64,000 nt of DNA from Opitutales bacterium (GTDB lineage Bacteria > Verrucomicrobiota > Verrucomicrobiia > Opitutales > Intestinicryptomonadaceae). The translations under genes and the position numbers were made by a program. This document shows positions 1-64,000 of the stretch, in pieces (the first letter of the stretch is position 1; each line of letters starts with the position of its first letter). The notes under the pieces were generated by a model that saw only the letters and a program-made list of their open reading frames with translations, ran no database searches and had not been told where the DNA came from. The DNA lies in assembly GCA_015061945.1 (NCBI GenBank), contig SUVP01000001.1, positions 434,001-498,000 of the forward strand, in the 5' to 3' direction.

Positions 1-166
1 GAATGGCTTTCTTTTGCGTAGCCAATAAGTAGCTTTTTTGTTGACAGAAAAGCACAACTTTTATACCTATCTCGAAAAATAGTGTTATTCACACAATAAA
101 TGAATTAATTAAAGCAGAATATACACGTGTGTATCCTCAACAAGAGGAAACGAAAGGAGAATAACT

Positions 167-370
167 ATGCCATGGCCGGAAGATGACCCAATGTTTAAAG
201 CCGAGTTAAATAATAAAGTTGTATATGGAGGCGATGAATCAAGTCCATCAGGAAATTTATTGTTTTTACTTGTAATGATAGATTTTATTCAGGCGGGTTG
301 TTTAACTGATTTTTGTGTAACCATTGAAATAATGAAATTTATTAAGAAGCTTATCTCATTTATCTCATAA
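167..370 (+). CDS. Small hypothetical protein, 67 aa (doubtful)
   Basis: I do not recognise this product. An AGGAGA Shine-Dalgarno site (155-160) lies seven bases before the ATG, better than in most genes here. A TTGACA box (41-46) followed by TATACC (62-67) could be a promoter, but the 15-base spacing is short. The product is acidic at the start, has a hydrophobic middle (residues about 31-41) and a Lys/Ile/Phe-rich end, with no motif. It could be a small membrane peptide, the start of a broken longer gene, or chance. The 166 bases before it hold nothing else I can name. Confidence 0.3.
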   Translation: MPWPEDDPMFKAELNNKVVYGGDESSPSGNLLFLLVMIDFIQAGCLTDFCVTIEIMKFIKKLISFIS

Positions 371-444
371 AAGAAAGTAATTTAAAAAAAGCAAATTGAT
401 TATATTTTATAATAACGTCGAGTATCTCATCCCCACCATTTGAC

Positions 445-489
445 AAAAAACGGACAACCTGATTTTGAGTTGTCCGTTTTTATTTTTTT
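445..489. terminator. Bidirectional intrinsic terminator after clpP
   Basis: Stem CGGACAAC (451-458) pairs with GTTGTCCG (469-476). It is flanked by A-runs on the left and T-runs on the right, so it can act on both strands. It ends the metX-metW-clpP transcript on the minus strand. Confidence 0.8.
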
Positions 490-500
490 GAAAGTTGAGA

Positions 501-1091
501 TTACAAACTTGTGATAATTTCGTCTGCCAAACCGTATTCGATTGCTTCTTGTGCGGTAAGGAAAAAGTCTCTATCGGTATCTTTTGCGATTTTTTCAATC
601 GGTTGCCCCGACGCATCTGCGAGAATCTTATTCAATTCTTGACGCATACGTTCAAGCTCTTTTGCTTGGATATGAATATCGACTGCCGAACCGCTCATTT
701 GTCCCATAATCAATGGTTGGTGAATCATCACTCTTGCACTTGGGAAAAGGAATCGTTTACCTTTTGGTGCAGCCGAAAGAAGTATTGAACCCATACTCAT
801 TGCGATTCCAATTACGACTACTTTTATCGGTGCTTTAATCAATTTCATTGTGTCGTAAATCGACATCCCTGCACTAATTGAACCACCTGGTGTACTCATA
901 TACAAAGTGATTTCTTTTTTGTGGTCGAGCATATCCAAATACAAAAGTTTGCGAACAATATCGGCTGCACTTTCGTCAGACACTTCGTCCCACAAGAAAA
1001 TTTTTCTTTCTTCGATAAAACGCTTATTGATTTCGTTTGCGAGAGCTACATTCTTTGGCTCGTCTTTTTTTTCACATTCTTTACTCTTCAT
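501..1091 (-). CDS. clpP: ATP-dependent Clp protease proteolytic subunit
   Basis: Serine protease subunit that forms the two-ring ClpP chamber and degrades cytoplasmic proteins unfolded by ClpA/ClpX. The triad is visible: Ser99 in AMSMGS, His124 in MIHQP and Asp171 in KDTDRDF. The STPGGS oxyanion-hole motif is at residues 66-71. Length (196 aa) is normal. The highly charged N-terminus and the AMSMG variant of the usual ASMG indicate a divergent paralogue type; whether other clpP genes exist elsewhere cannot be seen. It lies two bases after metW, so it is probably cotranscribed with metX-metW, an unusual partner for clpP. Confidence 0.93.
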   Translation of the reverse strand: MKSKECEKKDEPKNVALANEINKRFIEERKIFLWDEVSDESAADIVRKLLYLDMLDHKKEITLYMSTPGGSISAGMSIYDTMKLIKAPIKVVVIGIAMSMGSILLSAAPKGKRFLFPSARVMIHQPLIMGQMSGSAVDIHIQAKELERMRQELNKILADASGQPIEKIAKDTDRDFFLTAQEAIEYGLADEIITSL

Positions 1092-1093
1092 AA

Positions 1094-1723
1094 TTATTTA
1101 TTCTTTTTTGAAATTTCAAATATTGCGTATCCCGAAAGGATATTCGGGAATATTTTGCAAGGGGTTTCCCAATCGCCACGCAAGAAATGAGTCCTTAAGA
1201 TATTTATATCGGAACTTGCACAAAAATCTTTAAAAGAATTTACACAAATCGGATTCATCGGGCGGGCTGTATCCCATTTTGACGGGAAAACTTCGTTGAC
1301 AATTCGCTCACCTTTCAAGATGTAAGACAATCTATTTCGCCAATATCCGTGATTGACAAACCCGACTGCCACACGCTTACCGACTCGCAACGCCTCCATT
1401 ACAACTTCGCGTGCGTTCTCTAATTCAGGGAGTGTACGCGAGCATATAATCCAGTCGAAAGAATTGTCGTCAAAAGCCGAGAGAGCGTCGAGAATATCAC
1501 CATGATAAACATTCACACCACGTTTAATTGCGTATGTGATTTTATCAAAATCTGTATCTACGCCTACTCCATAGATATGTTTTTGACGTGTCAATTCGTC
1601 GAGTAATATTCCACGACCACAGCCCAAATCGAGCACTTTTTCGCCGTTCGATATCCACTCGCTAATCGCCTTTAACTCTACTTTTCTTTTGGAGCGAGAT
1701 TTTATGTTTGCGTCATCAGTCAT
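1094..1723 (-). CDS. metW: MetW-like SAM-dependent methyltransferase
   Basis: Class I methyltransferase-fold protein of the MetW family, which accompanies homoserine O-acyltransferases; its precise role is poorly defined. Motif I is VLDLGCGRG near residue 30, an acidic strand end follows (GVGVDTD), and the core continues to SFDWIICSRTLPEL. Length (209 aa) fits. The start overlaps the end of metX by 8 bases and the stop lies just before clpP, so translation is probably coupled. The metX-metW pairing is the strongest support for the name. Confidence 0.88.
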   Translation of the reverse strand: MTDDANIKSRSKRKVELKAISEWISNGEKVLDLGCGRGILLDELTRQKHIYGVGVDTDFDKITYAIKRGVNVYHGDILDALSAFDDNSFDWIICSRTLPELENAREVVMEALRVGKRVAVGFVNHGYWRNRLSYILKGERIVNEVFPSKWDTARPMNPICVNSFKDFCASSDINILRTHFLRGDWETPCKIFPNILSGYAIFEISKKNK

Positions 1724-2858
1724 TCAAGAAATACTCCACAAGTTTATAAAGTTTAGGTGAATGGATTAGGAACGAGTCATGCCCTAAATCGCTTTTAATT
1801 TCGGCGTATGATGCGGTTTTCCCGATTCGCAACAATGCCTTTACAATTTCACGATTCTGTTCTGGTGGGAAAAGCCAGTCCGACGTGAAACCGACAACAA
1901 GAGCTTTTGCTTGTACATTTTCAAAAGCCTTTTCCAAACTTCCGCCCTCGCTACGCAAGTCGAAAAGATCGAGAGCACGGGTGAAGTACAGATACGAGTT
2001 TGCGTCAAATCTGTTTACGAAACTTTGACCTTGATAATGCAGATAATTTTCTATCTCAAACGATGGTTTGAAAATCTCGTTCCCTGCAATTTTTTTATGT
2101 TCACGACCAAATTTTTCGTCGAGCCCTTTGTCCGAAAGGTAGGTTATATGAGCCATCATTCTTGCAATACCAAGCCCGACACTTGGCACACGAGCAAGTT
2201 CATAATTACCGCCGTTCCAAACGGGATCTTGCATAATTGCAGAACGTCCGACTTCGTTAAATGCAATCGCTTGTGCGTTTTGGCGAGATGTAGTTGCCAA
2301 CGCACAGATTTTTTCGACTCTATCGGGGAAATCAATCGCCCACTGTAAAGTTTGCATACCGCCCATTGAGCCACCGATAATCATTGCAAGTTTTTTAATT
2401 CCCAAATAGGTAATTAAGCGTTCTTGTACTGCTACAATATCACGCATTGTTACAGCTGGGAATGTCAAATTATAGCGTTCGCCTGTTTTAGGATTTATAG
2501 ATGACGGTCCTGTTGTTCCACGGCATCCACCGATGCAATTCGAGCAAATCACAAAATATTTATTTGTGTCGAGTGGTTTTTCGGGTCCGATAATATTGTT
2601 CCACCAGCCCGATTTTCTATCTTTCATAGTGTACACACCAGCACAATGGTGATCGCCCGTCAAGGCGTGGCAGACGAGAATTGCGTTTGATTTATCTTCA
2701 TTCAAACGTCCGTATGTTTCGTATCTGACATTGAAAGAGTCGAGCCTGCCACCGAGTTCAAAGTCGAGAGGGACATCACAATAGAAGTCGGAAAATGTCA
2801 CAAACCCGACATCTCCGCCATACTCTTGTTGATATACACTTGAATCTGAATCGTTCAT
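1716..2858 (-). CDS. metX: Homoserine O-acetyltransferase (alpha/beta hydrolase)
   Basis: Acylates homoserine in the first committed step of methionine synthesis. The alpha/beta-hydrolase triad is visible: nucleophile Ser164 in GGSMGGMQ, Asp327 in FTSDWLFPP and His360 in LGHDSF. The family motif GGCRGTTGPSS follows residue 110. Length (380 aa) is typical. Acetyl and succinyl donors cannot be separated by eye because related MetX enzymes can use either. No SAM riboswitch core is evident in the AT-rich upstream region. First gene of the metX-metW-clpP operon. Confidence 0.92.
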   Translation of the reverse strand: MNDSDSSVYQQEYGGDVGFVTFSDFYCDVPLDFELGGRLDSFNVRYETYGRLNEDKSNAILVCHALTGDHHCAGVYTMKDRKSGWWNNIIGPEKPLDTNKYFVICSNCIGGCRGTTGPSSINPKTGERYNLTFPAVTMRDIVAVQERLITYLGIKKLAMIIGGSMGGMQTLQWAIDFPDRVEKICALATTSRQNAQAIAFNEVGRSAIMQDPVWNGGNYELARVPSVGLGIARMMAHITYLSDKGLDEKFGREHKKIAGNEIFKPSFEIENYLHYQGQSFVNRFDANSYLYFTRALDLFDLRSEGGSLEKAFENVQAKALVVGFTSDWLFPPEQNREIVKALLRIGKTASYAEIKSDLGHDSFLIHSPKLYKLVEYFLND

Positions 2859-3078
2859 AAAAAAATAATAAGTTATATTTTTGCAAAAAATAAAAAAGCT
2901 TCAATTTTATTTTTTCAAATTTGCACTTTTTTTATTACTGAGTATTTACACTACCTCAATCAAGACTATGTTCAATATTTTTAACGACTCCTCAAATTTT
3001 ATATTCTTGTAATTTATTGTTTGATTTTAAAATCGCATACTAATATCTTTTCATTTAGACTTAAACAATGATTTAATT

Positions 3079-6000
3079 ATGAAACAGTTTCTAACATTTT
3101 TTACATTTTTTATTTTTTCAACGCTCGCATTTGCACAGGAAAAAATCCCATATACGTCATACGTTATTATAGAATCCTTTTCTAATATTGAATTTAAAGA
3201 TGCCTCAGAAGGTATCCATATTTCAAAAAGCCCCATCAAGAAAAACGGCAAGGACAAAACACTTGTGCGTGTACTCGTCCAAAACAAAGGTAATGATTGG
3301 AAAGACGTCAGCCTAAAAATTCGCCTACAAAAAGATGACTATTTTACGATTGCTTTTACTGGTTATTGGCACTCAAAAAATGGTCAAAAAATCAAACGCA
3401 TAATGTCGTTTTACGACAATTTGAAAATCGACGGCAAACTTGTTCCAAATGGCGATTTTGAAAATATACTCAAAGAATGGCGACCTGCCCGACTCTCTTT
3501 TCCGTCTCGTATAGCAGTTGAAAAAGGTGCCGACGGCAAATTATCAAACGTACTTCGCACTTGGGCGAGAACGTATGTCGCAAGAGATTTTAACGCAAAA
3601 AAAGATCAATGGTACGAGATTTCATTCCAAACAAAATTCGATCGCATACTGCCTGACGACATCGATAGCGAACCTATCGACATCTCGAAATTCGCAAACT
3701 GCTCAACTTCTAACCTACAACAATTCGGAGCAACGCTTGACGCTTCAAAAATCGTAAAAGAAAAAATTATACACCACGAAATCAGCTTCGACATAATCAA
3801 CCCCGACAAAAACAACGGCAACAATGCTGTTTCGTTCCGCTCGCCACTCGCACCTCGTGGGCTTTGGAAAATCACATTCGATAACCCACCAACAGCACGA
3901 TACATCTACTTACTGCATACGTCATTTTACAACCAAAACAACGCAAATAACAATCAGACTGCTTCGCTTGTGTTGAATATGTACGACGGGCAAACAATCA
4001 AGTATACGCTACGTCGCAAAAACGACACTTGGCTTTACGAAGACCCTCGCATATTCACAAAAAATACGATGCCAGTTTGGTATGCCGACCCCGATAAAAA
4101 GCTCGGCAAATTCTACATCTCCCGTTTCCTCGTCCCCGACGGCAACATAAAATCGTTCTACATAAGCTCTGCAAATAACGATGCTTTCATCCTTTTGGGT
4201 ATTTCTGTATCCGATAAAGCTCCCCCGATGTTCAAAGTAAAACCTTTTGATTATTCGCAATGGACACCTGTTGATATGCCAAGTCAAGCTGTCGAACCAA
4301 ACACAGCTCTCGACCAATCATCGTTCTTTCCAGTCGAACAAACTGGCGACAAAGGTCGTGTGATTATATCTGAACGTGGGACTCTCGCTTTTGAAAAAAC
4401 CCCCGACGAAGACGCACGTTTCAAAGGTTTCACCGAACACGCAAGAGCCGATTTTCTCGCAATTCCACGTGAAGAACGCCCTAAAAAAATTGCTGAATAT
4501 GTCAAAAACTTTAAGAGAATGGGCTACAATTTTGTTCGAGGAACATATATGGTTGGCAATTATATCTACTCACCAAAACGTGAAGAAGTTGTAGAAATTA
4601 CCGACTTGCTTATGGCTGAATTTAAGAAAAATGGCATATATGTTCACCAAGCAATTTATCGAGTGCCGACAAAAGAATACAACTTCCACTTGCGAGACGA
4701 CGTAAAGTTGGCTGTCGTATTCGGCGACCAAGATATGTGGGCTCTTTGGAAGAAAAAGGCAGTCGATTCGCTCAATCACGTCAACCCATATACAAAGCTC
4801 GCCTTCAAAGATGACCCCACAATTGCCTGCATTGAAATTTACAACGAACTTTCAATTTGCTTCAGCAGAATGGACAAAAATTCTCGCTTCCACCCGCTCG
4901 ATACAATCACTCCAAAGACCGAAAAACTCGTCTATGCAAAATGGTATCAGTGGTTGAAAGAAAAGTATGGGAACATAAATAATCTCAACTCGGCTTGGAA
5001 TAAAAATCACAATCCTAAAAGACCATTTGCTTTCACTAAATTTGAAGATGTCCCGATTATTGTTAGATATTCTGATTGGGAAAAATGCTGTTGGGAAAAT
5101 CTCGAAAAATTTGTAGTGTTCGCAAGGAAAACTTTGCGAGATGCCGGCTACAAAGGAATCATCGCACAAAACAATCTCGGCGGAGCAATGTGTGGCAGTG
5201 CTGTGCGTTCACGTACAACCGATTTCACTATCTTCGATACATACTTTGCACACCCATCAAGTTTTGATATGAACGGTGCAAAATGTAGTCAAAATAGTGC
5301 AATTAACGATTTAGCATCGTACTGGAGAGTTTCGGCTGGCATAAAAGTAGATGGTCGCCCAAACGGCATTGCAGAATACAACCATTGCTTCTGGAATAAG
5401 TACAGACACGAGTTGCCCGCAATGTTCGTACCATACTCGGCATTCCAAAATTATTCAACTTTGGTAATCCACGAAACTGCTGTTCCGTACCCAAGATTAA
5501 AATACAAAGTGATAAGTTTCTTTAACGTCTGCAACTCGCCTGCGGCACGAGCAAGCGAAGTCTTGGCAACTCCTGTATTCATCCGTGGCGACGTAAAAAA
5601 ATCACGCAAAAAAATCGTTATGAATATGTCGGCAGACTTCCTGAAAAATAATCCCAATTCGGCAAGAATGATAAACGGCATACAGTTAAATCTCGCCCTT
5701 CTGACTGGCTTCTCTGCACGCTACGAAGGTACTATCCCCGAAACTTTGCAACACGTTAAAATCAAAAATCCCGATATGCAAATATCTCCAGCGGGTAGCT
5801 CGGAATTCCTCGCTGAAGCGTGGTACCATTCGATAATTGAAAATGGCGATAAATCTTTCGACTTGGCTAAATTCACACAAGCTATGCGAAAGAAAAATAT
5901 CCTCAACAAAAAGAATATCACAGATGTCGAGAAAGGGATTTACCAAAGCGATACTAACCAAATTACATTGAATAAAGAAAATTTGACGCTCCAAGTAAAA

Positions 6001-6429
6001 ACACCTCGCACCGAGATTGTCGCAATGTCGAAACGCCTCGACGCACAAATGAAAGCGATGCAATCGGTAGAAACATCAGTTCCAGCGTGCGTCGCAATTT
6101 CATCAATCGACGGCAAACATATCACAAGAAGTTCACGTCTAATTTTAATCTACCTCACTCGTGAGGCAAATATGGGAATGCAGTTGTCGGAAGATGATAC
6201 AATCACAGCTGGGCAAGGCGATAAAATACCTGCCTTGCAAAATGGTATTTTGAAAACTAAAATCAAACTCAATCCCGACAAAAAATATAAAGTTTATCCG
6301 CTCGCATTTAATGGAATACGTCGTGAAGAAATTCCAGCAGAATTTAATGACGGGATTTTGTCGCTTCAAATTGACAACTCGAAACTCAAACACGGCTCAA
6401 CACCATTCTTTGAAGTTGTTGCAGAATAA
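3079..6429 (+). CDS. Secreted multidomain glycoside hydrolase (clan GH-A, GH5-like)
   Basis: Large (1116 aa) exported polysaccharide-degrading enzyme. A signal peptide with AFA cleavage site ends near residue 20. Residues about 95-175 carry an NGDFE...W motif typical of CBM4/9-like carbohydrate-binding modules. A TIM-barrel domain starts near residue 430. The likely acid/base is Glu590 in IEIYNELS and the likely nucleophile is Glu766 in GIAEYNH, the spacing expected in clan GH-A. A KYGNINNLNSAW segment resembles the insertion seen in GH42/GH50-type enzymes. The C-terminal 250 residues look like beta-sandwich domains. No Shine-Dalgarno is seen. The substrate is unknown. An intrinsic terminator follows directly. 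Confidence 0.82.
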   Translation: MKQFLTFFTFFIFSTLAFAQEKIPYTSYVIIESFSNIEFKDASEGIHISKSPIKKNGKDKTLVRVLVQNKGNDWKDVSLKIRLQKDDYFTIAFTGYWHSKNGQKIKRIMSFYDNLKIDGKLVPNGDFENILKEWRPARLSFPSRIAVEKGADGKLSNVLRTWARTYVARDFNAKKDQWYEISFQTKFDRILPDDIDSEPIDISKFANCSTSNLQQFGATLDASKIVKEKIIHHEISFDIINPDKNNGNNAVSFRSPLAPRGLWKITFDNPPTARYIYLLHTSFYNQNNANNNQTASLVLNMYDGQTIKYTLRRKNDTWLYEDPRIFTKNTMPVWYADPDKKLGKFYISRFLVPDGNIKSFYISSANNDAFILLGISVSDKAPPMFKVKPFDYSQWTPVDMPSQAVEPNTALDQSSFFPVEQTGDKGRVIISERGTLAFEKTPDEDARFKGFTEHARADFLAIPREERPKKIAEYVKNFKRMGYNFVRGTYMVGNYIYSPKREEVVEITDLLMAEFKKNGIYVHQAIYRVPTKEYNFHLRDDVKLAVVFGDQDMWALWKKKAVDSLNHVNPYTKLAFKDDPTIACIEIYNELSICFSRMDKNSRFHPLDTITPKTEKLVYAKWYQWLKEKYGNINNLNSAWNKNHNPKRPFAFTKFEDVPIIVRYSDWEKCCWENLEKFVVFARKTLRDAGYKGIIAQNNLGGAMCGSAVRSRTTDFTIFDTYFAHPSSFDMNGAKCSQNSAINDLASYWRVSAGIKVDGRPNGIAEYNHCFWNKYRHELPAMFVPYSAFQNYSTLVIHETAVPYPRLKYKVISFFNVCNSPAARASEVLATPVFIRGDVKKSRKKIVMNMSADFLKNNPNSARMINGIQLNLALLTGFSARYEGTIPETLQHVKIKNPDMQISPAGSSEFLAEAWYHSIIENGDKSFDLAKFTQAMRKKNILNKKNITDVEKGIYQSDTNQITLNKENLTLQVKTPRTEIVAMSKRLDAQMKAMQSVETSVPACVAISSIDGKHITRSSRLILIYLTREANMGMQLSEDDTITAGQGDKIPALQNGILKTKIKLNPDKKYKVYPLAFNGIRREEIPAEFNDGILSLQIDNSKLKHGSTPFFEVVAE

Positions 6430-6451
6430 ACACTACATTTAATTGACGCAA

Positions 6452-6476
6452 ACGGCGGTGCATCCGCCGTTTTTTT
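6452..6476 (+). terminator. Intrinsic terminator
   Basis: Stem ACGGCGG (6452-6458), loop TGCAT, stem CCGCCGT (6464-6470), then a T-run. It separates the two hydrolase genes into independent transcripts. Confidence 0.85.
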
Positions 6477-6524
6477 GTAAAATTTACAACATACCCGTTT
6501 TTCCAAACATACCCAAAATTAACT

Positions 6525-6553
6525 TTGACAAGAAAAGAACAACATAGTAAAAT
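6525..6553 (+). promoter_or_regulatory. Sigma70-type promoter for the agarase-like gene
   Basis: A perfect TTGACA (6525-6530), a 17-base spacer and TAAAAT (6548-6553) form one of the best housekeeping promoters in the window. GGAGGA (6581-6586) then lies eight bases before the ATG at 6595, a strong ribosome binding site in a genome where many genes lack one. Confidence 0.75.
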
Positions 6554-6594
6554 CCGTCGTGTGAGAAGAAAATTATATTTGGAGGATACAATTT

Positions 6595-8676
6595 ATGTTT
6601 AAGAAAAAATTACTTATCGTTGCAACAATGTTTGCGACACTTTTTGCAAATGCAGATATGGTCTTGTTCGACGCATCAAAAGATGCTGACAAAGTTTCGC
6701 CATTAAAAGCCAAAGTAGAAAAATTGCCCGATGCAATCAAAGTTTCTTACGATGATGACGGCACTCCGCACGCTGGTATAGCAATAAATCTTAAGCACGA
6801 TATTTCTCAATACACAAAAATCAATTTTGAAATAAACGGAAATGCAACCGACACTTTCACGCTCGTATTGGAAAATCCAAATGTAACTTTTGGACAAAAT
6901 GCAATAGGTTATAGAGTCTACAAAAAACCTCTTAATTCAAAATCGTTTGAATTTGAATATACGTTTTCTTTCAATAAAGAAGTTGGCGATATCGTTATAA
7001 ATCAACGCAAAATGCGTGGCTCGCCATTCGGAATGAATACCGCTACGAAATTCGATACAAAAAATTTGACGAGAATCCGCCTTTATATGACTTCTAAAAA
7101 GAATGCCGTATGGACCCTCAAAAAGATATCGGTTAAAAAAGCCGACAAGGAAAAAATGCCTGCATATTTCTCATACACTAAAGAACAATTTTTCCCATTT
7201 ATCGATAAGTACGGACAATTTATTCATAAGGAATGGAAAGATAAACTTCACTCTGATTCAGATTTCCAAAAATTCAAAGAGCTTGAAGAAAAAGACCTCG
7301 CAAAACACGCAGGTCCAGCAGATCGCAACAAGTGGGGCGGTTGGGAAAGCGGACCTACATTCAAAGCTACTGGACACTTCCGTGTAGAAAAAATCAACGG
7401 CAAGTGGTGGATGATTGACCCATCGGGAAAACTCTATTGGTCGCATGGTGTTGTTCGTGTAACACCACACTCTGCAATCACTCCGCTCGATAACAGAAAA
7501 TTTTTCTTCAAAGAATTGCCAAGCAATGATAGCCCATTTGCACAATTCTATTTCACACACGATGAATTGTTGCGTCCATATTATGTCAAGAGAGACATCA
7601 AAGAAACGTACGACTTCTCTGCCTCAAATATTATGCGTAAATACGGCAAAGATTGGAGAAAACTTTATGGAGAAATTTGCCACAAACGCTTGAAAAGTTG
7701 GGGCTTGAACACTATCGCAAACAGCTCCGATAAGAATATCTTTATGATGGGCAAAACTCCATATATTGATAGATTTGAAATCAAAGCACCAGAACTCTCG
7801 GGTAGCGATGGCTACTGGTGGAAATTTAGAGATCCATTCAACCCAAAGTTTGCTGAAAATGTCCGCAAGAATCTCGAAGAACGCAAAGATGAATTGGCAG
7901 ATCCATGGTGCATCGGTATATTTGTAGACAACGAACTCAACTGGGGACACCCAAATTCTCACGCTGTTTGGACTTTCACATCGGGAGAAAATTGTGTCGC
8001 AAAAAAAGTTTTCATCAATGATTTGAAAAATAAATACGACACAATCGAAAACCTCAACGCAATCTGGGGTTCAAAATACGCATCGTGGGACGATATGCTC
8101 AAATGCACAGATACTCCTCCAAAAGCTTCGTACGATGACTGCGTAAAATTCTCGGAAAAACTTATCGAAGAATATTACAGAATTATTCGCAACGAAATTA
8201 AATTTATGGCACCACATATGCTCTATATGGGTTGCCGTTTTGCTGGAATACCAAAGCATAATCCACAAGCGATGTATATCGGTGCAAAATATTGCGATGT
8301 TATCAGCTACAATATCTATCGAGATATTTTAGATGATGTCAAATTGCCTAATGGTGTCGACAAGCCTATTATGATTGGCGAATTCCACTTTGGTGCACTC
8401 GACCGTGGTAAGTTCCACACAGGTTTAGTTCCAAAATCATCGCAAGAAGAAAGAGCACAATGCTACTACAACTACGTTGAATCGGCATTAAAACATCCAA
8501 ATGTAATTGGAACACATTGGCACCAATTTGCCGACCAAGCGACGACTGGCAGATTTGATGGCGAAAATTTCCAAGTTGGCTTCACCGACGTATGCGATAC
8601 TCCTTACTGGGAAACAATCGCAAAGATTCGAGAAATCGGATACAAGATGTACGAAGTAAGAGCTAACAAAAAATAA
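6595..8676 (+). CDS. Secreted agarase-like glycoside hydrolase (clan GH-A)
   Basis: Exported enzyme (693 aa) with a signal peptide ending near ANA (residues 19-21). An N-terminal beta-sandwich-like region (about 20-200) precedes the catalytic domain. The segment with FRVEKINGKWWMIDP followed by YWSHGV is characteristic of beta-agarase-like (GH50-related) proteins. The probable acid/base is Glu447 in GIFVDNELNWG and the nucleophile Glu596 in MIGEFHFG. The DTIENLNAIWG motif parallels the preceding hydrolase, suggesting related architecture. The true substrate is uncertain because agarase-like folds act on several galactans. It has its own strong promoter and terminator. Confidence 0.82.
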   Translation: MFKKKLLIVATMFATLFANADMVLFDASKDADKVSPLKAKVEKLPDAIKVSYDDDGTPHAGIAINLKHDISQYTKINFEINGNATDTFTLVLENPNVTFGQNAIGYRVYKKPLNSKSFEFEYTFSFNKEVGDIVINQRKMRGSPFGMNTATKFDTKNLTRIRLYMTSKKNAVWTLKKISVKKADKEKMPAYFSYTKEQFFPFIDKYGQFIHKEWKDKLHSDSDFQKFKELEEKDLAKHAGPADRNKWGGWESGPTFKATGHFRVEKINGKWWMIDPSGKLYWSHGVVRVTPHSAITPLDNRKFFFKELPSNDSPFAQFYFTHDELLRPYYVKRDIKETYDFSASNIMRKYGKDWRKLYGEICHKRLKSWGLNTIANSSDKNIFMMGKTPYIDRFEIKAPELSGSDGYWWKFRDPFNPKFAENVRKNLEERKDELADPWCIGIFVDNELNWGHPNSHAVWTFTSGENCVAKKVFINDLKNKYDTIENLNAIWGSKYASWDDMLKCTDTPPKASYDDCVKFSEKLIEEYYRIIRNEIKFMAPHMLYMGCRFAGIPKHNPQAMYIGAKYCDVISYNIYRDILDDVKLPNGVDKPIMIGEFHFGALDRGKFHTGLVPKSSQEERAQCYYNYVESALKHPNVIGTHWHQFADQATTGRFDGENFQVGFTDVCDTPYWETIAKIREIGYKMYEVRANKK

Positions 8677-8708
8677 ACAAGTAATACACACCCAAACACA
8701 CAAAAAGA

Positions 8709-8741
8709 GGCTCGCCGAAAGTGGCGAGCCGTTCTTTTTTT
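8709..8741. terminator. Bidirectional intrinsic terminator
   Basis: Stem GGCTCGCC (8709-8716) pairs with GGCGAGCC (8723-8730). T-rich DNA follows on the plus side and A-rich DNA precedes it, so it serves the convergent hydrolase and porin genes. Confidence 0.85.
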
Positions 8742-8747
8742 GTAGAA

Positions 8748-10079
8748 TCAATATTCAAGCTGAAGTTGCAAACCAACCATATTTACAACTCCACTTTTTG
8801 CGTACGACCTTGTCGGACTATCGGAAAATCGCAAGTGTTCGACTCCCAACATAACTTTTGTATAGTAGCTGTTTAGATACCAATTTAAGCCTCCATAATA
8901 CGCAAATGCACGATTGTAATATCCATTTGGTGAGTTCGCTTTTGCAAGGACATTACCTTCGGCAACACCACCGCCATCTGTGTACAAATAAGAGAATCTA
9001 AACAATGGTTCAAGCTTTCCCCACGAACCGATATCAATAGCATAGCCAACCATAACCATTATTCCGTATGGCAAAGTATCGTCGCTTTTCGTTGTATAGA
9101 TTGGTTTGTCGTCGGATAAAATTTTTCCATACTCCATATTAGAAACTACGCTTTCGGTATGCAGATAAAAATTTTTGTACTGCATAATGAGATATGGACA
9201 AACACCTAAACACGAACATTCTTTCTCGCCTCCGCAAGTCGTGTCATATACCGAAAACAAGTTCGAGCTATACCCAAAGTTAATGCCACACTTAAGATCT
9301 AAATCTTCCGAGACTGTCGCATATCCGAGCGACCCCCAATACGACACACCTATGTCGCGGTGAGTTTCCCAATAATAAGCACCCTTTGCGTTTGCGATTG
9401 ATATGTTGTAAAAAAATCTTTCATCAAAAGGAAATTTTCCCTGCCAAAACACGCCCATATGATTGCCCGAAAAGCATTGTTTTGCGTTGCTTGAATAATC
9501 GTATTCATCAAAGCCCATATCTTTCCCACCCCAGTAGGTATTGAGAATACATCTATCGAGCGTTCTCAAACGTCCGCCATTAGTAGATTCCATATGAAAA
9601 TCAGGTGCAGAATAACCTACATCTAAAATACCTTTTAGAAATTCGCCATCTACTTTTTTACGGATAAAATATGTATCAAAAACTTCAGGGGCAGCTAAAT
9701 TCAATGCCATAATCGAAGTGATATCGTCTTGCAAATCTGCAAAAACTTTTATCACCAAACGTGGCATTGAAAAATCGTTTTCAGAAATTTTGCCAGATGC
9801 CGACGGCGAGTTGTAATCTTGCCACATTGAGTAATAACGCCATTGCGAGTACCCACCAAAATGAATTTTATTTAAATTGGGCGAAGTAATAACAGGTTGC
9901 TCGGCTATATTTTTCTTACACTCTCGTGCTTCGGCTTCAGATATTAAATTTTTTTCGACTAATTTATCGAGCAAAACAGCATCGGGAGAAAGCTCGGTTT
10001 CTTCCGATGCAAAAAGTATTGAGGCTGAAATAAACAACCCCAACACTATTGCAAAAAAACTTTTCGACTCCCTCAACAT
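8748..10079 (-). CDS. Outer-membrane porin, OprO/OprP-like
   Basis: Beta-barrel outer-membrane channel. The 443-residue product has a signal peptide (hydrophobic residues 8-23, cleavage near FAS), a short helical segment with LVEKNLISEAEAREC (about 38-55), then alternating aromatic strands beginning at IHFGGYSQWRYY. It ends in LQLQLEY, with the C-terminal aromatic typical of barrel insertion signals. Layout matches the phosphate-selective porin O/P group common in Verrucomicrobiota; substrate selectivity cannot be read. It is separated from the upstream regulator gene by a terminator. Confidence 0.75.
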   Translation of the reverse strand: MLRESKSFFAIVLGLFISASILFASEETELSPDAVLLDKLVEKNLISEAEARECKKNIAEQPVITSPNLNKIHFGGYSQWRYYSMWQDYNSPSASGKISENDFSMPRLVIKVFADLQDDITSIMALNLAAPEVFDTYFIRKKVDGEFLKGILDVGYSAPDFHMESTNGGRLRTLDRCILNTYWGGKDMGFDEYDYSSNAKQCFSGNHMGVFWQGKFPFDERFFYNISIANAKGAYYWETHRDIGVSYWGSLGYATVSEDLDLKCGINFGYSSNLFSVYDTTCGGEKECSCLGVCPYLIMQYKNFYLHTESVVSNMEYGKILSDDKPIYTTKSDDTLPYGIMVMVGYAIDIGSWGKLEPLFRFSYLYTDGGGVAEGNVLAKANSPNGYYNRAFAYYGGLNWYLNSYYTKVMLGVEHLRFSDSPTRSYAKSGVVNMVGLQLQLEY

Positions 10080-10110
10080 AATAAAAGAATGGAGCGTAAA
10101 TTCACAAAAA

Positions 10111-10140
10111 AATATGTCAAATTTTAAAATCTGACATATT
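10111..10140 (-). terminator. Terminator between the sigma54 regulator and the porin
   Basis: Inverted repeat AATATGTCA (10111-10119) and TGACATATT (10132-10140) with an AT-rich centre. On the minus strand it is followed by a T-run (10104-10110), so it ends the regulator transcript just before the porin gene. Confidence 0.65.
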
Positions 10141-10153
10141 CAAGTTTTCAATA

Positions 10154-11521
10154 TTATTTAGCTTCATCGAGCTTTCGATGTAGCGTTCTTCGGCTAATTC
10201 CGAGCATTTCGGCGGCTTTACTTTTGTTGCCTCCCGCTGCTTCGATAGCTTTTTTGATAAGCTCAAGCTCATTTTCTTTTTTTGAAAATCCCGATGCTCG
10301 AGGCTTTGCAGAAAGAAATTTTGCGTCGAGATTTTCTGCTGTGAGAGTTCGTGTTGGATTCATCACAACAATGTTTTCGCAAAAGTTTCTCAACTCTCTG
10401 ATATTGCCCGCCCACTCGTATTTTTCGAGGATAGCGAGTGCTTCGGCAGAAATTTTCACAGGCTCGATTTCATTTTCACGTGCAAAATATGCGATGTACG
10501 ATTCGAGAAGAGGCTTAATATCTTCAGGATGTTCACGCAATGGTGGGATTTTTATTTCTACGACATTGAGTCTGTAATAAAGGTCTTCACGATACTCACC
10601 ATGATCGCACATCGCTTTAAGGTCTTTATTTGTTGCACACACAAGGCGAACATCAACTTTCAAACTTTGCGAGCTTCCCAGTCTTTCAAAAGTTTTTGTT
10701 TCTAAAAAGCGTAAAAGTTTAACTTGTGTTTGAGCGTCAATCTCTCCGATTTCATCGAGGAAAATCGTTCCTTTATCAGCCGCTTCAAAGCGTCCAATTC
10801 GACGTTGATTAGCACCTGTGAACGCACCTCTTTCATAACCGAACAATTCACTTTCGAGGAGGTTTGCCGGTAGTGCCGCACAATGAACTGGCAAGAACGG
10901 AGCGTCTTTTCGTGGCGATGCCGAGTGAATTAAGCGAGCGAAAAGCTCCTTCCCTGTTCCCGTTTCGCCAGTGAGCATAACCGATGCTTTCGAGTGTGCA
11001 ACTTGCATCGCTTTTTCGACAACCTCTTTCATCACTTTGCTCGTCGCAATAAAGCAACCAATGTCGATATGCTTTGCCTCAACAACCGACGATGTTCCGT
11101 GAGCTTTCTTTGCAGTCTCAATATTTTTCTTATTTTCCGATTCTACGATTTTCTTTTTCTGTTCACGTTTTTCGAGGGCCTGTTCGAGAATGGTCTCAAG
11201 CTTATCGACATCAACTGGCTTTGGGAGAAAATCGGTAGCACCACGTTTCATTGCCTCGACAGCAATTTCCATACTGCCGTATGCAGTCAACATTATGCAC
11301 ACTGGTTTTTCGGGCATCGAGATTGTCTTATCGATAACGCTCATTCCCGATTTTCCAGCCATACGCAAGTCGGTAATAACGGCGTCGAAAGGTTCGGCAT
11401 CGAGCATAGATATGGCTTCGTCGGCATTAGACGCTGCGAACACGTCGTACGAGTCGGCGAGAACGGCGGATAATCCGTCGCGAGTGTGTTTTTCGTCATC
11501 AACAATAAGAACGCTTCTCAT
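10154..11521 (-). CDS. Sigma54-dependent response regulator, NtrC family
   Basis: Two-component transcription activator. The receiver domain (1-120) has phosphoacceptor Asp51 with Thr79 and Lys101. The AAA+ domain has Walker A GETGTGK (185-191), the sigma54-contacting GAFTGA loop (232-237) and Walker B with DEIGE (about 255-260). A Fis-type helix-turn-helix with NKSKAAEMLGISRRTLHRKL closes the protein. No histidine kinase gene is adjacent, so it is an orphan here. It starts five bases after an L,D-transpeptidase gene, so the two are probably cotranscribed, which hints at an envelope-related regulon. Confidence 0.93.
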   Translation of the reverse strand: MRSVLIVDDEKHTRDGLSAVLADSYDVFAASNADEAISMLDAEPFDAVITDLRMAGKSGMSVIDKTISMPEKPVCIMLTAYGSMEIAVEAMKRGATDFLPKPVDVDKLETILEQALEKREQKKKIVESENKKNIETAKKAHGTSSVVEAKHIDIGCFIATSKVMKEVVEKAMQVAHSKASVMLTGETGTGKELFARLIHSASPRKDAPFLPVHCAALPANLLESELFGYERGAFTGANQRRIGRFEAADKGTIFLDEIGEIDAQTQVKLLRFLETKTFERLGSSQSLKVDVRLVCATNKDLKAMCDHGEYREDLYYRLNVVEIKIPPLREHPEDIKPLLESYIAYFARENEIEPVKISAEALAILEKYEWAGNIRELRNFCENIVVMNPTRTLTAENLDAKFLSAKPRASGFSKKENELELIKKAIEAAGGNKSKAAEMLGISRRTLHRKLDEAK

Positions 11522-11526
11522 ATAAA

Positions 11527-12060
11527 TTAGTCGGATATTAGCACGATTGTGCCGTCGTTTACAATATCAAAAAGTTGTGCAACTTCTGCATTTTTCAAAA
11601 GTACACAACCATGACTATTTGGCGTGCCGATTTTGTCTTCTTGATTTGTTCCATGTATGTAAACATAACGTGCGTATGTGTCGACATCTCCGCCTGCGTT
11701 GACACCATCTTCAAGCCCACGCAAACGCATGATGCGTGTTGTAATCAAATTCTTTGCCTGTTCTTCTGGCGTCTGTTCACTAACAAGCCCGCATGCGACT
11801 CTTGCACGAAAGACAGTCCCGAGTGGTTCGCCATCGCCAATCTTACCATCAATTTTGTGGAGTCCACTTGGAGTCCCGAGAGAATCCTTTACACAGCTTG
11901 GTTTTGCACGTGATGTAGACACCTGAAAAACACGTTCCAAATTGCCATTGCAAAAAAGATAAAGATTTTGCTCGCAAATTGAGACATAAATTAGATACTT
12001 CGTGAGATTTATATTTAATCTTTCACAAGTTTCTAAAATTTTATTATAAAAATCATCCAT
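11527..12060 (-). CDS. L,D-transpeptidase (YkuD domain)
   Basis: Peptidoglycan cross-linking fold, 177 aa. The catalytic motif is HGTNQ with His136, then SHGC with Cys152. The Arg usual after the Cys is replaced (GCVLL). No signal peptide or membrane anchor is visible, which is odd for an enzyme acting in the periplasm. I chose the ATG at 12060 because upstream codons would lie inside asd. Even so its start codon shares two bases with the asd start on the other strand, so the 5' regions of the two genes overlap. A longer in-frame extension to 12372 is rejected for that reason. Confidence 0.8.
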   Translation of the reverse strand: MDDFYNKILETCERLNINLTKYLIYVSICEQNLYLFCNGNLERVFQVSTSRAKPSCVKDSLGTPSGLHKIDGKIGDGEPLGTVFRARVACGLVSEQTPEEQAKNLITTRIMRLRGLEDGVNAGGDVDTYARYVYIHGTNQEDKIGTPNSHGCVLLKNAEVAQLFDIVNDGTIVLISD

Positions 12061-13069
12061 GAATAAGAAATATAAAGTTGGTATAGTCGGCGCAACAGGT
12101 GCAGTCGGACAAGAAGTTATCAAACTGCTGTTCCAGAGAAATTTTCCAATGGAATCTCTGACACTTTTGGCATCATCTCGCTCAGCGGGCAAGGAAATAA
12201 AGTTTGAAGATAAAACTTTTATTGTCGAAGAAGCAAAACCAGAAAGCTTTGAAAAGCTCGATATCGCGATTTTCTCGGCTGGTGGCACGCCATCAAAAGA
12301 ACTCGTTCCAGAGTGTGCAAAGCGTGGTTGCATTGCAATCGACAATAGCTCGGCATTCAGAATGGATCCCAATGTTCCACTTATCGTGCCTGAAGTTAAT
12401 CCGCATGCAATAAAAAATCACAAAAATATTATCGCCAACCCAAATTGCACAACTGCAATTTCACTTATGGCACTCTACCCTCTCCATAAGAAATTTGGTT
12501 TGAAAAGATTTTTCGCAGCGACATATCAAGCAGTTTCGGGAACTGGCGTTGCAGCTATGGAAGAATTGAAATCGCAAATGAAAGCGATTGTCGATGGCAC
12601 AGAACCACAAGTTAACGTGTACCCATACCAAATTGCATACAACGTTCTTCCTCACGTTGACGTTTTCCTCGATAACGACTACACTAAAGAAGAAATGAAA
12701 ATGCTCAACGAAACACGCAAAATTTTAGAGTTGCCCGACATTCTCAACTCTACAACATGCGTACGTGTTCCTGTGATGAGAGCTCATAGCGTTGCAATCA
12801 ATGCAGAATTTGAACGCCCAGTTTCAGTCGAAGAAGCCCGCAAGGCAATATCAGAATTTTCTGGAGCAGAATTGGTCGACGAACCAGCTGACAAAAAATA
12901 TCCGATGCCATTACACTTCCAATGCAAAGAAAAGTGTGGCGTTGGCAGAATCAGAAAAGACTTGGCGTTTGAAAATGGTCTTTCGTTCTGGGTCGCTGGC
13001 GACCAACTTTGGAAAGGTGCAGCACTGAACGCCGTACAAATTGCAGAACTCATCGCAAGCCAAAAGTAA
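12059..13069 (+). CDS. asd: Aspartate-semialdehyde dehydrogenase
   Basis: Reduces aspartyl phosphate to aspartate semialdehyde, the branch point to lysine/DAP, methionine and threonine. The N-terminal NADP-binding motif VGIVGATGAVGQE is intact. The catalytic Cys130 sits in ANPNCTT, and PVMRAHSVAINAE carries the substrate-binding region. Length (336 aa) is standard. Its start codon overlaps that of the divergent L,D-transpeptidase gene, so any promoter (for example TTCACA 12022-12027 with TTATAA 12044-12049) must lie inside that gene. Confidence 0.95.
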   Translation: MNKKYKVGIVGATGAVGQEVIKLLFQRNFPMESLTLLASSRSAGKEIKFEDKTFIVEEAKPESFEKLDIAIFSAGGTPSKELVPECAKRGCIAIDNSSAFRMDPNVPLIVPEVNPHAIKNHKNIIANPNCTTAISLMALYPLHKKFGLKRFFAATYQAVSGTGVAAMEELKSQMKAIVDGTEPQVNVYPYQIAYNVLPHVDVFLDNDYTKEEMKMLNETRKILELPDILNSTTCVRVPVMRAHSVAINAEFERPVSVEEARKAISEFSGAELVDEPADKKYPMPLHFQCKEKCGVGRIRKDLAFENGLSFWVAGDQLWKGAALNAVQIAELIASQK

Positions 13070-13088
13070 TCTGGTATATATTCAATCA

Positions 13089-13123
13089 AAAATGCGACAC
13101 ACAAGAAAGGTGTCGCATTTTTT
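13089..13123 (+). terminator. Intrinsic terminator after asd
   Basis: Stem AATGCGACAC (13091-13100) pairs with GTGTCGCATT (13110-13119), followed by a T-run. Confidence 0.85.
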
Positions 13124-13199
13124 GTGCGAACCTAGTTTAATTATTGACAAATATCGCCGTTATTGTATCTGTATTATGTACATAATATATATAAATCTT

Positions 13200-14237
13200 A
13201 TGAAGAAAATACTCCCTATATTTACTACTTCAATATTTGCACTCTCTGCAAGTGCATTGACTGTTGAAGAAACTACAACTTTTGAAGGTACTGCAAGCTA
13301 CGATTCAAAACTTACAATCAACTCAAAAGTAGTCTACACTATCGGGAATGGTACAGATAAAAGCTCCGTTTCTGTTACATATGGAACATATCCATTGAGC
13401 AACAGTGGGCAAATCGTTGTTTCAAAGAATAGCGAACTTTCTTTAACAACCACAAATGGTGGAGATTGGAGCTCTGCTGGCACATCTGGAAACATAGATG
13501 TTTACGGAAAACTTCTCATTTCAAATACCTCGACAAAAAGTCCATTCCTCCCAACAATAAGTAGCGGTAAAACACTCAATGTTTACAGTGGTGGTACGAT
13601 TGAAGTTAGCGGTGTAAATCAAGGTGGCATGGATGTTAACAACGGTACATTACACTTGTACAACGGTTCAAATGTAAATATATCCTCGGGTTCAATATTC
13701 ATTAGAGGTAGCAATGGAACAAGTAAACTTATTGTTGACGACGGTGTGAATTTCACACGCAAAATGAAAATAACATTAGGTTCAGCATCAATTTCAGAGT
13801 TAGATTTTAGTGATGCCAAAACTATTACATTGGATAATTTCACCTTTAAGGATAGATGCATTTCAACCATTATCTTGCCCAAAACAGAATTGATTATAAT
13901 AGGAATGGGCAACCAAGGAACATTCACTGGTGTTGAAGAATTGATTCTGAAAGATTTTAGAAACGATACTATTAAGATAAATTCATCGGTATTTTCACTT
14001 ACTGAAGATTCTAATGGCATCACACAATGTTTCAAAATCAACACGAGCGGTAATATAAAATTGACTGCGTATGATTCAAATGGCAACAAAATCAACCTTA
14101 ACCAAGGCGACTATTGGGAACTTACAAACGATAAATATCTCAATATTGTGAGAGTTTCAGTTCCAGAGCCAGCCGAATGGGCGATGATTTTAGGTAGCCT
14201 CGCACTTGGATTGGCAATTTATCGCCGTCGCAAATAA
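13200..14237 (+). CDS. PEP-CTERM surface protein, 345 aa
   Basis: Exported protein that would be recognised by an exosortase. A signal peptide begins MKKILPIFTTSIFALSASA. The middle is a Gly/Ser/Thr/Asn-rich beta-helix-like region. The C-terminus is VPEPAEWAMILG, a hydrophobic segment, and the basic tail YRRRK. I chose the ATG at 13200 because it begins a signal peptide; the frame is open 53 codons further upstream but runs across the asd terminator. TTGACA at 13144-13149 is a possible -35 box. The tail nearly matches that of the larger protein at 45753-47732. No exosortase gene lies in the window. Confidence 0.85.
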   Translation: MKKILPIFTTSIFALSASALTVEETTTFEGTASYDSKLTINSKVVYTIGNGTDKSSVSVTYGTYPLSNSGQIVVSKNSELSLTTTNGGDWSSAGTSGNIDVYGKLLISNTSTKSPFLPTISSGKTLNVYSGGTIEVSGVNQGGMDVNNGTLHLYNGSNVNISSGSIFIRGSNGTSKLIVDDGVNFTRKMKITLGSASISELDFSDAKTITLDNFTFKDRCISTIILPKTELIIIGMGNQGTFTGVEELILKDFRNDTIKINSSVFSLTEDSNGITQCFKINTSGNIKLTAYDSNGNKINLNQGDYWELTNDKYLNIVRVSVPEPAEWAMILGSLALGLAIYRRRK

Positions 14238-14266
14238 GAAAACAATTCTCATTAGTTTAAATTTTA

Positions 14267-14292
14267 AAAGGCAGATTTTTCTGCCTTTTTTT
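14267..14292 (+). terminator. Intrinsic terminator
   Basis: Stem AAAGGCAG (14267-14274) pairs with CTGCCTTT (14281-14288), then T-run. Ends the PEP-CTERM gene. Confidence 0.85.
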
Positions 14293-14393
14293 GTTGTAAA
14301 ACAAGACATCAACATTTCAGAAAAAATCGTTTTAACTTGCTTTTCAAAATACAAAAATTTACGACTTTAATAAGAAGTTAAAATTGCGTAATT

Positions 14394-14879
14394 ATGAGTA
14401 AAGAAAAGCTCCCAGAAAACGAAGTTGAAAACACGATAGAACTTGTAAAATGTAGTTGCCTTGTCGATAAAGTCGGAGGTCCATTTGGTGCATTTGTTTT
14501 CGATGAAAACGGGAAAATTGTCGGGCGTGGGGTCAATAAAGTTATCGGCAATAACGACCCCACTGCACACGCAGAAATTGTGGCTATTAGAGACGCATGC
14601 AAAAATTTAGACACGCACGATTTATCAGGATATTTTTTATACGCAACAGGTAAGCCTTGCCCAATGTGTATGTCGGCAATAATTTGGTCTAATATCAAAA
14701 AAGTTTACTACTCGGCAACGTTTGAAGATGCTTCAGAAATAGGATTTCGCGACGATTTTATTTTCAAATTTCTAAAAGAAGATTGCACCGATACATCTGT
14801 GCTTGAATTGTCGCACCACCCAAATTCAAAATTAAAAGACGTCTACAAAGCGTACTCCCAACAGGGCGAAATTTATTAA
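14394..14879 (+). CDS. guaD: Guanine deaminase / CMP-dCMP-type zinc deaminase
   Basis: Cytoplasmic zinc deaminase of the cytidine deaminase fold. The zinc and catalytic motifs are HAE (His59, Glu61) and PCPMC (Cys89, Cys92). The N-terminal GGPFGAFVF and C-terminal tail ending near QQGEIY fit the small guanine deaminases of the Bacillus GuaD type, which convert guanine to xanthine. A tRNA adenosine deaminase (TadA) is a less likely alternative. Length (161 aa) fits GuaD. It stands alone, convergent with a hydrolase gene 7 bases away. Confidence 0.82.
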   Translation: MSKEKLPENEVENTIELVKCSCLVDKVGGPFGAFVFDENGKIVGRGVNKVIGNNDPTAHAEIVAIRDACKNLDTHDLSGYFLYATGKPCPMCMSAIIWSNIKKVYYSATFEDASEIGFRDDFIFKFLKEDCTDTSVLELSHHPNSKLKDVYKAYSQQGEIY

Positions 14880-14886
14880 CCTACAA

Positions 14887-16455
14887 TTAGTCAACCTGAA
14901 TTTCTGCATAAACTATTTTTGCAGAAGTTCCTTTTATTTTAAAACTATTTACGCCTCGCTTTAGTACATTTGCCGAAAATTCAAAACGCAGAGCATACTC
15001 CGATTTTCCATATTGAAATGGCATAAACTCGGTACGGACTTTTTCATATTCGACATCATTGAGAGTCGCCGAGAATTTTGAATTTTCCATTCCTTTACCT
15101 TTTTCAAAACCGACAACCACAACTGCTTTCCCCTTTTGCGATGGCGTTGCAACTTTTATTTTTATTTCTGAATTTTTTTCAGCGTCTACATCAAGTGGAA
15201 GTTGCACTTCCATATTTTCAGTAATATCTTTGAAGTTTTCGAACAAGATATCGTTGTCCATATACGACACAGGATAGCGTCGGTGTTTCTTTATTATTTC
15301 AGATTTTTCGAGACCCTCTTTTGCCAGCTCAAACCAGACATGTCTTGTGTACATCATATTGTAAACGTACAAGCCGTCTGCTCCGTTAGATAGCGTGTTG
15401 TCTGCCCAAGCTCTGCAATATGGCATTTCCATTTTCACGCGTCGAGCTCGTGGAGAATCTTTCATTTTAAAACATGGGTACGGATTAAACCCATGATCAC
15501 ACGCACCCAATAATGCGACACGCGATTCTACTTTTTCACCCAATGCTTTTTTCCAAGAATCAAAATTGATATCGAAATAAGTTTGGTAAGATTGCGAAAT
15601 GATAATTGCATCAACAAGTCCCATTTTCGCCCAATCATCAACATTTATCCCTAATCCACGCGAAAGTTCAATCGTAAATGGGACGCGAACTGCGACACCG
15701 ATTTTTCGTCCACGTTTTTTTGAAAATTCGTCAGTTAATTTTCGAACCTCCGACATAAATTCAGTCAAGCAATGCGAAAGCTCTTTTTCTTTGCCTTCTG
15801 TCAAACAAAATGGAGCGCGAAGCCAATCAATACTGATACCGTCGCAATCCCAATTTTCGAGAAACTCGCGTACAAGAGCGAGCTTGTAGTCGCGAACTTG
15901 TTTATGCGAAAAATCAAAAGCGCCGTCTTTCCACGTTTTCAACGGATTCTTTTTTGTGCGTCGATACTCTGGATGGTCTCGCCAAAAATCGAGAATACGA
16001 GCTCTATCTTTGTATTCGTTTGCACGAGTGAGAAAGTGAGTATCATTTATACGCATTTCAATCCATGGAGACACTCCAATTTCTCGACATTTTTTTGTCC
16101 AAATTGCGTATGGGTCGAGCCCACGTTCATAAAGCAGGCGAGCACATTTTGTCCACTGGATTTCAGGAAAAATTTTATCATTTTTCAACTTATCCCAAAC
16201 GGCTTCACTCACCTTTGTGCGATAACTTGTACGCTGACCGTTCACGCCCATAAAAAAGTGCGAAACCTTGCCATAGCGAAGATTATCCACATAATCTTCA
16301 AGTGCCTTTTGCGTCATCAATTCTTCGGGATTAAATCTGAAATAAAATTCGTTATCTTCGGAAATAACAAGAGTTCCCTTTTTAAAAAAATGATTCTCGG
16401 CTGAATATGCCAGTCCCGATACAAGTACAAAAATACAAATAAAAAATAACCTCAT
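14887..16455 (-). CDS. Secreted GHL10/DUF187-like glycoside hydrolase
   Basis: Exported protein (522 aa) with a signal peptide ending near AYSA. The core resembles the family 10-like glycosyl hydrolases (GHL10): an early EMRIND strand, FDFSHKQVRDYKLALVREF, then CDGISIDWLR with a likely catalytic acid at the strand end. Residues about 400-522 look like a beta-sandwich appendage. Substrate unknown. It is divergent from the DUF3863-like lipoprotein gene with about 90 bases between the chosen starts. Confidence 0.72.
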   Translation of the reverse strand: MRLFFICIFVLVSGLAYSAENHFFKKGTLVISEDNEFYFRFNPEELMTQKALEDYVDNLRYGKVSHFFMGVNGQRTSYRTKVSEAVWDKLKNDKIFPEIQWTKCARLLYERGLDPYAIWTKKCREIGVSPWIEMRINDTHFLTRANEYKDRARILDFWRDHPEYRRTKKNPLKTWKDGAFDFSHKQVRDYKLALVREFLENWDCDGISIDWLRAPFCLTEGKEKELSHCLTEFMSEVRKLTDEFSKKRGRKIGVAVRVPFTIELSRGLGINVDDWAKMGLVDAIIISQSYQTYFDINFDSWKKALGEKVESRVALLGACDHGFNPYPCFKMKDSPRARRVKMEMPYCRAWADNTLSNGADGLYVYNMMYTRHVWFELAKEGLEKSEIIKKHRRYPVSYMDNDILFENFKDITENMEVQLPLDVDAEKNSEIKIKVATPSQKGKAVVVVGFEKGKGMENSKFSATLNDVEYEKVRTEFMPFQYGKSEYALRFEFSANVLKRGVNSFKIKGTSAKIVYAEIQVD

Positions 16456-16545
16456 AATTTAGTGTTATGTTTAAATTTTGTTCGAGTCAATCCTACATTA
16501 AAAAACTTGCAAAGATATATCAGAAAAAGTATTTGTCTATGTATT

Positions 16546-17898
16546 ATGACGAAAAAAATTCTATCTATATTTACATTGGGACTAATACTTTTTTCTTTTT
16601 GCAGTTGCAAGAAGGCTGAAAATAAACCTTTAGAAAATGGCAGATTTCTTTCTTTCTGCACAATTATAAGATACCATCAAATTGAAATTACGCGTGAAAA
16701 AAGTCTGGGTTGGTCTGAAGTTGAAATGCACAGCGTAGAGAAAGCAAAAATCTTTCGCGAAAAAATTTACAAAGCTTGCCCGACTGCAAAAATCACTTGG
16801 GCATTTAGCTGGCTCGCCCTCACAGATAAAACTGCACGATACTCCGATATCAGAAAGTATGTCGCCCAGTGCGTAAAAAAGTATGGCGATGAAATGACAT
16901 TTATCCCAGGAGCGTACTTCCCGAACGCATATAACTCGACAGAACAAGTCAACAAGGATATGCACGACGCACTTAAAATCATTGAAGAATGCGTTGGCGA
17001 TGGGTATCGCCCAAAGGCAATTATCGCAGGTTTCCTTTCGTCGAAAAATCAAAAATACTTGGCTGAAAAAGAAGGTATACACGTCTGCCAAGGGAACATC
17101 TTTAGTCAATATGCTATCGATAATCAAGACGGCGACGGCTCGCCATGCTACCCATACTATCCGTCAATTGAACACTTCTGCAAGCCAGCTCAAAACGATT
17201 CCGACTTTGTCGATTGCGTAAATCTCGACGGCTGGACTGTCGATTTCTTGGCTGGTCGTCGTGAAGGATTCGCTGAAGGATTCAACAGCAGAATGGGAGT
17301 CGGTCCGATTGAAACTGTCCACAAATTTATGCGTAAGGGCGACAAACAAGCTGGCATCAAAAAAGGTCTCGACCAAATGATGCACACAACCGCAACGCAC
17401 TTCGACACTGGCTTTAAGCTCAACGGCTTTGCATGGATTGTCAACTGTTGGGAACACGCACTTCCCCTCGAAGGGCTTGAAGAATGGATTAGTATGATTA
17501 TGAAACGCTGGCCCGATACAAAAATTATCACACACGGCGAGTTCGGGATGCTCTGGCGTGAACAATTTAAACACAATGATTTTGATTACAAATTTATTCA
17601 AACCGGATCGGGAATCGACGGCTCCGACGCCGACAAAGTTCTATACTGGTATATGAATAAGGACTTCCGTTTGGCAATCCTCAAACAAGCTGACGGAAAA
17701 GATGAAGGCAAAGTTATCGACTTTACTCGCTACGACAAGCCCGCACAAGAGCCAACCACAATGACTCGCAAATGGAGCTTATTAGGCGATATCAATCAAA
17801 AGCAAACACGCCCACAAGATAAACCTGTAAAGATTTCAGAATTACCGAGAGAGTCCCAAGAAATAATCAAAAAGCGTTATCCCGAATTGATAAAGTAA
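16546..17898 (+). CDS. DUF3863/DUF3864-like lipoprotein
   Basis: Probable lipoprotein, 450 aa after choosing the ATG at 16546; earlier frame positions would run into the divergent promoter region. The N-terminus MTKKILSIFTLGLILFSF precedes CSC, where a lipobox Cys is plausible. The body contains KITWAFSWLAL, DEMTFIPGAYFPNAYNS, HVCQGNIFSQYAIDNQDGDG and LDGWTVDFLAGRREGF, which I recognise from proteins labelled DUF3863/DUF3864 in gut Bacteroidota and relatives. A polysaccharide-deacetylase-like or TIM-barrel hydrolase role is plausible but not demonstrated. Confidence 0.6.
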   Translation: MTKKILSIFTLGLILFSFCSCKKAENKPLENGRFLSFCTIIRYHQIEITREKSLGWSEVEMHSVEKAKIFREKIYKACPTAKITWAFSWLALTDKTARYSDIRKYVAQCVKKYGDEMTFIPGAYFPNAYNSTEQVNKDMHDALKIIEECVGDGYRPKAIIAGFLSSKNQKYLAEKEGIHVCQGNIFSQYAIDNQDGDGSPCYPYYPSIEHFCKPAQNDSDFVDCVNLDGWTVDFLAGRREGFAEGFNSRMGVGPIETVHKFMRKGDKQAGIKKGLDQMMHTTATHFDTGFKLNGFAWIVNCWEHALPLEGLEEWISMIMKRWPDTKIITHGEFGMLWREQFKHNDFDYKFIQTGSGIDGSDADKVLYWYMNKDFRLAILKQADGKDEGKVIDFTRYDKPAQEPTTMTRKWSLLGDINQKQTRPQDKPVKISELPRESQEIIKKRYPELIK

Positions 17899-17908
17899 AG
17901 GTGCAAAT

Positions 17909-18130
17909 ATGATACTAAATGCAATACAAAAAGGTGGCACAATTTTAATTTATACCGACAACGGAATGAAATCTCGCAACGGATACCTTGTGAGTTTCAC
18001 AGGCTCAAGTATCAGCTTTGTTTCCTCCAAAGGTTCCCAAACCGTAATTGTGCTGGACGAAAAACTATATCGCATAAAATCGTTCTGCGCCCCGAAGAAA
18101 ATCACATCGGGTCCAGGCTGGTCTATGTGA
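17909..18130 (+). CDS. Small conserved-looking hypothetical protein, 73 aa
   Basis: Begins 10 bases after the DUF3863-like gene, with AAAGG just before the ATG, so the two probably form an operon. The product is compact and beta-rich by pattern (TILIYTDNG, GYLVSFTGSSISFVSS, TVIVLDEKLYRIKSF) and lacks a signal peptide or membrane segment. It could be a small SH3-like or Hfq-like barrel, but nothing decides this. Its stop codon abuts the end of a convergent gene remnant. Confidence 0.55.
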   Translation: MILNAIQKGGTILIYTDNGMKSRNGYLVSFTGSSISFVSSKGSQTVIVLDEKLYRIKSFCAPKKITSGPGWSM

Positions 18131-18377
18131 TTATTTTTTCTTGTCGCGAAATAACCTATAACATTTACTCCCGATTTCCTCTCGTTTTTTAACATCAAGG
18201 AAATCGGGAGAATTTATAAATGCCTCATTAAATGGGGTCGGCATACCCATATAATTTTCAAAACGTTCTGCATAAACTTTTGCAGATTCACGACCACATT
18301 TAAAATCAATCGCCCATACGAGAAGATATGCAAAAACAAGAAACCTCTCATACGACGAAATTTTCGCATCAAAATAA
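18131..18377 (-). pseudogene. Remnant of a small protein gene without a start codon
   Basis: A minus-strand frame of 81 codons runs from an in-frame TAA at 18378-18380 to a TAA at 18131-18133. It reads like real protein (for example SSYERFLVFAYLLVWAIDFK and YAERFENYMGMPTPFNEAF), yet has no usable start upstream. The first in-frame ATG is at about residue 40. An ATG at about 18367 is out of frame by one base, as expected after a single-base indel near 18355-18366. I do not recognise the family. A sequencing error is an alternative. Confidence 0.5.
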
Positions 18378-18476
18378 CATTATGTCAAAAATATTATTAC
18401 CGATAAAAATGTTATCAAAAAACTTGACAATAATTTAGAAGATAAGAAACTTGTTCCAGATAAATAAATAATTTCA

Positions 18477-18512
18477 ATGCAAAATTGGTGGCACAGTCGT
18501 ATGGTCGCATAG
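18477..18512 (+). CDS. trpL: Tryptophan leader peptide MQNWWHSRMVA
   Basis: An 11-codon ORF with tandem TGG Trp codons (18486-18491) and a TAG stop at 18510-18512, ending inside the first arm of the attenuator structure that precedes trpA. No clear Shine-Dalgarno precedes it, as for many genes in this window. TTGACA at 18424-18429 could be its promoter -35 box; no convincing -10 was found. The Trp pair, the stop placement and the following terminator together match known trp leader design. Confidence 0.75.
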   Translation: MQNWWHSRMVA

Positions 18513-18563
18513 AGTTTAAATTTTTAAACTTTTGGCGACCTTTTGTCTGGTCGCTTTTTTTTT
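18503..18563 (+). promoter_or_regulatory. Transcription attenuator before trpA
   Basis: Three segments can pair in two exclusive ways. Arm A GGTCGC (18503-18508) or arm D GGTCGC (18549-18554) can pair with arm C GCGACC (18535-18540). C:D is followed by nine T residues (18555-18563), an intrinsic terminator. A:C encloses a further hairpin GTTTAAA/TTTAAAC (18514-18529) and would block termination. A ribosome stalled at the Trp codons should leave most of A free; one at the leader stop should cover A and allow C:D. This is inferred from sequence. Confidence 0.78.
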
Positions 18564-18599
18564 GCGATTTTACAACTGGTTAAATTAAAGGATTGAAAA

Positions 18600-19406
18600 A
18601 TGAAAATATCAGAAGTTTTTGAACAAGCTAAAAAAGAAAATCGTGCAGTGCTCACGATATTCATCACTTGCGGAGACCCTAATATAGATTTCTCCGAAAA
18701 ACTCGTTGAACAAATATGCAAGTCGGGGGCAGATATTGTTGAACTCGGCGTTCCATTCTCAGACCCTATGGCAGACGGACCCGTCGTACAAGCCGCATGC
18801 TTGCGTGCACTCGACGCAAAGACAACACTCCCGCAGATTATCGCAATGGCAAAACGCTTGCGTGAACGTGGAATAGACAAGCCGTTTGTCCTCTCGTCTT
18901 ACTTCAACCCAATTCTTAAATACGGAATCGAAAAGACTGTCGATGCTTGCGTTGACGCAAATATCGAAGCAATGATTGCTCTCGACCTCCCATACGAAGA
19001 ATCTGACGAAATTGCAAGTGTTGCAGAGCCTAAAGGCGTAAAGTTCATTCAATTTGTAGCTCCTGCAACACCACTCAATCGTGTCGAAAAAATCTCTCAA
19101 AAAGACGCTGGTTTCCTCTATTATGCGACTGTCGAAAAAATCGAAATGCAAGACGGCAAGCTCGATTCAAAAATCGCACAACGCCTCGCCGATGTTCGCA
19201 AAGCTTCAAAATTGCCAGTTGCATGCGGATACGAAATTACGACAGAAGAGTTGGCACACGCATCAGCCCTCGAAAGCGATTCTGTCGTAATTGCAAGCAA
19301 GGTTGTTGATATTGCATACGGAACGTTTGAAGAAAAAGGCGAAGTTCAAGCACTCGAAGCAGTCGACGTTTTCGTCAAGAAATTGGCGAACGCTATGAAA
19401 AGATAA
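18600..19406 (+). CDS. trpA: Tryptophan synthase alpha chain, divergent
   Basis: Alpha subunit that cleaves indole-3-glycerol phosphate. Glu48 and Asp59 in ELGVPFSDPMADGP match the catalytic pair. AAAGGA precedes the ATG. Length (268 aa) is normal. Oddities: the GVTG segment of the mobile loop is replaced (LYYATVEKIEMQDG), the phosphate-binding GFGI reads GYEI, and the later GS motif reads ASK. It may be a rapidly evolving but functional TrpA or have altered activity. It is not next to other trp genes, yet it has its own Trp-codon leader, which supports a real role in tryptophan synthesis. Confidence 0.88.
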   Translation: MKISEVFEQAKKENRAVLTIFITCGDPNIDFSEKLVEQICKSGADIVELGVPFSDPMADGPVVQAACLRALDAKTTLPQIIAMAKRLRERGIDKPFVLSSYFNPILKYGIEKTVDACVDANIEAMIALDLPYEESDEIASVAEPKGVKFIQFVAPATPLNRVEKISQKDAGFLYYATVEKIEMQDGKLDSKIAQRLADVRKASKLPVACGYEITTEELAHASALESDSVVIASKVVDIAYGTFEEKGEVQALEAVDVFVKKLANAMKR

Positions 19407-19444
19407 TTTCTACTTTTTCAATTCACACCTTTAAATAAATTTAC

Positions 19445-19470
19445 AAAATCCGCCTCGGCGGATTTTTTTT
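19445..19470 (+). terminator. Intrinsic terminator after trpA
   Basis: Stem AAAATCCGC pairs with GCGGATTTT around a CTCG loop, followed by a run of T. Confidence 0.85.
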
Positions 19471-19572
19471 GCATAAAATAATCGACAAGTTCTGTTGCGA
19501 TATAGCTTGAAATTTATGATAAATTTTTGCTAATCTAACCCCTTTATTTCACAAAACAAAAGTATCACTACC

Positions 19573-21297
19573 ATGACAATGCTTATTTTGAATGTATTAG
19601 GAGGTTTAGCTATCTTCATATTCGGTATGAAGCTTATGAGCGACGGTCTGCACCGTGTAGCAGGCGAAAGAATGCGCTCTATTCTCCGTCTATTCTCATC
19701 TAACAGATTTATCGGAATCATCGCTGGATGTGTCGTTACAGCAGTAGTTCAGTCGTCGAGTGCGACAACCGTTATGGTTATCGGCTTTGTAAATGCAGGA
19801 CTTTTAAGCCTAATGCAATCAATGGGTATCATCTTTGGTGCAAACATTGGTACAACCATTACTGCACAACTCGTAGCATTTGATATATCGTGGATTATTA
19901 TGCCGTCGATTATCATCGGGCTTGTTTTGAGTTTCATAAAAAACAGAGCTCTCTCAAACTGGAGCGAAACAATCTTGGGGTTGGGCTTTCTCTTTTTAGG
20001 TATGACTTTTATGAGCGACCAGCTCAAAACTTTGTCTGAAGTAGAATGGTTCAAAAATCTTTTCCAAACTTTCAAATGTGCACCTGTTGATGGAACAATG
20101 CCATTTATGTCGGTACTGGGTGCAATCGGTATCGGTATTTTAGCAACTGTTATTATCCAAAGTAGCTCGGCTTGTTCGGGTATAGTTGTGGCTCTTGGTG
20201 CGAGTGGGCTTGTCGACATCTACACTGCTGTCGCACTCATTTTGGGTTCAAATATCGGCACAACAATCACTGCACAGCTCGCTGCCTTGACAACAAATAG
20301 AGTCGCAAAACAAGCGGCACTTGCACACACGCTTTTCAATGTAATAGGTGCATTGATTATGGCTTCAACATTTTGGATTGTAATTGACGGTACACCGAAC
20401 GGTACACCGATTTTCTTCAAAGCTGTCGATATGATGTCGGCTAACGGAACACTCCCACGCCAAATTGCAAACGCACACACGCTCTTTAACGTTTGTACAA
20501 CTGTTATTCTTATCCCTGCTATTCCACTTTTAGTTAAAGCTTGCGAAAAATTTATTCCAGTCAAAGACGAAAAAATCAAGTATCAAAGACTCGAGCCACA
20601 CTTCTTGTCGACGCCGTCAATCGCACTTTCTCAAACTGCAGGTGCATTGCGTAAGATGCTCAAAAAATCGTGGAGAATGGCTGATGCGTCGCTCAAAATT
20701 TACAACAAAAATGACGAAGAAAATCGCAACTATCTGGAAAATCTCGAAGAGTATGAAAACGATATCGACGTCAGACAAAAAGATATTACAAGCTATCTTT
20801 CAAAACTTATGCTCACCGAGCTTACAGAAGAAGAAGCTGAACAAATCCCACTACTTCTTCACTGCACAAATGACGCTGAAAGAATTGGCGACCTCTCGCT
20901 GAATATTCGTGTGATTATGGAAAACATCACAAACAAAAAATATAAGTTTAGCGAAAGTGCTGAAGCAGAATTTAACGATCTCCACGAACGCTTGAATGCG
21001 ATGGCAAATCTGTCTGTAAAACTCTTGGCGACAAAATCACCCGACCTTTTGCAAACAGCAAAAGCTCTCAAAAAGGAAATGGCAGAAACACTTAACGCAA
21101 TCGAAAGCGACCACGTCTCTCGTGTCAATAGCGGTATTTGCAGAGCTGAAGTTGGTATATCATATCTCGAACTTCTTGAAAGCATCCGCAAGGTGTCTAA
21201 AAACCTAAATAACATCATTGACCGTTGCGATAATTTCTACGAACGTTTGCCTAAAGTAAAGCGACAAAAAGAATCGCAACAAACAGCAAACGCATAA
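19573..21297 (+). CDS. Na+/phosphate symporter with C-terminal PhoU-like domain
   Basis: Inner-membrane phosphate carrier of the PNaS family, 574 aa. Two repeated membrane halves each carry the QSSSA signature (VVQSSSATT and IIQSSSACSG) and a following GxNIGTT motif (FGANIGTTITAQL, LGSNIGTTITAQL). After about residue 335 the protein becomes a soluble helical PhoU-like domain including CTNDAERIGDLSLNI. This is the NptA/YjbB-type layout. No Shine-Dalgarno is obvious before the ATG. It stands alone with a terminator after it. Confidence 0.9.
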   Translation: MTMLILNVLGGLAIFIFGMKLMSDGLHRVAGERMRSILRLFSSNRFIGIIAGCVVTAVVQSSSATTVMVIGFVNAGLLSLMQSMGIIFGANIGTTITAQLVAFDISWIIMPSIIIGLVLSFIKNRALSNWSETILGLGFLFLGMTFMSDQLKTLSEVEWFKNLFQTFKCAPVDGTMPFMSVLGAIGIGILATVIIQSSSACSGIVVALGASGLVDIYTAVALILGSNIGTTITAQLAALTTNRVAKQAALAHTLFNVIGALIMASTFWIVIDGTPNGTPIFFKAVDMMSANGTLPRQIANAHTLFNVCTTVILIPAIPLLVKACEKFIPVKDEKIKYQRLEPHFLSTPSIALSQTAGALRKMLKKSWRMADASLKIYNKNDEENRNYLENLEEYENDIDVRQKDITSYLSKLMLTELTEEEAEQIPLLLHCTNDAERIGDLSLNIRVIMENITNKKYKFSESAEAEFNDLHERLNAMANLSVKLLATKSPDLLQTAKALKKEMAETLNAIESDHVSRVNSGICRAEVGISYLELLESIRKVSKNLNNIIDRCDNFYERLPKVKRQKESQQTANA

Positions 21298-21304
21298 TCA
21301 CAAT

Positions 21305-21333
21305 AAACCCCGATTGAAAAATCGGGGTTTGTT
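21305..21333 (+). terminator. Hairpin terminator after the phosphate symporter gene
   Basis: Stem AAACCCCGATT (21305-21315) pairs with AATCGGGGTTT (21320-21330). The T tail is short (TTTGTTG). Confidence 0.7.
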
Positions 21334-21344
21334 GTATAAAAAGG

Positions 21345-21374
21345 AAGCCGACAAATTCTCATTTGTCGGCTTTT
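21345..21374 (-). terminator. Terminator of tRNA-Met
   Basis: Stem AAGCCGACAAA (21345-21355) pairs with TTTGTCGGCTT (21362-21372). On the minus strand a T-rich tail (CCTTTTTAT) follows, a few bases downstream of the tRNA 3' end. It could also act on the plus strand. Confidence 0.65.
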
Positions 21375-21378
21375 AAAG

Positions 21379-21453
<75 letters not shown>

Positions 21454-21470
21454 AAATTATTATTTATACC

Positions 21471-21498
21471 AATGTACGAATTACTCTAATCAAGTCAA
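21471..21498 (-). promoter_or_regulatory. Promoter candidate for tRNA-Met
   Basis: On the minus strand TTGACT (21498-21493), a 16-base spacer and TACATT (21476-21471) lie just upstream of the tRNA 5' end. Confidence 0.45.
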
Positions 21499-21577
21499 GT
21501 TATATTTCAAAAAAAATTTATTTTTTTATTAGTTTTTTGCGTTGAAGAACGATTCTATTTTTAGTACATTTTTAACG

Positions 21578-21976
21578 ATGAAAAGAGTATTTGCATATAT
21601 TATTTCGGTTATTTCAATTTTAACTTTCTCGGCATGTGCTGTAATAATTAGCGATGAAAGTTATAGTATGGCTGTACATGGTCAAACTATGATGAAATAT
21701 GAGAACTTTAACTGCTCGCAAGAAACTTTGAGGAATGCGACTCTCTTGGCGTTAGAAGAACGCGGTTGGATTATTACCGATAAAAATAATCCGATTAAAG
21801 CACGCCTGACAAAACTCCGTCAAGACGCACGCCTTGCAATCGATGTAAGACCAAATTCACTTTGGATTGAAACTAAAGGATCCCTTGTTGACGGCAACAA
21901 AGCGTATGTTCCAATCTCGTATTTGAATAATCTTCTTCTTTCAATCAGAAAGAACGTACAAATTCTTTCCAAATAA
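21578..21976 (+). CDS. Small lipoprotein, 132 aa
   Basis: Begins at the second possible ATG (21578) because MKRVFAYIISVISILTFSAC is a clean lipoprotein signal, with the lipobox FSAC giving a lipidated Cys near residue 20. The mature part contains TLRNATLLALEERGW and RLAIDVRPNSLWIETKGS, a short alpha-beta pattern. I do not recognise a named function. It is a single-gene unit with a strong terminator after it. Confidence 0.75.
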   Translation: MKRVFAYIISVISILTFSACAVIISDESYSMAVHGQTMMKYENFNCSQETLRNATLLALEERGWIITDKNNPIKARLTKLRQDARLAIDVRPNSLWIETKGSLVDGNKAYVPISYLNNLLLSIRKNVQILSK

Positions 21977-21993
21977 ATTTTATAACAAAGGTA

Positions 21994-22029
21994 AAAAATC
22001 TGTCGGAATTTCCCGACAGATTTTTTTTG
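21994..22029 (+). terminator. Intrinsic terminator
   Basis: Stem AAATCTGTCGG pairs with CCGACAGATTT, followed by T-run. Ends the small lipoprotein gene. Confidence 0.85.
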
Positions 22030-22049
22030 TGCACCGACGCTTGTCGACA

Positions 22050-22082
22050 ATAAAAAAAGACAAACTCTATTTGAGTTTGTCT
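22050..22082 (-). terminator. Terminator of the rplU-rpmA operon
   Basis: Stem AGACAAACTC (22058-22067) pairs with GAGTTTGTCT (22073-22082). On the minus strand it runs into a T-run complementary to 22052-22058. Confidence 0.75.
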
Positions 22083-22118
22083 TCTATTAGTTCAACGTTT
22101 TTTAAGATGTACTTTTAT

Positions 22119-22210
22119 GCCCAACCCTATTCGACTAATCTTCTGAACTTGTCCAATCGTGTTAGTTTAAGGCAATATCCTAACGCCCAACCTTATTCGA
22201 CTTCTTGAAC
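22119..22210. repeat. Imperfect direct repeat at the rpmA 3' end
   Basis: GCCCAACCCTATTCGAC (starting 22119) recurs as GCCCAACCTTATTCGAC (starting 22185). Both copies are followed by a TTCT-rich sequence and GAAC. The right copy spans the rpmA stop codon and last codons, so the left copy looks like a duplicated gene end. Confidence 0.55.
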
Positions 22211-22441
22211 AGAAACGCGACGGTGTGCACCGTCCCACTTTACGATACCGTCTTTAAGAGCGAACAAAGTGTAGTCTTTGCCTGTTCCGACGTTTTCGCC
22301 TGCGCGAACTTTAGTACCGCATTGACGAACGATAATGTTACCAGCCAATACTGCTTCGTCGCCGAATTTCTTTACGCCACGATTCTTTGGGTTTGAATCG
22401 CGTCCGTTCTTTGCACTGCTTTGACCTTTTTTATGTGCCAT
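22193..22441 (-). CDS. rpmA: Large ribosomal subunit protein bL27
   Basis: Ribosomal protein near the peptidyl transferase centre. The N-terminus [19 protein letters not shown] is the classic bL27 start without the cleaved extension found in Firmicutes, and [11 protein letters not shown] with HAGENVG-like VRAGENVG follow. Length 82 aa fits. AAAGGA precedes the ATG. It follows rplU by 19 bases in the usual order. Confidence 0.97.
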
Positions 22442-22460
22442 AAGTCGTCAATGTCCTTTC

Positions 22461-22775
22461 TTACGCTTTAATAGACTCAATCTTGATTACAGAAAGTTCT
22501 TGACGGTGACCTTGTTTGCGTTGGTAACCCTTTCTGCGTTTTTTCTTCAAGATTACAACTTTCTTTCCGCGCTTATTTTCGAGAATCTTTGCAGATACGC
22601 TTGCGCCGTCAACCAAAGGATTGCCAAATTTAACATCAGCACCTTCGCCGACCATGAGTACGTCTTTAATTTCTACCGTATCACCTGCTTTTGAATCAAC
22701 AAAGCGGTTTACGAAGATAATATCACCTTCGCTTACAGTAGCCTGTTTGCCTTGAATTTTGATTGTAGCTTTCAT
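22461..22775 (-). CDS. rplU: Large ribosomal subunit protein bL21
   Basis: Structural ribosomal protein of 104 aa. Recognisable segments are [32 protein letters not shown], and the basic [17 protein letters not shown] near the C-terminus that contacts 23S rRNA. First gene of rplU-rpmA. The 5' leader contains GCCA...TGGC (22810-22827) that could form a short hairpin, possibly a ribosomal-protein leader, but this is weak. The 186-base gap upstream otherwise holds only AT-rich DNA. Confidence 0.96.
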
Positions 22776-22961
22776 TGTATTTTAAAATATCAAAGGTTTG
22801 TAATAAACAGCCATTCTTCTAAGTGGCGTAAGAAAAAAAATGCCGTCTATTGAATATTTCAAAAAAATAAGAAGTTCAAAGTTATTATCCTAAAACAAAA
22901 AATCAAGCTTCTTTTGCAAAAATATACATTTTTTTTCACAAAAGTGCTTTTTTAGCGATTT

Positions 22962-23453
22962 TTATCTCTTTGAATTTATAAAAATGGGCGATTCTGAATA
23001 AACTTTTATGACGCTAAAGACGGATCCTTCGTCAACAACAGAATGCGACGACACTTCGCTTTTGAGATGACGCACATTTAATACCCTACCCGACGCAAGC
23101 TTTTGTGCAAACGAATTATCTTTTTTGGGGATTGAATCAAACGCTACATATAGCAATGACACGCTCAAGAACATCAAAGCGACAACCGCCGACCACTCGA
23201 GTGCGATTTTCACTTTCGAGATTTTCTTTGGCTCAAAACTCGGCAAGTCTACCCCGTCTAATTTTATAAAGACCGGCTTTTTGCCGAACATTTTGCAAGT
23301 CGCATAATGAACTCTGCAAGACTTATAATACAGCGATGCCATAGTTGCGTCTTCTCTTACGCACTTGGCAAGTAAATCGAGTTCTTCGGGAGACGCTTCT
23401 GCATCGAGATACGCAGAAAGTATTTCCTCGAATCTGTCGCGTGATATTTTCAT
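22962..23453 (-). CDS. Probable anti-sigma factor (single-pass membrane protein)
   Basis: A 163-residue protein overlapping the end of the ECF sigma gene by four bases (ATGA), the standard sigma/anti-sigma arrangement. The N-terminal cytoplasmic part (FEEILSAYLDAEASPEELDLLAKCV) resembles the helical sigma-binding segment of anti-sigma factors in Planctomycetes and Verrucomicrobiota. One transmembrane helix lies at about residues 85-106, then about 55 extracytoplasmic residues with a FecR-like look. The HxxxCxxC zinc motif of ZAS domains is absent, so the assignment rests on context and the N-terminal pattern. Confidence 0.7.
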   Translation of the reverse strand: MKISRDRFEEILSAYLDAEASPEELDLLAKCVREDATMASLYYKSCRVHYATCKMFGKKPVFIKLDGVDLPSFEPKKISKVKIALEWSAVVALMFLSVSLLYVAFDSIPKKDNSFAQKLASGRVLNVRHLKSEVSSHSVVDEGSVFSVIKVYSESPIFINSKR

Positions 23454-24049
23454 CGATTAAGTTTTTCGAGCTCTTCGCGTAAAAACTCGCGAGCTCTTGA
23501 GAGTCGGCTCTTTACTGTTCCGACACTCAGACCTAATTTTTCTGCAATTTCGTCATAGCTCATATCGAGTTCATTGCGGAGCTTTAAAACATCGGCATAC
23601 TTGGCTGGGATAGATGCCATTGCTTTTGGCAACATCTCAACCATTTCAGATGTAATTGCACATTCAGCCGGAGTTTGAGCTTCGGCTTCAATTGTATCGC
23701 AAACGGTCATATCGCCATCTTCGCCGATTGGAGTATCGAGAGAAATCGAGCTTGAACGTTTGCGACGGTGCCAATACCAATGTTTATTGCGTGCAAGGTT
23801 TGTTGCTATGCGATATAACCATGTTGCTATTGCACATTCGCCTCTAAAATTACCAATACTTTTGCGTGCTCTTATAAATGTATCTTGTGCGACTTCTTCC
23901 GCATCCTGACGATTATCGAGCAAACTATTTGCACGATTATATATCTTGCTCCAATGCGAATTGACAAGTTCTCCAAAAGCGTTGTCGTCGCCACCCTTTA
24001 ATCTTTCAAGGAGGTTATCTGGAGATGTTGTCTGAATTGTTTTTTCCAT
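23450..24049 (-). CDS. ECF-type RNA polymerase sigma factor
   Basis: Group 4 sigma factor, 199 aa. Region 2 contains NRQDAEEVAQDTFIRA and TWLYRIATNLARN. Region 4 contains MSYDEIAEKLGLSVGTVKSRLSRAR, a clear helix-turn-helix binding the -35 element. A TGAAAC-N16-CGTC promoter lies 39 bases upstream of its start, so it likely activates its own transcription. Cotranscribed with the membrane anti-sigma gene. The inducing signal is unknown. Divergent from the GTPase operon at 24301. Confidence 0.92.
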   Translation of the reverse strand: MEKTIQTTSPDNLLERLKGGDDNAFGELVNSHWSKIYNRANSLLDNRQDAEEVAQDTFIRARKSIGNFRGECAIATWLYRIATNLARNKHWYWHRRKRSSSISLDTPIGEDGDMTVCDTIEAEAQTPAECAITSEMVEMLPKAMASIPAKYADVLKLRNELDMSYDEIAEKLGLSVGTVKSRLSRAREFLREELEKLNR

Positions 24050-24084
24050 ATTTCTTCTTCTCTTTCCTAAATTCTTATAATTTA

Positions 24085-24113
24085 TTAGACGTTTGCAACA
24101 GAAAAACGTTTCA
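24085..24113 (-). promoter_or_regulatory. ECF-type autoregulatory promoter candidate
   Basis: On the minus strand TGAAAC (24113-24108), exactly 16 bases, then CGTC within CGTCTAA (24091-24085). This matches the AAC/CGTC design of many ECF promoters and lies directly upstream of the sigma gene start (24049). Confidence 0.65.
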
Positions 24114-24220
24114 AAAAAAATAAAAATTTTTTCTGTTCATATATATTTTCGCTAAAAACTTATGAAATATATCGACAATTTGAAAAAAATCTTAATAATT
24201 TAGCTACATAGGAGAAATCT

Positions 24221-24243
24221 ATTTTCGTTATCCCGACGAAAAT
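24221..24243. promoter_or_regulatory. Perfect 8-bp inverted repeat upstream of the GTPase operon
   Basis: ATTTTCGT (24221-24228), seven-base spacer, ACGAAAAT (24236-24243). No T-run follows, so it is not a terminator. It lies between the ECF operon promoter and the GTPase start (24301) and could be an operator or a 5' UTR hairpin. Confidence 0.4.
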
Positions 24244-24300
24244 CATTTGACCATTGATGAAAATCGATAACAGACTTTTTAAAATTTAAGGTAAAGAATT

Positions 24301-26043
24301 ATGTTTGGATTCGGAAAGAACAAAAAATCGCACACGAACGTAGCAATAGTTGATTGCCAAACTGGAGTAATCCAAGAAAGCAAAAAATTTCCAATCACTC
24401 TGGGTGGCGATGACAGCACAATCAAAACAAATATCCCAACGCCATTCTTGGAAATATCTAAAAATAAAAATGGCGAGTTTGAGCTCACACCATTGAATCC
24501 AGAAGATAATGTGAAAATCAACGGAGTGAGAATATCGGCTCCGATAAAGTTTTCTGACGCCGTTACAATGCAAATAGGCGAACGCCTCTTTTATATAATT
24601 ACCGATCCACAAGTTCTCGAACGAGCTCGCAATATGGATACATCAAAGTGGCTCGTATTTTATTCTGAAACTGGCAGAATAGAAGACGAAGTTCCATTTG
24701 AACGCCTTAAACAATCAGTATTAGGACGTGGATTAAACGGTGCGGGAATCGCATTCTGCCCAAAAAATTTTGATATCGGCTTTATGTTTTCGGCAGTATT
24801 TTCTGATGCCGATAAAAACGATGAGGCTTCGTCTATAATACCATTGCTTTCCGAAAATGCCGAAGCTGTTACATGCCCACTTTGCTGGTTAAAATTCGAT
24901 ATTGGCGACGCAATGAGCATAGCAGTTCACGAAACGTTGCGTTCCGACCCAATTTTAGGACCGACAGAAATGCTCCGTTTCTTGCCGACATCGTTCAACG
25001 AAGACGGCGTACCAATCGACCCAGCAGGAATGCCTGCTCCCGATGTAGCTTGCCCACATTGCCGAAAAAAACTTCCACCAAATTATCTTGAAATTGATAG
25101 AAAGATTTTCTCGATAGTCGGCGCACCTTCGGCTGGAAAATCTTATTATTTAAGTGCGTTGATTCGTCAACTTCAGAACACGCTCTACAAAGATTTTGAC
25201 ATCGTGTTAAAAGACCTCGACCCAACGGGTAATATGCTTTTGACACAGATGAAAAATAGCTTGTTTTCAGCAAAGCGTCCAGAAGATGCAATCCTTGCAA
25301 AGACAGCACTCGAAGGCTTGATGTACGAACGGTATCCACGTTTTGGTAAAATGGTCGCACTGCCAAAACCTCTAACGTATTCACTCACAAAAAATGAAGA
25401 ATTAAAGACATCGCTCATCTTCTACGATAACGCTGGCGAACACTTTGAACCAGGTCTCGACATCGAAGAATCGCCAGGTGCGATGCACGTTGCAAGCTCT
25501 GCTGGTATATTCTTTTTAATCGACCCCGCTGCGAACAGAAACTTCAAAAAAGCTATTGGCGAACACCCCGACCCTCAACTAAACATCGTCGGTAGACTCG
25601 ATCAACAAGACACAATTCTTTCCGAAATGGAAATTCGCATAAAGAGAATTCTTGCGATTGAACCGTCGAAAAAAATTGATACGCCACTGGCAATTCTAAT
25701 CGGCAAATGCGATATTTGGCAAAATCTACTTCCAGAAAAATTGAAGAATCCGATTGTCGATAAAAAACTCGATTTAAATGCAATAGATTACAACAGTGCA
25801 ATTCTGCAAAAGTTCCTCGCCGAGATTGATCCGTCGATTGTCGCAAGTGCGTTGTCTATTTCAACTAATTTGCGATTCTTTGCAGTGAGTGCGTTAGGAC
25901 ACTCTCCGCAAATGCTCACAGAAGGTCATTGTGCAGGCAAGATTGCACCAATTCCAGAAAAAATAAATCCGATGGAAGTTGAAATACCAGTCATTTGGGC
26001 GTTGTCGCACTGCTCCGATTTAATCCCAACGATAAAATCGTAA
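24301..26043 (+). CDS. FHA-like / zinc-ribbon / TRAFAC-type GTPase
   Basis: First gene of a four-gene operon. Residues 13-102 have an FHA-like pattern (FPITLGGDDSTI, then VKINGVRIS and MQIGERLFYII). A split zinc ribbon has Cys192-Cys195 and Cys251-Cys254 (CPLC, CPHC). The P-loop domain starts at 270: Walker A GAPSAGKS (274-281), switch-II DNAGE (376-380) and GKCD (468-471) as the guanine-specificity motif, although its first base-contact position is Gly rather than Asn. This resembles the GTPases found with GAP1-type proteins in proposed bacterial conflict or signalling systems. Soluble; no signal peptide. AAGG lies before the ATG. Confidence 0.8.
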   Translation: MFGFGKNKKSHTNVAIVDCQTGVIQESKKFPITLGGDDSTIKTNIPTPFLEISKNKNGEFELTPLNPEDNVKINGVRISAPIKFSDAVTMQIGERLFYIITDPQVLERARNMDTSKWLVFYSETGRIEDEVPFERLKQSVLGRGLNGAGIAFCPKNFDIGFMFSAVFSDADKNDEASSIIPLLSENAEAVTCPLCWLKFDIGDAMSIAVHETLRSDPILGPTEMLRFLPTSFNEDGVPIDPAGMPAPDVACPHCRKKLPPNYLEIDRKIFSIVGAPSAGKSYYLSALIRQLQNTLYKDFDIVLKDLDPTGNMLLTQMKNSLFSAKRPEDAILAKTALEGLMYERYPRFGKMVALPKPLTYSLTKNEELKTSLIFYDNAGEHFEPGLDIEESPGAMHVASSAGIFFLIDPAANRNFKKAIGEHPDPQLNIVGRLDQQDTILSEMEIRIKRILAIEPSKKIDTPLAILIGKCDIWQNLLPEKLKNPIVDKKLDLNAIDYNSAILQKFLAEIDPSIVASALSISTNLRFFAVSALGHSPQMLTEGHCAGKIAPIPEKINPMEVEIPVIWALSHCSDLIPTIKS

Positions 26044-26044
26044 T

Positions 26045-27388
26045 ATGGCTTATCAACTAATATATACAAGCTATCCGAAGTCGCTCACAGTTGGGCGAAC
26101 TGGCTTTTCTGTTGTCGCACGCTCAAAAGCTATGAGCGAAAGGCTCGCATCGGCAGTTGAAAGATGTAGCATTTTTGATATCGGCACAGGAGAAATATTT
26201 TCGCATAGAATTTTGTCATTATCGGGAGAAGTTTGGCACGTTCTGACTCGCACAAAAGATTCGGGTGTTGATTACACAAACCGCAATAATTATATCGCCC
26301 ACCACCTCGTTATTTCAAATTCTGAAATACAAAATTTGGCGAACCCAGCCGAAATTCTTTTGCAATGGAATGGCTGGAAAGACTCGTGGAATTGCGACCC
26401 TTGCTATGTCGATGATGTTATCGATTTAGATAAAATCAAAACATCTAATTCGCTCCCAGCAAAGAATTGGCAAAACATTTTTGGCAGTCCCGCAAAGGCA
26501 TCGCTTTTGTTCAAAGAAAATGTCGTGCTATCTGCACAACCAAAAGATGCACGCACATTATTGAATCTGTATTCTGAAAGTCTCTTGCTAAACGTCAATG
26601 CTCAAGACGCATGGCAAACAACGTTCACTACATCATTTTCAACAAGCGAAAATCCGAACGATTTTTCGTGGCGTGCAATACCAAATTGCGATAACGCTCC
26701 AATAAATCTTTCAACAAGAACTGCACCAACTGCACTCGATAGCAGAGCATCGCAATATGCAACAACAGGTGTGATGAATAATCGTGAACGTTTGAATCTG
26801 CAAGTAAAAGCACCTACACCACAGATGCGATTTAAAGTTGTAGAATCAAAACCAGAAAGCTCATCATCAAAATTGATATATGTCGCAAGTGCAGTTGTCT
26901 CGCTTGTAGCATTGCTTGTTGTACTCTATTTTATTATCGAAATATTCTTGCCGTCTGAATCGCAACCCACAGAAGTTCCACAGCCATTGCCGAAGCTGGA
27001 AACTTCAAATATTTCGGGACAAGAACAACCAAAAGAAAATCAGGAACCCAAAGCTACAATGACACTTTTGGATACGATAAATCTGGCGAGAGAGAAAATC
27101 CAAACCGATAATTACGAAGACGCTTTGTCGATTTGGGATAATTCAGCCTACGCAAAAAAAGAACCGTCCTTGCGTGAAGATTTATTGTCTGATATAGGTG
27201 CAAGAATCGACGTGCTTTTGCGATTTGTAGAAAACGTGTTGTCGCTCCAAGAACAAAAAGACGGCATCTACGAAACCGCAATAGAAAATTTATCAAAGGC
27301 AAAACGTGCTCTCGATATTCAAGCAATACCACAAAAAGAGAAGCGTTTGGCAAAATGGGAAAATTTAAATAAGAAAATAAGAAAATGA
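26045..27388 (+). CDS. GAP1-like GTPase-associated membrane protein
   Basis: Starts one base after the GTPase stop. Residues 1-200 resemble the N-terminal domain of GTPase-associated protein 1: an opening QLIYTSYPKSL, then a later NRNNYIAHHLVI (80-91) with the Asn-Tyr...His-His signature. One transmembrane helix lies at about 278-302, followed by a Pro/Gln/Glu-rich linker and a helical tail (about 340-447), probably outside the inner membrane. The stop overlaps the next start by four bases. Its role is inferred to be a regulator or partner of the GTPase; the family is known mainly from comparative genomics. Confidence 0.7.
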   Translation: MAYQLIYTSYPKSLTVGRTGFSVVARSKAMSERLASAVERCSIFDIGTGEIFSHRILSLSGEVWHVLTRTKDSGVDYTNRNNYIAHHLVISNSEIQNLANPAEILLQWNGWKDSWNCDPCYVDDVIDLDKIKTSNSLPAKNWQNIFGSPAKASLLFKENVVLSAQPKDARTLLNLYSESLLLNVNAQDAWQTTFTTSFSTSENPNDFSWRAIPNCDNAPINLSTRTAPTALDSRASQYATTGVMNNRERLNLQVKAPTPQMRFKVVESKPESSSSKLIYVASAVVSLVALLVVLYFIIEIFLPSESQPTEVPQPLPKLETSNISGQEQPKENQEPKATMTLLDTINLAREKIQTDNYEDALSIWDNSAYAKKEPSLREDLLSDIGARIDVLLRFVENVLSLQEQKDGIYETAIENLSKAKRALDIQAIPQKEKRLAKWENLNKKIRK

Positions 27389-30171
27389 CATCACCACAAT
27401 TTCTCATCGTAAGAATTCAATCGATAATTGGCGGACACACCGATGTCCCCGAAATGCAGATGCGTTCGGTCGCAATGGAATACTACAAGCTCTGTCAACA
27501 AGCAGAAGCACAACTCGAACATTGTGTAGCACTAATCAAAGCTGGGAGAGATTACCCTGCACTGCAAGTCGCAGAATCGTCAAACTTGCTCGACTTGCTG
27601 AACATTTTGATGTTCCCAGAACTCGAACAATGGCGTAATTTTTGTATAGCAGAAAGATTGCCGTCGCCACCGCCATTCGACTATTCGCAAATCGAGTTGG
27701 TTAGCTCAATTTACTCGAAAGGCGTCTCACAGAATCACCCATTGTACCGCGATTATCGCCGTGCTATGCGACTTCGCAAATACGAAGACGCTCTTGCAAT
27801 CATCAAGACAATCTCAAAAATCAACGCTTACGACGCTGAAGCACGCCGTGAATGCGATAAGCTCCGCAATCGTGTAATCACAAAAAAACTCGCACTTCTC
27901 GAGCTTGCGTTAAAAGATAAAGACGATTCTCTTATAAGAAAAATTCTCGAAGAACTCGAAAGTGATTCGGCGTTGATTTCCGATAATTATATATGGAAAG
28001 ATGCAGTAGATTATCAACGTTCAAAAGAAAACGAAAACAACATAAAACGATGCCTCGAGATAATCGAAGAATTGAACAATTTGGATATTGAAAACGACTT
28101 TTCAAAAGCGTCGGACCTCGTCACAGAATTTAATTTAATCACAAACAAAGGCGGGATTTCTCCAAGCGATTTAGATTTTATCGAAAAGCTTTCTCGAGAG
28201 ATTGCAGACAAACAAGACAAAATAATTGAAGCCGAAAAATCGGCACGAGCACGCAATCTTATCAAAGTGGAATTAGAAAACCCTGACCCACAAGAAAAGC
28301 TATCGGCAAAAATAAAAAGATTGCTTGCTTTGAGAAAGGAAGCCGAGATATCGCTCGACGAAGAAACGGCAAAACGCCTCGCATCGTTCATAGCAAAATT
28401 GAAATTCAAAAAGAGAATTTCTATGCTGTTCAAATTTACAATTGCTACATCATGTGTAGCAATAACGGCTGTCATTGCATTCTTCATTTGGGAAAACGTG
28501 GAACGCCAAAAGCGTATATCAACAGCCGATTCATACCTCACAGAAATCGAACAATCGCAAGAGACATCGACAATCGCCGATAAGTTAGCAAACTTCAAAA
28601 AACAATATCCTGAACTTGCCGACAACATTTTTGCCTCGAGAATATCGGCACTTTCAGACACTGCAAAGTTTGCACAAGCACAACTAACACGCTTCAAAAA
28701 AGCTATTGCAGATATAGAAAATACAGATTTCAAAACAGCACCTTCTACTATTTTCGATAGAACATCTGAAAGCATCGAAAGATTGCTTGCCGATATAAAT
28801 TCGCTCTCGCCAATCGAGCAAACAGTGTATCGTGAAAAGCTCGAAACTGCATCGAAAAACTTGCGAGATGCAATCGATGAACGAAAAATCAAAAACGCAA
28901 AACAGACCAGACTTCTGCTCGAAAAATTTGAAAATATAGCCGAAGAATACGAAAGCTTTGCACGGGCAAAATCTGATATCGACAAGGACGCAGAAAAAGT
29001 CGCAGAATCTTTGCGTCCTCTAATGGAAGATACAAGTGCGATATTTAAGGCACACAGACTCGATATCGACAAGTTTAACGATTTGTCTGTACGCATAGCC
29101 GACGCAAAAAATAAATACGCAAAATTTGATAAATTGCGAGACCTTCTCGCTCAAACAAGAAGCACTGCCGATTTTATTGCATCGCTCGACATCATCGAAG
29201 AATCGGGGGCAACGCCAGCAGACTTCGCAAGAAAATTGTCGAGAATTTCAAAAGAAAAAGATACAATCAAGCTCGGGCAACTTGTAGAATTTGGAAGTCA
29301 AAAAGCAATCGAAGAATTGGATTCGGCTGGAATTGCTATAAAAATTCCTCTATCCGAAAATAAATTGATTACCGACCTTTTCAAATACTCACGTGAAGGT
29401 AAATTCGATGTCTACACAATCGGCAAGATATCCGAAAAAGAACACAAGTGGCAAGGTGGTTCTGAAAAAGTCCAAGAGGCAAACGAAGTTATCGCAGGCG
29501 GAAAAATATATGCAAAGACATATCGCAAGCACGCTATCGACGGAAGATCTCCCCGTGGCGAACTTCTCGTTGGCGGAGTAGAAGCCCCTGAATCTATGCT
29601 CGGCAAGGCAGTCTATAACAACTCTGCTGAAAATTCGGCTATATCGTCTCTGACATTGATTGCAAACGCAAGTGTTAACCCAATCTTCAAAGCTCGCCTT
29701 GAATATATTATTTTTGAAAACCTAAAAGAAAATTCGAGTGCGACACTTTTAGAATACTCGCCGTTGGCAAAAGAACGTATGAAAAAAGTCGAAAAATATG
29801 CAAAACAACTTTTCGACCACTCGTGGATTTTTGAATCTAACTCAAAAGAAAAGTTGATAAATTCAGAGCTGTATTCAGCACTCGCACCTAATTATGAAAA
29901 GGACGCACGCACATATCTTAACGCAATAAAAATCGCAAAAGAAAACCCACTAATGCTTGTCGGTGTTTGTTCTGAAGACGGTACACCGTCGCTTTTCAAA
30001 GACCAAAATGGTGCAATTTGGGGCGTAAATAATGCAAACGGAAAATTTGAAAAGCTCGGAAAAAATATGAACGAGTGTGCTGGAAAATTCGCACCACTAT
30101 CGCCCGTATTCACCGAGGTAAAAGCGACACAACAGATTCTTGACGAAGCGAAAGAATCGCTGAATAAATAA
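27385..30171 (+). CDS. Large helical one-pass membrane protein of the GTPase operon
   Basis: A 928-residue protein of unknown family. Residues 1-345 are charged and helical, including a TPR-like stretch (RDYRRAMRLRKYEDALAIIK). A single transmembrane helix lies at about 349-370 (FTIATSCVAITAVIAFFIW). The remaining 560 residues are strongly coiled-coil-like with many Lys/Glu/Asp and Arg-Ala repeats. A small C-terminal domain contains LMLVGVCSEDGTPSLFKDQ and GAIWGVNNANGKFEKLG. The Glu/Lys content makes the opposite strand open for 360 codons, which is a shadow. Overlaps the previous gene by four bases. Likely a structural or effector component of the same complex. Confidence 0.75.
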   Translation: MTSPQFLIVRIQSIIGGHTDVPEMQMRSVAMEYYKLCQQAEAQLEHCVALIKAGRDYPALQVAESSNLLDLLNILMFPELEQWRNFCIAERLPSPPPFDYSQIELVSSIYSKGVSQNHPLYRDYRRAMRLRKYEDALAIIKTISKINAYDAEARRECDKLRNRVITKKLALLELALKDKDDSLIRKILEELESDSALISDNYIWKDAVDYQRSKENENNIKRCLEIIEELNNLDIENDFSKASDLVTEFNLITNKGGISPSDLDFIEKLSREIADKQDKIIEAEKSARARNLIKVELENPDPQEKLSAKIKRLLALRKEAEISLDEETAKRLASFIAKLKFKKRISMLFKFTIATSCVAITAVIAFFIWENVERQKRISTADSYLTEIEQSQETSTIADKLANFKKQYPELADNIFASRISALSDTAKFAQAQLTRFKKAIADIENTDFKTAPSTIFDRTSESIERLLADINSLSPIEQTVYREKLETASKNLRDAIDERKIKNAKQTRLLLEKFENIAEEYESFARAKSDIDKDAEKVAESLRPLMEDTSAIFKAHRLDIDKFNDLSVRIADAKNKYAKFDKLRDLLAQTRSTADFIASLDIIEESGATPADFARKLSRISKEKDTIKLGQLVEFGSQKAIEELDSAGIAIKIPLSENKLITDLFKYSREGKFDVYTIGKISEKEHKWQGGSEKVQEANEVIAGGKIYAKTYRKHAIDGRSPRGELLVGGVEAPESMLGKAVYNNSAENSAISSLTLIANASVNPIFKARLEYIIFENLKENSSATLLEYSPLAKERMKKVEKYAKQLFDHSWIFESNSKEKLINSELYSALAPNYEKDARTYLNAIKIAKENPLMLVGVCSEDGTPSLFKDQNGAIWGVNNANGKFEKLGKNMNECAGKFAPLSPVFTEVKATQQILDEAKESLNK

Positions 30172-30173
30172 GT

Positions 30174-30593
30174 ATGGATAAAAAGATATTTTACATACGC
30201 TGGAAAGGCAAAGAATCTGGAGCGTTTTCAAAAAAGGAAATTCTCGATATGCTCAATGTCGGGAAGATTGGCTACTTGTACAAAATCAGAACAAAATCTA
30301 CACAATGGCAACTCATCAAAGATGTAAATCTCGATGAGATTGAATCGGCGGAACCAGAAGAATCAAAAAGTAAAGCTGAATACAAGACAGACTACTTTGC
30401 GATAATCTTGTATTCAACTGCGGGATTGTCGTTTTTGTCGCTGTGGATATTGAGCGTGTCCATCGCTCTGTCGATGTACGCATACCTTATGAACGACAAA
30501 AAAAATGCGATTGCCTCGCTGATTTTTGCACTGATAATTTCATTGTGTGGTTTCTTCTTTTTTGAAACAATTTTCCCAACAATTTCTGAATAA
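30174..30593 (+). CDS. GYF_2 (DUF4339)-like membrane protein
   Basis: Starts two bases after the previous stop, so it belongs to the GTPase operon. Residues 5-50 (FYIRWKGKESGAFSKKEI, later KIRTKSTQWQLI) match the GYF_2 adaptor pattern: Trp/Gly-rich with a closing W.L. Two membrane helices follow at about 74-100 and 110-133. GYF_2 domains often sit on prokaryotic membrane proteins and bind peptides. Here it probably tethers or recruits another component. No terminator is evident before nadK (53 bases). Confidence 0.72.
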   Translation: MDKKIFYIRWKGKESGAFSKKEILDMLNVGKIGYLYKIRTKSTQWQLIKDVNLDEIESAEPEESKSKAEYKTDYFAIILYSTAGLSFLSLWILSVSIALSMYAYLMNDKKNAIASLIFALIISLCGFFFFETIFPTISE

Positions 30594-30646
30594 TTTTATA
30601 TCAAAAAGATTGCGAAAAACGTACTCTTTGTAATGCTTTAAATATC

Positions 30647-31480
30647 GTGGAAGAAAATAAAAAAATACTTTTTGTTGTCAATAAGACGAAAACAAATGCC
30701 GAAGTTATCGCAAAACGATTGGCGGAGCTGGCACAAGCAAACTCCATTGATTACGAAATTTGCGACGAGTTCCCCGTACCAGAAAACGTTTTTAAAAACA
30801 AAGATATTTGTTGCGTGATTGGTGGCGACGGCACAATACTTTCGTGCGTTCCGCCGATAGTAAAAAATAATCTTCCTGTATTTGGGATAAATTTGGGCAA
30901 GCTCGGTTTCTTGGCAACTTATACCGAAAAAATAACCGACGAAGAATTCTTGACTCTTGTAAATGGGCAACGTCGAATTCTCGAACGTGCATTGCTCGAA
31001 ACAGTTTACGAAGGCAAAAGATACATTGCCCTCAACGACCTCGTTTTAAAAGATGTTCGTCTTGACGGCATTTCAAAATTTTCCATCACTGCCGATAATG
31101 AGTTTATAGCAACATATACTGGCGACGGCTTGATTTTTTCTACTGCGACAGGTTCTACTGCCTACAACCTTTCAGCCGGTGGACCAATCATCCACCCAAA
31201 AGGTAGAGTCTTTGCGATGACTCCAATCTGCCCACATACACTTTCAAACAGAAGTCTAATTTTTGACTACGGCGCACAAATTAAAATAGAATGCGTCAGC
31301 GGAGAAAGTGCTTTGATTTCTGACGGCAAGAAAGTAGCAACACTCACACAAGGTTCAAAAGTTGAAATAAGTATGCTTTCAAACACCTTGAAATTTGTGC
31401 GTATGCGTGGGCACTCCCACTTTGCAATTTTGAGAAATAAACTCGGCTGGGCAGACGATCCACGCAAGAAAGATAGATAA
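30647..31480 (+). CDS. nadK: NAD kinase
   Basis: Phosphorylates NAD to NADP. The GGDG motif is at residues 59-62 and the conserved TGSTAYNLSAGGPI follows later. GTG at 30647 is the start; no in-frame ATG precedes the first beta-strand KKILFVVN. Length (277 aa) is typical. Directly followed by the next ORF with no gap. Confidence 0.93.
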   Translation: MEENKKILFVVNKTKTNAEVIAKRLAELAQANSIDYEICDEFPVPENVFKNKDICCVIGGDGTILSCVPPIVKNNLPVFGINLGKLGFLATYTEKITDEEFLTLVNGQRRILERALLETVYEGKRYIALNDLVLKDVRLDGISKFSITADNEFIATYTGDGLIFSTATGSTAYNLSAGGPIIHPKGRVFAMTPICPHTLSNRSLIFDYGAQIKIECVSGESALISDGKKVATLTQGSKVEISMLSNTLKFVRMRGHSHFAILRNKLGWADDPRKKDR

Positions 31481-31996
31481 ATGGCAACCAAACAAACAAA
31501 ACAAGACTCACCGAAAAAATCGCCAAAGCAATATTCCGCAATGGTGCCAGTTGTCTTTGCATGCCTGATTTTATCAGTCTGTGCGATAATGTCGTTTTCA
31601 TCCCTTTATTCAGATTGCTTCGGACTTGGCGATTTTATTCCACTCCCATTATCGTATGTAGGCTTTTTCGATGCCCTCATAATTATCGGCTTCATATTTA
31701 AATTGAACCCTGTGAAATTTATGCGATTTGTCGCATTCACTGTCGCTGGATTCGCTTTGTACTATGCGTGGAGCTCTGGCAATTTTAATTTCGCAAAAGA
31801 ATATTTTTCTGACGTCGGAAATTTCCTTTTTGTACTTTTTGTAACTGCTAATGGTGCAATGGCACTCTCGCATTTTGCGGTCGGATTACTCTCGTACAAG
31901 ATGCCACCTATCCTTGCTGGAATCGTCGGAATAATCGGACTTTCTGCATGGGCGACACCATTGTTTTATATCATCGGAACACATCTGTCTAAATAA
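31481..31996 (+). CDS. Integral membrane protein, 171 aa
   Basis: ATG directly abuts the nadK stop. A basic cytoplasmic start (MATKQTKQDSPKKSPK) precedes four hydrophobic segments at about residues 20-42, 55-75, 78-97 and 110-165 (the last probably two helices). No motif is recognised. The adjacent YihY gene starts two bases after its stop, so the three genes are probably cotranscribed. Confidence 0.72.
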   Translation: MATKQTKQDSPKKSPKQYSAMVPVVFACLILSVCAIMSFSSLYSDCFGLGDFIPLPLSYVGFFDALIIIGFIFKLNPVKFMRFVAFTVAGFALYYAWSSGNFNFAKEYFSDVGNFLFVLFVTANGAMALSHFAVGLLSYKMPPILAGIVGIIGLSAWATPLFYIIGTHLSK

Positions 31997-31998
31997 AA

Positions 31999-33420
31999 AT
32001 GGAAAACAAAACTAAAAAGATACCCCCAACAATTCGTGCAAAAACTTTTTTTAATAAACGCCTTTGGGAATCGGATATGTCCAAGTTGGGCGGATTAAAA
32101 GGTGCGGGAGTCGCATTCCTACGCGTGCTTATCACGACAGTCAATGGCATAATGGGCAAGAGAATCCTTGTGCAAGCATCATCGCTTTCATACGCTACAC
32201 TCCTTGCTATTGGTCCGATTCTCGCAATCGTCGTGATGTTTGCTGGAATCTTCTTCAGTGGAAAAACAGATATCATCTACGCAAAAATTATGGATGCGGC
32301 AACATTTGTTATGCCCGCATTCAACCAAATGTTGCAAGATACCTCAACAACTGCTACAGCAACTGAAAACGCAACAGCAATCAATCCTGAAATCGCAAAA
32401 TTTATCGACAACATTTCTAAAACTGGTGCAAAAGCTGGGACAATCGGGATGTTCGCAATGCTCGTAACATGCCTACTTTTGTGCGTCAATATGGAAACTG
32501 CAATGAACTACATTTGGGGGATTCGCAAAGGTCGCAAATGGGTCGATAGAATCGTATTTTATTTCTCGATGATTTTCTTTGGGTCGGTTGGACTCATCTT
32601 TGGAATGACATTCTTCACAACCTCGCAAATGCCAAAATTCTTGGGAAGTGTGCCATTTGTCGCCGATTATTTAACTGGCTTCGCATCGTGGCTAACTTAT
32701 ATTATGGGGATTGCAATAATGACTTCTATCCTCGCAGCATTCTACAAATTTATCCCGATTGCACGTGTCAAATGGAAAGCATCGTTTATAGGTGCTACGA
32801 TTGTAATGTGCCTACTTATCCTCAACAATAAAGGTTCCTTTTTATACATCAGCTATATCGCAAAACAACAAAGCCTTTACGGATACCTCGCAATCGTCGC
32901 AGTGGCAATGTTCAGTTTGTACATCTTCTGGACAATGATTCTAACAGGTAGCCAAATTACATACGCAATTCAATATGTAGATATGTTATCCGACGACGAA
33001 GCATGGAATAAAATGGGCGATAGAGCCCGAAAACTTTGTGCACTTGCAGTCTTTGCTGAAATCGAAAAAGCGTTTTATTCGGCACAACCACATTCGCCGA
33101 CAATCGAAAATTTAGTAAGCACTTTGAAGATGCCAAAGAACGCAATCATTGCGAGCATCGAGTGGCTGAAAACAAAAAATTATATCTGCCCTGTTGAATT
33201 TGACAACGGCGAAGACGACGTTTACTACAAACCGGCAATCGACCCCGAATCAATCACAATCGGACAATTCTTTACATCGTTGAGTATTGCTGAAGGCGAC
33301 GAAGATACTATTGAATACATCAGTAGCAACGAGCCATCGGTAACCTTTGCACTCGACGCCTACGACGCTTTCGCAAAATCAGAAAACGGACAAAAAACAC
33401 TCAAACAAATACTGTCCTAA
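31999..33420 (+). CDS. YihY/BrkB family inner-membrane protein
   Basis: Six-helix membrane protein of the YihY (formerly called RNase BN) family. Features: LRVLITTVNGIMGKRILVQASSLSYATLLAIGPILAIV at the start of the fold (described in two parts as a helix and the SLSYATLL motif), NYIWGIRKGR, and the FLYISYIAKQQSLYGYLA to LYIFWTMILTG region. A C-terminal winged-helix-like extension (about 350-473) carries acidic residues. Function of the family is unknown; it is not a nuclease. At 473 aa it is longer than typical members because of this extension. Confidence 0.82.
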   Translation: MENKTKKIPPTIRAKTFFNKRLWESDMSKLGGLKGAGVAFLRVLITTVNGIMGKRILVQASSLSYATLLAIGPILAIVVMFAGIFFSGKTDIIYAKIMDAATFVMPAFNQMLQDTSTTATATENATAINPEIAKFIDNISKTGAKAGTIGMFAMLVTCLLLCVNMETAMNYIWGIRKGRKWVDRIVFYFSMIFFGSVGLIFGMTFFTTSQMPKFLGSVPFVADYLTGFASWLTYIMGIAIMTSILAAFYKFIPIARVKWKASFIGATIVMCLLILNNKGSFLYISYIAKQQSLYGYLAIVAVAMFSLYIFWTMILTGSQITYAIQYVDMLSDDEAWNKMGDRARKLCALAVFAEIEKAFYSAQPHSPTIENLVSTLKMPKNAIIASIEWLKTKNYICPVEFDNGEDDVYYKPAIDPESITIGQFFTSLSIAEGDEDTIEYISSNEPSVTFALDAYDAFAKSENGQKTLKQILS

Positions 33421-33421
33421 T

Positions 33422-34057
33422 ATGGATATTTTTGAATTTAGAAATGAATATTTGAAAGGTGGCCTCGAGAGAAAAGATCTCGACGCTAACCCATTCAAAC
33501 AATTTGAAACGTGGTTCAAACACGCTTGCGATTGCAAAGTTAAAGAACCAAACGCAATGACAGTCTCAACCGTCGCACAAGACGGAATGCCGTCATCGCG
33601 TGTGGTACTTTTGAAATCGTGGGATGAAAAAGGTTTTGTGTTTTACACAAACTACAAAAGCCAAAAAGCACAGGAAATTTCAGGCAATCCCAAAGTAAGT
33701 TTGCTCTTTGCTTGGCTTGATCTTGAACGCCAACTTCGCATAAATGGTGTCGCCGAAAAAGTTTCGACAGCAGAATCGTTGCGATACTTTTTGTCGCGTC
33801 CATTCGGAAGCCGACTCGGTGCGTGGGTTTCAAACCAAAGTAGCATAATAACATCGCGTTCACTTTTGGAAATTCAGTTCGACAAAATGAAACGCAAGTT
33901 CGCAAACGGAGAAATTCCACTCCCCGATTTTTGGGGCGGATACAGAATTATTCCAAGCTATTTCGAGTTTTGGCAAGGTCGAGAAAATCGTCTGCACGAC
34001 AGATTTGCATACAAAAAAAATGGCGATAATTGGGAAATATCAAGACTTGCCCCATAA
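33422..34057 (+). CDS. pdxH: Pyridoxamine 5'-phosphate oxidase
   Basis: FMN enzyme that makes PLP. Conserved segments: NAMTVSTVAQDGMPSSR, RVVLLKSWDEKGFVFYTN, and the C-terminal WGGYRIIPSYFEFWQG with RLHDR, all PdxH signatures. I start at the ATG at 33422, one base after the YihY stop, giving 211 aa, the usual length. An upstream extension into the previous gene is rejected. Likely the last gene of nadK-membrane-yihY-pdxH. Confidence 0.95.
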   Translation: MDIFEFRNEYLKGGLERKDLDANPFKQFETWFKHACDCKVKEPNAMTVSTVAQDGMPSSRVVLLKSWDEKGFVFYTNYKSQKAQEISGNPKVSLLFAWLDLERQLRINGVAEKVSTAESLRYFLSRPFGSRLGAWVSNQSSIITSRSLLEIQFDKMKRKFANGEIPLPDFWGGYRIIPSYFEFWQGRENRLHDRFAYKKNGDNWEISRLAP

Positions 34058-34151
34058 ACAAAAAAATTAAGTATATTGCTTGCAAAATTAACAACTATAC
34101 ATAACCTAACTGAAAGTTTTTATAATAATTTAAACAACACACTCCACTATA

Positions 34152-34931
34152 ATGAAAAGATTTGAAAATAAAGTAGTACTCGTAACAGGCGCAAGCCGTA
34201 ATACTGGCGTAGGTATCGCCGCTCTCTTCATCCGTGAAGGTGCAAAAGTTTGCATCTGCGGGTCGACAGAAAAAAGCACAAAACAAGGCGGTCAATTCCT
34301 TCGCGATATGGGGCTGGACGGCTTTGTAGAAATCCCTTGCGACATTTCAAATACCGAACAAGTCAAAGCTATGTTCGATGTTATTAAAGAAAAATTCGGT
34401 CGCATAGATATTCTCGTAAACAACGCTTGCAACCAAGGTATTGGTCCTGCTTTTGAAGATATGGACCCTGAATATTTCTTGACAGTTATCAAAACAAATA
34501 TGCTCGGCACTTTCCAAGTATCACAACAAGCCGTCAAGATGATGCTTCAACAAGAAAGTCGTGGGGTAATCGTAAACCTCGGCTCAAATGTGTCGATGCG
34601 TGCAATCCGCAATCGCACAGCTTATGTATCAAGCAAAGGCGGTATTGACGCTCTCACACGCTCGATGGCTGTTGACCTCGGACCAAAAGGTATTCGTGTA
34701 AATGAAGTAGCCCCTGGCTACATCTACACTGACCGCTGGGACAAACTCGACGACGCAACTGCAAAACGCCGTCGCCTCAATACCCCTATCGGCAAAGAAG
34801 CAACTGCTGATGATATCGCACAAGCAGTAGCATTCCTCGCATCTGACGCATCAAAAAATATCGCTGGCGAACGCCTCGTTGTAGACGCAGGTTGCTCTGC
34901 TCAACATATGCCAATCGACGTCGACTTCTAA
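34152..34931 (+). CDS. Short-chain dehydrogenase/reductase
   Basis: Classical SDR, 259 aa. The cofactor motif is VTGASRNTGVG (residues 11-21), with Asp64-like ALDIS replaced by PCDIS, NNAC in place of NNAG, and the catalytic Tyr158-x3-Lys162 (AYVSSK). The C-terminus ends in AGERLVVDAGCSAQHM. Substrate unknown; gluconate or glucose dehydrogenase-like members and FabG are possible relatives. The NNAC variant and the tailing CSAQHM are distinctive. Single-gene unit ahead of a structured 3' UTR and terminator. Confidence 0.82.
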   Translation: MKRFENKVVLVTGASRNTGVGIAALFIREGAKVCICGSTEKSTKQGGQFLRDMGLDGFVEIPCDISNTEQVKAMFDVIKEKFGRIDILVNNACNQGIGPAFEDMDPEYFLTVIKTNMLGTFQVSQQAVKMMLQQESRGVIVNLGSNVSMRAIRNRTAYVSSKGGIDALTRSMAVDLGPKGIRVNEVAPGYIYTDRWDKLDDATAKRRRLNTPIGKEATADDIAQAVAFLASDASKNIAGERLVVDAGCSAQHMPIDVDF

Positions 34932-34940
34932 TCTTTATAT

Positions 34941-34993
34941 GACGGCACAATCCCCATTGGCACAGCCAGTCGGGCTAAAAGTAAGTTGCCGTA
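34941..34993 (+). other. Candidate structured RNA element in the SDR 3' UTR
   Basis: A closing stem ACGGCA (34942-34947)/TGCCGT (34987-34992) encloses two small hairpins, CAAT-CCCC-ATTG (34948-34959) and AGCC-AGTCG-GGCT (34964-34976), and an unpaired AAAAGTAAGT. It is a compact three-way junction between the SDR stop and its terminator. I match it to no known RNA class. Confidence 0.35.
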
Positions 34994-35000
34994 AAAACAA

Positions 35001-35033
35001 AAAAACTCTCCAAGGTGTTGGAGAGTTTTTTTG
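35001..35033 (+). terminator. Intrinsic terminator after the SDR gene
   Basis: Stem ACTCTCCAA (35005-35013) pairs with TTGGAGAGT (35018-35026) around GGTG, with A-run before and T-run after. Confidence 0.85.
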
Positions 35034-35066
35034 TAGAGTAAAATGTGATTTTTAAACACTAAAATA

Positions 35067-35092
35067 AAAGACCACCAACATTGGTAGTCTTT
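35067..35092 (-). terminator. Terminator of the tRNA-Leu transcript
   Basis: On the minus strand AAAGACTACCAA pairs with TTGGTGGTCTTT, including one U-G wobble, and a T-rich tail follows. On the plus strand the same position is a C-A mismatch, so it works best in the tRNA direction. Confidence 0.6.
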
Positions 35093-35162
35093 CTGTAAAT
35101 TCTGCAATCAGTTTCAATGGACGATTGCATTAGCAATCTTCGCCGATGCCCTTCATATAAAA

Positions 35163-35246
35163 TGCTCGAGAGGAGGCTCGAACTCCTACGTCCTTGCGGA
35201 CACCGGCGCCTAAAGCCGATGCGTCTACCTATTCCGCCACCCGAGC
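35163..35246 (-). tRNA. tRNA-Leu (UAG anticodon), CCA not encoded
   Basis: Minus-strand class II tRNA: acceptor GCTCGGG/CTCGAGC with one G-T pair, long variable arm, anticodon loop CTTTAGG (UAG), T loop TTCGAGC and discriminator A. The three bases after the discriminator are TTT, so CCA must be added. It lies downstream of mutL in the same direction and may be read through from it or have its own promoter. Confidence 0.9.
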
Positions 35247-35330
35247 AAATTATGAGTAATCATTCTCTATTATTTATTTTAAATTGCGAGAATAAAAATT
35301 CGTTTTTTTTATTTTTGATAAAGTTGGCAA

Positions 35331-37190
35331 TCAGAAAAAACGTGCGAGTTCAGAATCGGAAATTTCTTTTAGAGTGAGCGAACCTGTTGGCGATGTCATA
35401 TGGTTATCGCCCGACAACAATCGTGCCAAGAGTTCTGTCGCCGACACTTCGTTGCAATCAAAACTTGCCGAGCCGATTCTTTCGACAAGAGCTTTTGCAA
35501 AACTTTCGTCCGACATCCCCGATTTTTTTAGAGTTTTATTTTCTTCGCGTGCTATCTCCACAAAGTCGCGTATAAAGTTTTCTGCATTGGCATATTTGAG
35601 CCAAGCTGGAATTGCAAGTATCCGATAAAATGCTTTTCCGAAATCTTCAATTTGGAAACCGCAAGTTTCAAAAGCTTTTCTGTTGGCAGAAAAATACTCA
35701 TCATCGCCTCGCTCAAACTTGAGTGATATTGGCACAAGTAGCGTTTGCGAAATTGCGTTGCTTCCACGTAAAGCGTGTAAAATTTCTTCATATCGCACAC
35801 GTTTGATTGCCGAAGAAATCGACATTAAAACTAAGCCTTTTGCGGTTTCAAAAATCGCATAACGTTTTTTCAAACACCCAATATATTTCCAATTTGCGAC
35901 GATTGCAGAAGTTTGTGAAACCTTCTCTTTTTGTTGCTGAACAGGCTTTGAAATTGTCTTCTGCTCAACTGGTTGCTCCACTTCATTTTTTAACAATACT
36001 TTGTCTTCTGCGATTTTTTCAGCGTTTGCAGGCGACGTCGATTTTGTGAAAGCTTGCGTTGTTTGCGGAGTAAACGCTGGTTTTGGCAAAATTGAAATTT
36101 TTGGAGATTCTTTCTTCGGCTGAATATCGTCTACATCGATAGCTGTTTGCACTGAATTTTCCGATGTCTGCAAGGATCGTGCCGATGCTTGACTTTTCAG
36201 TTCTGCGAGAATTGTCTCAAATAGAAAATCTCTAATTTCAAATTCATTTTTCAAACGCACTTCTCGTTTTTGTGGGTGTACATTTACATCGACTGTTTCT
36301 GGATCGAGTTCGATAAAAAGAAATGCCGATGCAAACCTACCCTTTGGAATGTACTGCGAGTACGCCTCTTTAATTGCAGAATAAACTACCTTGCATTCTA
36401 CTGGGCGACCATTAACAAACGCACAAATATTTCTACTTGTCGGGAAAGATTCACCTGCTTTTAAAATCGCACCACAAACTTTTGCGTACTTTGATTCTGC
36501 TTTCGGAAGTTCGATTAGCTTGCCCGCAATTTCCCCTCCAAAAATTCTTTCGATGCGTTCAATCGTACCAACGTTGCGTTCGGAGCGGAACACAACCCGA
36601 GAATTTTCAATCAGCGTAATCGACAAATGCGGTAATGCGAGGGCGTACAACCGACAAAGTTTTATGATATGCGACGCTTCAACATTATCGCTCTTCAAAA
36701 ATTTTCGACGTGCTGGCACCGAGCAGAAAAGATTTTCGACAATAATTTCAGTTCCCGAAGCCATACCGCAATCACGAACAGAATTTACGCAACCTGCATA
36801 GACATCAATTTCTGTTCCGAAAGTTTGCGACTCTGGACGTGTACGTATTTTAAATTTGCTGACACTTGCAATCGACGGCACAGCTTCGCCTCTGAAGCCA
36901 TAGCTTGAAATTCTGAAAAGGTCTTCAGGAGCTCTAATTTTACTTGTCGCATGAGGCTCGAGCGAAGTCAACGCTTGTTGGCGAGTCATCCCGCAACCAT
37001 CGTCAGACACTTTTATGAAAGACTTTCCGCCTCGCTTAAATTCAATCTCTATGCGAGTTGCACCAGCGTCGATTGCGTTTTCAATCAACTCTTTCGCCAC
37101 TGCAGATGGACGCTCGACAACTTCACCAGCGGCGATTCTATTTGCGACATCGTCGGGTAAAATTCTAATTTCTGGCGGAGTTTTTTTCAT
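35331..37190 (-). CDS. mutL: DNA mismatch repair protein MutL
   Basis: 619 aa. The GHKL ATPase N-terminus is intact: ANRIAAGEVVERPSAVAKEL, NAIDAGAT, DDGCGM and GFRGEA. A Lys/Gln/Pro/Ser-rich linker (about 340-430) joins the C-terminal dimerisation domain. That domain lacks the DQHAxxER endonuclease motif (the equivalent region reads SISSAIKRVRYEE) and the CPHGRP motif near the end. It therefore resembles nuclease-less MutL of the E. coli type, which depend on MutH or another strand cue. No mutS, mutH or dam lies in the window. Confidence 0.93.
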   Translation of the reverse strand: MKKTPPEIRILPDDVANRIAAGEVVERPSAVAKELIENAIDAGATRIEIEFKRGGKSFIKVSDDGCGMTRQQALTSLEPHATSKIRAPEDLFRISSYGFRGEAVPSIASVSKFKIRTRPESQTFGTEIDVYAGCVNSVRDCGMASGTEIIVENLFCSVPARRKFLKSDNVEASHIIKLCRLYALALPHLSITLIENSRVVFRSERNVGTIERIERIFGGEIAGKLIELPKAESKYAKVCGAILKAGESFPTSRNICAFVNGRPVECKVVYSAIKEAYSQYIPKGRFASAFLFIELDPETVDVNVHPQKREVRLKNEFEIRDFLFETILAELKSQASARSLQTSENSVQTAIDVDDIQPKKESPKISILPKPAFTPQTTQAFTKSTSPANAEKIAEDKVLLKNEVEQPVEQKTISKPVQQQKEKVSQTSAIVANWKYIGCLKKRYAIFETAKGLVLMSISSAIKRVRYEEILHALRGSNAISQTLLVPISLKFERGDDEYFSANRKAFETCGFQIEDFGKAFYRILAIPAWLKYANAENFIRDFVEIAREENKTLKKSGMSDESFAKALVERIGSASFDCNEVSATELLARLLSGDNHMTSPTGSLTLKEISDSELARFF

Positions 37191-37309
37191 AAAAAAATCT
37201 AAAACAATAGTTGCCTAAAATGCGTCTATGCTCAAGTAAAATTTAAATCAGTTTATATGCAAAATAATATTTTATTTGACTACAAAATTACATCTGAAAA
37301 AATAAATTT

Positions 37310-38704
37310 ATGAAGTTTATGAAAAAAGCACTTATTATTTTTACATTGGCGGTTGCAACACTCGCATTCGCAAAACAAGATCAAAAATCGAACGTTTATC
37401 AAAACGGCGACAGAGCATGTATGGTAGGCGATAGTATCACAGCAGGTGGTTGGTACACGTCAAACATTATGATGTATTACATAACACGCTTCCCTGAAAT
37501 GTATGTCGATTGGCGAAACATCGGCATTTCAGGCGACGGTTGCCACGGGATTCTTTGGAGAATGAATTGGGATATTCTCCCGCAATTAGGTCAAAAGCAA
37601 GCAGTCTCAGTTTTGATGATTGGGATGAACGATGTAGGCAGAAATAAATTTGGCAAAGAATCTCGTGAAAAATTAGGCGAAGAAAAATTACAAAAACGTA
37701 TTTTGTCTACTCGCAAAAACTACACAAACAACTTAACAAAAGTTATAGATGCACTTTCTGAAAACTCTCGCAAACTTATCGTTTTCACTCCGTCTATCTA
37801 TGACCAAACTGGCGACTTGCCTGCAGAAAATCTTTTCGGCGTAAACGATGAACTTGTAGTATTCGGTCAAATCGGAACAGAACTGGCATCGAAAAAACCA
37901 AATGCTGTTGCAGTAGATATGTCGAAAGCGATGCTCGAAACAAATGCAAAATTGCAAGCAACAGAAGGCAAAGGTAAGACAATCGTCGGGAATGACCGTG
38001 TTCACCCAAAATTTGCAGGTGGCTTGGTAATGCTCAACAAATGGCTCACCGATTTCAAAGAACCAACTGAAGTTTCAAATATCGAAATCAACGCAAAGAA
38101 AAAATCAATCAAGCGTGCATTCAACTGCGACATCACAAAACTCAATGTTGAGAAAGGGAAAATCTCGTTTGATATTCTCGAAGCATCTATCCCATTTGTA
38201 GTTCCAGCAGACGCACAATACGTTTTGAAATACGTTCCTTTTCACGACAACTTCAACCGCCAAATCCTGAAAATTTCAGGTCTCAAAGGCAAGTATGCTT
38301 TGAAAATTGATGGACAAAAAGTTGGCGAGTATACAGCAAAAGAACTCGCAAAGGGCGTAAACTTGGCAACAAATGCAAATACGCCACAATACAAACAAGC
38401 TGAAAACGTTTACAAAATTTGCACAAGATTCAGAGGCGAAGCTGCAACATATCGTTCAATATTTATGATTGAATTGTTCAATCGCAAACAAATGGATAAG
38501 CTTCTTACAATAAAAGAAAAAATCGCGTTTGCGACAAATCACGCAAAGACATTAAAATCGGGTTTTGTAAAAAATGCGACAGAACGATACGCAAAAAACA
38601 AACCTCGCCAAGCTGAAATAGCAAAGAACCTAAAACAAATAAACGACCTTATTTATAGAGCAAGCAAACCAAAGCCTCATAAATACGAACTCGAAAAAAT
38701 CTAA
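37310..38704 (+). CDS. Secreted SGNH/GDSL-type esterase
   Basis: Exported hydrolase, probably a carbohydrate esterase, 464 aa. Signal peptide to about AFA (residues 19-21). SGNH blocks: Ser42 in VGDSITAGG, Gly in NIGISGDG, Asn in MIGMNDV, and Asp229/His232 in NDRVHPKFAGG. The remaining 230 residues form beta-rich and helical C-terminal parts, longer than simple SGNH enzymes. ATG 37310 and ATG 37319 are both possible starts; both keep the signal peptide. Deacetylation of plant or host glycans is a reasonable guess given neighbouring hydrolases in this genome. Confidence 0.82.
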   Translation: MKFMKKALIIFTLAVATLAFAKQDQKSNVYQNGDRACMVGDSITAGGWYTSNIMMYYITRFPEMYVDWRNIGISGDGCHGILWRMNWDILPQLGQKQAVSVLMIGMNDVGRNKFGKESREKLGEEKLQKRILSTRKNYTNNLTKVIDALSENSRKLIVFTPSIYDQTGDLPAENLFGVNDELVVFGQIGTELASKKPNAVAVDMSKAMLETNAKLQATEGKGKTIVGNDRVHPKFAGGLVMLNKWLTDFKEPTEVSNIEINAKKKSIKRAFNCDITKLNVEKGKISFDILEASIPFVVPADAQYVLKYVPFHDNFNRQILKISGLKGKYALKIDGQKVGEYTAKELAKGVNLATNANTPQYKQAENVYKICTRFRGEAATYRSIFMIELFNRKQMDKLLTIKEKIAFATNHAKTLKSGFVKNATERYAKNKPRQAEIAKNLKQINDLIYRASKPKPHKYELEKI

Positions 38705-38716
38705 ATTTAAGCAACG

Positions 38717-38745
38717 ACGCACAGAGAAATCTGTGCGTTTTTTTT
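38717..38745 (+). terminator. Intrinsic terminator
   Basis: Stem ACGCACAGA (38717-38725), GAAA tetraloop, TCTGTGCGT (38730-38738), then T-run. Confidence 0.88.
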
Positions 38746-38790
38746 GGTAAACTCTCGACATTTAAAAAACGTCGTTTTAATATAACGTTA

Positions 38791-40200
38791 ATGAAAATTT
38801 ATTTTATCGGAATTTGTGGTACTGCGACTGGGAATGTCGCTATTTTGATGAAACGCTTGGGGCATACTGTTTGTGGTAGCGATACCGGAATGTACGAACC
38901 TATGAAAAGTGCACTCGCAAATGCTGGCGTTGACGCACGCGAAGGTTGGAACCCAAAAAATCTCGAAGAATTTTCTCCTGATATTGTCGTTGTCGGCAAC
39001 GCAATTAGCAGAATGAATGTGGAGCTCGAGTTTATGTTGGCATCACGGAAATACAAATACACGAGCCTTTCGGCACTCATTGGTGAAAATCTCATCGGCG
39101 AAAGAAAGTCGCTTGTAGTAAGCGGAACGCACGGGAAGACCACAACAACGTGCCTTTCGGCTTACCTGCTCCGTGCAAATTCTTGCAATGTGGGATGGCT
39201 TATCGGTGGCGTTCCGACAGACCTTGCCGAAGGTGGATCTAACCTTGGAGCCCTCGACGCACCATTCACAATCGAAGGCGATGAGTACGACACCGCATAT
39301 TTCGATAAGCGAAGTAAATTTATCCACTATCGTCCACATATTCTTTTGGTCAATAATATTGAGTTCGACCACGCCGACATTTTCCGAGACCTCATCGATG
39401 TAAAACGTACATTCACGCACGTTAGAAGAATCGTGTCGCCACTGGGTGCAATCGTTGAAAATGGCGACGACGAAAACATCGCATCGCTCGAAACTACACC
39501 TTGGACAAAACAAATTAAAGTCGGCTTTGGCGACCACTGCGATGTCGTCATAAAAAACTTTACGCAATTGGGCGACTCGTCGTCGTTCACGCTCAAATAC
39601 GGCAATATTGAAAAAACGGTTGAATGGAATTTGCAAGGCGAGTACAACGCACGCAACTGTGCGATGGCATCGGTTGGCGTTGCTCTTATAATGGGCGGTA
39701 AACATCCTCTCGACCTCGATTTATCGGCACTTGCAAACTTCAAAGGCGTAAAGCGTCGACAAGAAATAATTTTGAATACTCCAAAAATTTTGGCGATTGA
39801 AGATTTTGGGCATCACCCCACTGCACTGAAATTGACAATAGAATCTATGCGACAAAAATATCCCGACAAGAAATTATATGTCGCCTTTGAGCCACGCTCG
39901 AACACTGCAAAAATGAATGTCTTTCAAGACGCATTCGGCGAAGCGTTGGCAATGGCAGACTGTGCGTACATCGGGGCTGTCGACACTCGCAAAACTGCCG
40001 AAGACAAGAGAATGAATACGGCAGAAATGGTCGCAAAACATTCTCCAGAAAAGCTGAAAGCGTTTACAACAAATGCGGAACTGCTCGAACATCTCTCTGC
40101 CGACATCTCGAAAGAATCGCAAAATTGCGTTTGCGTATTTTTCAGCAATGGCTCGTTTGACGGAATCCACAAAGAATTTGCAAAAAGATTTTCAATATAA
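38791..40200 (+). CDS. mpl: UDP-N-acetylmuramate:L-Ala-gamma-D-Glu-meso-DAP ligase
   Basis: Murein-recycling Mur ligase that attaches recycled tripeptide to UDP-MurNAc. N-terminal Rossmann KIYFIGICGTATGNVA, P-loop GTHGKTTTT (from residue 112), and NNIEFDHADIF are typical. Against MurC, Mpl favours DEYDTAYFDKRSKFIHYRP (seen here) and length 450-470 aa (469 here). It implies meso-DAP peptidoglycan and recycling. Stands alone between two terminators. Confidence 0.92.
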   Translation: MKIYFIGICGTATGNVAILMKRLGHTVCGSDTGMYEPMKSALANAGVDAREGWNPKNLEEFSPDIVVVGNAISRMNVELEFMLASRKYKYTSLSALIGENLIGERKSLVVSGTHGKTTTTCLSAYLLRANSCNVGWLIGGVPTDLAEGGSNLGALDAPFTIEGDEYDTAYFDKRSKFIHYRPHILLVNNIEFDHADIFRDLIDVKRTFTHVRRIVSPLGAIVENGDDENIASLETTPWTKQIKVGFGDHCDVVIKNFTQLGDSSSFTLKYGNIEKTVEWNLQGEYNARNCAMASVGVALIMGGKHPLDLDLSALANFKGVKRRQEIILNTPKILAIEDFGHHPTALKLTIESMRQKYPDKKLYVAFEPRSNTAKMNVFQDAFGEALAMADCAYIGAVDTRKTAEDKRMNTAEMVAKHSPEKLKAFTTNAELLEHLSADISKESQNCVCVFFSNGSFDGIHKEFAKRFSI

Positions 40201-40230
40201 AAATTACGACAATCTTTTTTACAAAACATA

Positions 40231-40258
40231 AAAGCGAGACTTTCTCTCGCTTTTTTTT
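40231..40258. terminator. Intrinsic terminator between mpl and the MCP-like gene
   Basis: Stem AAAGCGAGA (40231-40239) pairs with TCTCGCTTT (40245-40253), then T-run. It serves mpl. Confidence 0.8.
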
Positions 40259-40267
40259 ATTTCAGAT

Positions 40268-42172
40268 TTATCGCTGACGCAACCGCATCAATTCTTGTTC
40301 AGTCGACTTCGCAAAGCCTGCAAACCTCGCAAGCGACTCTTCTATTTTTGCAAGATTTTCCTGTGCGTCTTGCAACGACATATCCGACGTTCCACGTTCA
40401 CGCAACGATACCGATATCGTGTTTGATGCCGAAGAAACTTTTGAAAGAGATGCTGTCAACTCTGCAAGTCCTTTGTTGATTTCTTCGAGAATTTTTGAAT
40501 CAGACTCAAGCGAAGACAAAAACTTTTTTGCATCGTCCGACCCTTTATCGATTGTCTCAACAATCATATCTCTAATCGACTCAATATCCACAACCGATAT
40601 CACTGTACGTTTTGACAACACTTTGATTTGTTCAGCCAACGTACCAAGCCCTGACCCTTTTATACCAGCTTTAGCCGTTTCAATCGCAAGATTAAGCCCC
40701 AAAATATTGGCTTTATCAGCGATAGCTGTGAAAGTTTCGGCAATCAAACTCATCTTGTTTGCGGTCTCACGAATCACAGAAAGACTCGCAATCAACTTCG
40801 ATGCAAGCTCGGAAACTTGTGTAATTTCACTCGAGACATCGGCAACCGACTTCGACTGCAAGCGAACATTTTGTTCCAACGACCCCAATTTATCACGGAT
40901 AGATTGCGACGAACTCGCAAGCGTTGCGTCCGATTTATCACGCACCGCAATTTTTGAATCTATGCGAACAAGCCCATTAGAAACGCTCGCAACAAGTGGC
41001 TTTTGGTAAGACGCAACATCAACAGCTTCGCTATTTAATTTTTCAACCGACGCAATAATTTCAGATGATGATTTCTGCAAGCTCTCAATCGTATCGCATA
41101 TACGCAAATAATTTTCAGCCATACTGAAAAATGGTTCGATTTTCCGTGGCAAACGCTCCGCTAATTCTCGTGCCTGTGCGAACTTTGATGCCGACATCAT
41201 TTCGGCAATTTTCGCTGTGCGATATGCAGTCAAAACGATTGAACGCACAACTAAAATTGCGACGATTATCGCAAACAAAAAGATTCCACCAAATGTTCCG
41301 TAAACAATTTTCACATTCAACAAAATTGAATCGGCTTTTGAATTTAAAGACTCTGCCAACAACGTGTTTGTTGAATTCCACAAATTATTTGATACCGATT
41401 CTATCGAGTTCAACGCTACTTCGGCTTGCTTGTTTTCAAACGTTTTGCCCTGCCATAGTTTTGACATCGCAGTGTTGAATTCAGCAAAAGATGAATTCAA
41501 TTTTGTGATATTACCAATTATCGCCATCGTCTTTTTTGAATCATACAACGCACACGCCTTACGTAATCCGTTAGAAATTTCACGGACATCTTGTTCGATT
41601 GCAACACAACGGGCGACCAAAATTTGCATCTGCATCTTTTCAATTTGTGTTGGATTCTTTGAAAGTATTTCTGACAATTTAAAAATATCAGAATATAATT
41701 TTGGGAATAATGCCGACGCAACATCCATCAAAATATGAGTGTTCATATTTTCGTCTAAAAGCAAACCACTCTGTTGCGATATGTGCGAGGCAACCTCAGA
41801 AACTAATTCCGCTGACATTGGGTTTTTCACAAAACTCTCAATCGCCGAATGTGAATATAACATCTTTGCGGAGCGTCCAGTCGAAACGTTTTTTCCGCCT
41901 TTAGATGCTATTTTTTTAGATGTAGCAATCAACTCATTTGAAAAACGATGCACTTCGGCTTTCTTAGCTTTTGCACCTTTTGTGTACGCCAGATGTGATA
42001 TATTCGCAAGCGACGAAAGCATTTTTCCGCCATAGCTTTCTGTTTTACATATCTCAATTTTTTCGTATTGCCCGTAAGAATAAAAAGCCAAAGGCAATAC
42101 TGCCGTCAGCGATGATATTATCACGATAATCGCAAGGCGTACCCAAAGATTTTTAAAGCTAAATGTTTTCAT
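40268..42172 (-). CDS. Methyl-accepting chemotaxis-like transducer (orphan, degenerate tip)
   Basis: 634-residue membrane receptor. TM1 at about 12-33, a periplasmic helical domain of about 260 residues, TM2 at about 293-313, a HAMP-like linker, then a long helical hairpin. The tip region reads ADKANILGLNLAIETAKAG followed by GSGLGTLAEQIKVLSKRT, recognisable as an MCP signalling tip but with substitutions (the standard has EAARAGE.GRGFAVVA). The KCTRL-type methylation motifs are not clear. No che or flagellar genes are in the window. It could serve a non-motility Che-like pathway or be decaying. Confidence 0.75.
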   Translation of the reverse strand: MKTFSFKNLWVRLAIIVIISSLTAVLPLAFYSYGQYEKIEICKTESYGGKMLSSLANISHLAYTKGAKAKKAEVHRFSNELIATSKKIASKGGKNVSTGRSAKMLYSHSAIESFVKNPMSAELVSEVASHISQQSGLLLDENMNTHILMDVASALFPKLYSDIFKLSEILSKNPTQIEKMQMQILVARCVAIEQDVREISNGLRKACALYDSKKTMAIIGNITKLNSSFAEFNTAMSKLWQGKTFENKQAEVALNSIESVSNNLWNSTNTLLAESLNSKADSILLNVKIVYGTFGGIFLFAIIVAILVVRSIVLTAYRTAKIAEMMSASKFAQARELAERLPRKIEPFFSMAENYLRICDTIESLQKSSSEIIASVEKLNSEAVDVASYQKPLVASVSNGLVRIDSKIAVRDKSDATLASSSQSIRDKLGSLEQNVRLQSKSVADVSSEITQVSELASKLIASLSVIRETANKMSLIAETFTAIADKANILGLNLAIETAKAGIKGSGLGTLAEQIKVLSKRTVISVVDIESIRDMIVETIDKGSDDAKKFLSSLESDSKILEEINKGLAELTASLSKVSSASNTISVSLRERGTSDMSLQDAQENLAKIEESLARFAGFAKSTEQELMRLRQR

Positions 42173-42258
42173 TGTTCAAATATACTTTAGATATTTCGAC
42201 GAAAGATAGCAACAAATTTATGCAATAAACAAAATGAGGTCGTTATTTTAAACGACAA

Positions 42259-42290
42259 AAAAACCGAGGGCATAAAAGCTCTCGGTTTTT
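42259..42290 (-). terminator. Terminator of the 228-aa secreted protein
   Basis: Stem AAAAACCGAGGGC pairs with GCTCTCGGTTTTT (one G-U), with T-run on the minus strand. Confidence 0.8.
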
Positions 42291-42307
42291 TATCAAAAGT
42301 ATTAAAC

Positions 42308-42994
42308 TTATTTTGTAGCCGATGAAACAACTGTTGAGTCCGGAACAGTTTCGTTACCAGCGTTTGCTTCAGCTTCTTGAACTGATGTTGGTGTTACAAC
42401 TGGTGCTGGAGCAACTGTTGTTGGTGCTTGTGCTGTTACACCTGCGTTGCCAACTGAACCTACGAGTTCGCCATCGCTGTTGATTGCAACTGCCACTGGA
42501 GCCGATGATGTTTTACCATCAACGTTCGATGTAACGTTACCATTTGTTTGTGCAACTTGTGTTTCTGGGTTGAAAGTTGTTTCTGTGTTAGCTTCGTATG
42601 TTGCACCATTCATTTCAACAGTTGCTTTAACTGTTGCAACGTCGTTGCCATTTACAACTGCGTTAGTGATTGTTACAACAATCTTGATTTGTGTTTCTAC
42701 TGGTTCATAACCATCGCCCAATGATGCCTTGATTGCGAGCATCGATGCACTGATAGCACGACCGTTTATAGAATTTGGATCTGTATGTGAAAGAGCTGCC
42801 AAGAGAGCCTGACGGAGAGCTTCTTCAGAATTGATCTTATCAGTTGGGTTAATAGTAATATTCATTACGATATTACCTTTTTCCGAGCCAACTTGAACTT
42901 GAATCGGTGCTTTAGCCGATGCATTGTCTGCTGCATATGTTGAGCAGGCAAGAATTGAAGCTGCGATGACTGCTATGTACTTTAGAATTTTCAT
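42308..42994 (-). CDS. Secreted hypothetical protein, 228 aa
   Basis: Signal peptide MKILKYIAVIAASILACSTYA then a Val/Thr/Asn-rich beta-strand domain (about 30-150) and a low-complexity Ala/Pro/Thr/Val tail (about 165-228). No Cys lipobox at the cleavage site, so probably free in the periplasm or secreted. I do not recognise it. Upstream DNA is AT-rich with no clear SD. Possibly a surface or envelope protein with a Pro/Ala spacer tail. Confidence 0.62.
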   Translation of the reverse strand: MKILKYIAVIAASILACSTYAADNASAKAPIQVQVGSEKGNIVMNITINPTDKINSEEALRQALLAALSHTDPNSINGRAISASMLAIKASLGDGYEPVETQIKIVVTITNAVVNGNDVATVKATVEMNGATYEANTETTFNPETQVAQTNGNVTSNVDGKTSSAPVAVAINSDGELVGSVGNAGVTAQAPTTVAPAPVVTPTSVQEAEANAGNETVPDSTVVSSATK

Positions 42995-43255
42995 ATTTTT
43001 ACTTTCTTTGGTTTAAAATTTTTTTTGCGTTGTGTCCTTATTGTGAAAGAAAACGCTAATATATCTTTAATCGTTTTCAAGCTTTTTTTTATTTTTTTTT
43101 AGATTTATTTTCAGATAACTTTTAAGGCTATCGACAAATTTTTGTTTTGCATAATATATAAAAATAGTCCTTAATGGAAGCAGAAGATTATAATCGTTCG
43201 CGTTCTGCCCATAGGGGTAGTCGCGTTTTTCAAACCCAAAAGGATAAAAAAAAGA

Positions 43256-44863
43256 ATGTCCGAAGAAAACAAACAAACAGAAAATCGACAAGAAGTCGAT
43301 TTGAGCCAGTTGACTAATATCGAATTCGCTACCGCTTGGACACCGAGTTCTTCTGTAAAGAAGGATTTTGGCGACAACCAACGTGGAAGCTTCCGCCGTC
43401 AAGATAAAGACAAGAAAAGAGATTTCGGCGAAAGAAAATTCGACAAACCACGCAAAAAATTCAACTCCGACAAGCCTCGTGGAAACGATAAGAAGTTCCG
43501 CAAGCAAGGCAAGAATGACGGAAAGCGTAAGCAACAAGCTCCGTTCAACTTCTCAATGGAAGTTCTTTTCTATCCTGACGACGCCCCATTTAATAAGCTC
43601 GCCGATATTATGAAGAGCTCGAAACGCACATATCAACTTTTTGATATTGCAAAGCTCGTGTTGGAAAAGTCGGACAGATTTATCGTCTTGGCAAAAAATC
43701 TCCCAGCAGAAGACGGGACAACTAAGCCATTGTACTGTGCTCAGCCTTTGAACATCCCATTTGAAGATGAGGCATCGGCAAAAGCATCGGCTATCGAATA
43801 CTATGTAAACGAACTTTTTGAAAAGGTACAAATTGAAGTTGAACCACCAAAAGGCAACTTCCAACTCGTCAACAAGTGCAATGCAACTGGCGACCTTCTC
43901 GGTGCTCCAAATTGGCACAGATACAACGAGTACTTGCGTGAATACCACCGCGAAAAATGCTCAAAGATGTCGTTTGAAGCTTTCTTGGCAACAATCGAAG
44001 CCGTCCGCGATGCCGACTCTATCTCGACTTGGCTCGAACAAATGAAAACTCGCGACGTCTACAAACTTAAGAACGCAACCGAAGGCGAAAATGATACCTT
44101 TGATACTCGTGAAGCAGCGTCAAATTATGTCGTACACAAAATTGGTGCAGATCTTGTTAAGTCTTACGAACAAGTTAGAATGCGTGGCGTAAACCTTTCG
44201 GCAATGCCATTTGGCAGAATCCGTCGCAATATCGAAGAAGCATGGCGTAAACAAAACCGTTTCCCAATCGTAACGGCAAATAATTTGCGTGGACGCTTGC
44301 GTCGTGAAGGCTTTGCAGTTTACAAGCGTGGAAGCAAAGGTTTTGCGTTCGTATCGGTTGTAAAGCGTAAGTTCCTTCTCGAAGGCGATAAGCTCGCAGA
44401 TATGCCACAAAAGATTTTTGATTTCATCACCGAAAATCCAGCAATCTCGACAGTTGACTTGCCATATAAATTCCTCGGATTGACTCCTCCAGAAGTTCAA
44501 CCAAAAGCAAAAACTCTTGCAGAAGAAAATAAGGAAGGCAAAGCAGATACTATCGACTCTATCGAAACAACTGCAGAATTGACAGATGAACAAAAAGCTC
44601 AGATGAACACCATTTGGAGCGAGCTTATGTGGCTTGTTTCAGAAGGTTATGTAGTTGAATATGCTGACTCAACTCTCCAAGCAAACCCTTATTTGCCACG
44701 ACCAAAAGATAAGTCTGAAAAAGTCGAAGAGCCTGAAAATCTCGGCATCGCAGACGAACCTATCGTAGCACCAAAGGCAGAAGAAAATGTCGAAGAAACA
44801 GCTGAAGAAGTTGCAGAAGAATCGGCAGAACAAGTTGAGCAAACAGAAGAAAAAGCAGAATAG
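43256..44863 (+). CDS. Conserved hypothetical protein with basic N-terminal tail
   Basis: 535 aa. Residues about 35-95 are a disordered Lys/Arg/Asp-rich tail (for example KDKKRDFGERKFDKPRKKF), likely nucleic-acid binding. A central domain has EVLFYPDDAPFNKLADIMK, RRNIEEAWRKQNRFPIV and NNLRGRLRREGFAVYKRGS. A winged-helix-like part (about 370-400 and 440-480) follows and the last 60 residues are Glu-rich. I do not recognise a named family; similar hypotheticals may occur in Verrucomicrobiota. AAGGATAAAA precedes the ATG. A transcription or RNA-related role is only a guess. Confidence 0.7.
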   Translation: MSEENKQTENRQEVDLSQLTNIEFATAWTPSSSVKKDFGDNQRGSFRRQDKDKKRDFGERKFDKPRKKFNSDKPRGNDKKFRKQGKNDGKRKQQAPFNFSMEVLFYPDDAPFNKLADIMKSSKRTYQLFDIAKLVLEKSDRFIVLAKNLPAEDGTTKPLYCAQPLNIPFEDEASAKASAIEYYVNELFEKVQIEVEPPKGNFQLVNKCNATGDLLGAPNWHRYNEYLREYHREKCSKMSFEAFLATIEAVRDADSISTWLEQMKTRDVYKLKNATEGENDTFDTREAASNYVVHKIGADLVKSYEQVRMRGVNLSAMPFGRIRRNIEEAWRKQNRFPIVTANNLRGRLRREGFAVYKRGSKGFAFVSVVKRKFLLEGDKLADMPQKIFDFITENPAISTVDLPYKFLGLTPPEVQPKAKTLAEENKEGKADTIDSIETTAELTDEQKAQMNTIWSELMWLVSEGYVVEYADSTLQANPYLPRPKDKSEKVEEPENLGIADEPIVAPKAEENVEETAEEVAEESAEQVEQTEEKAE

Positions 44864-44880
44864 TTCACGCCTTTTAATAG

Positions 44881-44920
44881 AAAATTCCGACTCTATTTAT
44901 TTAGTGTCGGAATTTTTTTT
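44881..44920 (+). terminator. Intrinsic terminator
   Basis: Stem AAATTCCGAC (44882-44891) pairs with GTCGGAATTT (44906-44915), then T-run. Confidence 0.82.
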
Positions 44921-44936
44921 GCATATATTTTGCGAT

Positions 44937-45695
44937 TTATGAATTTCTTTTCTTGATGCGTTTTTTGGGCAATTCGCCTTTTTCTAAAATCGACTTCAAC
45001 TCATCGAGCGATTTTTTCGATGCGGGGCGACCGCCGATAACCACACGTTTCGACAACGTTTTCTCTTTCTTCTTTACAGGTAAAGGTTGTTTTGCCTGCT
45101 TTGCATCAACGACAATTTCTCCCGATTTTTTCATTTGCTTTTTCAAATGTTTCGAGACAAGTGGAGTCTTGCGAGTTGCCGATTTTATGTCGACTGCAAG
45201 CTCATCGAGAACCGCAAACGGATTCGATTTTTTCCATTCTCGAGAACCTTTTTCATTGTTAGATTGTGCTGTTTGCAAAATAGATTTGTGCGATTCCCTG
45301 CTCCATTCAAAGAATTTTTCGGGTGATATTGACGACACTCCAAAGCTCGACGCCGTCAGCCTCAAGAGATTGTCGCGAGTAATAACCAACAACGATTGCG
45401 GTGCTTTTGATGTTGCACAAAGTTGTTCGATAAGTTCGTCAGCTGTCATCGAAGACGGCGTATACACTTCTGAAAAAGTTAGAATTTTCGATTTGCGTAC
45501 AATCGAAATATCTACACCGTTGCCGTCGTAAACAATCGTTAGACGCACGCCATCGTAATCGTGTATCGATGCGAGCATTTCAGACAATTCTGCTTGTGCC
45601 AACTCAGCCTTATTTTCAGCCAACAAGCGTGCCAACTTGGGATGTGCATGTATTGCATTCCAACCATCGACAAGTATGTGTTTAAATCCGTTCAT
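44937..45695 (-). CDS. NYN-domain ribonuclease-like protein (YacP/Rae1 type)
   Basis: PIN-like NYN nuclease domain. Acidic active-site residues are visible in ILVDGWNAIHAHP (Asp near residue 10) and IVYDGNGVDIS, with VITRDNLLRL as the third motif. Basic low-complexity C-terminal tail (about 190-252, with KKKEKTLSKRVV and KKRIKKRNS) probably binds RNA. In Firmicutes YacP/Rae1 is a ribosome-linked mRNA endonuclease. Followed by the terminator of the PEP-CTERM gene upstream in the same direction. Confidence 0.78.
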   Translation of the reverse strand: MNGFKHILVDGWNAIHAHPKLARLLAENKAELAQAELSEMLASIHDYDGVRLTIVYDGNGVDISIVRKSKILTFSEVYTPSSMTADELIEQLCATSKAPQSLLVITRDNLLRLTASSFGVSSISPEKFFEWSRESHKSILQTAQSNNEKGSREWKKSNPFAVLDELAVDIKSATRKTPLVSKHLKKQMKKSGEIVVDAKQAKQPLPVKKKEKTLSKRVVIGGRPASKKSLDELKSILEKGELPKKRIKKRNS

Positions 45696-45697
45696 AT

Positions 45698-45733
45698 AAA
45701 AAAGGCGTCCACTTATATATGAACGCCTTTTTT
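45698..45733 (-). terminator. Terminator of the large PEP-CTERM gene
   Basis: Stem AAAAAAGGCGT (45698-45708) pairs with ACGCCTTTTTT (45723-45733) around a 14-base loop. T-run on the minus strand. Confidence 0.78.
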
Positions 45734-45752
45734 GATATTAAGTAAAGCCTAA

Positions 45753-47732
45753 TTATTTTCTTCTGCGATAGATTGCAAGAGCGAGTGCAATTCCGCCGAA
45801 AATCATCGCCCATTCTGCTGGTTCTGGAACTGCTATATTACTCAACCAATAACCACCTGCAGTTGCGTCGTATTGGAAGTGGAGGTTTTCTTTATCCAAA
45901 CCAGTGAATGTAACTCTACTCAAGAATACACTCTGTTCTTCTTCTGTACCTACATCGATAACAAAAATCTTATTTTCATCAAAGTTCAAAATCTTGAGGG
46001 TAGCATTTCCTTCAACTCCGCCCAAGCCAGCATAAGTTTCACCACTAAATGTTCTATCAGCAGAGATTGTATTGAGAATCAATTTTGCACCATCAGCAAT
46101 ATCAAGTGTAAATTGCTTATTTTTGTTATCAGCCCAAAGAATAGTGTTGAGCTTCAATTCGCCACCAGTTATAGTAAGTTTTGTAGCACCACCACGAGCA
46201 TAGAAATCTACATTGCTCCAATCATTGCTTGCACCAACTTCAATCTTACCAGTTTCTGGAACATAAATATGTCCACCAATCTTATTGCCCGATGTGTTGA
46301 TAACAACCTGAGTGTTTGCAGTGTCATTACCAGCGTGAACAACCAAGAGATTTCCGTCTGTTTTAAATGTACTTGTTCCTGATACTATCAATTTAGCATG
46401 AGTTGCAACTTCGATATTTCCATTAACAACAACATTTCCTGCGGTAATGTTTATATTTGAAGATCCAACTGTTTTTAATGCACCTTTGATAGTTGTTGTT
46501 CCGCCATTGATATTAACAACGCTACCAGTGTAAACATTATTATCTTGTCTATATCCTATATTTAAATTAGCACCGATAGTATGTGTACCACCATTGATAT
46601 TTAATACAGCACCTTTTGTATTGTCAGTATACGTCTCTGATCCAACATTAAAATTACCTTTTGTTGTAATTTTTGCAGTCGAACCAACGTCAACGCGAGT
46701 ATTTTTTGCACCACCAAGAATTACTTGGTTTGCATTCAATATTCCATTGATACGTGCAACTGCTCTATTTGTATTTAAGCTATTTCCATATAGTGCGATA
46801 TTATTTGCCAAGTTCATTGTACCGCCTTCTTGGATTTCAAGAGCAACGCCAGAATCTTCGTGTGATGCAGCATTTACAACAAAGCCCGATGCGGAAGAAT
46901 TTGTGATATTCAAAACACCACCATCTTTAATCAAAAGTGTTGCTTTTGAATTTTCACCAATACCATAACCTGTAACAAAGCTTGAGCCGTCAGAACGTAC
47001 TACATTTACAGTACCAGTAAGCTCCATTGCAGAACCTACATTTTGTTCGTTGTACAAATTATAATATGTTACTTGAAGAGATTTTGCATTATTGACAGAT
47101 CCAGATAATACAACTGTTGTAGAACTACCCGATGCTGAATTTCCAAAAACTTGGAAGTTATTTGATGTATTTATAGTACCAGCTAATGTTGCAACCTTGT
47201 TAGCATTTGCATAGTATGATGATCTTACTTTAAATTCTTGTCCACCTGTATCAATAGATGTATCCTTACTAAAAGTAACCGATTGCGAGCTTGCATTACC
47301 AAAGACAATAGCAGTACCAGCGTTAACATCCCATTTTCCAGAGTCTACATAAATATGAGCCTCTGTCGCACTTGCATTGAAGAACAATCTGTTGCTTGGA
47401 TTTCCTGTTCCCATTGTGAAACCATCGGCAACGGTTATATGATATTCACCTGCAACAGAAGGGATAATGTTCGATGCATCAAAGTCGCTATCAATGGTCA
47501 AATAGCCGACTGTCTGACCTTCAGCGAGTGTCATGTATGCAATATCAGCCGAAGTTTCGCCGTTGATAACGCCGTTATTCCAATTCATCGCATCTGACCA
47601 GACTGTTGGATTATTTTTGTCTGACGACAATGTGATTGTGCTTGATGCAAATGCTGATGTTGCCATCAATGCAGAAGCAAAGGCACCTAAAAATAAGTTT
47701 TTGGTAAATAAATGTGTGTTTATTATTTTCAT
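45753..47732 (-). CDS. PEP-CTERM autotransporter-like beta-helix protein, 659 aa
   Basis: Starts at the ATG at 47732 (MKIINTHLFTKNLFLGAFASALMATSAFA), a signal peptide; an extension of nine codons is unlikely. The middle is built of repeated short beta-strands rich in Gly/Asn/Thr/Val, including several INGG-type turns (VLNINGGTHTIG, VVNINGGTTTIKG) as in autotransporter passenger-like right-handed beta helices. The end is AVPEPAEWAMIFGGIALALAI, then YRRRK, the PEP-CTERM sorting signal. Predicted to be exported, cleaved by an exosortase and anchored or shed. No exosortase gene is visible here. Confidence 0.85.
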   Translation of the reverse strand: MKIINTHLFTKNLFLGAFASALMATSAFASSTITLSSDKNNPTVWSDAMNWNNGVINGETSADIAYMTLAEGQTVGYLTIDSDFDASNIIPSVAGEYHITVADGFTMGTGNPSNRLFFNASATEAHIYVDSGKWDVNAGTAIVFGNASSQSVTFSKDTSIDTGGQEFKVRSSYYANANKVATLAGTINTSNNFQVFGNSASGSSTTVVLSGSVNNAKSLQVTYYNLYNEQNVGSAMELTGTVNVVRSDGSSFVTGYGIGENSKATLLIKDGGVLNITNSSASGFVVNAASHEDSGVALEIQEGGTMNLANNIALYGNSLNTNRAVARINGILNANQVILGGAKNTRVDVGSTAKITTKGNFNVGSETYTDNTKGAVLNINGGTHTIGANLNIGYRQDNNVYTGSVVNINGGTTTIKGALKTVGSSNINITAGNVVVNGNIEVATHAKLIVSGTSTFKTDGNLLVVHAGNDTANTQVVINTSGNKIGGHIYVPETGKIEVGASNDWSNVDFYARGGATKLTITGGELKLNTILWADNKNKQFTLDIADGAKLILNTISADRTFSGETYAGLGGVEGNATLKILNFDENKIFVIDVGTEEEQSVFLSRVTFTGLDKENLHFQYDATAGGYWLSNIAVPEPAEWAMIFGGIALALAIYRRRK

Positions 47733-47782
47733 AGTAAAAGATAAAATAGTGATGCCCACATTTTAATCAAGTTTTTTTATAA

Positions 47783-47806
47783 AAAAACCGCTCTCGAGCG
47801 GTTTTG
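47783..47806 (-). terminator. Terminator of the metG-thiC-C_GCAxxG operon
   Basis: Stem ACCGCT pairs with AGCGGT around CTCG (47787-47802), with A-run upstream on the plus strand, giving a T-run on the minus strand. Confidence 0.8.
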
Positions 47807-47826
47807 CAAAAATTTTCAAATACACC

Positions 47827-48267
47827 TTATTCTTTTAAGAATGATTTTGCCAGAGCATCAGCATTTTCAACTACCTTTAGGCACGGACGCTTTGCGTAAT
47901 ATTCTGCCGTACGCTTGTCGGGTGTTGGGGGCGTCGGGGCATCTTTTTGCAACTGGAGAATATCTCGACAAAGAATTGAGCCGTGCATTTTTTTAAACTC
48001 TTCGGCGAGTTTTTGCGTACGCTCATAAATTTCTTTTTTTCTTTCTTCAGTTGGTTCGGTTGACGCATACTTCATACCCATAAGCATCGCACACGCACTG
48101 AACGCACCACAAACTTCACGCATACGCCCTACCCCAGCACCGAGTGGAGCCGAAAGTTTCAACGCCGTTGGAGTATCTACCCCAAGCTTATCTGCGTGTG
48201 CCGCAAAGACAGCTTGCGCACAATTATAACCACATTTAAAAAGTTCGCTTGCCCATTTATCTGCCAT
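47827..48267 (-). CDS. C_GCAxxG_C_C family redox protein
   Basis: 146 aa from the ATG at 48267, two bases after thiC; a longer frame to 48360 overlaps the thiC C-terminus and is rejected. Cysteines match the C_GCAxxG_C_C pattern: Cys12 and Cys16 in KCGYNCAQAV, Cys53 in EVCGAFSA, then Cys100 and Cys129. The family is thought to be redox or metal binding and is often near thiamine or other cofactor genes. Last gene of the metG-thiC operon. Confidence 0.82.
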   Translation of the reverse strand: MADKWASELFKCGYNCAQAVFAAHADKLGVDTPTALKLSAPLGAGVGRMREVCGAFSACAMLMGMKYASTEPTEERKKEIYERTQKLAEEFKKMHGSILCRDILQLQKDAPTPPTPDKRTAEYYAKRPCLKVVENADALAKSFLKE

Positions 48268-48269
48268 AA

Positions 48270-50018
<1,749 letters not shown>

Positions 50019-51551
50019 TTATTCTGTTGTAGGACGTGGGAAAAGTATTTCTTGTGCTCCGAGAGTCTTGCCCTCAAGCACGTTAGACCACTCTGTGTTG
50101 CCTTCAAACTTTTCGATATTTTCGAGTCCTAAAAGCGTAAGAATTTTTGCAGAAACATTTGGCATAATCGGAGCAATGAGTACCGATGCAACACGCAACG
50201 CTTCAGCCATATTTGCAAGGGTTGTTTCCAATGCGAGCTTGTCGGCTTCGGCTTCGCTCTTTGCGAGTTTCCAAGGTGCACGCTGTTCTGCGTATCGATT
50301 AATTGCACGGATAAACGCAAATGTTTTTTCTAAACCGATGTGGAATTGCATACCATCGTACAGACGCAAAACTTCTTGCGATGTTTCTCGTGCGAGGTCT
50401 ATGAGTTGTTTTTCAAATTCTTCTTCAACTTTTGCCGAAGGCACTACACTCGCACAATAACGCTTGCCCATATTGAGCAATCGGCTCAAGAGGTTTCCGA
50501 GATCATTACCCAAATCAGATGTGTAGCGTGTGAGGAACAAATCGAACGAGAAGTCTGAATCTTGCCCGACATTCATTTCACGCATAAGGAAATATCTGAA
50601 TGCATCGACACCAAATTTTTCGACTAAATCGAGTGGGTTTACAATATTGCCCAAGCTCTTCGACATCTTTTCTCCCGACGACATCCACCAGCCGTGAACC
50701 AAAAGCGATTTTGGCAACTCGATACCAGCAGCGTGGAGCATAATCGGCCAATAAACCGAGTGTGGTGGAACAAGAATATCTTTGCCGATAACGTGGAAAT
50801 CTGCTGGCCAATTCTTCGAGAATTCGTCAGTGCCATAGCCGATTGCAGAAATATAATTCACCAACGCATCAAACCAAACGTATGTTACATAACCAGAGTC
50901 AAACGGCAACTCGATACCCCATTCCAAACGTTCTTTTGGGCGAGATATGCACAAGTCGTTAAGAGGTTCTTTCAAGAATTCCATAACTTGTTTTGCACGG
51001 AAACGTGGGAAGATAAAATCTTCATTCTTCTTGATGTAATCGACAAGCCATTCTTGGTATTGTTGAATTTTAAAGAAATAATTGCTTTCGGTAATTTCGA
51101 CAACGTCGCCAAAAATTTCTGGCCACTTGCCGTCTACCCTGTCTTTTTCTTGCAAGAATTGTTCTTGGCGTGTCGAGTAAAAGCCTTTGTATTCTGCCTT
51201 GTAGATGTCGCCCTTATCGTACAACATCTGGAGAATTTGGCGAACAACTTTCTTGTGTCGTTCTTGCGATGTACGGATATAGTCGTCGTTTGAAATGTCC
51301 AACAATTTGCACATCGAGATAAATTTTTCAGCTTGTTCGTCGCAAAATGCGATTGGCTCAACGCCAGCTTTTTTTGCACTTTGTTGAACTTTTTGCCCGT
51401 GTTCATCCAAGCCTGTTAAGAAATAAACTGATTCTCCACAAAGGCGTTTATATCTCGCAATAACGTCTGCGAGAACTTTTTCGTATGCATGCCCCAAGTG
51501 TGGCGATCCATTAGCGTAATCGATTGCTGTTGTAAGATAAAAATTCTTCAT
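50019..51551 (-). CDS. metG: Methionyl-tRNA synthetase
   Basis: Class I synthetase, 510 aa from the ATG at 51551 (nine upstream codons in frame are unlikely to be used). HIGH-type motif HLGH at 18-21; KMSKS at 295-299. The connective region has STRQEQFL instead of the Cys zinc knuckle, so it is a short, zinc-free type. No C-terminal tRNA-binding extension. First gene of metG-thiC-C_GCAxxG. Confidence 0.95.
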   Translation of the reverse strand: MKNFYLTTAIDYANGSPHLGHAYEKVLADVIARYKRLCGESVYFLTGLDEHGQKVQQSAKKAGVEPIAFCDEQAEKFISMCKLLDISNDDYIRTSQERHKKVVRQILQMLYDKGDIYKAEYKGFYSTRQEQFLQEKDRVDGKWPEIFGDVVEITESNYFFKIQQYQEWLVDYIKKNEDFIFPRFRAKQVMEFLKEPLNDLCISRPKERLEWGIELPFDSGYVTYVWFDALVNYISAIGYGTDEFSKNWPADFHVIGKDILVPPHSVYWPIMLHAAGIELPKSLLVHGWWMSSGEKMSKSLGNIVNPLDLVEKFGVDAFRYFLMREMNVGQDSDFSFDLFLTRYTSDLGNDLGNLLSRLLNMGKRYCASVVPSAKVEEEFEKQLIDLARETSQEVLRLYDGMQFHIGLEKTFAFIRAINRYAEQRAPWKLAKSEAEADKLALETTLANMAEALRVASVLIAPIMPNVSAKILTLLGLENIEKFEGNTEWSNVLEGKTLGAQEILFPRPTTE

Positions 51552-51632
51552 ACCTCTATTTATGAAAATACATTGCAAAATTTAAAGCTTTTTCTATCGC
51601 AATTTTCGCAATTTTTTACAAAAATATTTTTT

Positions 51633-52844
51633 ATGAAAAAAATCCTATTTCTTTCACTGCTTTGTTTTTTGAGTTTTTCGACGCTATTTTCACAGACTTC
51701 TATCGAAAAATTAGATGAAAAAGCCGAGATAATTTGGCAAGCCTTGCAACCATTCTACTCGCAAAAAACAAAAGTTTTCAATGGCTACATCCCTGAAAAT
51801 ACGCCACCTCCAGAAGATATAAAAAAGTTTCTGCCACTAAAAAAGAATGGTACTACAAACTGGCACGGTGGGAACTCTGGCATTGAAGACAACTCTCTTT
51901 TTAACGGCACATTGCTTTCATCGCTAATCGACCAATATAACATCACAAAAAATCCGACTATCGCAAAACGTGCAAAAGATTTATTCAATGGCTTAAAACT
52001 TAGTGCTACTGCACATGGCGACAAGGGGTTTGTCGCACGTGGAGTCTCTCCGCACGACGCTAAAACTGTCTACTGGGGAACTTCAGTTGATCAATACACG
52101 CATTTTATTTACGGCTTGTTAAAATATTATCGCTCGCCGATAGCGACAAATTCCGAAAAAAAAGAAATAGCAAAAATCTTTACCGACATCGCCGAAAAAA
52201 TGATTCGTGAAATTCGTCCCGACACTACCCCGCCCTATTCTTTCAAATTCTACAAAGGTATGCCCGATGACCGTGGCACTGGTAAAATGATGTACACAGA
52301 CAAACAAGGCAAACTCTATCCGTCTGTGCGTTTGCCGATGATTTATATCGCCACATACGCAACGACAAAAAATCAACGCTACTTAAATCTCTACGAAAAA
52401 TACATCGATTCCGCACTTGAACACGAGTTTGCCAACGCAAAAAATTACGAAAAAGTTTTCAAGAAGTGGTCGCCTGCATACGTCGCAATTCAACGGATGT
52501 ATGCACTCGACATCATAAAATCGTCGGAAAGAAATCAGCAAAGAATCAATCGTATTTCTCAAATAATGGACGAAGTTGCAAACGCATACACGCAAAGCAA
52601 ATATTTCTCTTTTGAAAAAGACAAGCCCAAGAAACGTGGTCTACGCGATTGTGCCGAGCTTCTGCACGCAAAGACTCTTGCCCCATCATACAAACTCAAA
52701 GGTATAGAATTAGAAACTTTTTTGCGTTGTATGAAAAATGTTTGGTTAAAAAATAAATCTTATTCCGGAAGTTTCCATACATTGCTTGGTGCGTATTGGT
52801 CGGCTCGGGCAACAAACAAACTTAAATCGGAAAGCTTGAAATAA
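51633..52844 (+). CDS. Secreted (alpha/alpha)-barrel-like hydrolase candidate
   Basis: 403 aa from the ATG at 51633; earlier in-frame codons overlap metG. Signal peptide MKKILFLSLLCFLSFSTLFS. Helix-rich, with conserved-looking WHGGNSGIEDNSLFNG, SATAHGDKGFVARGVSPHD and VYWGTSVDQYTHFIYGL. The pattern of Trp/His/Asp motifs between helices resembles six-hairpin glycosidase-fold enzymes of Verrucomicrobiota and Lentisphaerota. The exact family is not recognised. Has a very strong terminator after it. Confidence 0.6.
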   Translation: MKKILFLSLLCFLSFSTLFSQTSIEKLDEKAEIIWQALQPFYSQKTKVFNGYIPENTPPPEDIKKFLPLKKNGTTNWHGGNSGIEDNSLFNGTLLSSLIDQYNITKNPTIAKRAKDLFNGLKLSATAHGDKGFVARGVSPHDAKTVYWGTSVDQYTHFIYGLLKYYRSPIATNSEKKEIAKIFTDIAEKMIREIRPDTTPPYSFKFYKGMPDDRGTGKMMYTDKQGKLYPSVRLPMIYIATYATTKNQRYLNLYEKYIDSALEHEFANAKNYEKVFKKWSPAYVAIQRMYALDIIKSSERNQQRINRISQIMDEVANAYTQSKYFSFEKDKPKKRGLRDCAELLHAKTLAPSYKLKGIELETFLRCMKNVWLKNKSYSGSFHTLLGAYWSARATNKLKSESLK

Positions 52845-52878
52845 AAAAATGCGGACAAAAATTTGTCCGCATTTTTTT
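52843..52878. terminator. Bidirectional intrinsic terminator
   Basis: A long stem AAAAATGCGGACAAA pairs with TTTGTCCGCATTTTT around AA. It ends the hydrolase-like gene on the plus strand and the aminotransferase on the minus strand. Confidence 0.88.
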
Positions 52879-52892
52879 CAAAACATACTGCG

Positions 52893-54020
52893 TTATTTTG
52901 CGACTGCAACCTTAACTTCTTGCGCAACGTATGCGAGTTGTTCTTCGGTAAGTTCTGGATAAATCGGCAATGCGAGTGTATGTGTTGCCGCATATTCAGC
53001 ATTCGGAAAATCGCCTTGCTTATAACCGAGCTTTGCAAAGCACTCTTGCATATGTAGCGGTACTGGATAGTAAACTTCGCAACCAATATCTTTTGAACGC
53101 AAGTGTGCCAAAACATCGTCTCTATTTGGAACAGAGATTATGTATTGATTGTAAATAGAGTTATTCGCAGAGTCGATTACTGGACACTTGATTTGTTCGA
53201 CACCTTCAAATGCCTTGTTGTAGAACGATGCATTTTTAGCACGCATTTCGCCCCACTTATCGAGGTGCGGAAGCTTTACAGAAAGACCTGCCGCTTGGAT
53301 TGCATCGAGTCTGAAATTTCCACCAACGTGTTTATGATAGTACTTTGGCTCCATTCCGTGATTTCTAATCTCACGGATTTTTTGTGCTAAGTCGGCATCG
53401 TTGAGAACAACCATACCGCCGTCGCCAAGACCACCAAGATTTTTCGACGGAAAAAAACTCAAGCAACCGCAATCGCCAAAATTACCGACCTTTACGCCAT
53501 TGCGTGATGCACCTATTGCCTGTGCTCCGTCTTCGATAACTTTCAAATTATATTTTTTTGCAATCGCACAAATTTTCTCCATTTCAGCACACTGACCATA
53601 GAGATGAACTGGCATAATCGCCTTTGTGCGTTCTGTAATTTTTTCTTCGATTTTATCTGCGTCGATATTGTAAGTATCAGGATTGATATCCACAAATACT
53701 GGACGTGCACCGCAACGCCAAACACTTCCAGCTGTTGCAAAGAATGTATATGTTGGCAAAATCACTTCATCTGCTGAACCTTCATCGAGTGGCGAACGAT
53801 AAATTCCACAGCCCATAAGACCTGCGATAAGTGCATCTGTCCCGCTCGACATCCCGACTGCAAATTTTGTGTTTGAATATTCTGCAACCATTTCTTCGAG
53901 CTTTGCAACGTATGGTCCGCCTATGAAATATTGGCTATCGAGAATATCGTCTAATAATTTACGTGTTTCTTCACGCAAAGGTGCATATTGAATTTTTAAA
54001 TCTAAAAGAGGTACTTTCAT
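52893..54020 (-). CDS. DegT/DnrJ/EryC1/StrS aminotransferase
   Basis: PLP-dependent sugar aminotransferase type, 375 aa from the ATG at 54020 (MKVPLLDLKIQY); alternatives at 54032 or 54062 add only short tails. GPYVAKLEEM, SSGTDAL, EVILPTYTFFATAGS, VIEDGAQAIGA and the PLP Lys193 in SFFPSKNLGG are signatures. It would transaminate a UDP- or dTDP-keto sugar for surface polysaccharide. No other sugar-nucleotide genes are adjacent. Confidence 0.92.
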   Translation of the reverse strand: MKVPLLDLKIQYAPLREETRKLLDDILDSQYFIGGPYVAKLEEMVAEYSNTKFAVGMSSGTDALIAGLMGCGIYRSPLDEGSADEVILPTYTFFATAGSVWRCGARPVFVDINPDTYNIDADKIEEKITERTKAIMPVHLYGQCAEMEKICAIAKKYNLKVIEDGAQAIGASRNGVKVGNFGDCGCLSFFPSKNLGGLGDGGMVVLNDADLAQKIREIRNHGMEPKYYHKHVGGNFRLDAIQAAGLSVKLPHLDKWGEMRAKNASFYNKAFEGVEQIKCPVIDSANNSIYNQYIISVPNRDDVLAHLRSKDIGCEVYYPVPLHMQECFAKLGYKQGDFPNAEYAATHTLALPIYPELTEEQLAYVAQEVKVAVAK

Positions 54021-54143
54021 CTTACATGACATAAAAAGATATTTGTTAGAAAATCGCAACATTATTTACTGATTATTCTTGAAAAAATAACTTTGCACGT
54101 TTAGCTTTTTATCAACTTTATAAAAACGAGAAAGGCAAAAATA

Positions 54144-54566
54144 ATGGCTACAAAAAAAGCAGTAAAAAAAGCTCCAGCTAAAAAAGCTGTCGCAAAGAAA
54201 ACACCTGCCAAGAAGGCAGTCGCAAAAAAGGCTCCAGCTAAGGAAGCTGTAGCAAAGAAAGCACCTGCAAAAAAATGCGGATGCCAATGTGCTGAAAAGA
54301 AAGGCAAGTGTGCAGAGAAAAAAGGTTGCCGTTGCAAAAAGCTCGGTATGCCAAAGGGCGTATGCTTTGAAAAGCTCATCGCTGAAATTTTCACACAACT
54401 CGAAGACAAAGAAAACCTCGCAATCCTCCTCACTGACTACTTCTTTATGGAACTTGTCAGACGTGGTCTCGACGAAGAACTCGCAAACAAACTCGCAAAC
54501 AGCATCGAAGTTGTTGTTGAAAGTTTTGAAGCTGGCGTCGGTATCATCGAAGAAGACGAAGACTAA
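54144..54566 (+). CDS. Histone H1-like Lys/Ala/Pro repeat protein with Cys cluster
   Basis: 140 aa. Residues 1-44 are near-perfect H1-like repeats (AKKAPAKKAVAKK style). Residues 45-74 hold seven Cys (45, 47, 49, 56, 62, 64, 74) in CxCxC...CxC pattern, possibly metal binding. Residues 75-130 form a helical domain (FEKLIAEIFTQLEDKENLAILL and so on), then an acidic tail EEDED. AAAGG precedes the ATG. A DNA-binding chromatin-like protein is likely by composition; the Cys cluster and acidic tail are unusual for bacterial H1-like proteins. Confidence 0.78.
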   Translation: MATKKAVKKAPAKKAVAKKTPAKKAVAKKAPAKEAVAKKAPAKKCGCQCAEKKGKCAEKKGCRCKKLGMPKGVCFEKLIAEIFTQLEDKENLAILLTDYFFMELVRRGLDEELANKLANSIEVVVESFEAGVGIIEEDED

Positions 54567-54579
54567 TTTTCACACACCT

Positions 54580-54616
54580 AAAAAAACACGACTCTTTTGT
54601 GAGTCGTGTTTTTTTG
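54580..54616. terminator. Bidirectional intrinsic terminator
   Basis: Stem AAAAAACACGACTC pairs with GAGTCGTGTTTTTT, loop TTTTGT, serving the H1-like gene and the convergent thiH end. Confidence 0.88.
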
Positions 54617-54624
54617 TTTATAAA

Positions 54625-55752
54625 TTAAAACATAAAACTTGTATCAAAATCTTTCCAAACAGGATCAAGACCTTTTGCTTTAAGTGCTTCGCTGAACTCT
54701 TGAGGAGTACGCCCGTCGTCGATATGGAATTGCTCTCCACTTTCTTCTCGGTCTGCATATCCACCAGGTTTTGTGCTACTGAATGCACTCATCTGTGTTA
54801 CGCCTAAAGTCATCATTCCGTCTCGAAGTTTTCGGCTTTCTCGTGTTGATACAACAATCGCCAATCTGCTCAAAAATATTCTCAACGCACACGTTGTTTG
54901 CACAAGTTCTCTGTCGGTTGGGATATTTTGCGGGAGTGGAACGTACCCACTTTTTGCTGGTCTCATACGGGGCAAACTTATCGACACTTGAGTTCGCCAC
55001 GCTTTATGGAACAAATATTTTGCATGAAGTGCTGTCGCCAAAATTTCAAAACGCCATTCGTTCACGCCTAACAATGGACCAAGCCCAAGCTTACGCATAC
55101 CCGCTTCGGCTCCACGTTCAGGCGTTGCCAATCTCCACGAGAACACCGATTTTGGTCCCGACGGATGAAGTGTCGGATAAACTTTTTCGTCGTAAGTTTC
55201 TTGAAAAACCGTCAAGCCTTCGCAACCAGCTTCGACATATTTCTTATAATCTTCCACTCGAGACGGTGCAATTTCAATCGAAACAGACGGCATTTTTTTA
55301 ATCGCAATATCTATGACATCGGCGATATATCCAGATGAAACAAGTTTTGGATTTTCCGCTGCTACAATGAGCAAATTGCGAAAACCTAAATTATAAACTG
55401 CATCAACTTCACGACGTACTTCGTCGAGAGTGAGTGTGCGTCGTTCGATTTTATTGCGATTTGCAAAACCACAATATACGCAATTATTCACACATTCATT
55501 GCTAACATAAAGTGGAGCAAAAAGTCGCATCGTCCGACCAAAATATTTGCGAGTAATCGCCGAAGAAAGCTGTGCCATTTGCTCAATATATGGACTTGCC
55601 GACGGCGATATAAGCACTGCAAATTCTTCTAATGTTGTCGCTTTTCCAGCACGCAATATTCGCAGAACATCGGCTTCAGTCGCTTTCAACGATTCTTTTG
55701 CGAGTGCGTGTAAATCCCACGATCGCAATTCTTCAAGAAAAGTATCTTTCAT
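54625..55752 (-). CDS. thiH: 2-iminoacetate synthase
   Basis: Radical SAM enzyme that turns tyrosine into dehydroglycine for thiazole formation. The cluster motif CVNNCVYC has Cys87, Cys91 and Cys94. LYVSNECVNNCVYCGFANRNK and the RVEDYKKYVEAGCEGLTVFQETY region are typical of ThiH. Length 375 aa fits. It starts five bases after thiG stop. Confidence 0.94.
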   Translation of the reverse strand: MKDTFLEELRSWDLHALAKESLKATEADVLRILRAGKATTLEEFAVLISPSASPYIEQMAQLSSAITRKYFGRTMRLFAPLYVSNECVNNCVYCGFANRNKIERRTLTLDEVRREVDAVYNLGFRNLLIVAAENPKLVSSGYIADVIDIAIKKMPSVSIEIAPSRVEDYKKYVEAGCEGLTVFQETYDEKVYPTLHPSGPKSVFSWRLATPERGAEAGMRKLGLGPLLGVNEWRFEILATALHAKYLFHKAWRTQVSISLPRMRPAKSGYVPLPQNIPTDRELVQTTCALRIFLSRLAIVVSTRESRKLRDGMMTLGVTQMSAFSSTKPGGYADREESGEQFHIDDGRTPQEFSEALKAKGLDPVWKDFDTSFMF

Positions 55753-55757
55753 AATTA

Positions 55758-56543
55758 TTAGTCGAGAAAAGCAGTTAGTGGGCTTGTCGGCGACGCAAAC
55801 ACACCTTTAACAGACGAGCCAACGAGATACGCTGTACGCCCTGCGTCGACGGCGTTTGCAAATGCTTTCGCCATTGCGATTGGGTCTGACGCAACTGCAA
55901 CTGCCGTGTTAACCATAACTGCCGATGCCCCGATTTCCATTGATTCTGCCGCATGCGACGGCATTCCAAGACCTGCATCGACAACAACAGGAACGTCGCA
56001 TTGTTCGACAATAATTTCGATTTGTCCACGAGTTTCAACACCTCTATTTGTGCCGATTGGAGCTCCCAACGGCATCACTGCAACTGCTCCAGCGTCTTGC
56101 AAATGCAAAGCAAGAACTGGGTCTGCGTTGATATAAGGCATAACCTTGAAACCTTCTTTTGCCAAAATTTGCGTAGCTTTCAATGTTTCGATTGGGTCAG
56201 GCAAAAGATAATTTGGGTCTGGGTGAATTTCTAATTTCACAAAATCGCCAAAGCCTGCAACTCTGCCCAAACGTGCGATGCGTACAGCTTCTTCGGCATT
56301 CACTGCACCTGAAGTATTCGGTAAAATCAAGTATTTTTCGGGTTCGAGCCACTCTGCTATATCTGCCGATGCGTCTGTACCTCCACCGAGATTTGCACGT
56401 TTCAAAGCAACCGTTGCGACCGATGCACCACTCTGTGCGAGCGTATCTTTCATCGACTGCAACGACGAAAATTTGCCAGTTCCCAAGAATAAGCGAGAAG
56501 AAAATTCTCTTCCGCCGATAATCAATTTGTCATTTTCTTGCAT
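55758..56543 (-). CDS. thiG: Thiazole synthase
   Basis: Builds the thiazole phosphate of thiamine with ThiS-thiocarboxylate. Conserved segments include IIGGREFSSRLFLGTGKF, the Schiff-base Lys in GDFVKLEIHPDPNYLLPD, and PVVVDAGLGMPSHA. I chose the ATG at 56543 (MQENDK); a TTG two codons upstream is possible. Length 261 aa. thiS, thiF and thiE are not in the window. A terminator-like hairpin lies just upstream. Confidence 0.95.
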   Translation of the reverse strand: MQENDKLIIGGREFSSRLFLGTGKFSSLQSMKDTLAQSGASVATVALKRANLGGGTDASADIAEWLEPEKYLILPNTSGAVNAEEAVRIARLGRVAGFGDFVKLEIHPDPNYLLPDPIETLKATQILAKEGFKVMPYINADPVLALHLQDAGAVAVMPLGAPIGTNRGVETRGQIEIIVEQCDVPVVVDAGLGMPSHAAESMEIGASAVMVNTAVAVASDPIAMAKAFANAVDAGRTAYLVGSSVKGVFASPTSPLTAFLD

Positions 56544-56556
56544 ATTCAAATAAAAG

Positions 56557-56579
56557 GGCGATTCCGTCTTGAAACCGCC
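56557..56579 (-). terminator. Weak terminator-like hairpin before thiG
   Basis: On the minus strand GGCGGTTTC pairs with GGAATCGCC (two wobbles) around AAGAC, followed by CTTTTATTT. Its base is 13 nt upstream of the thiG start codon, between the Cdd1 gene and thiG. It may be a leaky terminator or attenuator; it is not a TPP riboswitch. Confidence 0.4.
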
Positions 56580-56594
56580 AAGATTAAATTTTTG

Positions 56595-56840
56595 TTATTC
56601 GTTTTCGGCAAACTCGACAGCGTTGGAAATATATCTTAAAATATCGTCCGACGCCATTTTGTTTATCTTTTTATAATCTGCAAATAATACATTTGGGTCG
56701 CGTCCACGAAGTTCGTAAATTTCGGAGAATTTGAGGTCGAGCAAAGCACGTGCCGCACGGACATTCATACGTGGAATACGCATAAATGGGCTATTGAGTG
56801 CACCGTAATCGACCTTCTTTTTTTCCGATGTTTTACGCAT
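56595..56840 (-). CDS. Cdd1-like helix-hairpin-helix protein
   Basis: 81 aa with MNVRAARALLDLKFSEIYELRGRDP, the core of the small pathogenicity locus (Cdd1) helix-hairpin-helix family, often of unknown function and probably nucleic-acid binding. Basic N-terminus (RKTSEKKK). Start overlaps the TPR gene stop by one base (TAATG), so translation is probably coupled. Confidence 0.78.
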   Translation of the reverse strand: MRKTSEKKKVDYGALNSPFMRIPRMNVRAARALLDLKFSEIYELRGRDPNVLFADYKKINKMASDDILRYISNAVEFAENE

Positions 56841-58018
56841 TATTTTGATTGCTCCTTTATGCGTTTTGCGACTTCACTTGCACGTTTATCTGAAGAATAT
56901 TTTTTAATTCCGTCTTCGAGAAGTTTGCGTACTGCTTCGTCTTTATAAAGAAGTTCGCTATTCTTTCCTAACGACGCAAAATAGAACATATCAGCACAAT
57001 CATCTTGAGCTACTGCGTACTGAACAATACCTGCACGCACTTGCGGATTTGGTGTCATATCTTTTGCTAAATCTTTAAACATTTTCCAAACCGAACGATT
57101 GCGAGAAAGCAAGAACAATTCTATACCGTCCATTGCAGCATCTTTATCGCCAGCCTTGTATGCTTTCATAATGTAATCAGCCGAGCCAAAGACATCGCCA
57201 GTTCTGAACGCTACAACACTCATTCCACGAAGAGCCAATGGATTATCGGGTTGTTCTTCGAGAATCTTTTTGTACGATTGCATCGCCAACGGCCAAGCCT
57301 CTACCAATGCAGCCGAGCGTGCTGGAATCAACATTGCGGTGGTATTCCAAATTTTTCTTGTAGCAACGTATATGCGAAGTATTGTCGACATTCCGTCGGG
57401 CGTTGCCGATTCGAGAACCTTGCGAGCGTCAATTGTTCCGAGAACTTCACGAGCCAATTTTTCGTCGAACGATTTTTTGTCGCGTCCAGCATAAATCAGC
57501 ACGACATTGAGTGCTTCAAGATTTGTCTTTGCGAGCTTTTTTAACGTTGGCAAATACGGAGTAATTTCGTCCAACTTGTTCGACATAATGTATGCACTTG
57601 AAATAAATACTACCGATTTTTCGTCGCCCAAAGAAATCGCCTTTTTATAATATTCGATACCCTTGTCTATTTCTTTTGAGAGAAGAGAAATTGTCCCGAG
57701 TGTTCTTATCGCACGGAGGTTATTTGGCTTTGCTGAAAGGAACGCTTCAAAAGTTTCTTTTGCTTTTTTCATATCGCCAAAGCTCAAATAGCAAACTGCC
57801 ACTGGCAAAAGTTGACTATTTTTATAAGTTGCCTTGTTGAGTTCATAATCTCGCAAAAGACCTGCGTTTGCCGCTTTGTCGGCGAACACTTGTGGTGGTT
57901 CAAAAAGATCAGTTTTTTCAAACAACTCTTTTTTCTTGAGAAGTTCTGGTGTCGATTGCTGTCCAAACGCGACAACCGCAAATGTAGATGCTAATAATAC
58001 TGTGAGGATTTTTTTCAT
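56840..58018 (-). CDS. Exported TPR-repeat protein
   Basis: 392 aa with signal peptide MKKILTVLLASTFAVVAFG. Tetratricopeptide units are clear in the first half (YLSFGDMKKAKETFEAFLSAKPNNLRAIRTLGTI and the next unit IDKGIEYYKKAISLGDEK, given here in parts) and recur near 245-285. Periplasmic scaffold or assembly factor is likely. Overlaps coaX stop by four bases (ATGA) and the next gene by one. Confidence 0.78.
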   Translation of the reverse strand: MKKILTVLLASTFAVVAFGQQSTPELLKKKELFEKTDLFEPPQVFADKAANAGLLRDYELNKATYKNSQLLPVAVCYLSFGDMKKAKETFEAFLSAKPNNLRAIRTLGTISLLSKEIDKGIEYYKKAISLGDEKSVVFISSAYIMSNKLDEITPYLPTLKKLAKTNLEALNVVLIYAGRDKKSFDEKLAREVLGTIDARKVLESATPDGMSTILRIYVATRKIWNTTAMLIPARSAALVEAWPLAMQSYKKILEEQPDNPLALRGMSVVAFRTGDVFGSADYIMKAYKAGDKDAAMDGIELFLLSRNRSVWKMFKDLAKDMTPNPQVRAGIVQYAVAQDDCADMFYFASLGKNSELLYKDEAVRKLLEDGIKKYSSDKRASEVAKRIKEQSK

Positions 58019-58782
58019 AATACGCCTTTATTTATTAAAAGTGCTCGAGCCAAACCTATGTTTGCAAGATTGGATTCTATTTTTCTATCTGCAAGCCATT
58101 TTTTAGGAAGAAGTGCAATACTCCCACCTGTAAATATCGTTTTCTGAGTTGCCGATTCTCCCTTGAAATAGTCGTGCTCAATGTCTGCAATTATACCATC
58201 GGCAAGTTTACAAAAACCTTTCACACACCCGACGTGCATCGCCGATACAGTATCTTTGCCAACGCTCATATCGTAATCGGCATCGGCTGGATTTATTTTT
58301 GGCAACTGTGCGGCACGCTCGTTTAAATAGTCGGTAAATGCGTGCATTCCAGGGGCAATAGCACCACCGCAATACGCACCATTTTCGTCGACTAAATCGA
58401 TAGTAACAGCAGTTCCCATATCGACAACAATGTATGGTGGCTTAAAAAATAATCCAGCTCCAACAGCATCGGCAATTCTATCTTGCCCCACTTGCGAAGG
58501 ATTTTTTACATCGAGTGCGATAGGTGAATTCTCGCAAGTCAACTGCATATTGTCGAACTCTGCGAGCTTTGGGATGAGTGCGTCGGAATACTTGGGGACA
58601 ACCGAGCACCACGAAATTGCATCGGCACCACTTTTTCGGAACAAGTCGGCTTTCTCAAATATTTCCGAAAACTCGCAACTCATATAGTCTTGCGATGACA
58701 CTACACAAAAAGAGTCCGCTTGTGCATCAATCAACGCACAATGAGTTCTGGTATTACCAATATCTATGCAAAATATCTTCAA
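58015..58782 (-). CDS. coaX: Type III pantothenate kinase
   Basis: Phosphorylates pantothenate in CoA synthesis. The ATPase-fold start KIFCIDIGNTRTH (Asp, Gly-Asn-Thr), VGQDRIADAVGA and VVDMGTAVTIDLV are signatures of CoaX. I choose TTG at 58782 because the frame upstream of it (ATG 58842) runs through a strong hairpin and T-run at 58812-58865 that would otherwise be inside the CDS; with TTG the length is 255 aa, usual for CoaX. An ATG start at 58842 is the alternative. Confidence 0.9.
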   Translation of the reverse strand: MKIFCIDIGNTRTHCALIDAQADSFCVVSSQDYMSCEFSEIFEKADLFRKSGADAISWCSVVPKYSDALIPKLAEFDNMQLTCENSPIALDVKNPSQVGQDRIADAVGAGLFFKPPYIVVDMGTAVTIDLVDENGAYCGGAIAPGMHAFTDYLNERAAQLPKINPADADYDMSVGKDTVSAMHVGCVKGFCKLADGIIADIEHDYFKGESATQKTIFTGGSIALLPKKWLADRKIESNLANIGLARALLINKGVL

Positions 58783-58811
58783 GGTTTTTATTTTTTCAGT
58801 AGATAGAAAAA

Positions 58812-58865
58812 AAACGCTCTGTCGCACTCGCACATCAAGCAATATGTGCCGAACCGACTGAGCGT
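58812..58865 (-). terminator. Long hairpin with T-run upstream of coaX
   Basis: Outer stem AACGCTC/GAGCGTT (58812-58818, 58859-58865), a second stem GTCG/CGAC, and an inner stem GCACAT/ATGTGC (58830-58835, 58844-58849) around an 8-base loop. On the minus strand the base is followed by a T-run (58805-58812). It likely terminates the small lipoprotein transcript or works as a leader element of coaX. Confidence 0.6.
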
Positions 58866-58934
58866 TGAAAAATAATTTTGCAATTTACGTTTAAGCAGTC
58901 GGGGTAGACAAGCTCAACGCAATGTGCATAAATT

Positions 58935-59186
58935 TTAGTAGTCTTCGATAGAAACCAAGCCCCAAAGGAACTGTGTTCTGTCTCCCGAAGGCAATTCCAT
59001 ACCGCAAATTTCATCAGTGCGGACAGTCATAGAAATGGGAGATGATGGAGCAAAGCAAGCTGGCTCATATGTGTACAAACCAAAGAACGTTGTCTTTTGG
59101 TGTGCTACATCGTCAGCGGTACAACCCGAAAGGACAGCTGCACTAATTGCGATCAAAGATAGAAAAACTAATTTACGAAGTTTCAT
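58935..59186 (-). CDS. Small lipoprotein, 83 aa
   Basis: Start at the ATG at 59186 gives MKLRKLVFLSLIAISAAVLSGC, with lipobox LSGC (lipid Cys at residue 22). The mature 60 residues contain TFFGLYTYEP and RTQFLWGLVSIEDY, no recognised family. Longer upstream codons are rejected as they spoil the signal peptide. A hairpin and T-run lie downstream. Confidence 0.72.
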   Translation of the reverse strand: MKLRKLVFLSLIAISAAVLSGCTADDVAHQKTTFFGLYTYEPACFAPSSPISMTVRTDEICGMELPSGDRTQFLWGLVSIEDY

Positions 59187-59333
59187 AAGAATCCACTTTA
59201 TGAAACATAAAATTAAATGCAACTCATTTTTTTATTTTTTTTTAGAAACTTTTAAATAGCGGTTGCATTTAATGTAAATATACTGTTATTATATTACTCA
59301 ACAAACGAAAATTTTTTTCGTGCGGGAGGATAA

Positions 59334-59345
59334 ATCTAATTAGAT
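59334..59345. promoter_or_regulatory. 12-bp perfect palindrome before the secretin gene
   Basis: ATCTAATTAGAT lies between an SD-like GGGAGGA (59324-59330) and the ATG at 59353, seven bases before the start. TTGCAT (59263-59268), an 18-base spacer and TATTAT (59287-59292) form a promoter candidate upstream, so the palindrome is downstream of it and could be an operator. Confidence 0.3.
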
Positions 59346-59352
59346 AAAAAAT

Positions 59353-61566
59353 ATGTCAGCGTTTAAAATCAAACAAACTCTATCGATAATTTGTGCTACT
59401 ATCGTATCGGCATCAACTCTCTTGGGGAACGAAGAAGCCCTTTTGAATCAGTTGAGCCAAGCACCATCAGATAAAATCGTAGAACCTAAAACAGACGATT
59501 CAATGCAAGGACCATTCTTCCTTGTAGACGAAACTCCACTGAATACGGTTCGCATACTCGAAGAACTCACAGGCAAGGTTGCAATTATTGCACCTAACTT
59601 GCCAAACGTAAAAATAAATTTTGAGACAACTGGTAAACTCAAGAGAAGCGAAGCAATCAACGCATTTAAATCTTTGCTCACAACAAACGGAGTAATGATT
59701 ACCCCAATTGGCGACAAGTTCTTTAGAGCAACATTGATGACTGGTGCAGGCAAACAAACTCCAGAGTTTATCGTAGGTTCGGCACTCGATATGAAGCCAA
59801 GCCAGTCGATATTCACAAAACTTTACGAGTTAAAATATGCACAGCTTGAAACACTGATGCCAATCTTCCCAAAAATTCTCGCTCCCGACGCAAACGCAAC
59901 AATCGCATACTTTAATTCTAAAAACGCTTTTATGATTTCCGACACGTTGCTAAACCATCAACGTTTGGAAACAATCCTTAAGAAAATAGATACTCCTGCA
60001 ACTATCAACGAAGACATCGGTGTTATTATGCTCAAGAATATGGCTGCCGAAGACCTTAAGCGTCGCCTGCAATCATTCAAGAGCGAAATTATGCGAAAGC
60101 ACTTTGAACGCACAACAATCGAAGCCGACGAACGCACAAACCAAGTTGTAATTGCGACAACAAAAGGCAATCTGCAAAACATAAAAAATATTATCGAAAA
60201 ACTCGATATTGACGCAGAGCCACTAACACGTTCAGAAGTATATTATATAAGACATGGCGAAGCAAAAGATATCGAAAGCGTTTTGAACAGCATCGTTAAA
60301 GGTCAACGCACGGCGGCAAAGAATGCACAAAAGTCGCGTACGGCTGCAGCAAACGCACAAAACGCTCGCAATAGAGCAATCAACGCTCGCACAAAAACGA
60401 CATCGCTACCGACAAATATTTCAGCCGATTCAACTGGTGCATCACTTCAATTTTCCGAATACATCACAATCGTATCAGACGAACGAAGCAACTCGATTGT
60501 CGCATACGGTATGCCGAGCGACCTCAAACAAATTGGCGATATTATCAGCAAGATTGACGTCGTACTCGCACAAGTAAAAATCGATGTTATCATTACCGAA
60601 GTAACACTTACCGACAACCAAACATCTGGGTTGTCGAGCTTGGGCTTATCATACTCACAACTGGCAAAAGACGGCAAACGTGGCTGGACTGGCAATACGT
60701 CGATGACACCAATGCAAGGCGTGGACGCATCGCCCTTCACTTTCTCAATTGATGAGTACGGCTTCACAAGTGTATTTGGTGTAGCACAACAAAATCAAAA
60801 TGTAAAAATTCTTTCAGCACCAAGTATTGTTACAACTCACAATAAAGAAGCGACAGTCAACGTATCTGAAACACAAGCACTCATCACAGAAACAACTTCG
60901 TACGAAACATCAGCATACCCGCAAACAAAGAGTACTATCGATTGGAAAGATATTGGTATTATCTTAAAAGTTACTCCGCTCATTGGCGAAAATGGTGTAG
61001 TACAAATGAAAATTACGCAAACGGTTGAATCGGTTGTACGCACACAATTGATTAACGATGTCAGCCAACCTATCATTGGTAAACGCGAAGCCGAAAGTTT
61101 TGTGAGTGCCGCAAACGGAGAAACAATTATCTTGGCTGGTTTGCAACAAACAAAATCAAACAAGACAGATGGCGAAGTTTTCGCACTCGCTGACATTCCA
61201 TTGATTGGCAATCTATTCAAGCCAAATCAAGAAAAAGTTGAACGCACCGAACTTATTATCTTCATTCGTCCAACTATTGTAAAAAGCGAAACAGCTGCAA
61301 CCCTCATCGCAAAAGAAGGTATAGAAAAATCGCAAGTCTCAAAACAAGTAAAACAATATTTTAAGACTGGTAAATTCCACGACCAAGATAACGATACAAT
61401 GGGAAAACATAAGTATTCTTCGCTCGAAAAAACTCTTCTCCACCCCGAAGATGACGAAGAAAAAGTAGAAGAAAAAGATGAAACTTCTGACGCAAAAAAA
61501 GAAGAAGTAAAATCAGATAATCAGTCTGAAACAAAAACACAAAAAAACGCACAACTCGTGGAATAA
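59353..61566 (+). CDS. gspD: Type II secretion secretin, GspD-like
   Basis: Outer-membrane secretin, 737 aa. Signal-like N-terminus (MSAFKIKQTLSIICATIVSAS). N-domains with KINFETTG and repeated VYYIRHG-type units (LKRRLQSFKSEI, IDADERTNQVVIATTKGNLQNI in parts) precede the secretin domain containing VKILSAPSIVTTHNKEATVNV, GIILKVTPLI and ADIPLIGNLFKPNQ. A Glu/Lys-rich tail (about 690-737) follows. The GGGAGGA at 59324-59330 sits 22 bases before the ATG, further than usual. First gene of a secretion operon. Confidence 0.88.
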   Translation: MSAFKIKQTLSIICATIVSASTLLGNEEALLNQLSQAPSDKIVEPKTDDSMQGPFFLVDETPLNTVRILEELTGKVAIIAPNLPNVKINFETTGKLKRSEAINAFKSLLTTNGVMITPIGDKFFRATLMTGAGKQTPEFIVGSALDMKPSQSIFTKLYELKYAQLETLMPIFPKILAPDANATIAYFNSKNAFMISDTLLNHQRLETILKKIDTPATINEDIGVIMLKNMAAEDLKRRLQSFKSEIMRKHFERTTIEADERTNQVVIATTKGNLQNIKNIIEKLDIDAEPLTRSEVYYIRHGEAKDIESVLNSIVKGQRTAAKNAQKSRTAAANAQNARNRAINARTKTTSLPTNISADSTGASLQFSEYITIVSDERSNSIVAYGMPSDLKQIGDIISKIDVVLAQVKIDVIITEVTLTDNQTSGLSSLGLSYSQLAKDGKRGWTGNTSMTPMQGVDASPFTFSIDEYGFTSVFGVAQQNQNVKILSAPSIVTTHNKEATVNVSETQALITETTSYETSAYPQTKSTIDWKDIGIILKVTPLIGENGVVQMKITQTVESVVRTQLINDVSQPIIGKREAESFVSAANGETIILAGLQQTKSNKTDGEVFALADIPLIGNLFKPNQEKVERTELIIFIRPTIVKSETAATLIAKEGIEKSQVSKQVKQYFKTGKFHDQDNDTMGKHKYSSLEKTLLHPEDDEEKVEEKDETSDAKKEEVKSDNQSETKTQKNAQLVE

Positions 61567-61578
61567 GGGAATAAGGCT

Positions 61579-62325
61579 ATGAAAAAATATTTCATAATCT
61601 TGGCAATAATCGCAGTGTTCACAAGCCTCCGAGCCGATGACACGCAAACGGAAAGTGCCGAAGCACCTCCTCCAGCTGTGGTCGATAATAACGACACTCA
61701 AACACCTCAACCAGCAGTCGAAAATCAAGATGTTCAACAGAACGCAATTATCGATTCGCAAAATCCTCCTCCGCCTCCTCCACATCAAGTAGAGCAAGAA
61801 CAACCACACGTTGCGACAAGTACAGAAAATGTGGAACAAACTTCGGCAGAAGATACGCAAAGTAATCATACAACAACACCAGCTCAAAGTGAAAACCAAG
61901 AAGAGAATCTGACGCCAGAAGAACTAAAGATAAAATCTCTCTTGCGGAAAAATCCGTTTGCAGAGCCGGGGTCAGTTGTCGAGAACGGCACATTTGGCGA
62001 ATCACAATCCCCTGCAACAGCACCAGACGGATTAGAATTGCGTGGAATCACTTGCATAGACGGCAAATGGAAATTCTATGTTTACGATGCTTCAATGAAA
62101 ATGGGATATCGAATTGGATTGCGTCAACCACAAACAGATTTGTCGCCGTACACAATAGATTTTTACGACGAAGAAACAAATAGCGTAAGTATATCAAATA
62201 GTCTGGGAACATACACGTTGACATTAAAAATTCCCGACGCTCCTAAAGGCAAACCTTTCGGAGCCCCGAGTGCTACACCTAAAAAAGCACCAGCAAAAGT
62301 TAAAGCAACAAGAGCACGCCGATGA
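61579..62325 (+). CDS. GspC/PilP-like secretion accessory protein
   Basis: 248 aa. Signal or anchor MKKYFIILAIIAVFTSL, a Pro/Glu/Gln-rich linker (about 20-110), then RKNPFAEPGSVVE and LELRGITCIDGKWKFYVYD, which resembles the homology-region domain of GspC or PilP-type proteins that link inner membrane components to the secretin. C-terminal Lys/Pro/Arg tail. Lies between gspD and gspE; its stop overlaps the gspE start by four bases. Confidence 0.68.
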   Translation: MKKYFIILAIIAVFTSLRADDTQTESAEAPPPAVVDNNDTQTPQPAVENQDVQQNAIIDSQNPPPPPPHQVEQEQPHVATSTENVEQTSAEDTQSNHTTTPAQSENQEENLTPEELKIKSLLRKNPFAEPGSVVENGTFGESQSPATAPDGLELRGITCIDGKWKFYVYDASMKMGYRIGLRQPQTDLSPYTIDFYDEETNSVSISNSLGTYTLTLKIPDAPKGKPFGAPSATPKKAPAKVKATRARR

Positions 62326-64000
62326 ACAACACCGACAAAATTTTCAAAAAAATCGCAAAGGAATTTGCCGACGTTCTCTCGCCAAACGATATTGACGAAC
62401 TCGCAAAACTTTCTCCTTCGCGTCGAGCTTCATTCATTCTCGAAAAGAGTCCACTCACAGAAAGTGAAATTGCAAAACGTTTTGCAGACATCGCTGGGGT
62501 TAAGACAACGCAAACAATTACAATCGCAGAAAATCCACAAGAAGTTTTGCCGATTAGAATTATCAACGAGTACGAGTGTTTGCCTTGTGCAGACGGTTCG
62601 GTAGCAATCGCATATCCGTCGAGCGAAGATATGACAAATTGGATAACTGCAATAACAGGCAAAAAGCCAAACTGGGTTATTGCACCATCTAATTCGCTCG
62701 AAAAACGTATTGCCGATACTTTTGGTGTCGGGGCAGAAAGTTTAGAAGGCAAAGATGCCGACGAATTTTCAGATATAGATGATGGCGATGCCGAAGAAAA
62801 CGAAAACGCCGCAATCATCAAATTTGTGAATGAGTTGATTGTTCGTGCAAAGACGGATCGTGCGACAGACATTCATATCGAGCCACAGAAAAATGCACTC
62901 AACATCAGATTTAGAATCGACGGGAACCTTGTTCCGCTAAAGCTTCCTGAGAATGTGGCACGTTTGAAAGATGCGATTATTTCGCGTATCAAAATTATGT
63001 CGCGTTTGAACATTTCTGAAAAGCGACGCCCACAAGACGGACGTATCGCATTTTCGACAAAAGGCGAAGAACTCGACATTCGTGTGTCGAGTTTGCCGAC
63101 ACTCTACGGCGAAAGTATATCACTGCGTTTGCTCACACAAAAATCGCAACCAGTAACAATACAAGATTTAGGGTTCACACCTGAAGACATCGCAAGAATC
63201 TCGCAACCACTCGCACGTCCACACGGAATTATTTTGGTAACAGGTCCGACAGGTTCGGGTAAATCGACAACCTTAACGGCGTTCATCCGTCGTTTGCGTT
63301 CGCCCGAAATTAGAATCATCACCGTTGAAGACCCTGTTGAATACGAAGTCGAAGGTGTAAATCAAACACAAGTTCATCCAGAAATCGGGCTGACATTCTC
63401 GTCTGTATTGCGTTCTGTTTTGCGTCAAGACCCCGACGTTGTTATGGTCGGGGAAATCCGCGACCGCGAAACTGCCGACATCGCAATTCGTGCATCGCTA
63501 ACAGGACACTTGGTATTGAGTACACTTCACACAAACGATGCAGCTGGTGCATTGACTCGCCTAACGGATATGGAAATTGAGCCATTCCTTTTGGCATCGT
63601 CTGTCGAGATGATTCTCGCACAACGTTTGGTACGCAGACTCTGTCATTGTGCCGAACACGCAAATATAGATTCAAAAATCCTTTTGCAGAATCTCGACGC
63701 ACTCGCAATTCCGAGAGAAGAAGCTCAATTTGCAAACCTTATCAAACAACCAAAAGGTTGCGACAGATGTAAATCTATCGGCTATTTTGGTCGCATAGGT
63801 ATTTTTGAAATTCTCTTGATGAATGATGATATTCACAAGTTGATTGTCGAACGTGCAACCGCACAAGAAATTCGTCGGGTTGCCGAAAAACATGGTATGA
63901 GAACTTTGCAACGCTCGGGCTGGGAACTTGTAAAAAATGGCGAAACTTCGATGGAAGAAATAATGTATTACGCCAATATAACGGAAGATTCAAATGGCTG
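62322..64000 (+). CDS. gspE: Type II secretion ATPase GspE-like, partial at window end
   Basis: At least 559 codons before the window ends. Walker A GPTGSGKST near residues 308-316, EDPVEYEVEGVNQTQVH and VVMVGEIRDRETADIA (Asp and His boxes) mark a GspE/PilB-type secretion ATPase. A zinc-binding Cys set is in LCHCAEH and GCDRCKSIGYFGR. Starts with ATGA overlap on the previous stop. The frame seems about to stop (the last bases read ...AATGGCTG), and that ATG could begin the next gene (gspF); this is beyond the sequence. Confidence 0.92.
   Translation, partial: MNNTDKIFKKIAKEFADVLSPNDIDELAKLSPSRRASFILEKSPLTESEIAKRFADIAGVKTTQTITIAENPQEVLPIRIINEYECLPCADGSVAIAYPSSEDMTNWITAITGKKPNWVIAPSNSLEKRIADTFGVGAESLEGKDADEFSDIDDGDAEENENAAIIKFVNELIVRAKTDRATDIHIEPQKNALNIRFRIDGNLVPLKLPENVARLKDAIISRIKIMSRLNISEKRRPQDGRIAFSTKGEELDIRVSSLPTLYGESISLRLLTQKSQPVTIQDLGFTPEDIARISQPLARPHGIILVTGPTGSGKSTTLTAFIRRLRSPEIRIITVEDPVEYEVEGVNQTQVHPEIGLTFSSVLRSVLRQDPDVVMVGEIRDRETADIAIRASLTGHLVLSTLHTNDAAGALTRLTDMEIEPFLLASSVEMILAQRLVRRLCHCAEHANIDSKILLQNLDALAIPREEAQFANLIKQPKGCDRCKSIGYFGRIGIFEILLMNDDIHKLIVERATAQEIRRVAEKHGMRTLQRSGWELVKNGETSMEEIMYYANITEDSNG

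Follow-up and report, generated by a model that had tools for sequence, protein, structure and literature searches.

A putative ribosome-mediated tryptophan attenuator retained on the unlinked trpA and trpB genes of an Opitutales bacterium

The only trpA gene of an Opitutales bacterium is preceded by a short leader that very probably acts as a ribosome-mediated Trp attenuator, derived from a trpE operon and kept on tryptophan synthase genes that probably make tryptophan from indole. The parts of the element, their spacing, conservation and covariation, and the accompanying gene losses are sequence-based findings. The window, i.e., the whole stretch of DNA analysed, comprises 64,000 nucleotides. 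Its first-pass annotation had proposed that a stand-alone trpA is preceded by a Trp leader peptide and an attenuator, naming lack of conservation of the Trp codons or pairing arms in relatives as the evidence that would speak against it. This comparison was made with 15 leaders from 14 genomes of the family; the tandem Trp codons and arms A, C and D are conserved in 15 of 15, with covarying pairs, and the proposal stands.

The leader reading frame, MQNWWHSRMVA plus stop, occupies positions 18477–18512 of the forward strand (ATG CAA AAT TGG TGG CAC AGT CGT ATG GTC GCA TAG). The tandem codons TGG TGG (WW; codons 4–5, 18486–18491, forward strand, as are all further features unless stated) constitute the predicted sensing site and are invariant in every aligned leader. 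Behind them, an outer arm CAG (18494–18496) pairs with CTG at 18547–18549 in naked RNA; in genus g1, codon 6 varies at its first two positions but invariably ends in C. Arm A, GGTCGC (18503–18508), is the 5′ arm of the antiterminator inside the final leader codons. An AT-rich hairpin B (18511–18532; arms 18511–18519 and 18524–18532) separates it from arm C, GCGACC (18535–18540), which is common to antiterminator and terminator. The conserved terminator loop TTTTGTCT (18541–18548), partly paired in the antiterminator, leads to arm D, GGTCGC (18549–18554), and nine T residues (18555–18563), which complete an intrinsic terminator (18549–18563). The A:C antiterminator and the C:D terminator are mutually exclusive, and 36 nt lie between the end of the T tract and the trpA start.

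The predicted fold of this 87-nt RNA has an energy of −33.9 kcal/mol (z = −6.4 versus shuffles), and in the naked RNA the WW codons are a further partner of arm D. The first-pass annotation thus needs refinement in two respects. The leader does overlap arm A but does not end inside it, as A lies wholly within the last codons and the stop is one base beyond. Likewise, the switch between A:C and C:D plus nine T residues is present, but it is not restricted to three arms, since hairpin B and the WW:D and CAG:CTG pairings add to it. A scan for the whole arrangement (WW leader, A:C, C:D and T-run) finds this single site on both strands of the 64-kb window, and 60 dinucleotide shuffles of the window yield no such site. 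TTGACA at 18424–18429, a consensus match, probably serves as the −35 element of a promoter specific to the leader; in 14 of 15 leaders, TTGAC or TTGAT occurs 46–84 nt, mostly 46–53 nt, ahead of the start codon. No obvious Shine–Dalgarno sequence precedes the leader start.

The trpA gene itself (18600–19406) encodes an intact tryptophan synthase alpha chain (TIGR00262, 201.7 bits; PF00290 over cut-off) with the motifs VELGVPFSDP and MADGP, which carry the catalytic Glu and Asp. It is monocistronic and is followed by an intrinsic terminator identified by consensus scan (19445–19474). Its flanking genes are not shared with the relatives' loci examined. Further upstream, a protein of the DUF3863/DUF3864 families (Pfam) is encoded at 16462–17898, and a 522-aa reading frame without Pfam match lies at 14887–16455 on the opposite strand.

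The host genome (2.5 Mb, 97% complete) has a single trpA, the one in the window, and a single trpB on a different contig. Each sits within a long contig and is flanked by other genes, indicating that their separation is not due to a contig break. Before the lone trpB lies another leader, MKNWWHSIKVA, whose arms are the same. An RNA model built from 14 leaders accordingly matches two sites and no more on the forward strand of this genome, one before the only trpA and one before the only trpB. The two copies are 81% identical and each is nearer to a relative's leader than to the other, so that a recent duplication within the genome is unsupported. Genes for trpE, trpC and trpF were not found in the host genome, and the relatives in the same searches have them. 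Judged from gene content, the likely use of the lone trpA and trpB is tryptophan formation from indole.

The loss of trpC raises the possibility that the trpA copy is a decaying relic, irrelevant since TrpA has lost its substrate. Indeed, indole-glycerol-phosphate synthase was not found in the host genome, and the TrpA branch is long (0.93 versus 0.12 in the sister G017; support 91/86), as would be expected if the alpha reaction were less constrained and the supply of indole-glycerol phosphate had been lost. Fast evolution is seen here for TrpA and not for TrpB. A relic is nevertheless improbable: WW and all arms are intact, an A in arm C and a T in arm D render both helices fully Watson–Crick, and the trpA reading frame and active-site motifs are preserved. 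Moreover, the alpha subunit of tryptophan synthase can be kept as an activator of TrpB.

Conservation among relatives supports the attenuator reading. WW is found at codons 4–5 in 14 leaders and at codons 5–6 in one, the leaders span 10–13 codons, and start codon, WW and length are conserved throughout. Arm A begins 10–11 nt behind WW, and all six A:C and all six C:D pairs are kept, in 15 of 15. Under an assumed leading edge 15 nt beyond the P site's first base, a ribosome whose A site is on the second Trp codon would end at most one base short of arm A in every leader, and a ribosome at the stop codon would cover A and leave C free, again in 15 of 15. Arm A is read in frames that differ between species, giving GTC GCA TAG (-KVA*) or AGG TCG TGA (-RS*) around a constant GGTCG, which indicates that it is kept as RNA.

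Covariation points in the same direction for the antiterminator. In an alignment of 14 leaders, 95.8% of the cells in this fold are paired, and changes on both sides occur at seven pairs; hairpin B shows such changes at four of eight pairs. Slid registers score clearly lower, and none of 500 shuffles is as high on any measure, a result that counts as support and not as a p value, because the shuffles keep the relatedness of the leaders in place. For the C:D helix alone, covariation stays within the range of the shuffles; three of the sequences are out of register in this helix, and arms C and D show little variation.

Mean pairwise identity across 11 genomes is 92–100% for WW and arms A, C and D and 95% for the terminator loop, compared with 31% at fourfold sites of trpB and 36% in the 50 nt before the leader. 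The fourfold sites are near saturation, yet the loop is this similar between species. From these comparisons, selection appears to act on the leader as RNA. Conservation of the loop is explained in part by antiterminator pairing, where bases preceding A are partners of UU and the CAG behind WW is the partner of CUG; the UUGU part is not accounted for in this way.

An RNA, including a loop, conserved so far above neutral sites would also be expected of a switch that binds a ligand or a protein (a riboswitch, or a TRAP-like or tRNA-binding element) and in which translation of WW is of minor importance. This reading is very improbable: AA:UU and CAG:CUG pairing within the antiterminator explains part of the loop conservation, the start codon and WW are in frame in every leader, and the spacing matches the ribosome edge to the base. 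No Rfam family matches either; covariance models including Trp_leader gave no match in the window or at the loci of 13 relatives, and permissive thresholds returned chance matches only. Least credible of all, with almost no chance of being correct, is the view that hairpin and T tract merely terminate the upstream gene and that the WW frame arose by chance: intergenic terminators can serve an upstream gene, and a small reading frame ends near 18131, but TTGACA sits between this frame and the leader, shuffles give nothing comparable, and the recurrence of WW frame, arm A and spacing in 15 leaders with unrelated upstream sequence makes it untenable.

For the Trp attenuator, we infer stalling, switching of the RNA in vivo, termination and a role in indole use, in the following order of events. 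Transcription would start from the element's own promoter, and the first ribosome would begin to translate the 11-codon leader. When tryptophan is scarce, the ribosome would wait at codons 4–5 with its leading edge just short of arm A; A would stay free and pair with C once C is transcribed, the terminator would be blocked, and trpA would be made. When tryptophan is plentiful, the ribosome would reach the stop codon and mask A, leaving C to pair with D, and transcription would stop at the T tract. The ancestral place of the element would be the trpE operon of the family; in the host genome, trpE, trpC and trpF would have been lost and trpB and trpA unlinked. As trpA and trpB each retain one copy, both synthase subunits would answer to tryptophan.

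The predicted energies differ between leaders. When arm A is unoccupied, the energy difference between A:C and C:D is −2.3 kcal/mol in the trpA leader, −0.3 kcal/mol in the trpB leader and −1.6 kcal/mol in the leader of a relative, G007, in favour of A:C; in the 12 trpE leaders it is +0.1 to +7.7 kcal/mol, which leaves A:C level or disfavoured. In these 12 of 15 leaders, the terminator is predicted to be slightly more stable, so that A:C would have to form first during transcription. A:C is at least as stable as C:D in three of three salvage leaders versus none of 12 trpE leaders, a contrast that serves as a lead only, since it was seen post hoc and both salvage genomes may be AT-biased. In the naked full leader, the antiterminator is predicted to be favoured in 15 of 15. 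The model therefore predicts that a leader without translation allows readthrough, the reverse of E. coli, where an untranslated trp leader terminates. A reversed default state, in which the ribosome-free leader forms a long antiterminator, WW sequesters D and termination needs translation up to the stop codon, together with a retuning towards readthrough in indole-salvage genomes and separate copies that adjust the alpha and beta subunits, can be offered tentatively and is somewhat less probable than its opposite.

The gene behind the leader is trpA, trpB or trpE in every case. It is trpE in eleven further genomes of the genus and in one of another genus, which identifies the placement before trpA as a derived remnant. 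The earlier emphasis on trpA instead of trpE therefore holds for the locus in the window but not for the element as such, given the second copy before the lone trpB and the trpE copies of relatives. Across 373 genomes of the order, the RNA model has matches in 14, which all belong to this family, and only before trp genes, with one forward-strand match per genome apart from the two in the host. G008, which yielded few or no candidates in any search, was left out as evidence of absence. A degenerate DNA pattern attracts GC-rich chance matches; of the 80 loci inspected among the matches listed, those of two relatives, G010 and G014, were the only ones that the RNA model recognised, and this search sets no limit on the distribution. 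A simpler TGGTGG...T7 pattern was uninformative, with 21 matches in the host genome and 25 in the reversed control, i.e., no excess.

The element is retained on truncated operons in two genomes. In G007, the leader MQKWWHSLRS precedes trpBA, and trpE, trpC and trpF were not found. The TrpB tree groups G007 with G009 (97/95), which keeps trpE, so that G007 and the host genome appear to have lost the early genes separately; most other forks of the tree are weak. G007 also carries an incomplete second copy of a Na/Pi cotransporter gene, a fragment with an internal stop that adjoins the intact gene (G007:C5:65467-65667, within L318).

Other Trp leaders were observed in the phylum. Genus g2 of the same family (L153, L154) has a different WW leader of about 25 aa, MNTSVCASFSWWRLSCRKTDGIHAR, with its own terminator before trpB in a trpB-trpE operon; a hairpin lies directly behind WW, and the arm GGACGG recurs as the D arm of the terminator. 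In other families, a WW or WxW leader with a terminator is found in 12 of 92 trpE upstream regions versus one on the reverse strand (L297, L299, L300, L307-L313, L315). G486 (L311) carries two such leader-terminators one after the other, and a 12-nt arm in one of them is complementary to its terminator. None of the other-family leaders tested reached an Rfam gathering score.

The element documents cis attenuation of trp genes in Opitutales and hints that the phylum has a broader range of trp leaders that lack annotation. It also illustrates how a regulatory RNA may outlive the break-up of its operon and stay with the remaining genes after loss of the early pathway, apparently more than once. 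With the subunits of one enzyme complex under separate copies, the host genome constitutes a natural test of attenuator tuning. The searched full-text literature, outside of which most subscription papers fall, contained no description of trp operon attenuation in Verrucomicrobia. What would be new is the lineage, the presence of a separate copy on each synthase subunit gene and the predicted readthrough of the untranslated leader; the mechanism is ordinary for its known kind, and its placement on lone subunit genes, and perhaps its default state, is unusual.

Like E. coli trpL (Rfam Trp_leader), the element has a WW leader in which the position of the ribosome would select antiterminator or terminator. 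Unlike trpL, it matches no Rfam model, its naked leader is predicted to form the antiterminator, and a 1:2 protector hairpin upstream of the antiterminator is absent from both the MFE and the consensus folds. The three-arm layout, which the first-pass annotation set against a four-arm one, is present but already known from the trp attenuators of Actinobacteria (PMC1262725). In Corynebacterium and Streptomyces, a leader with two or three Trp codons and a poly-U tract is combined with a complementary triple, gGCC-rGCy-GGCC, common to antiterminator and terminator, and C. diphtheriae has separate attenuators before trpB1EDGC and trpB2A (PMC1262725). The Trp-codon leader, three complementary arms and more than one attenuated trp unit per genome are shared with these systems. 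The element differs from them in phylum and sequence, in WW at codons 4–5 of a 10–13 codon leader, in the AT-rich hairpin between A and C, and in that one copy governs trpA alone. A very short leader is also found in Sinorhizobium meliloti, where the 14-codon trpL before trpE(G) yields a terminated leader RNA, rnTrpL; action in trans has been reported for this RNA and for the peptide (PMC7298713). Indole-using trpRBA of Chlamydia trachomatis is under tryptophan-dependent control by TrpR and YtgR, and its putative, unvalidated trpL encodes 59 aa without consecutive Trp codons (PMC7755916). The Opitutales genes resemble this trpBA remnant in their probable use of indole, but differ from it in being preceded by a compact cis attenuator.
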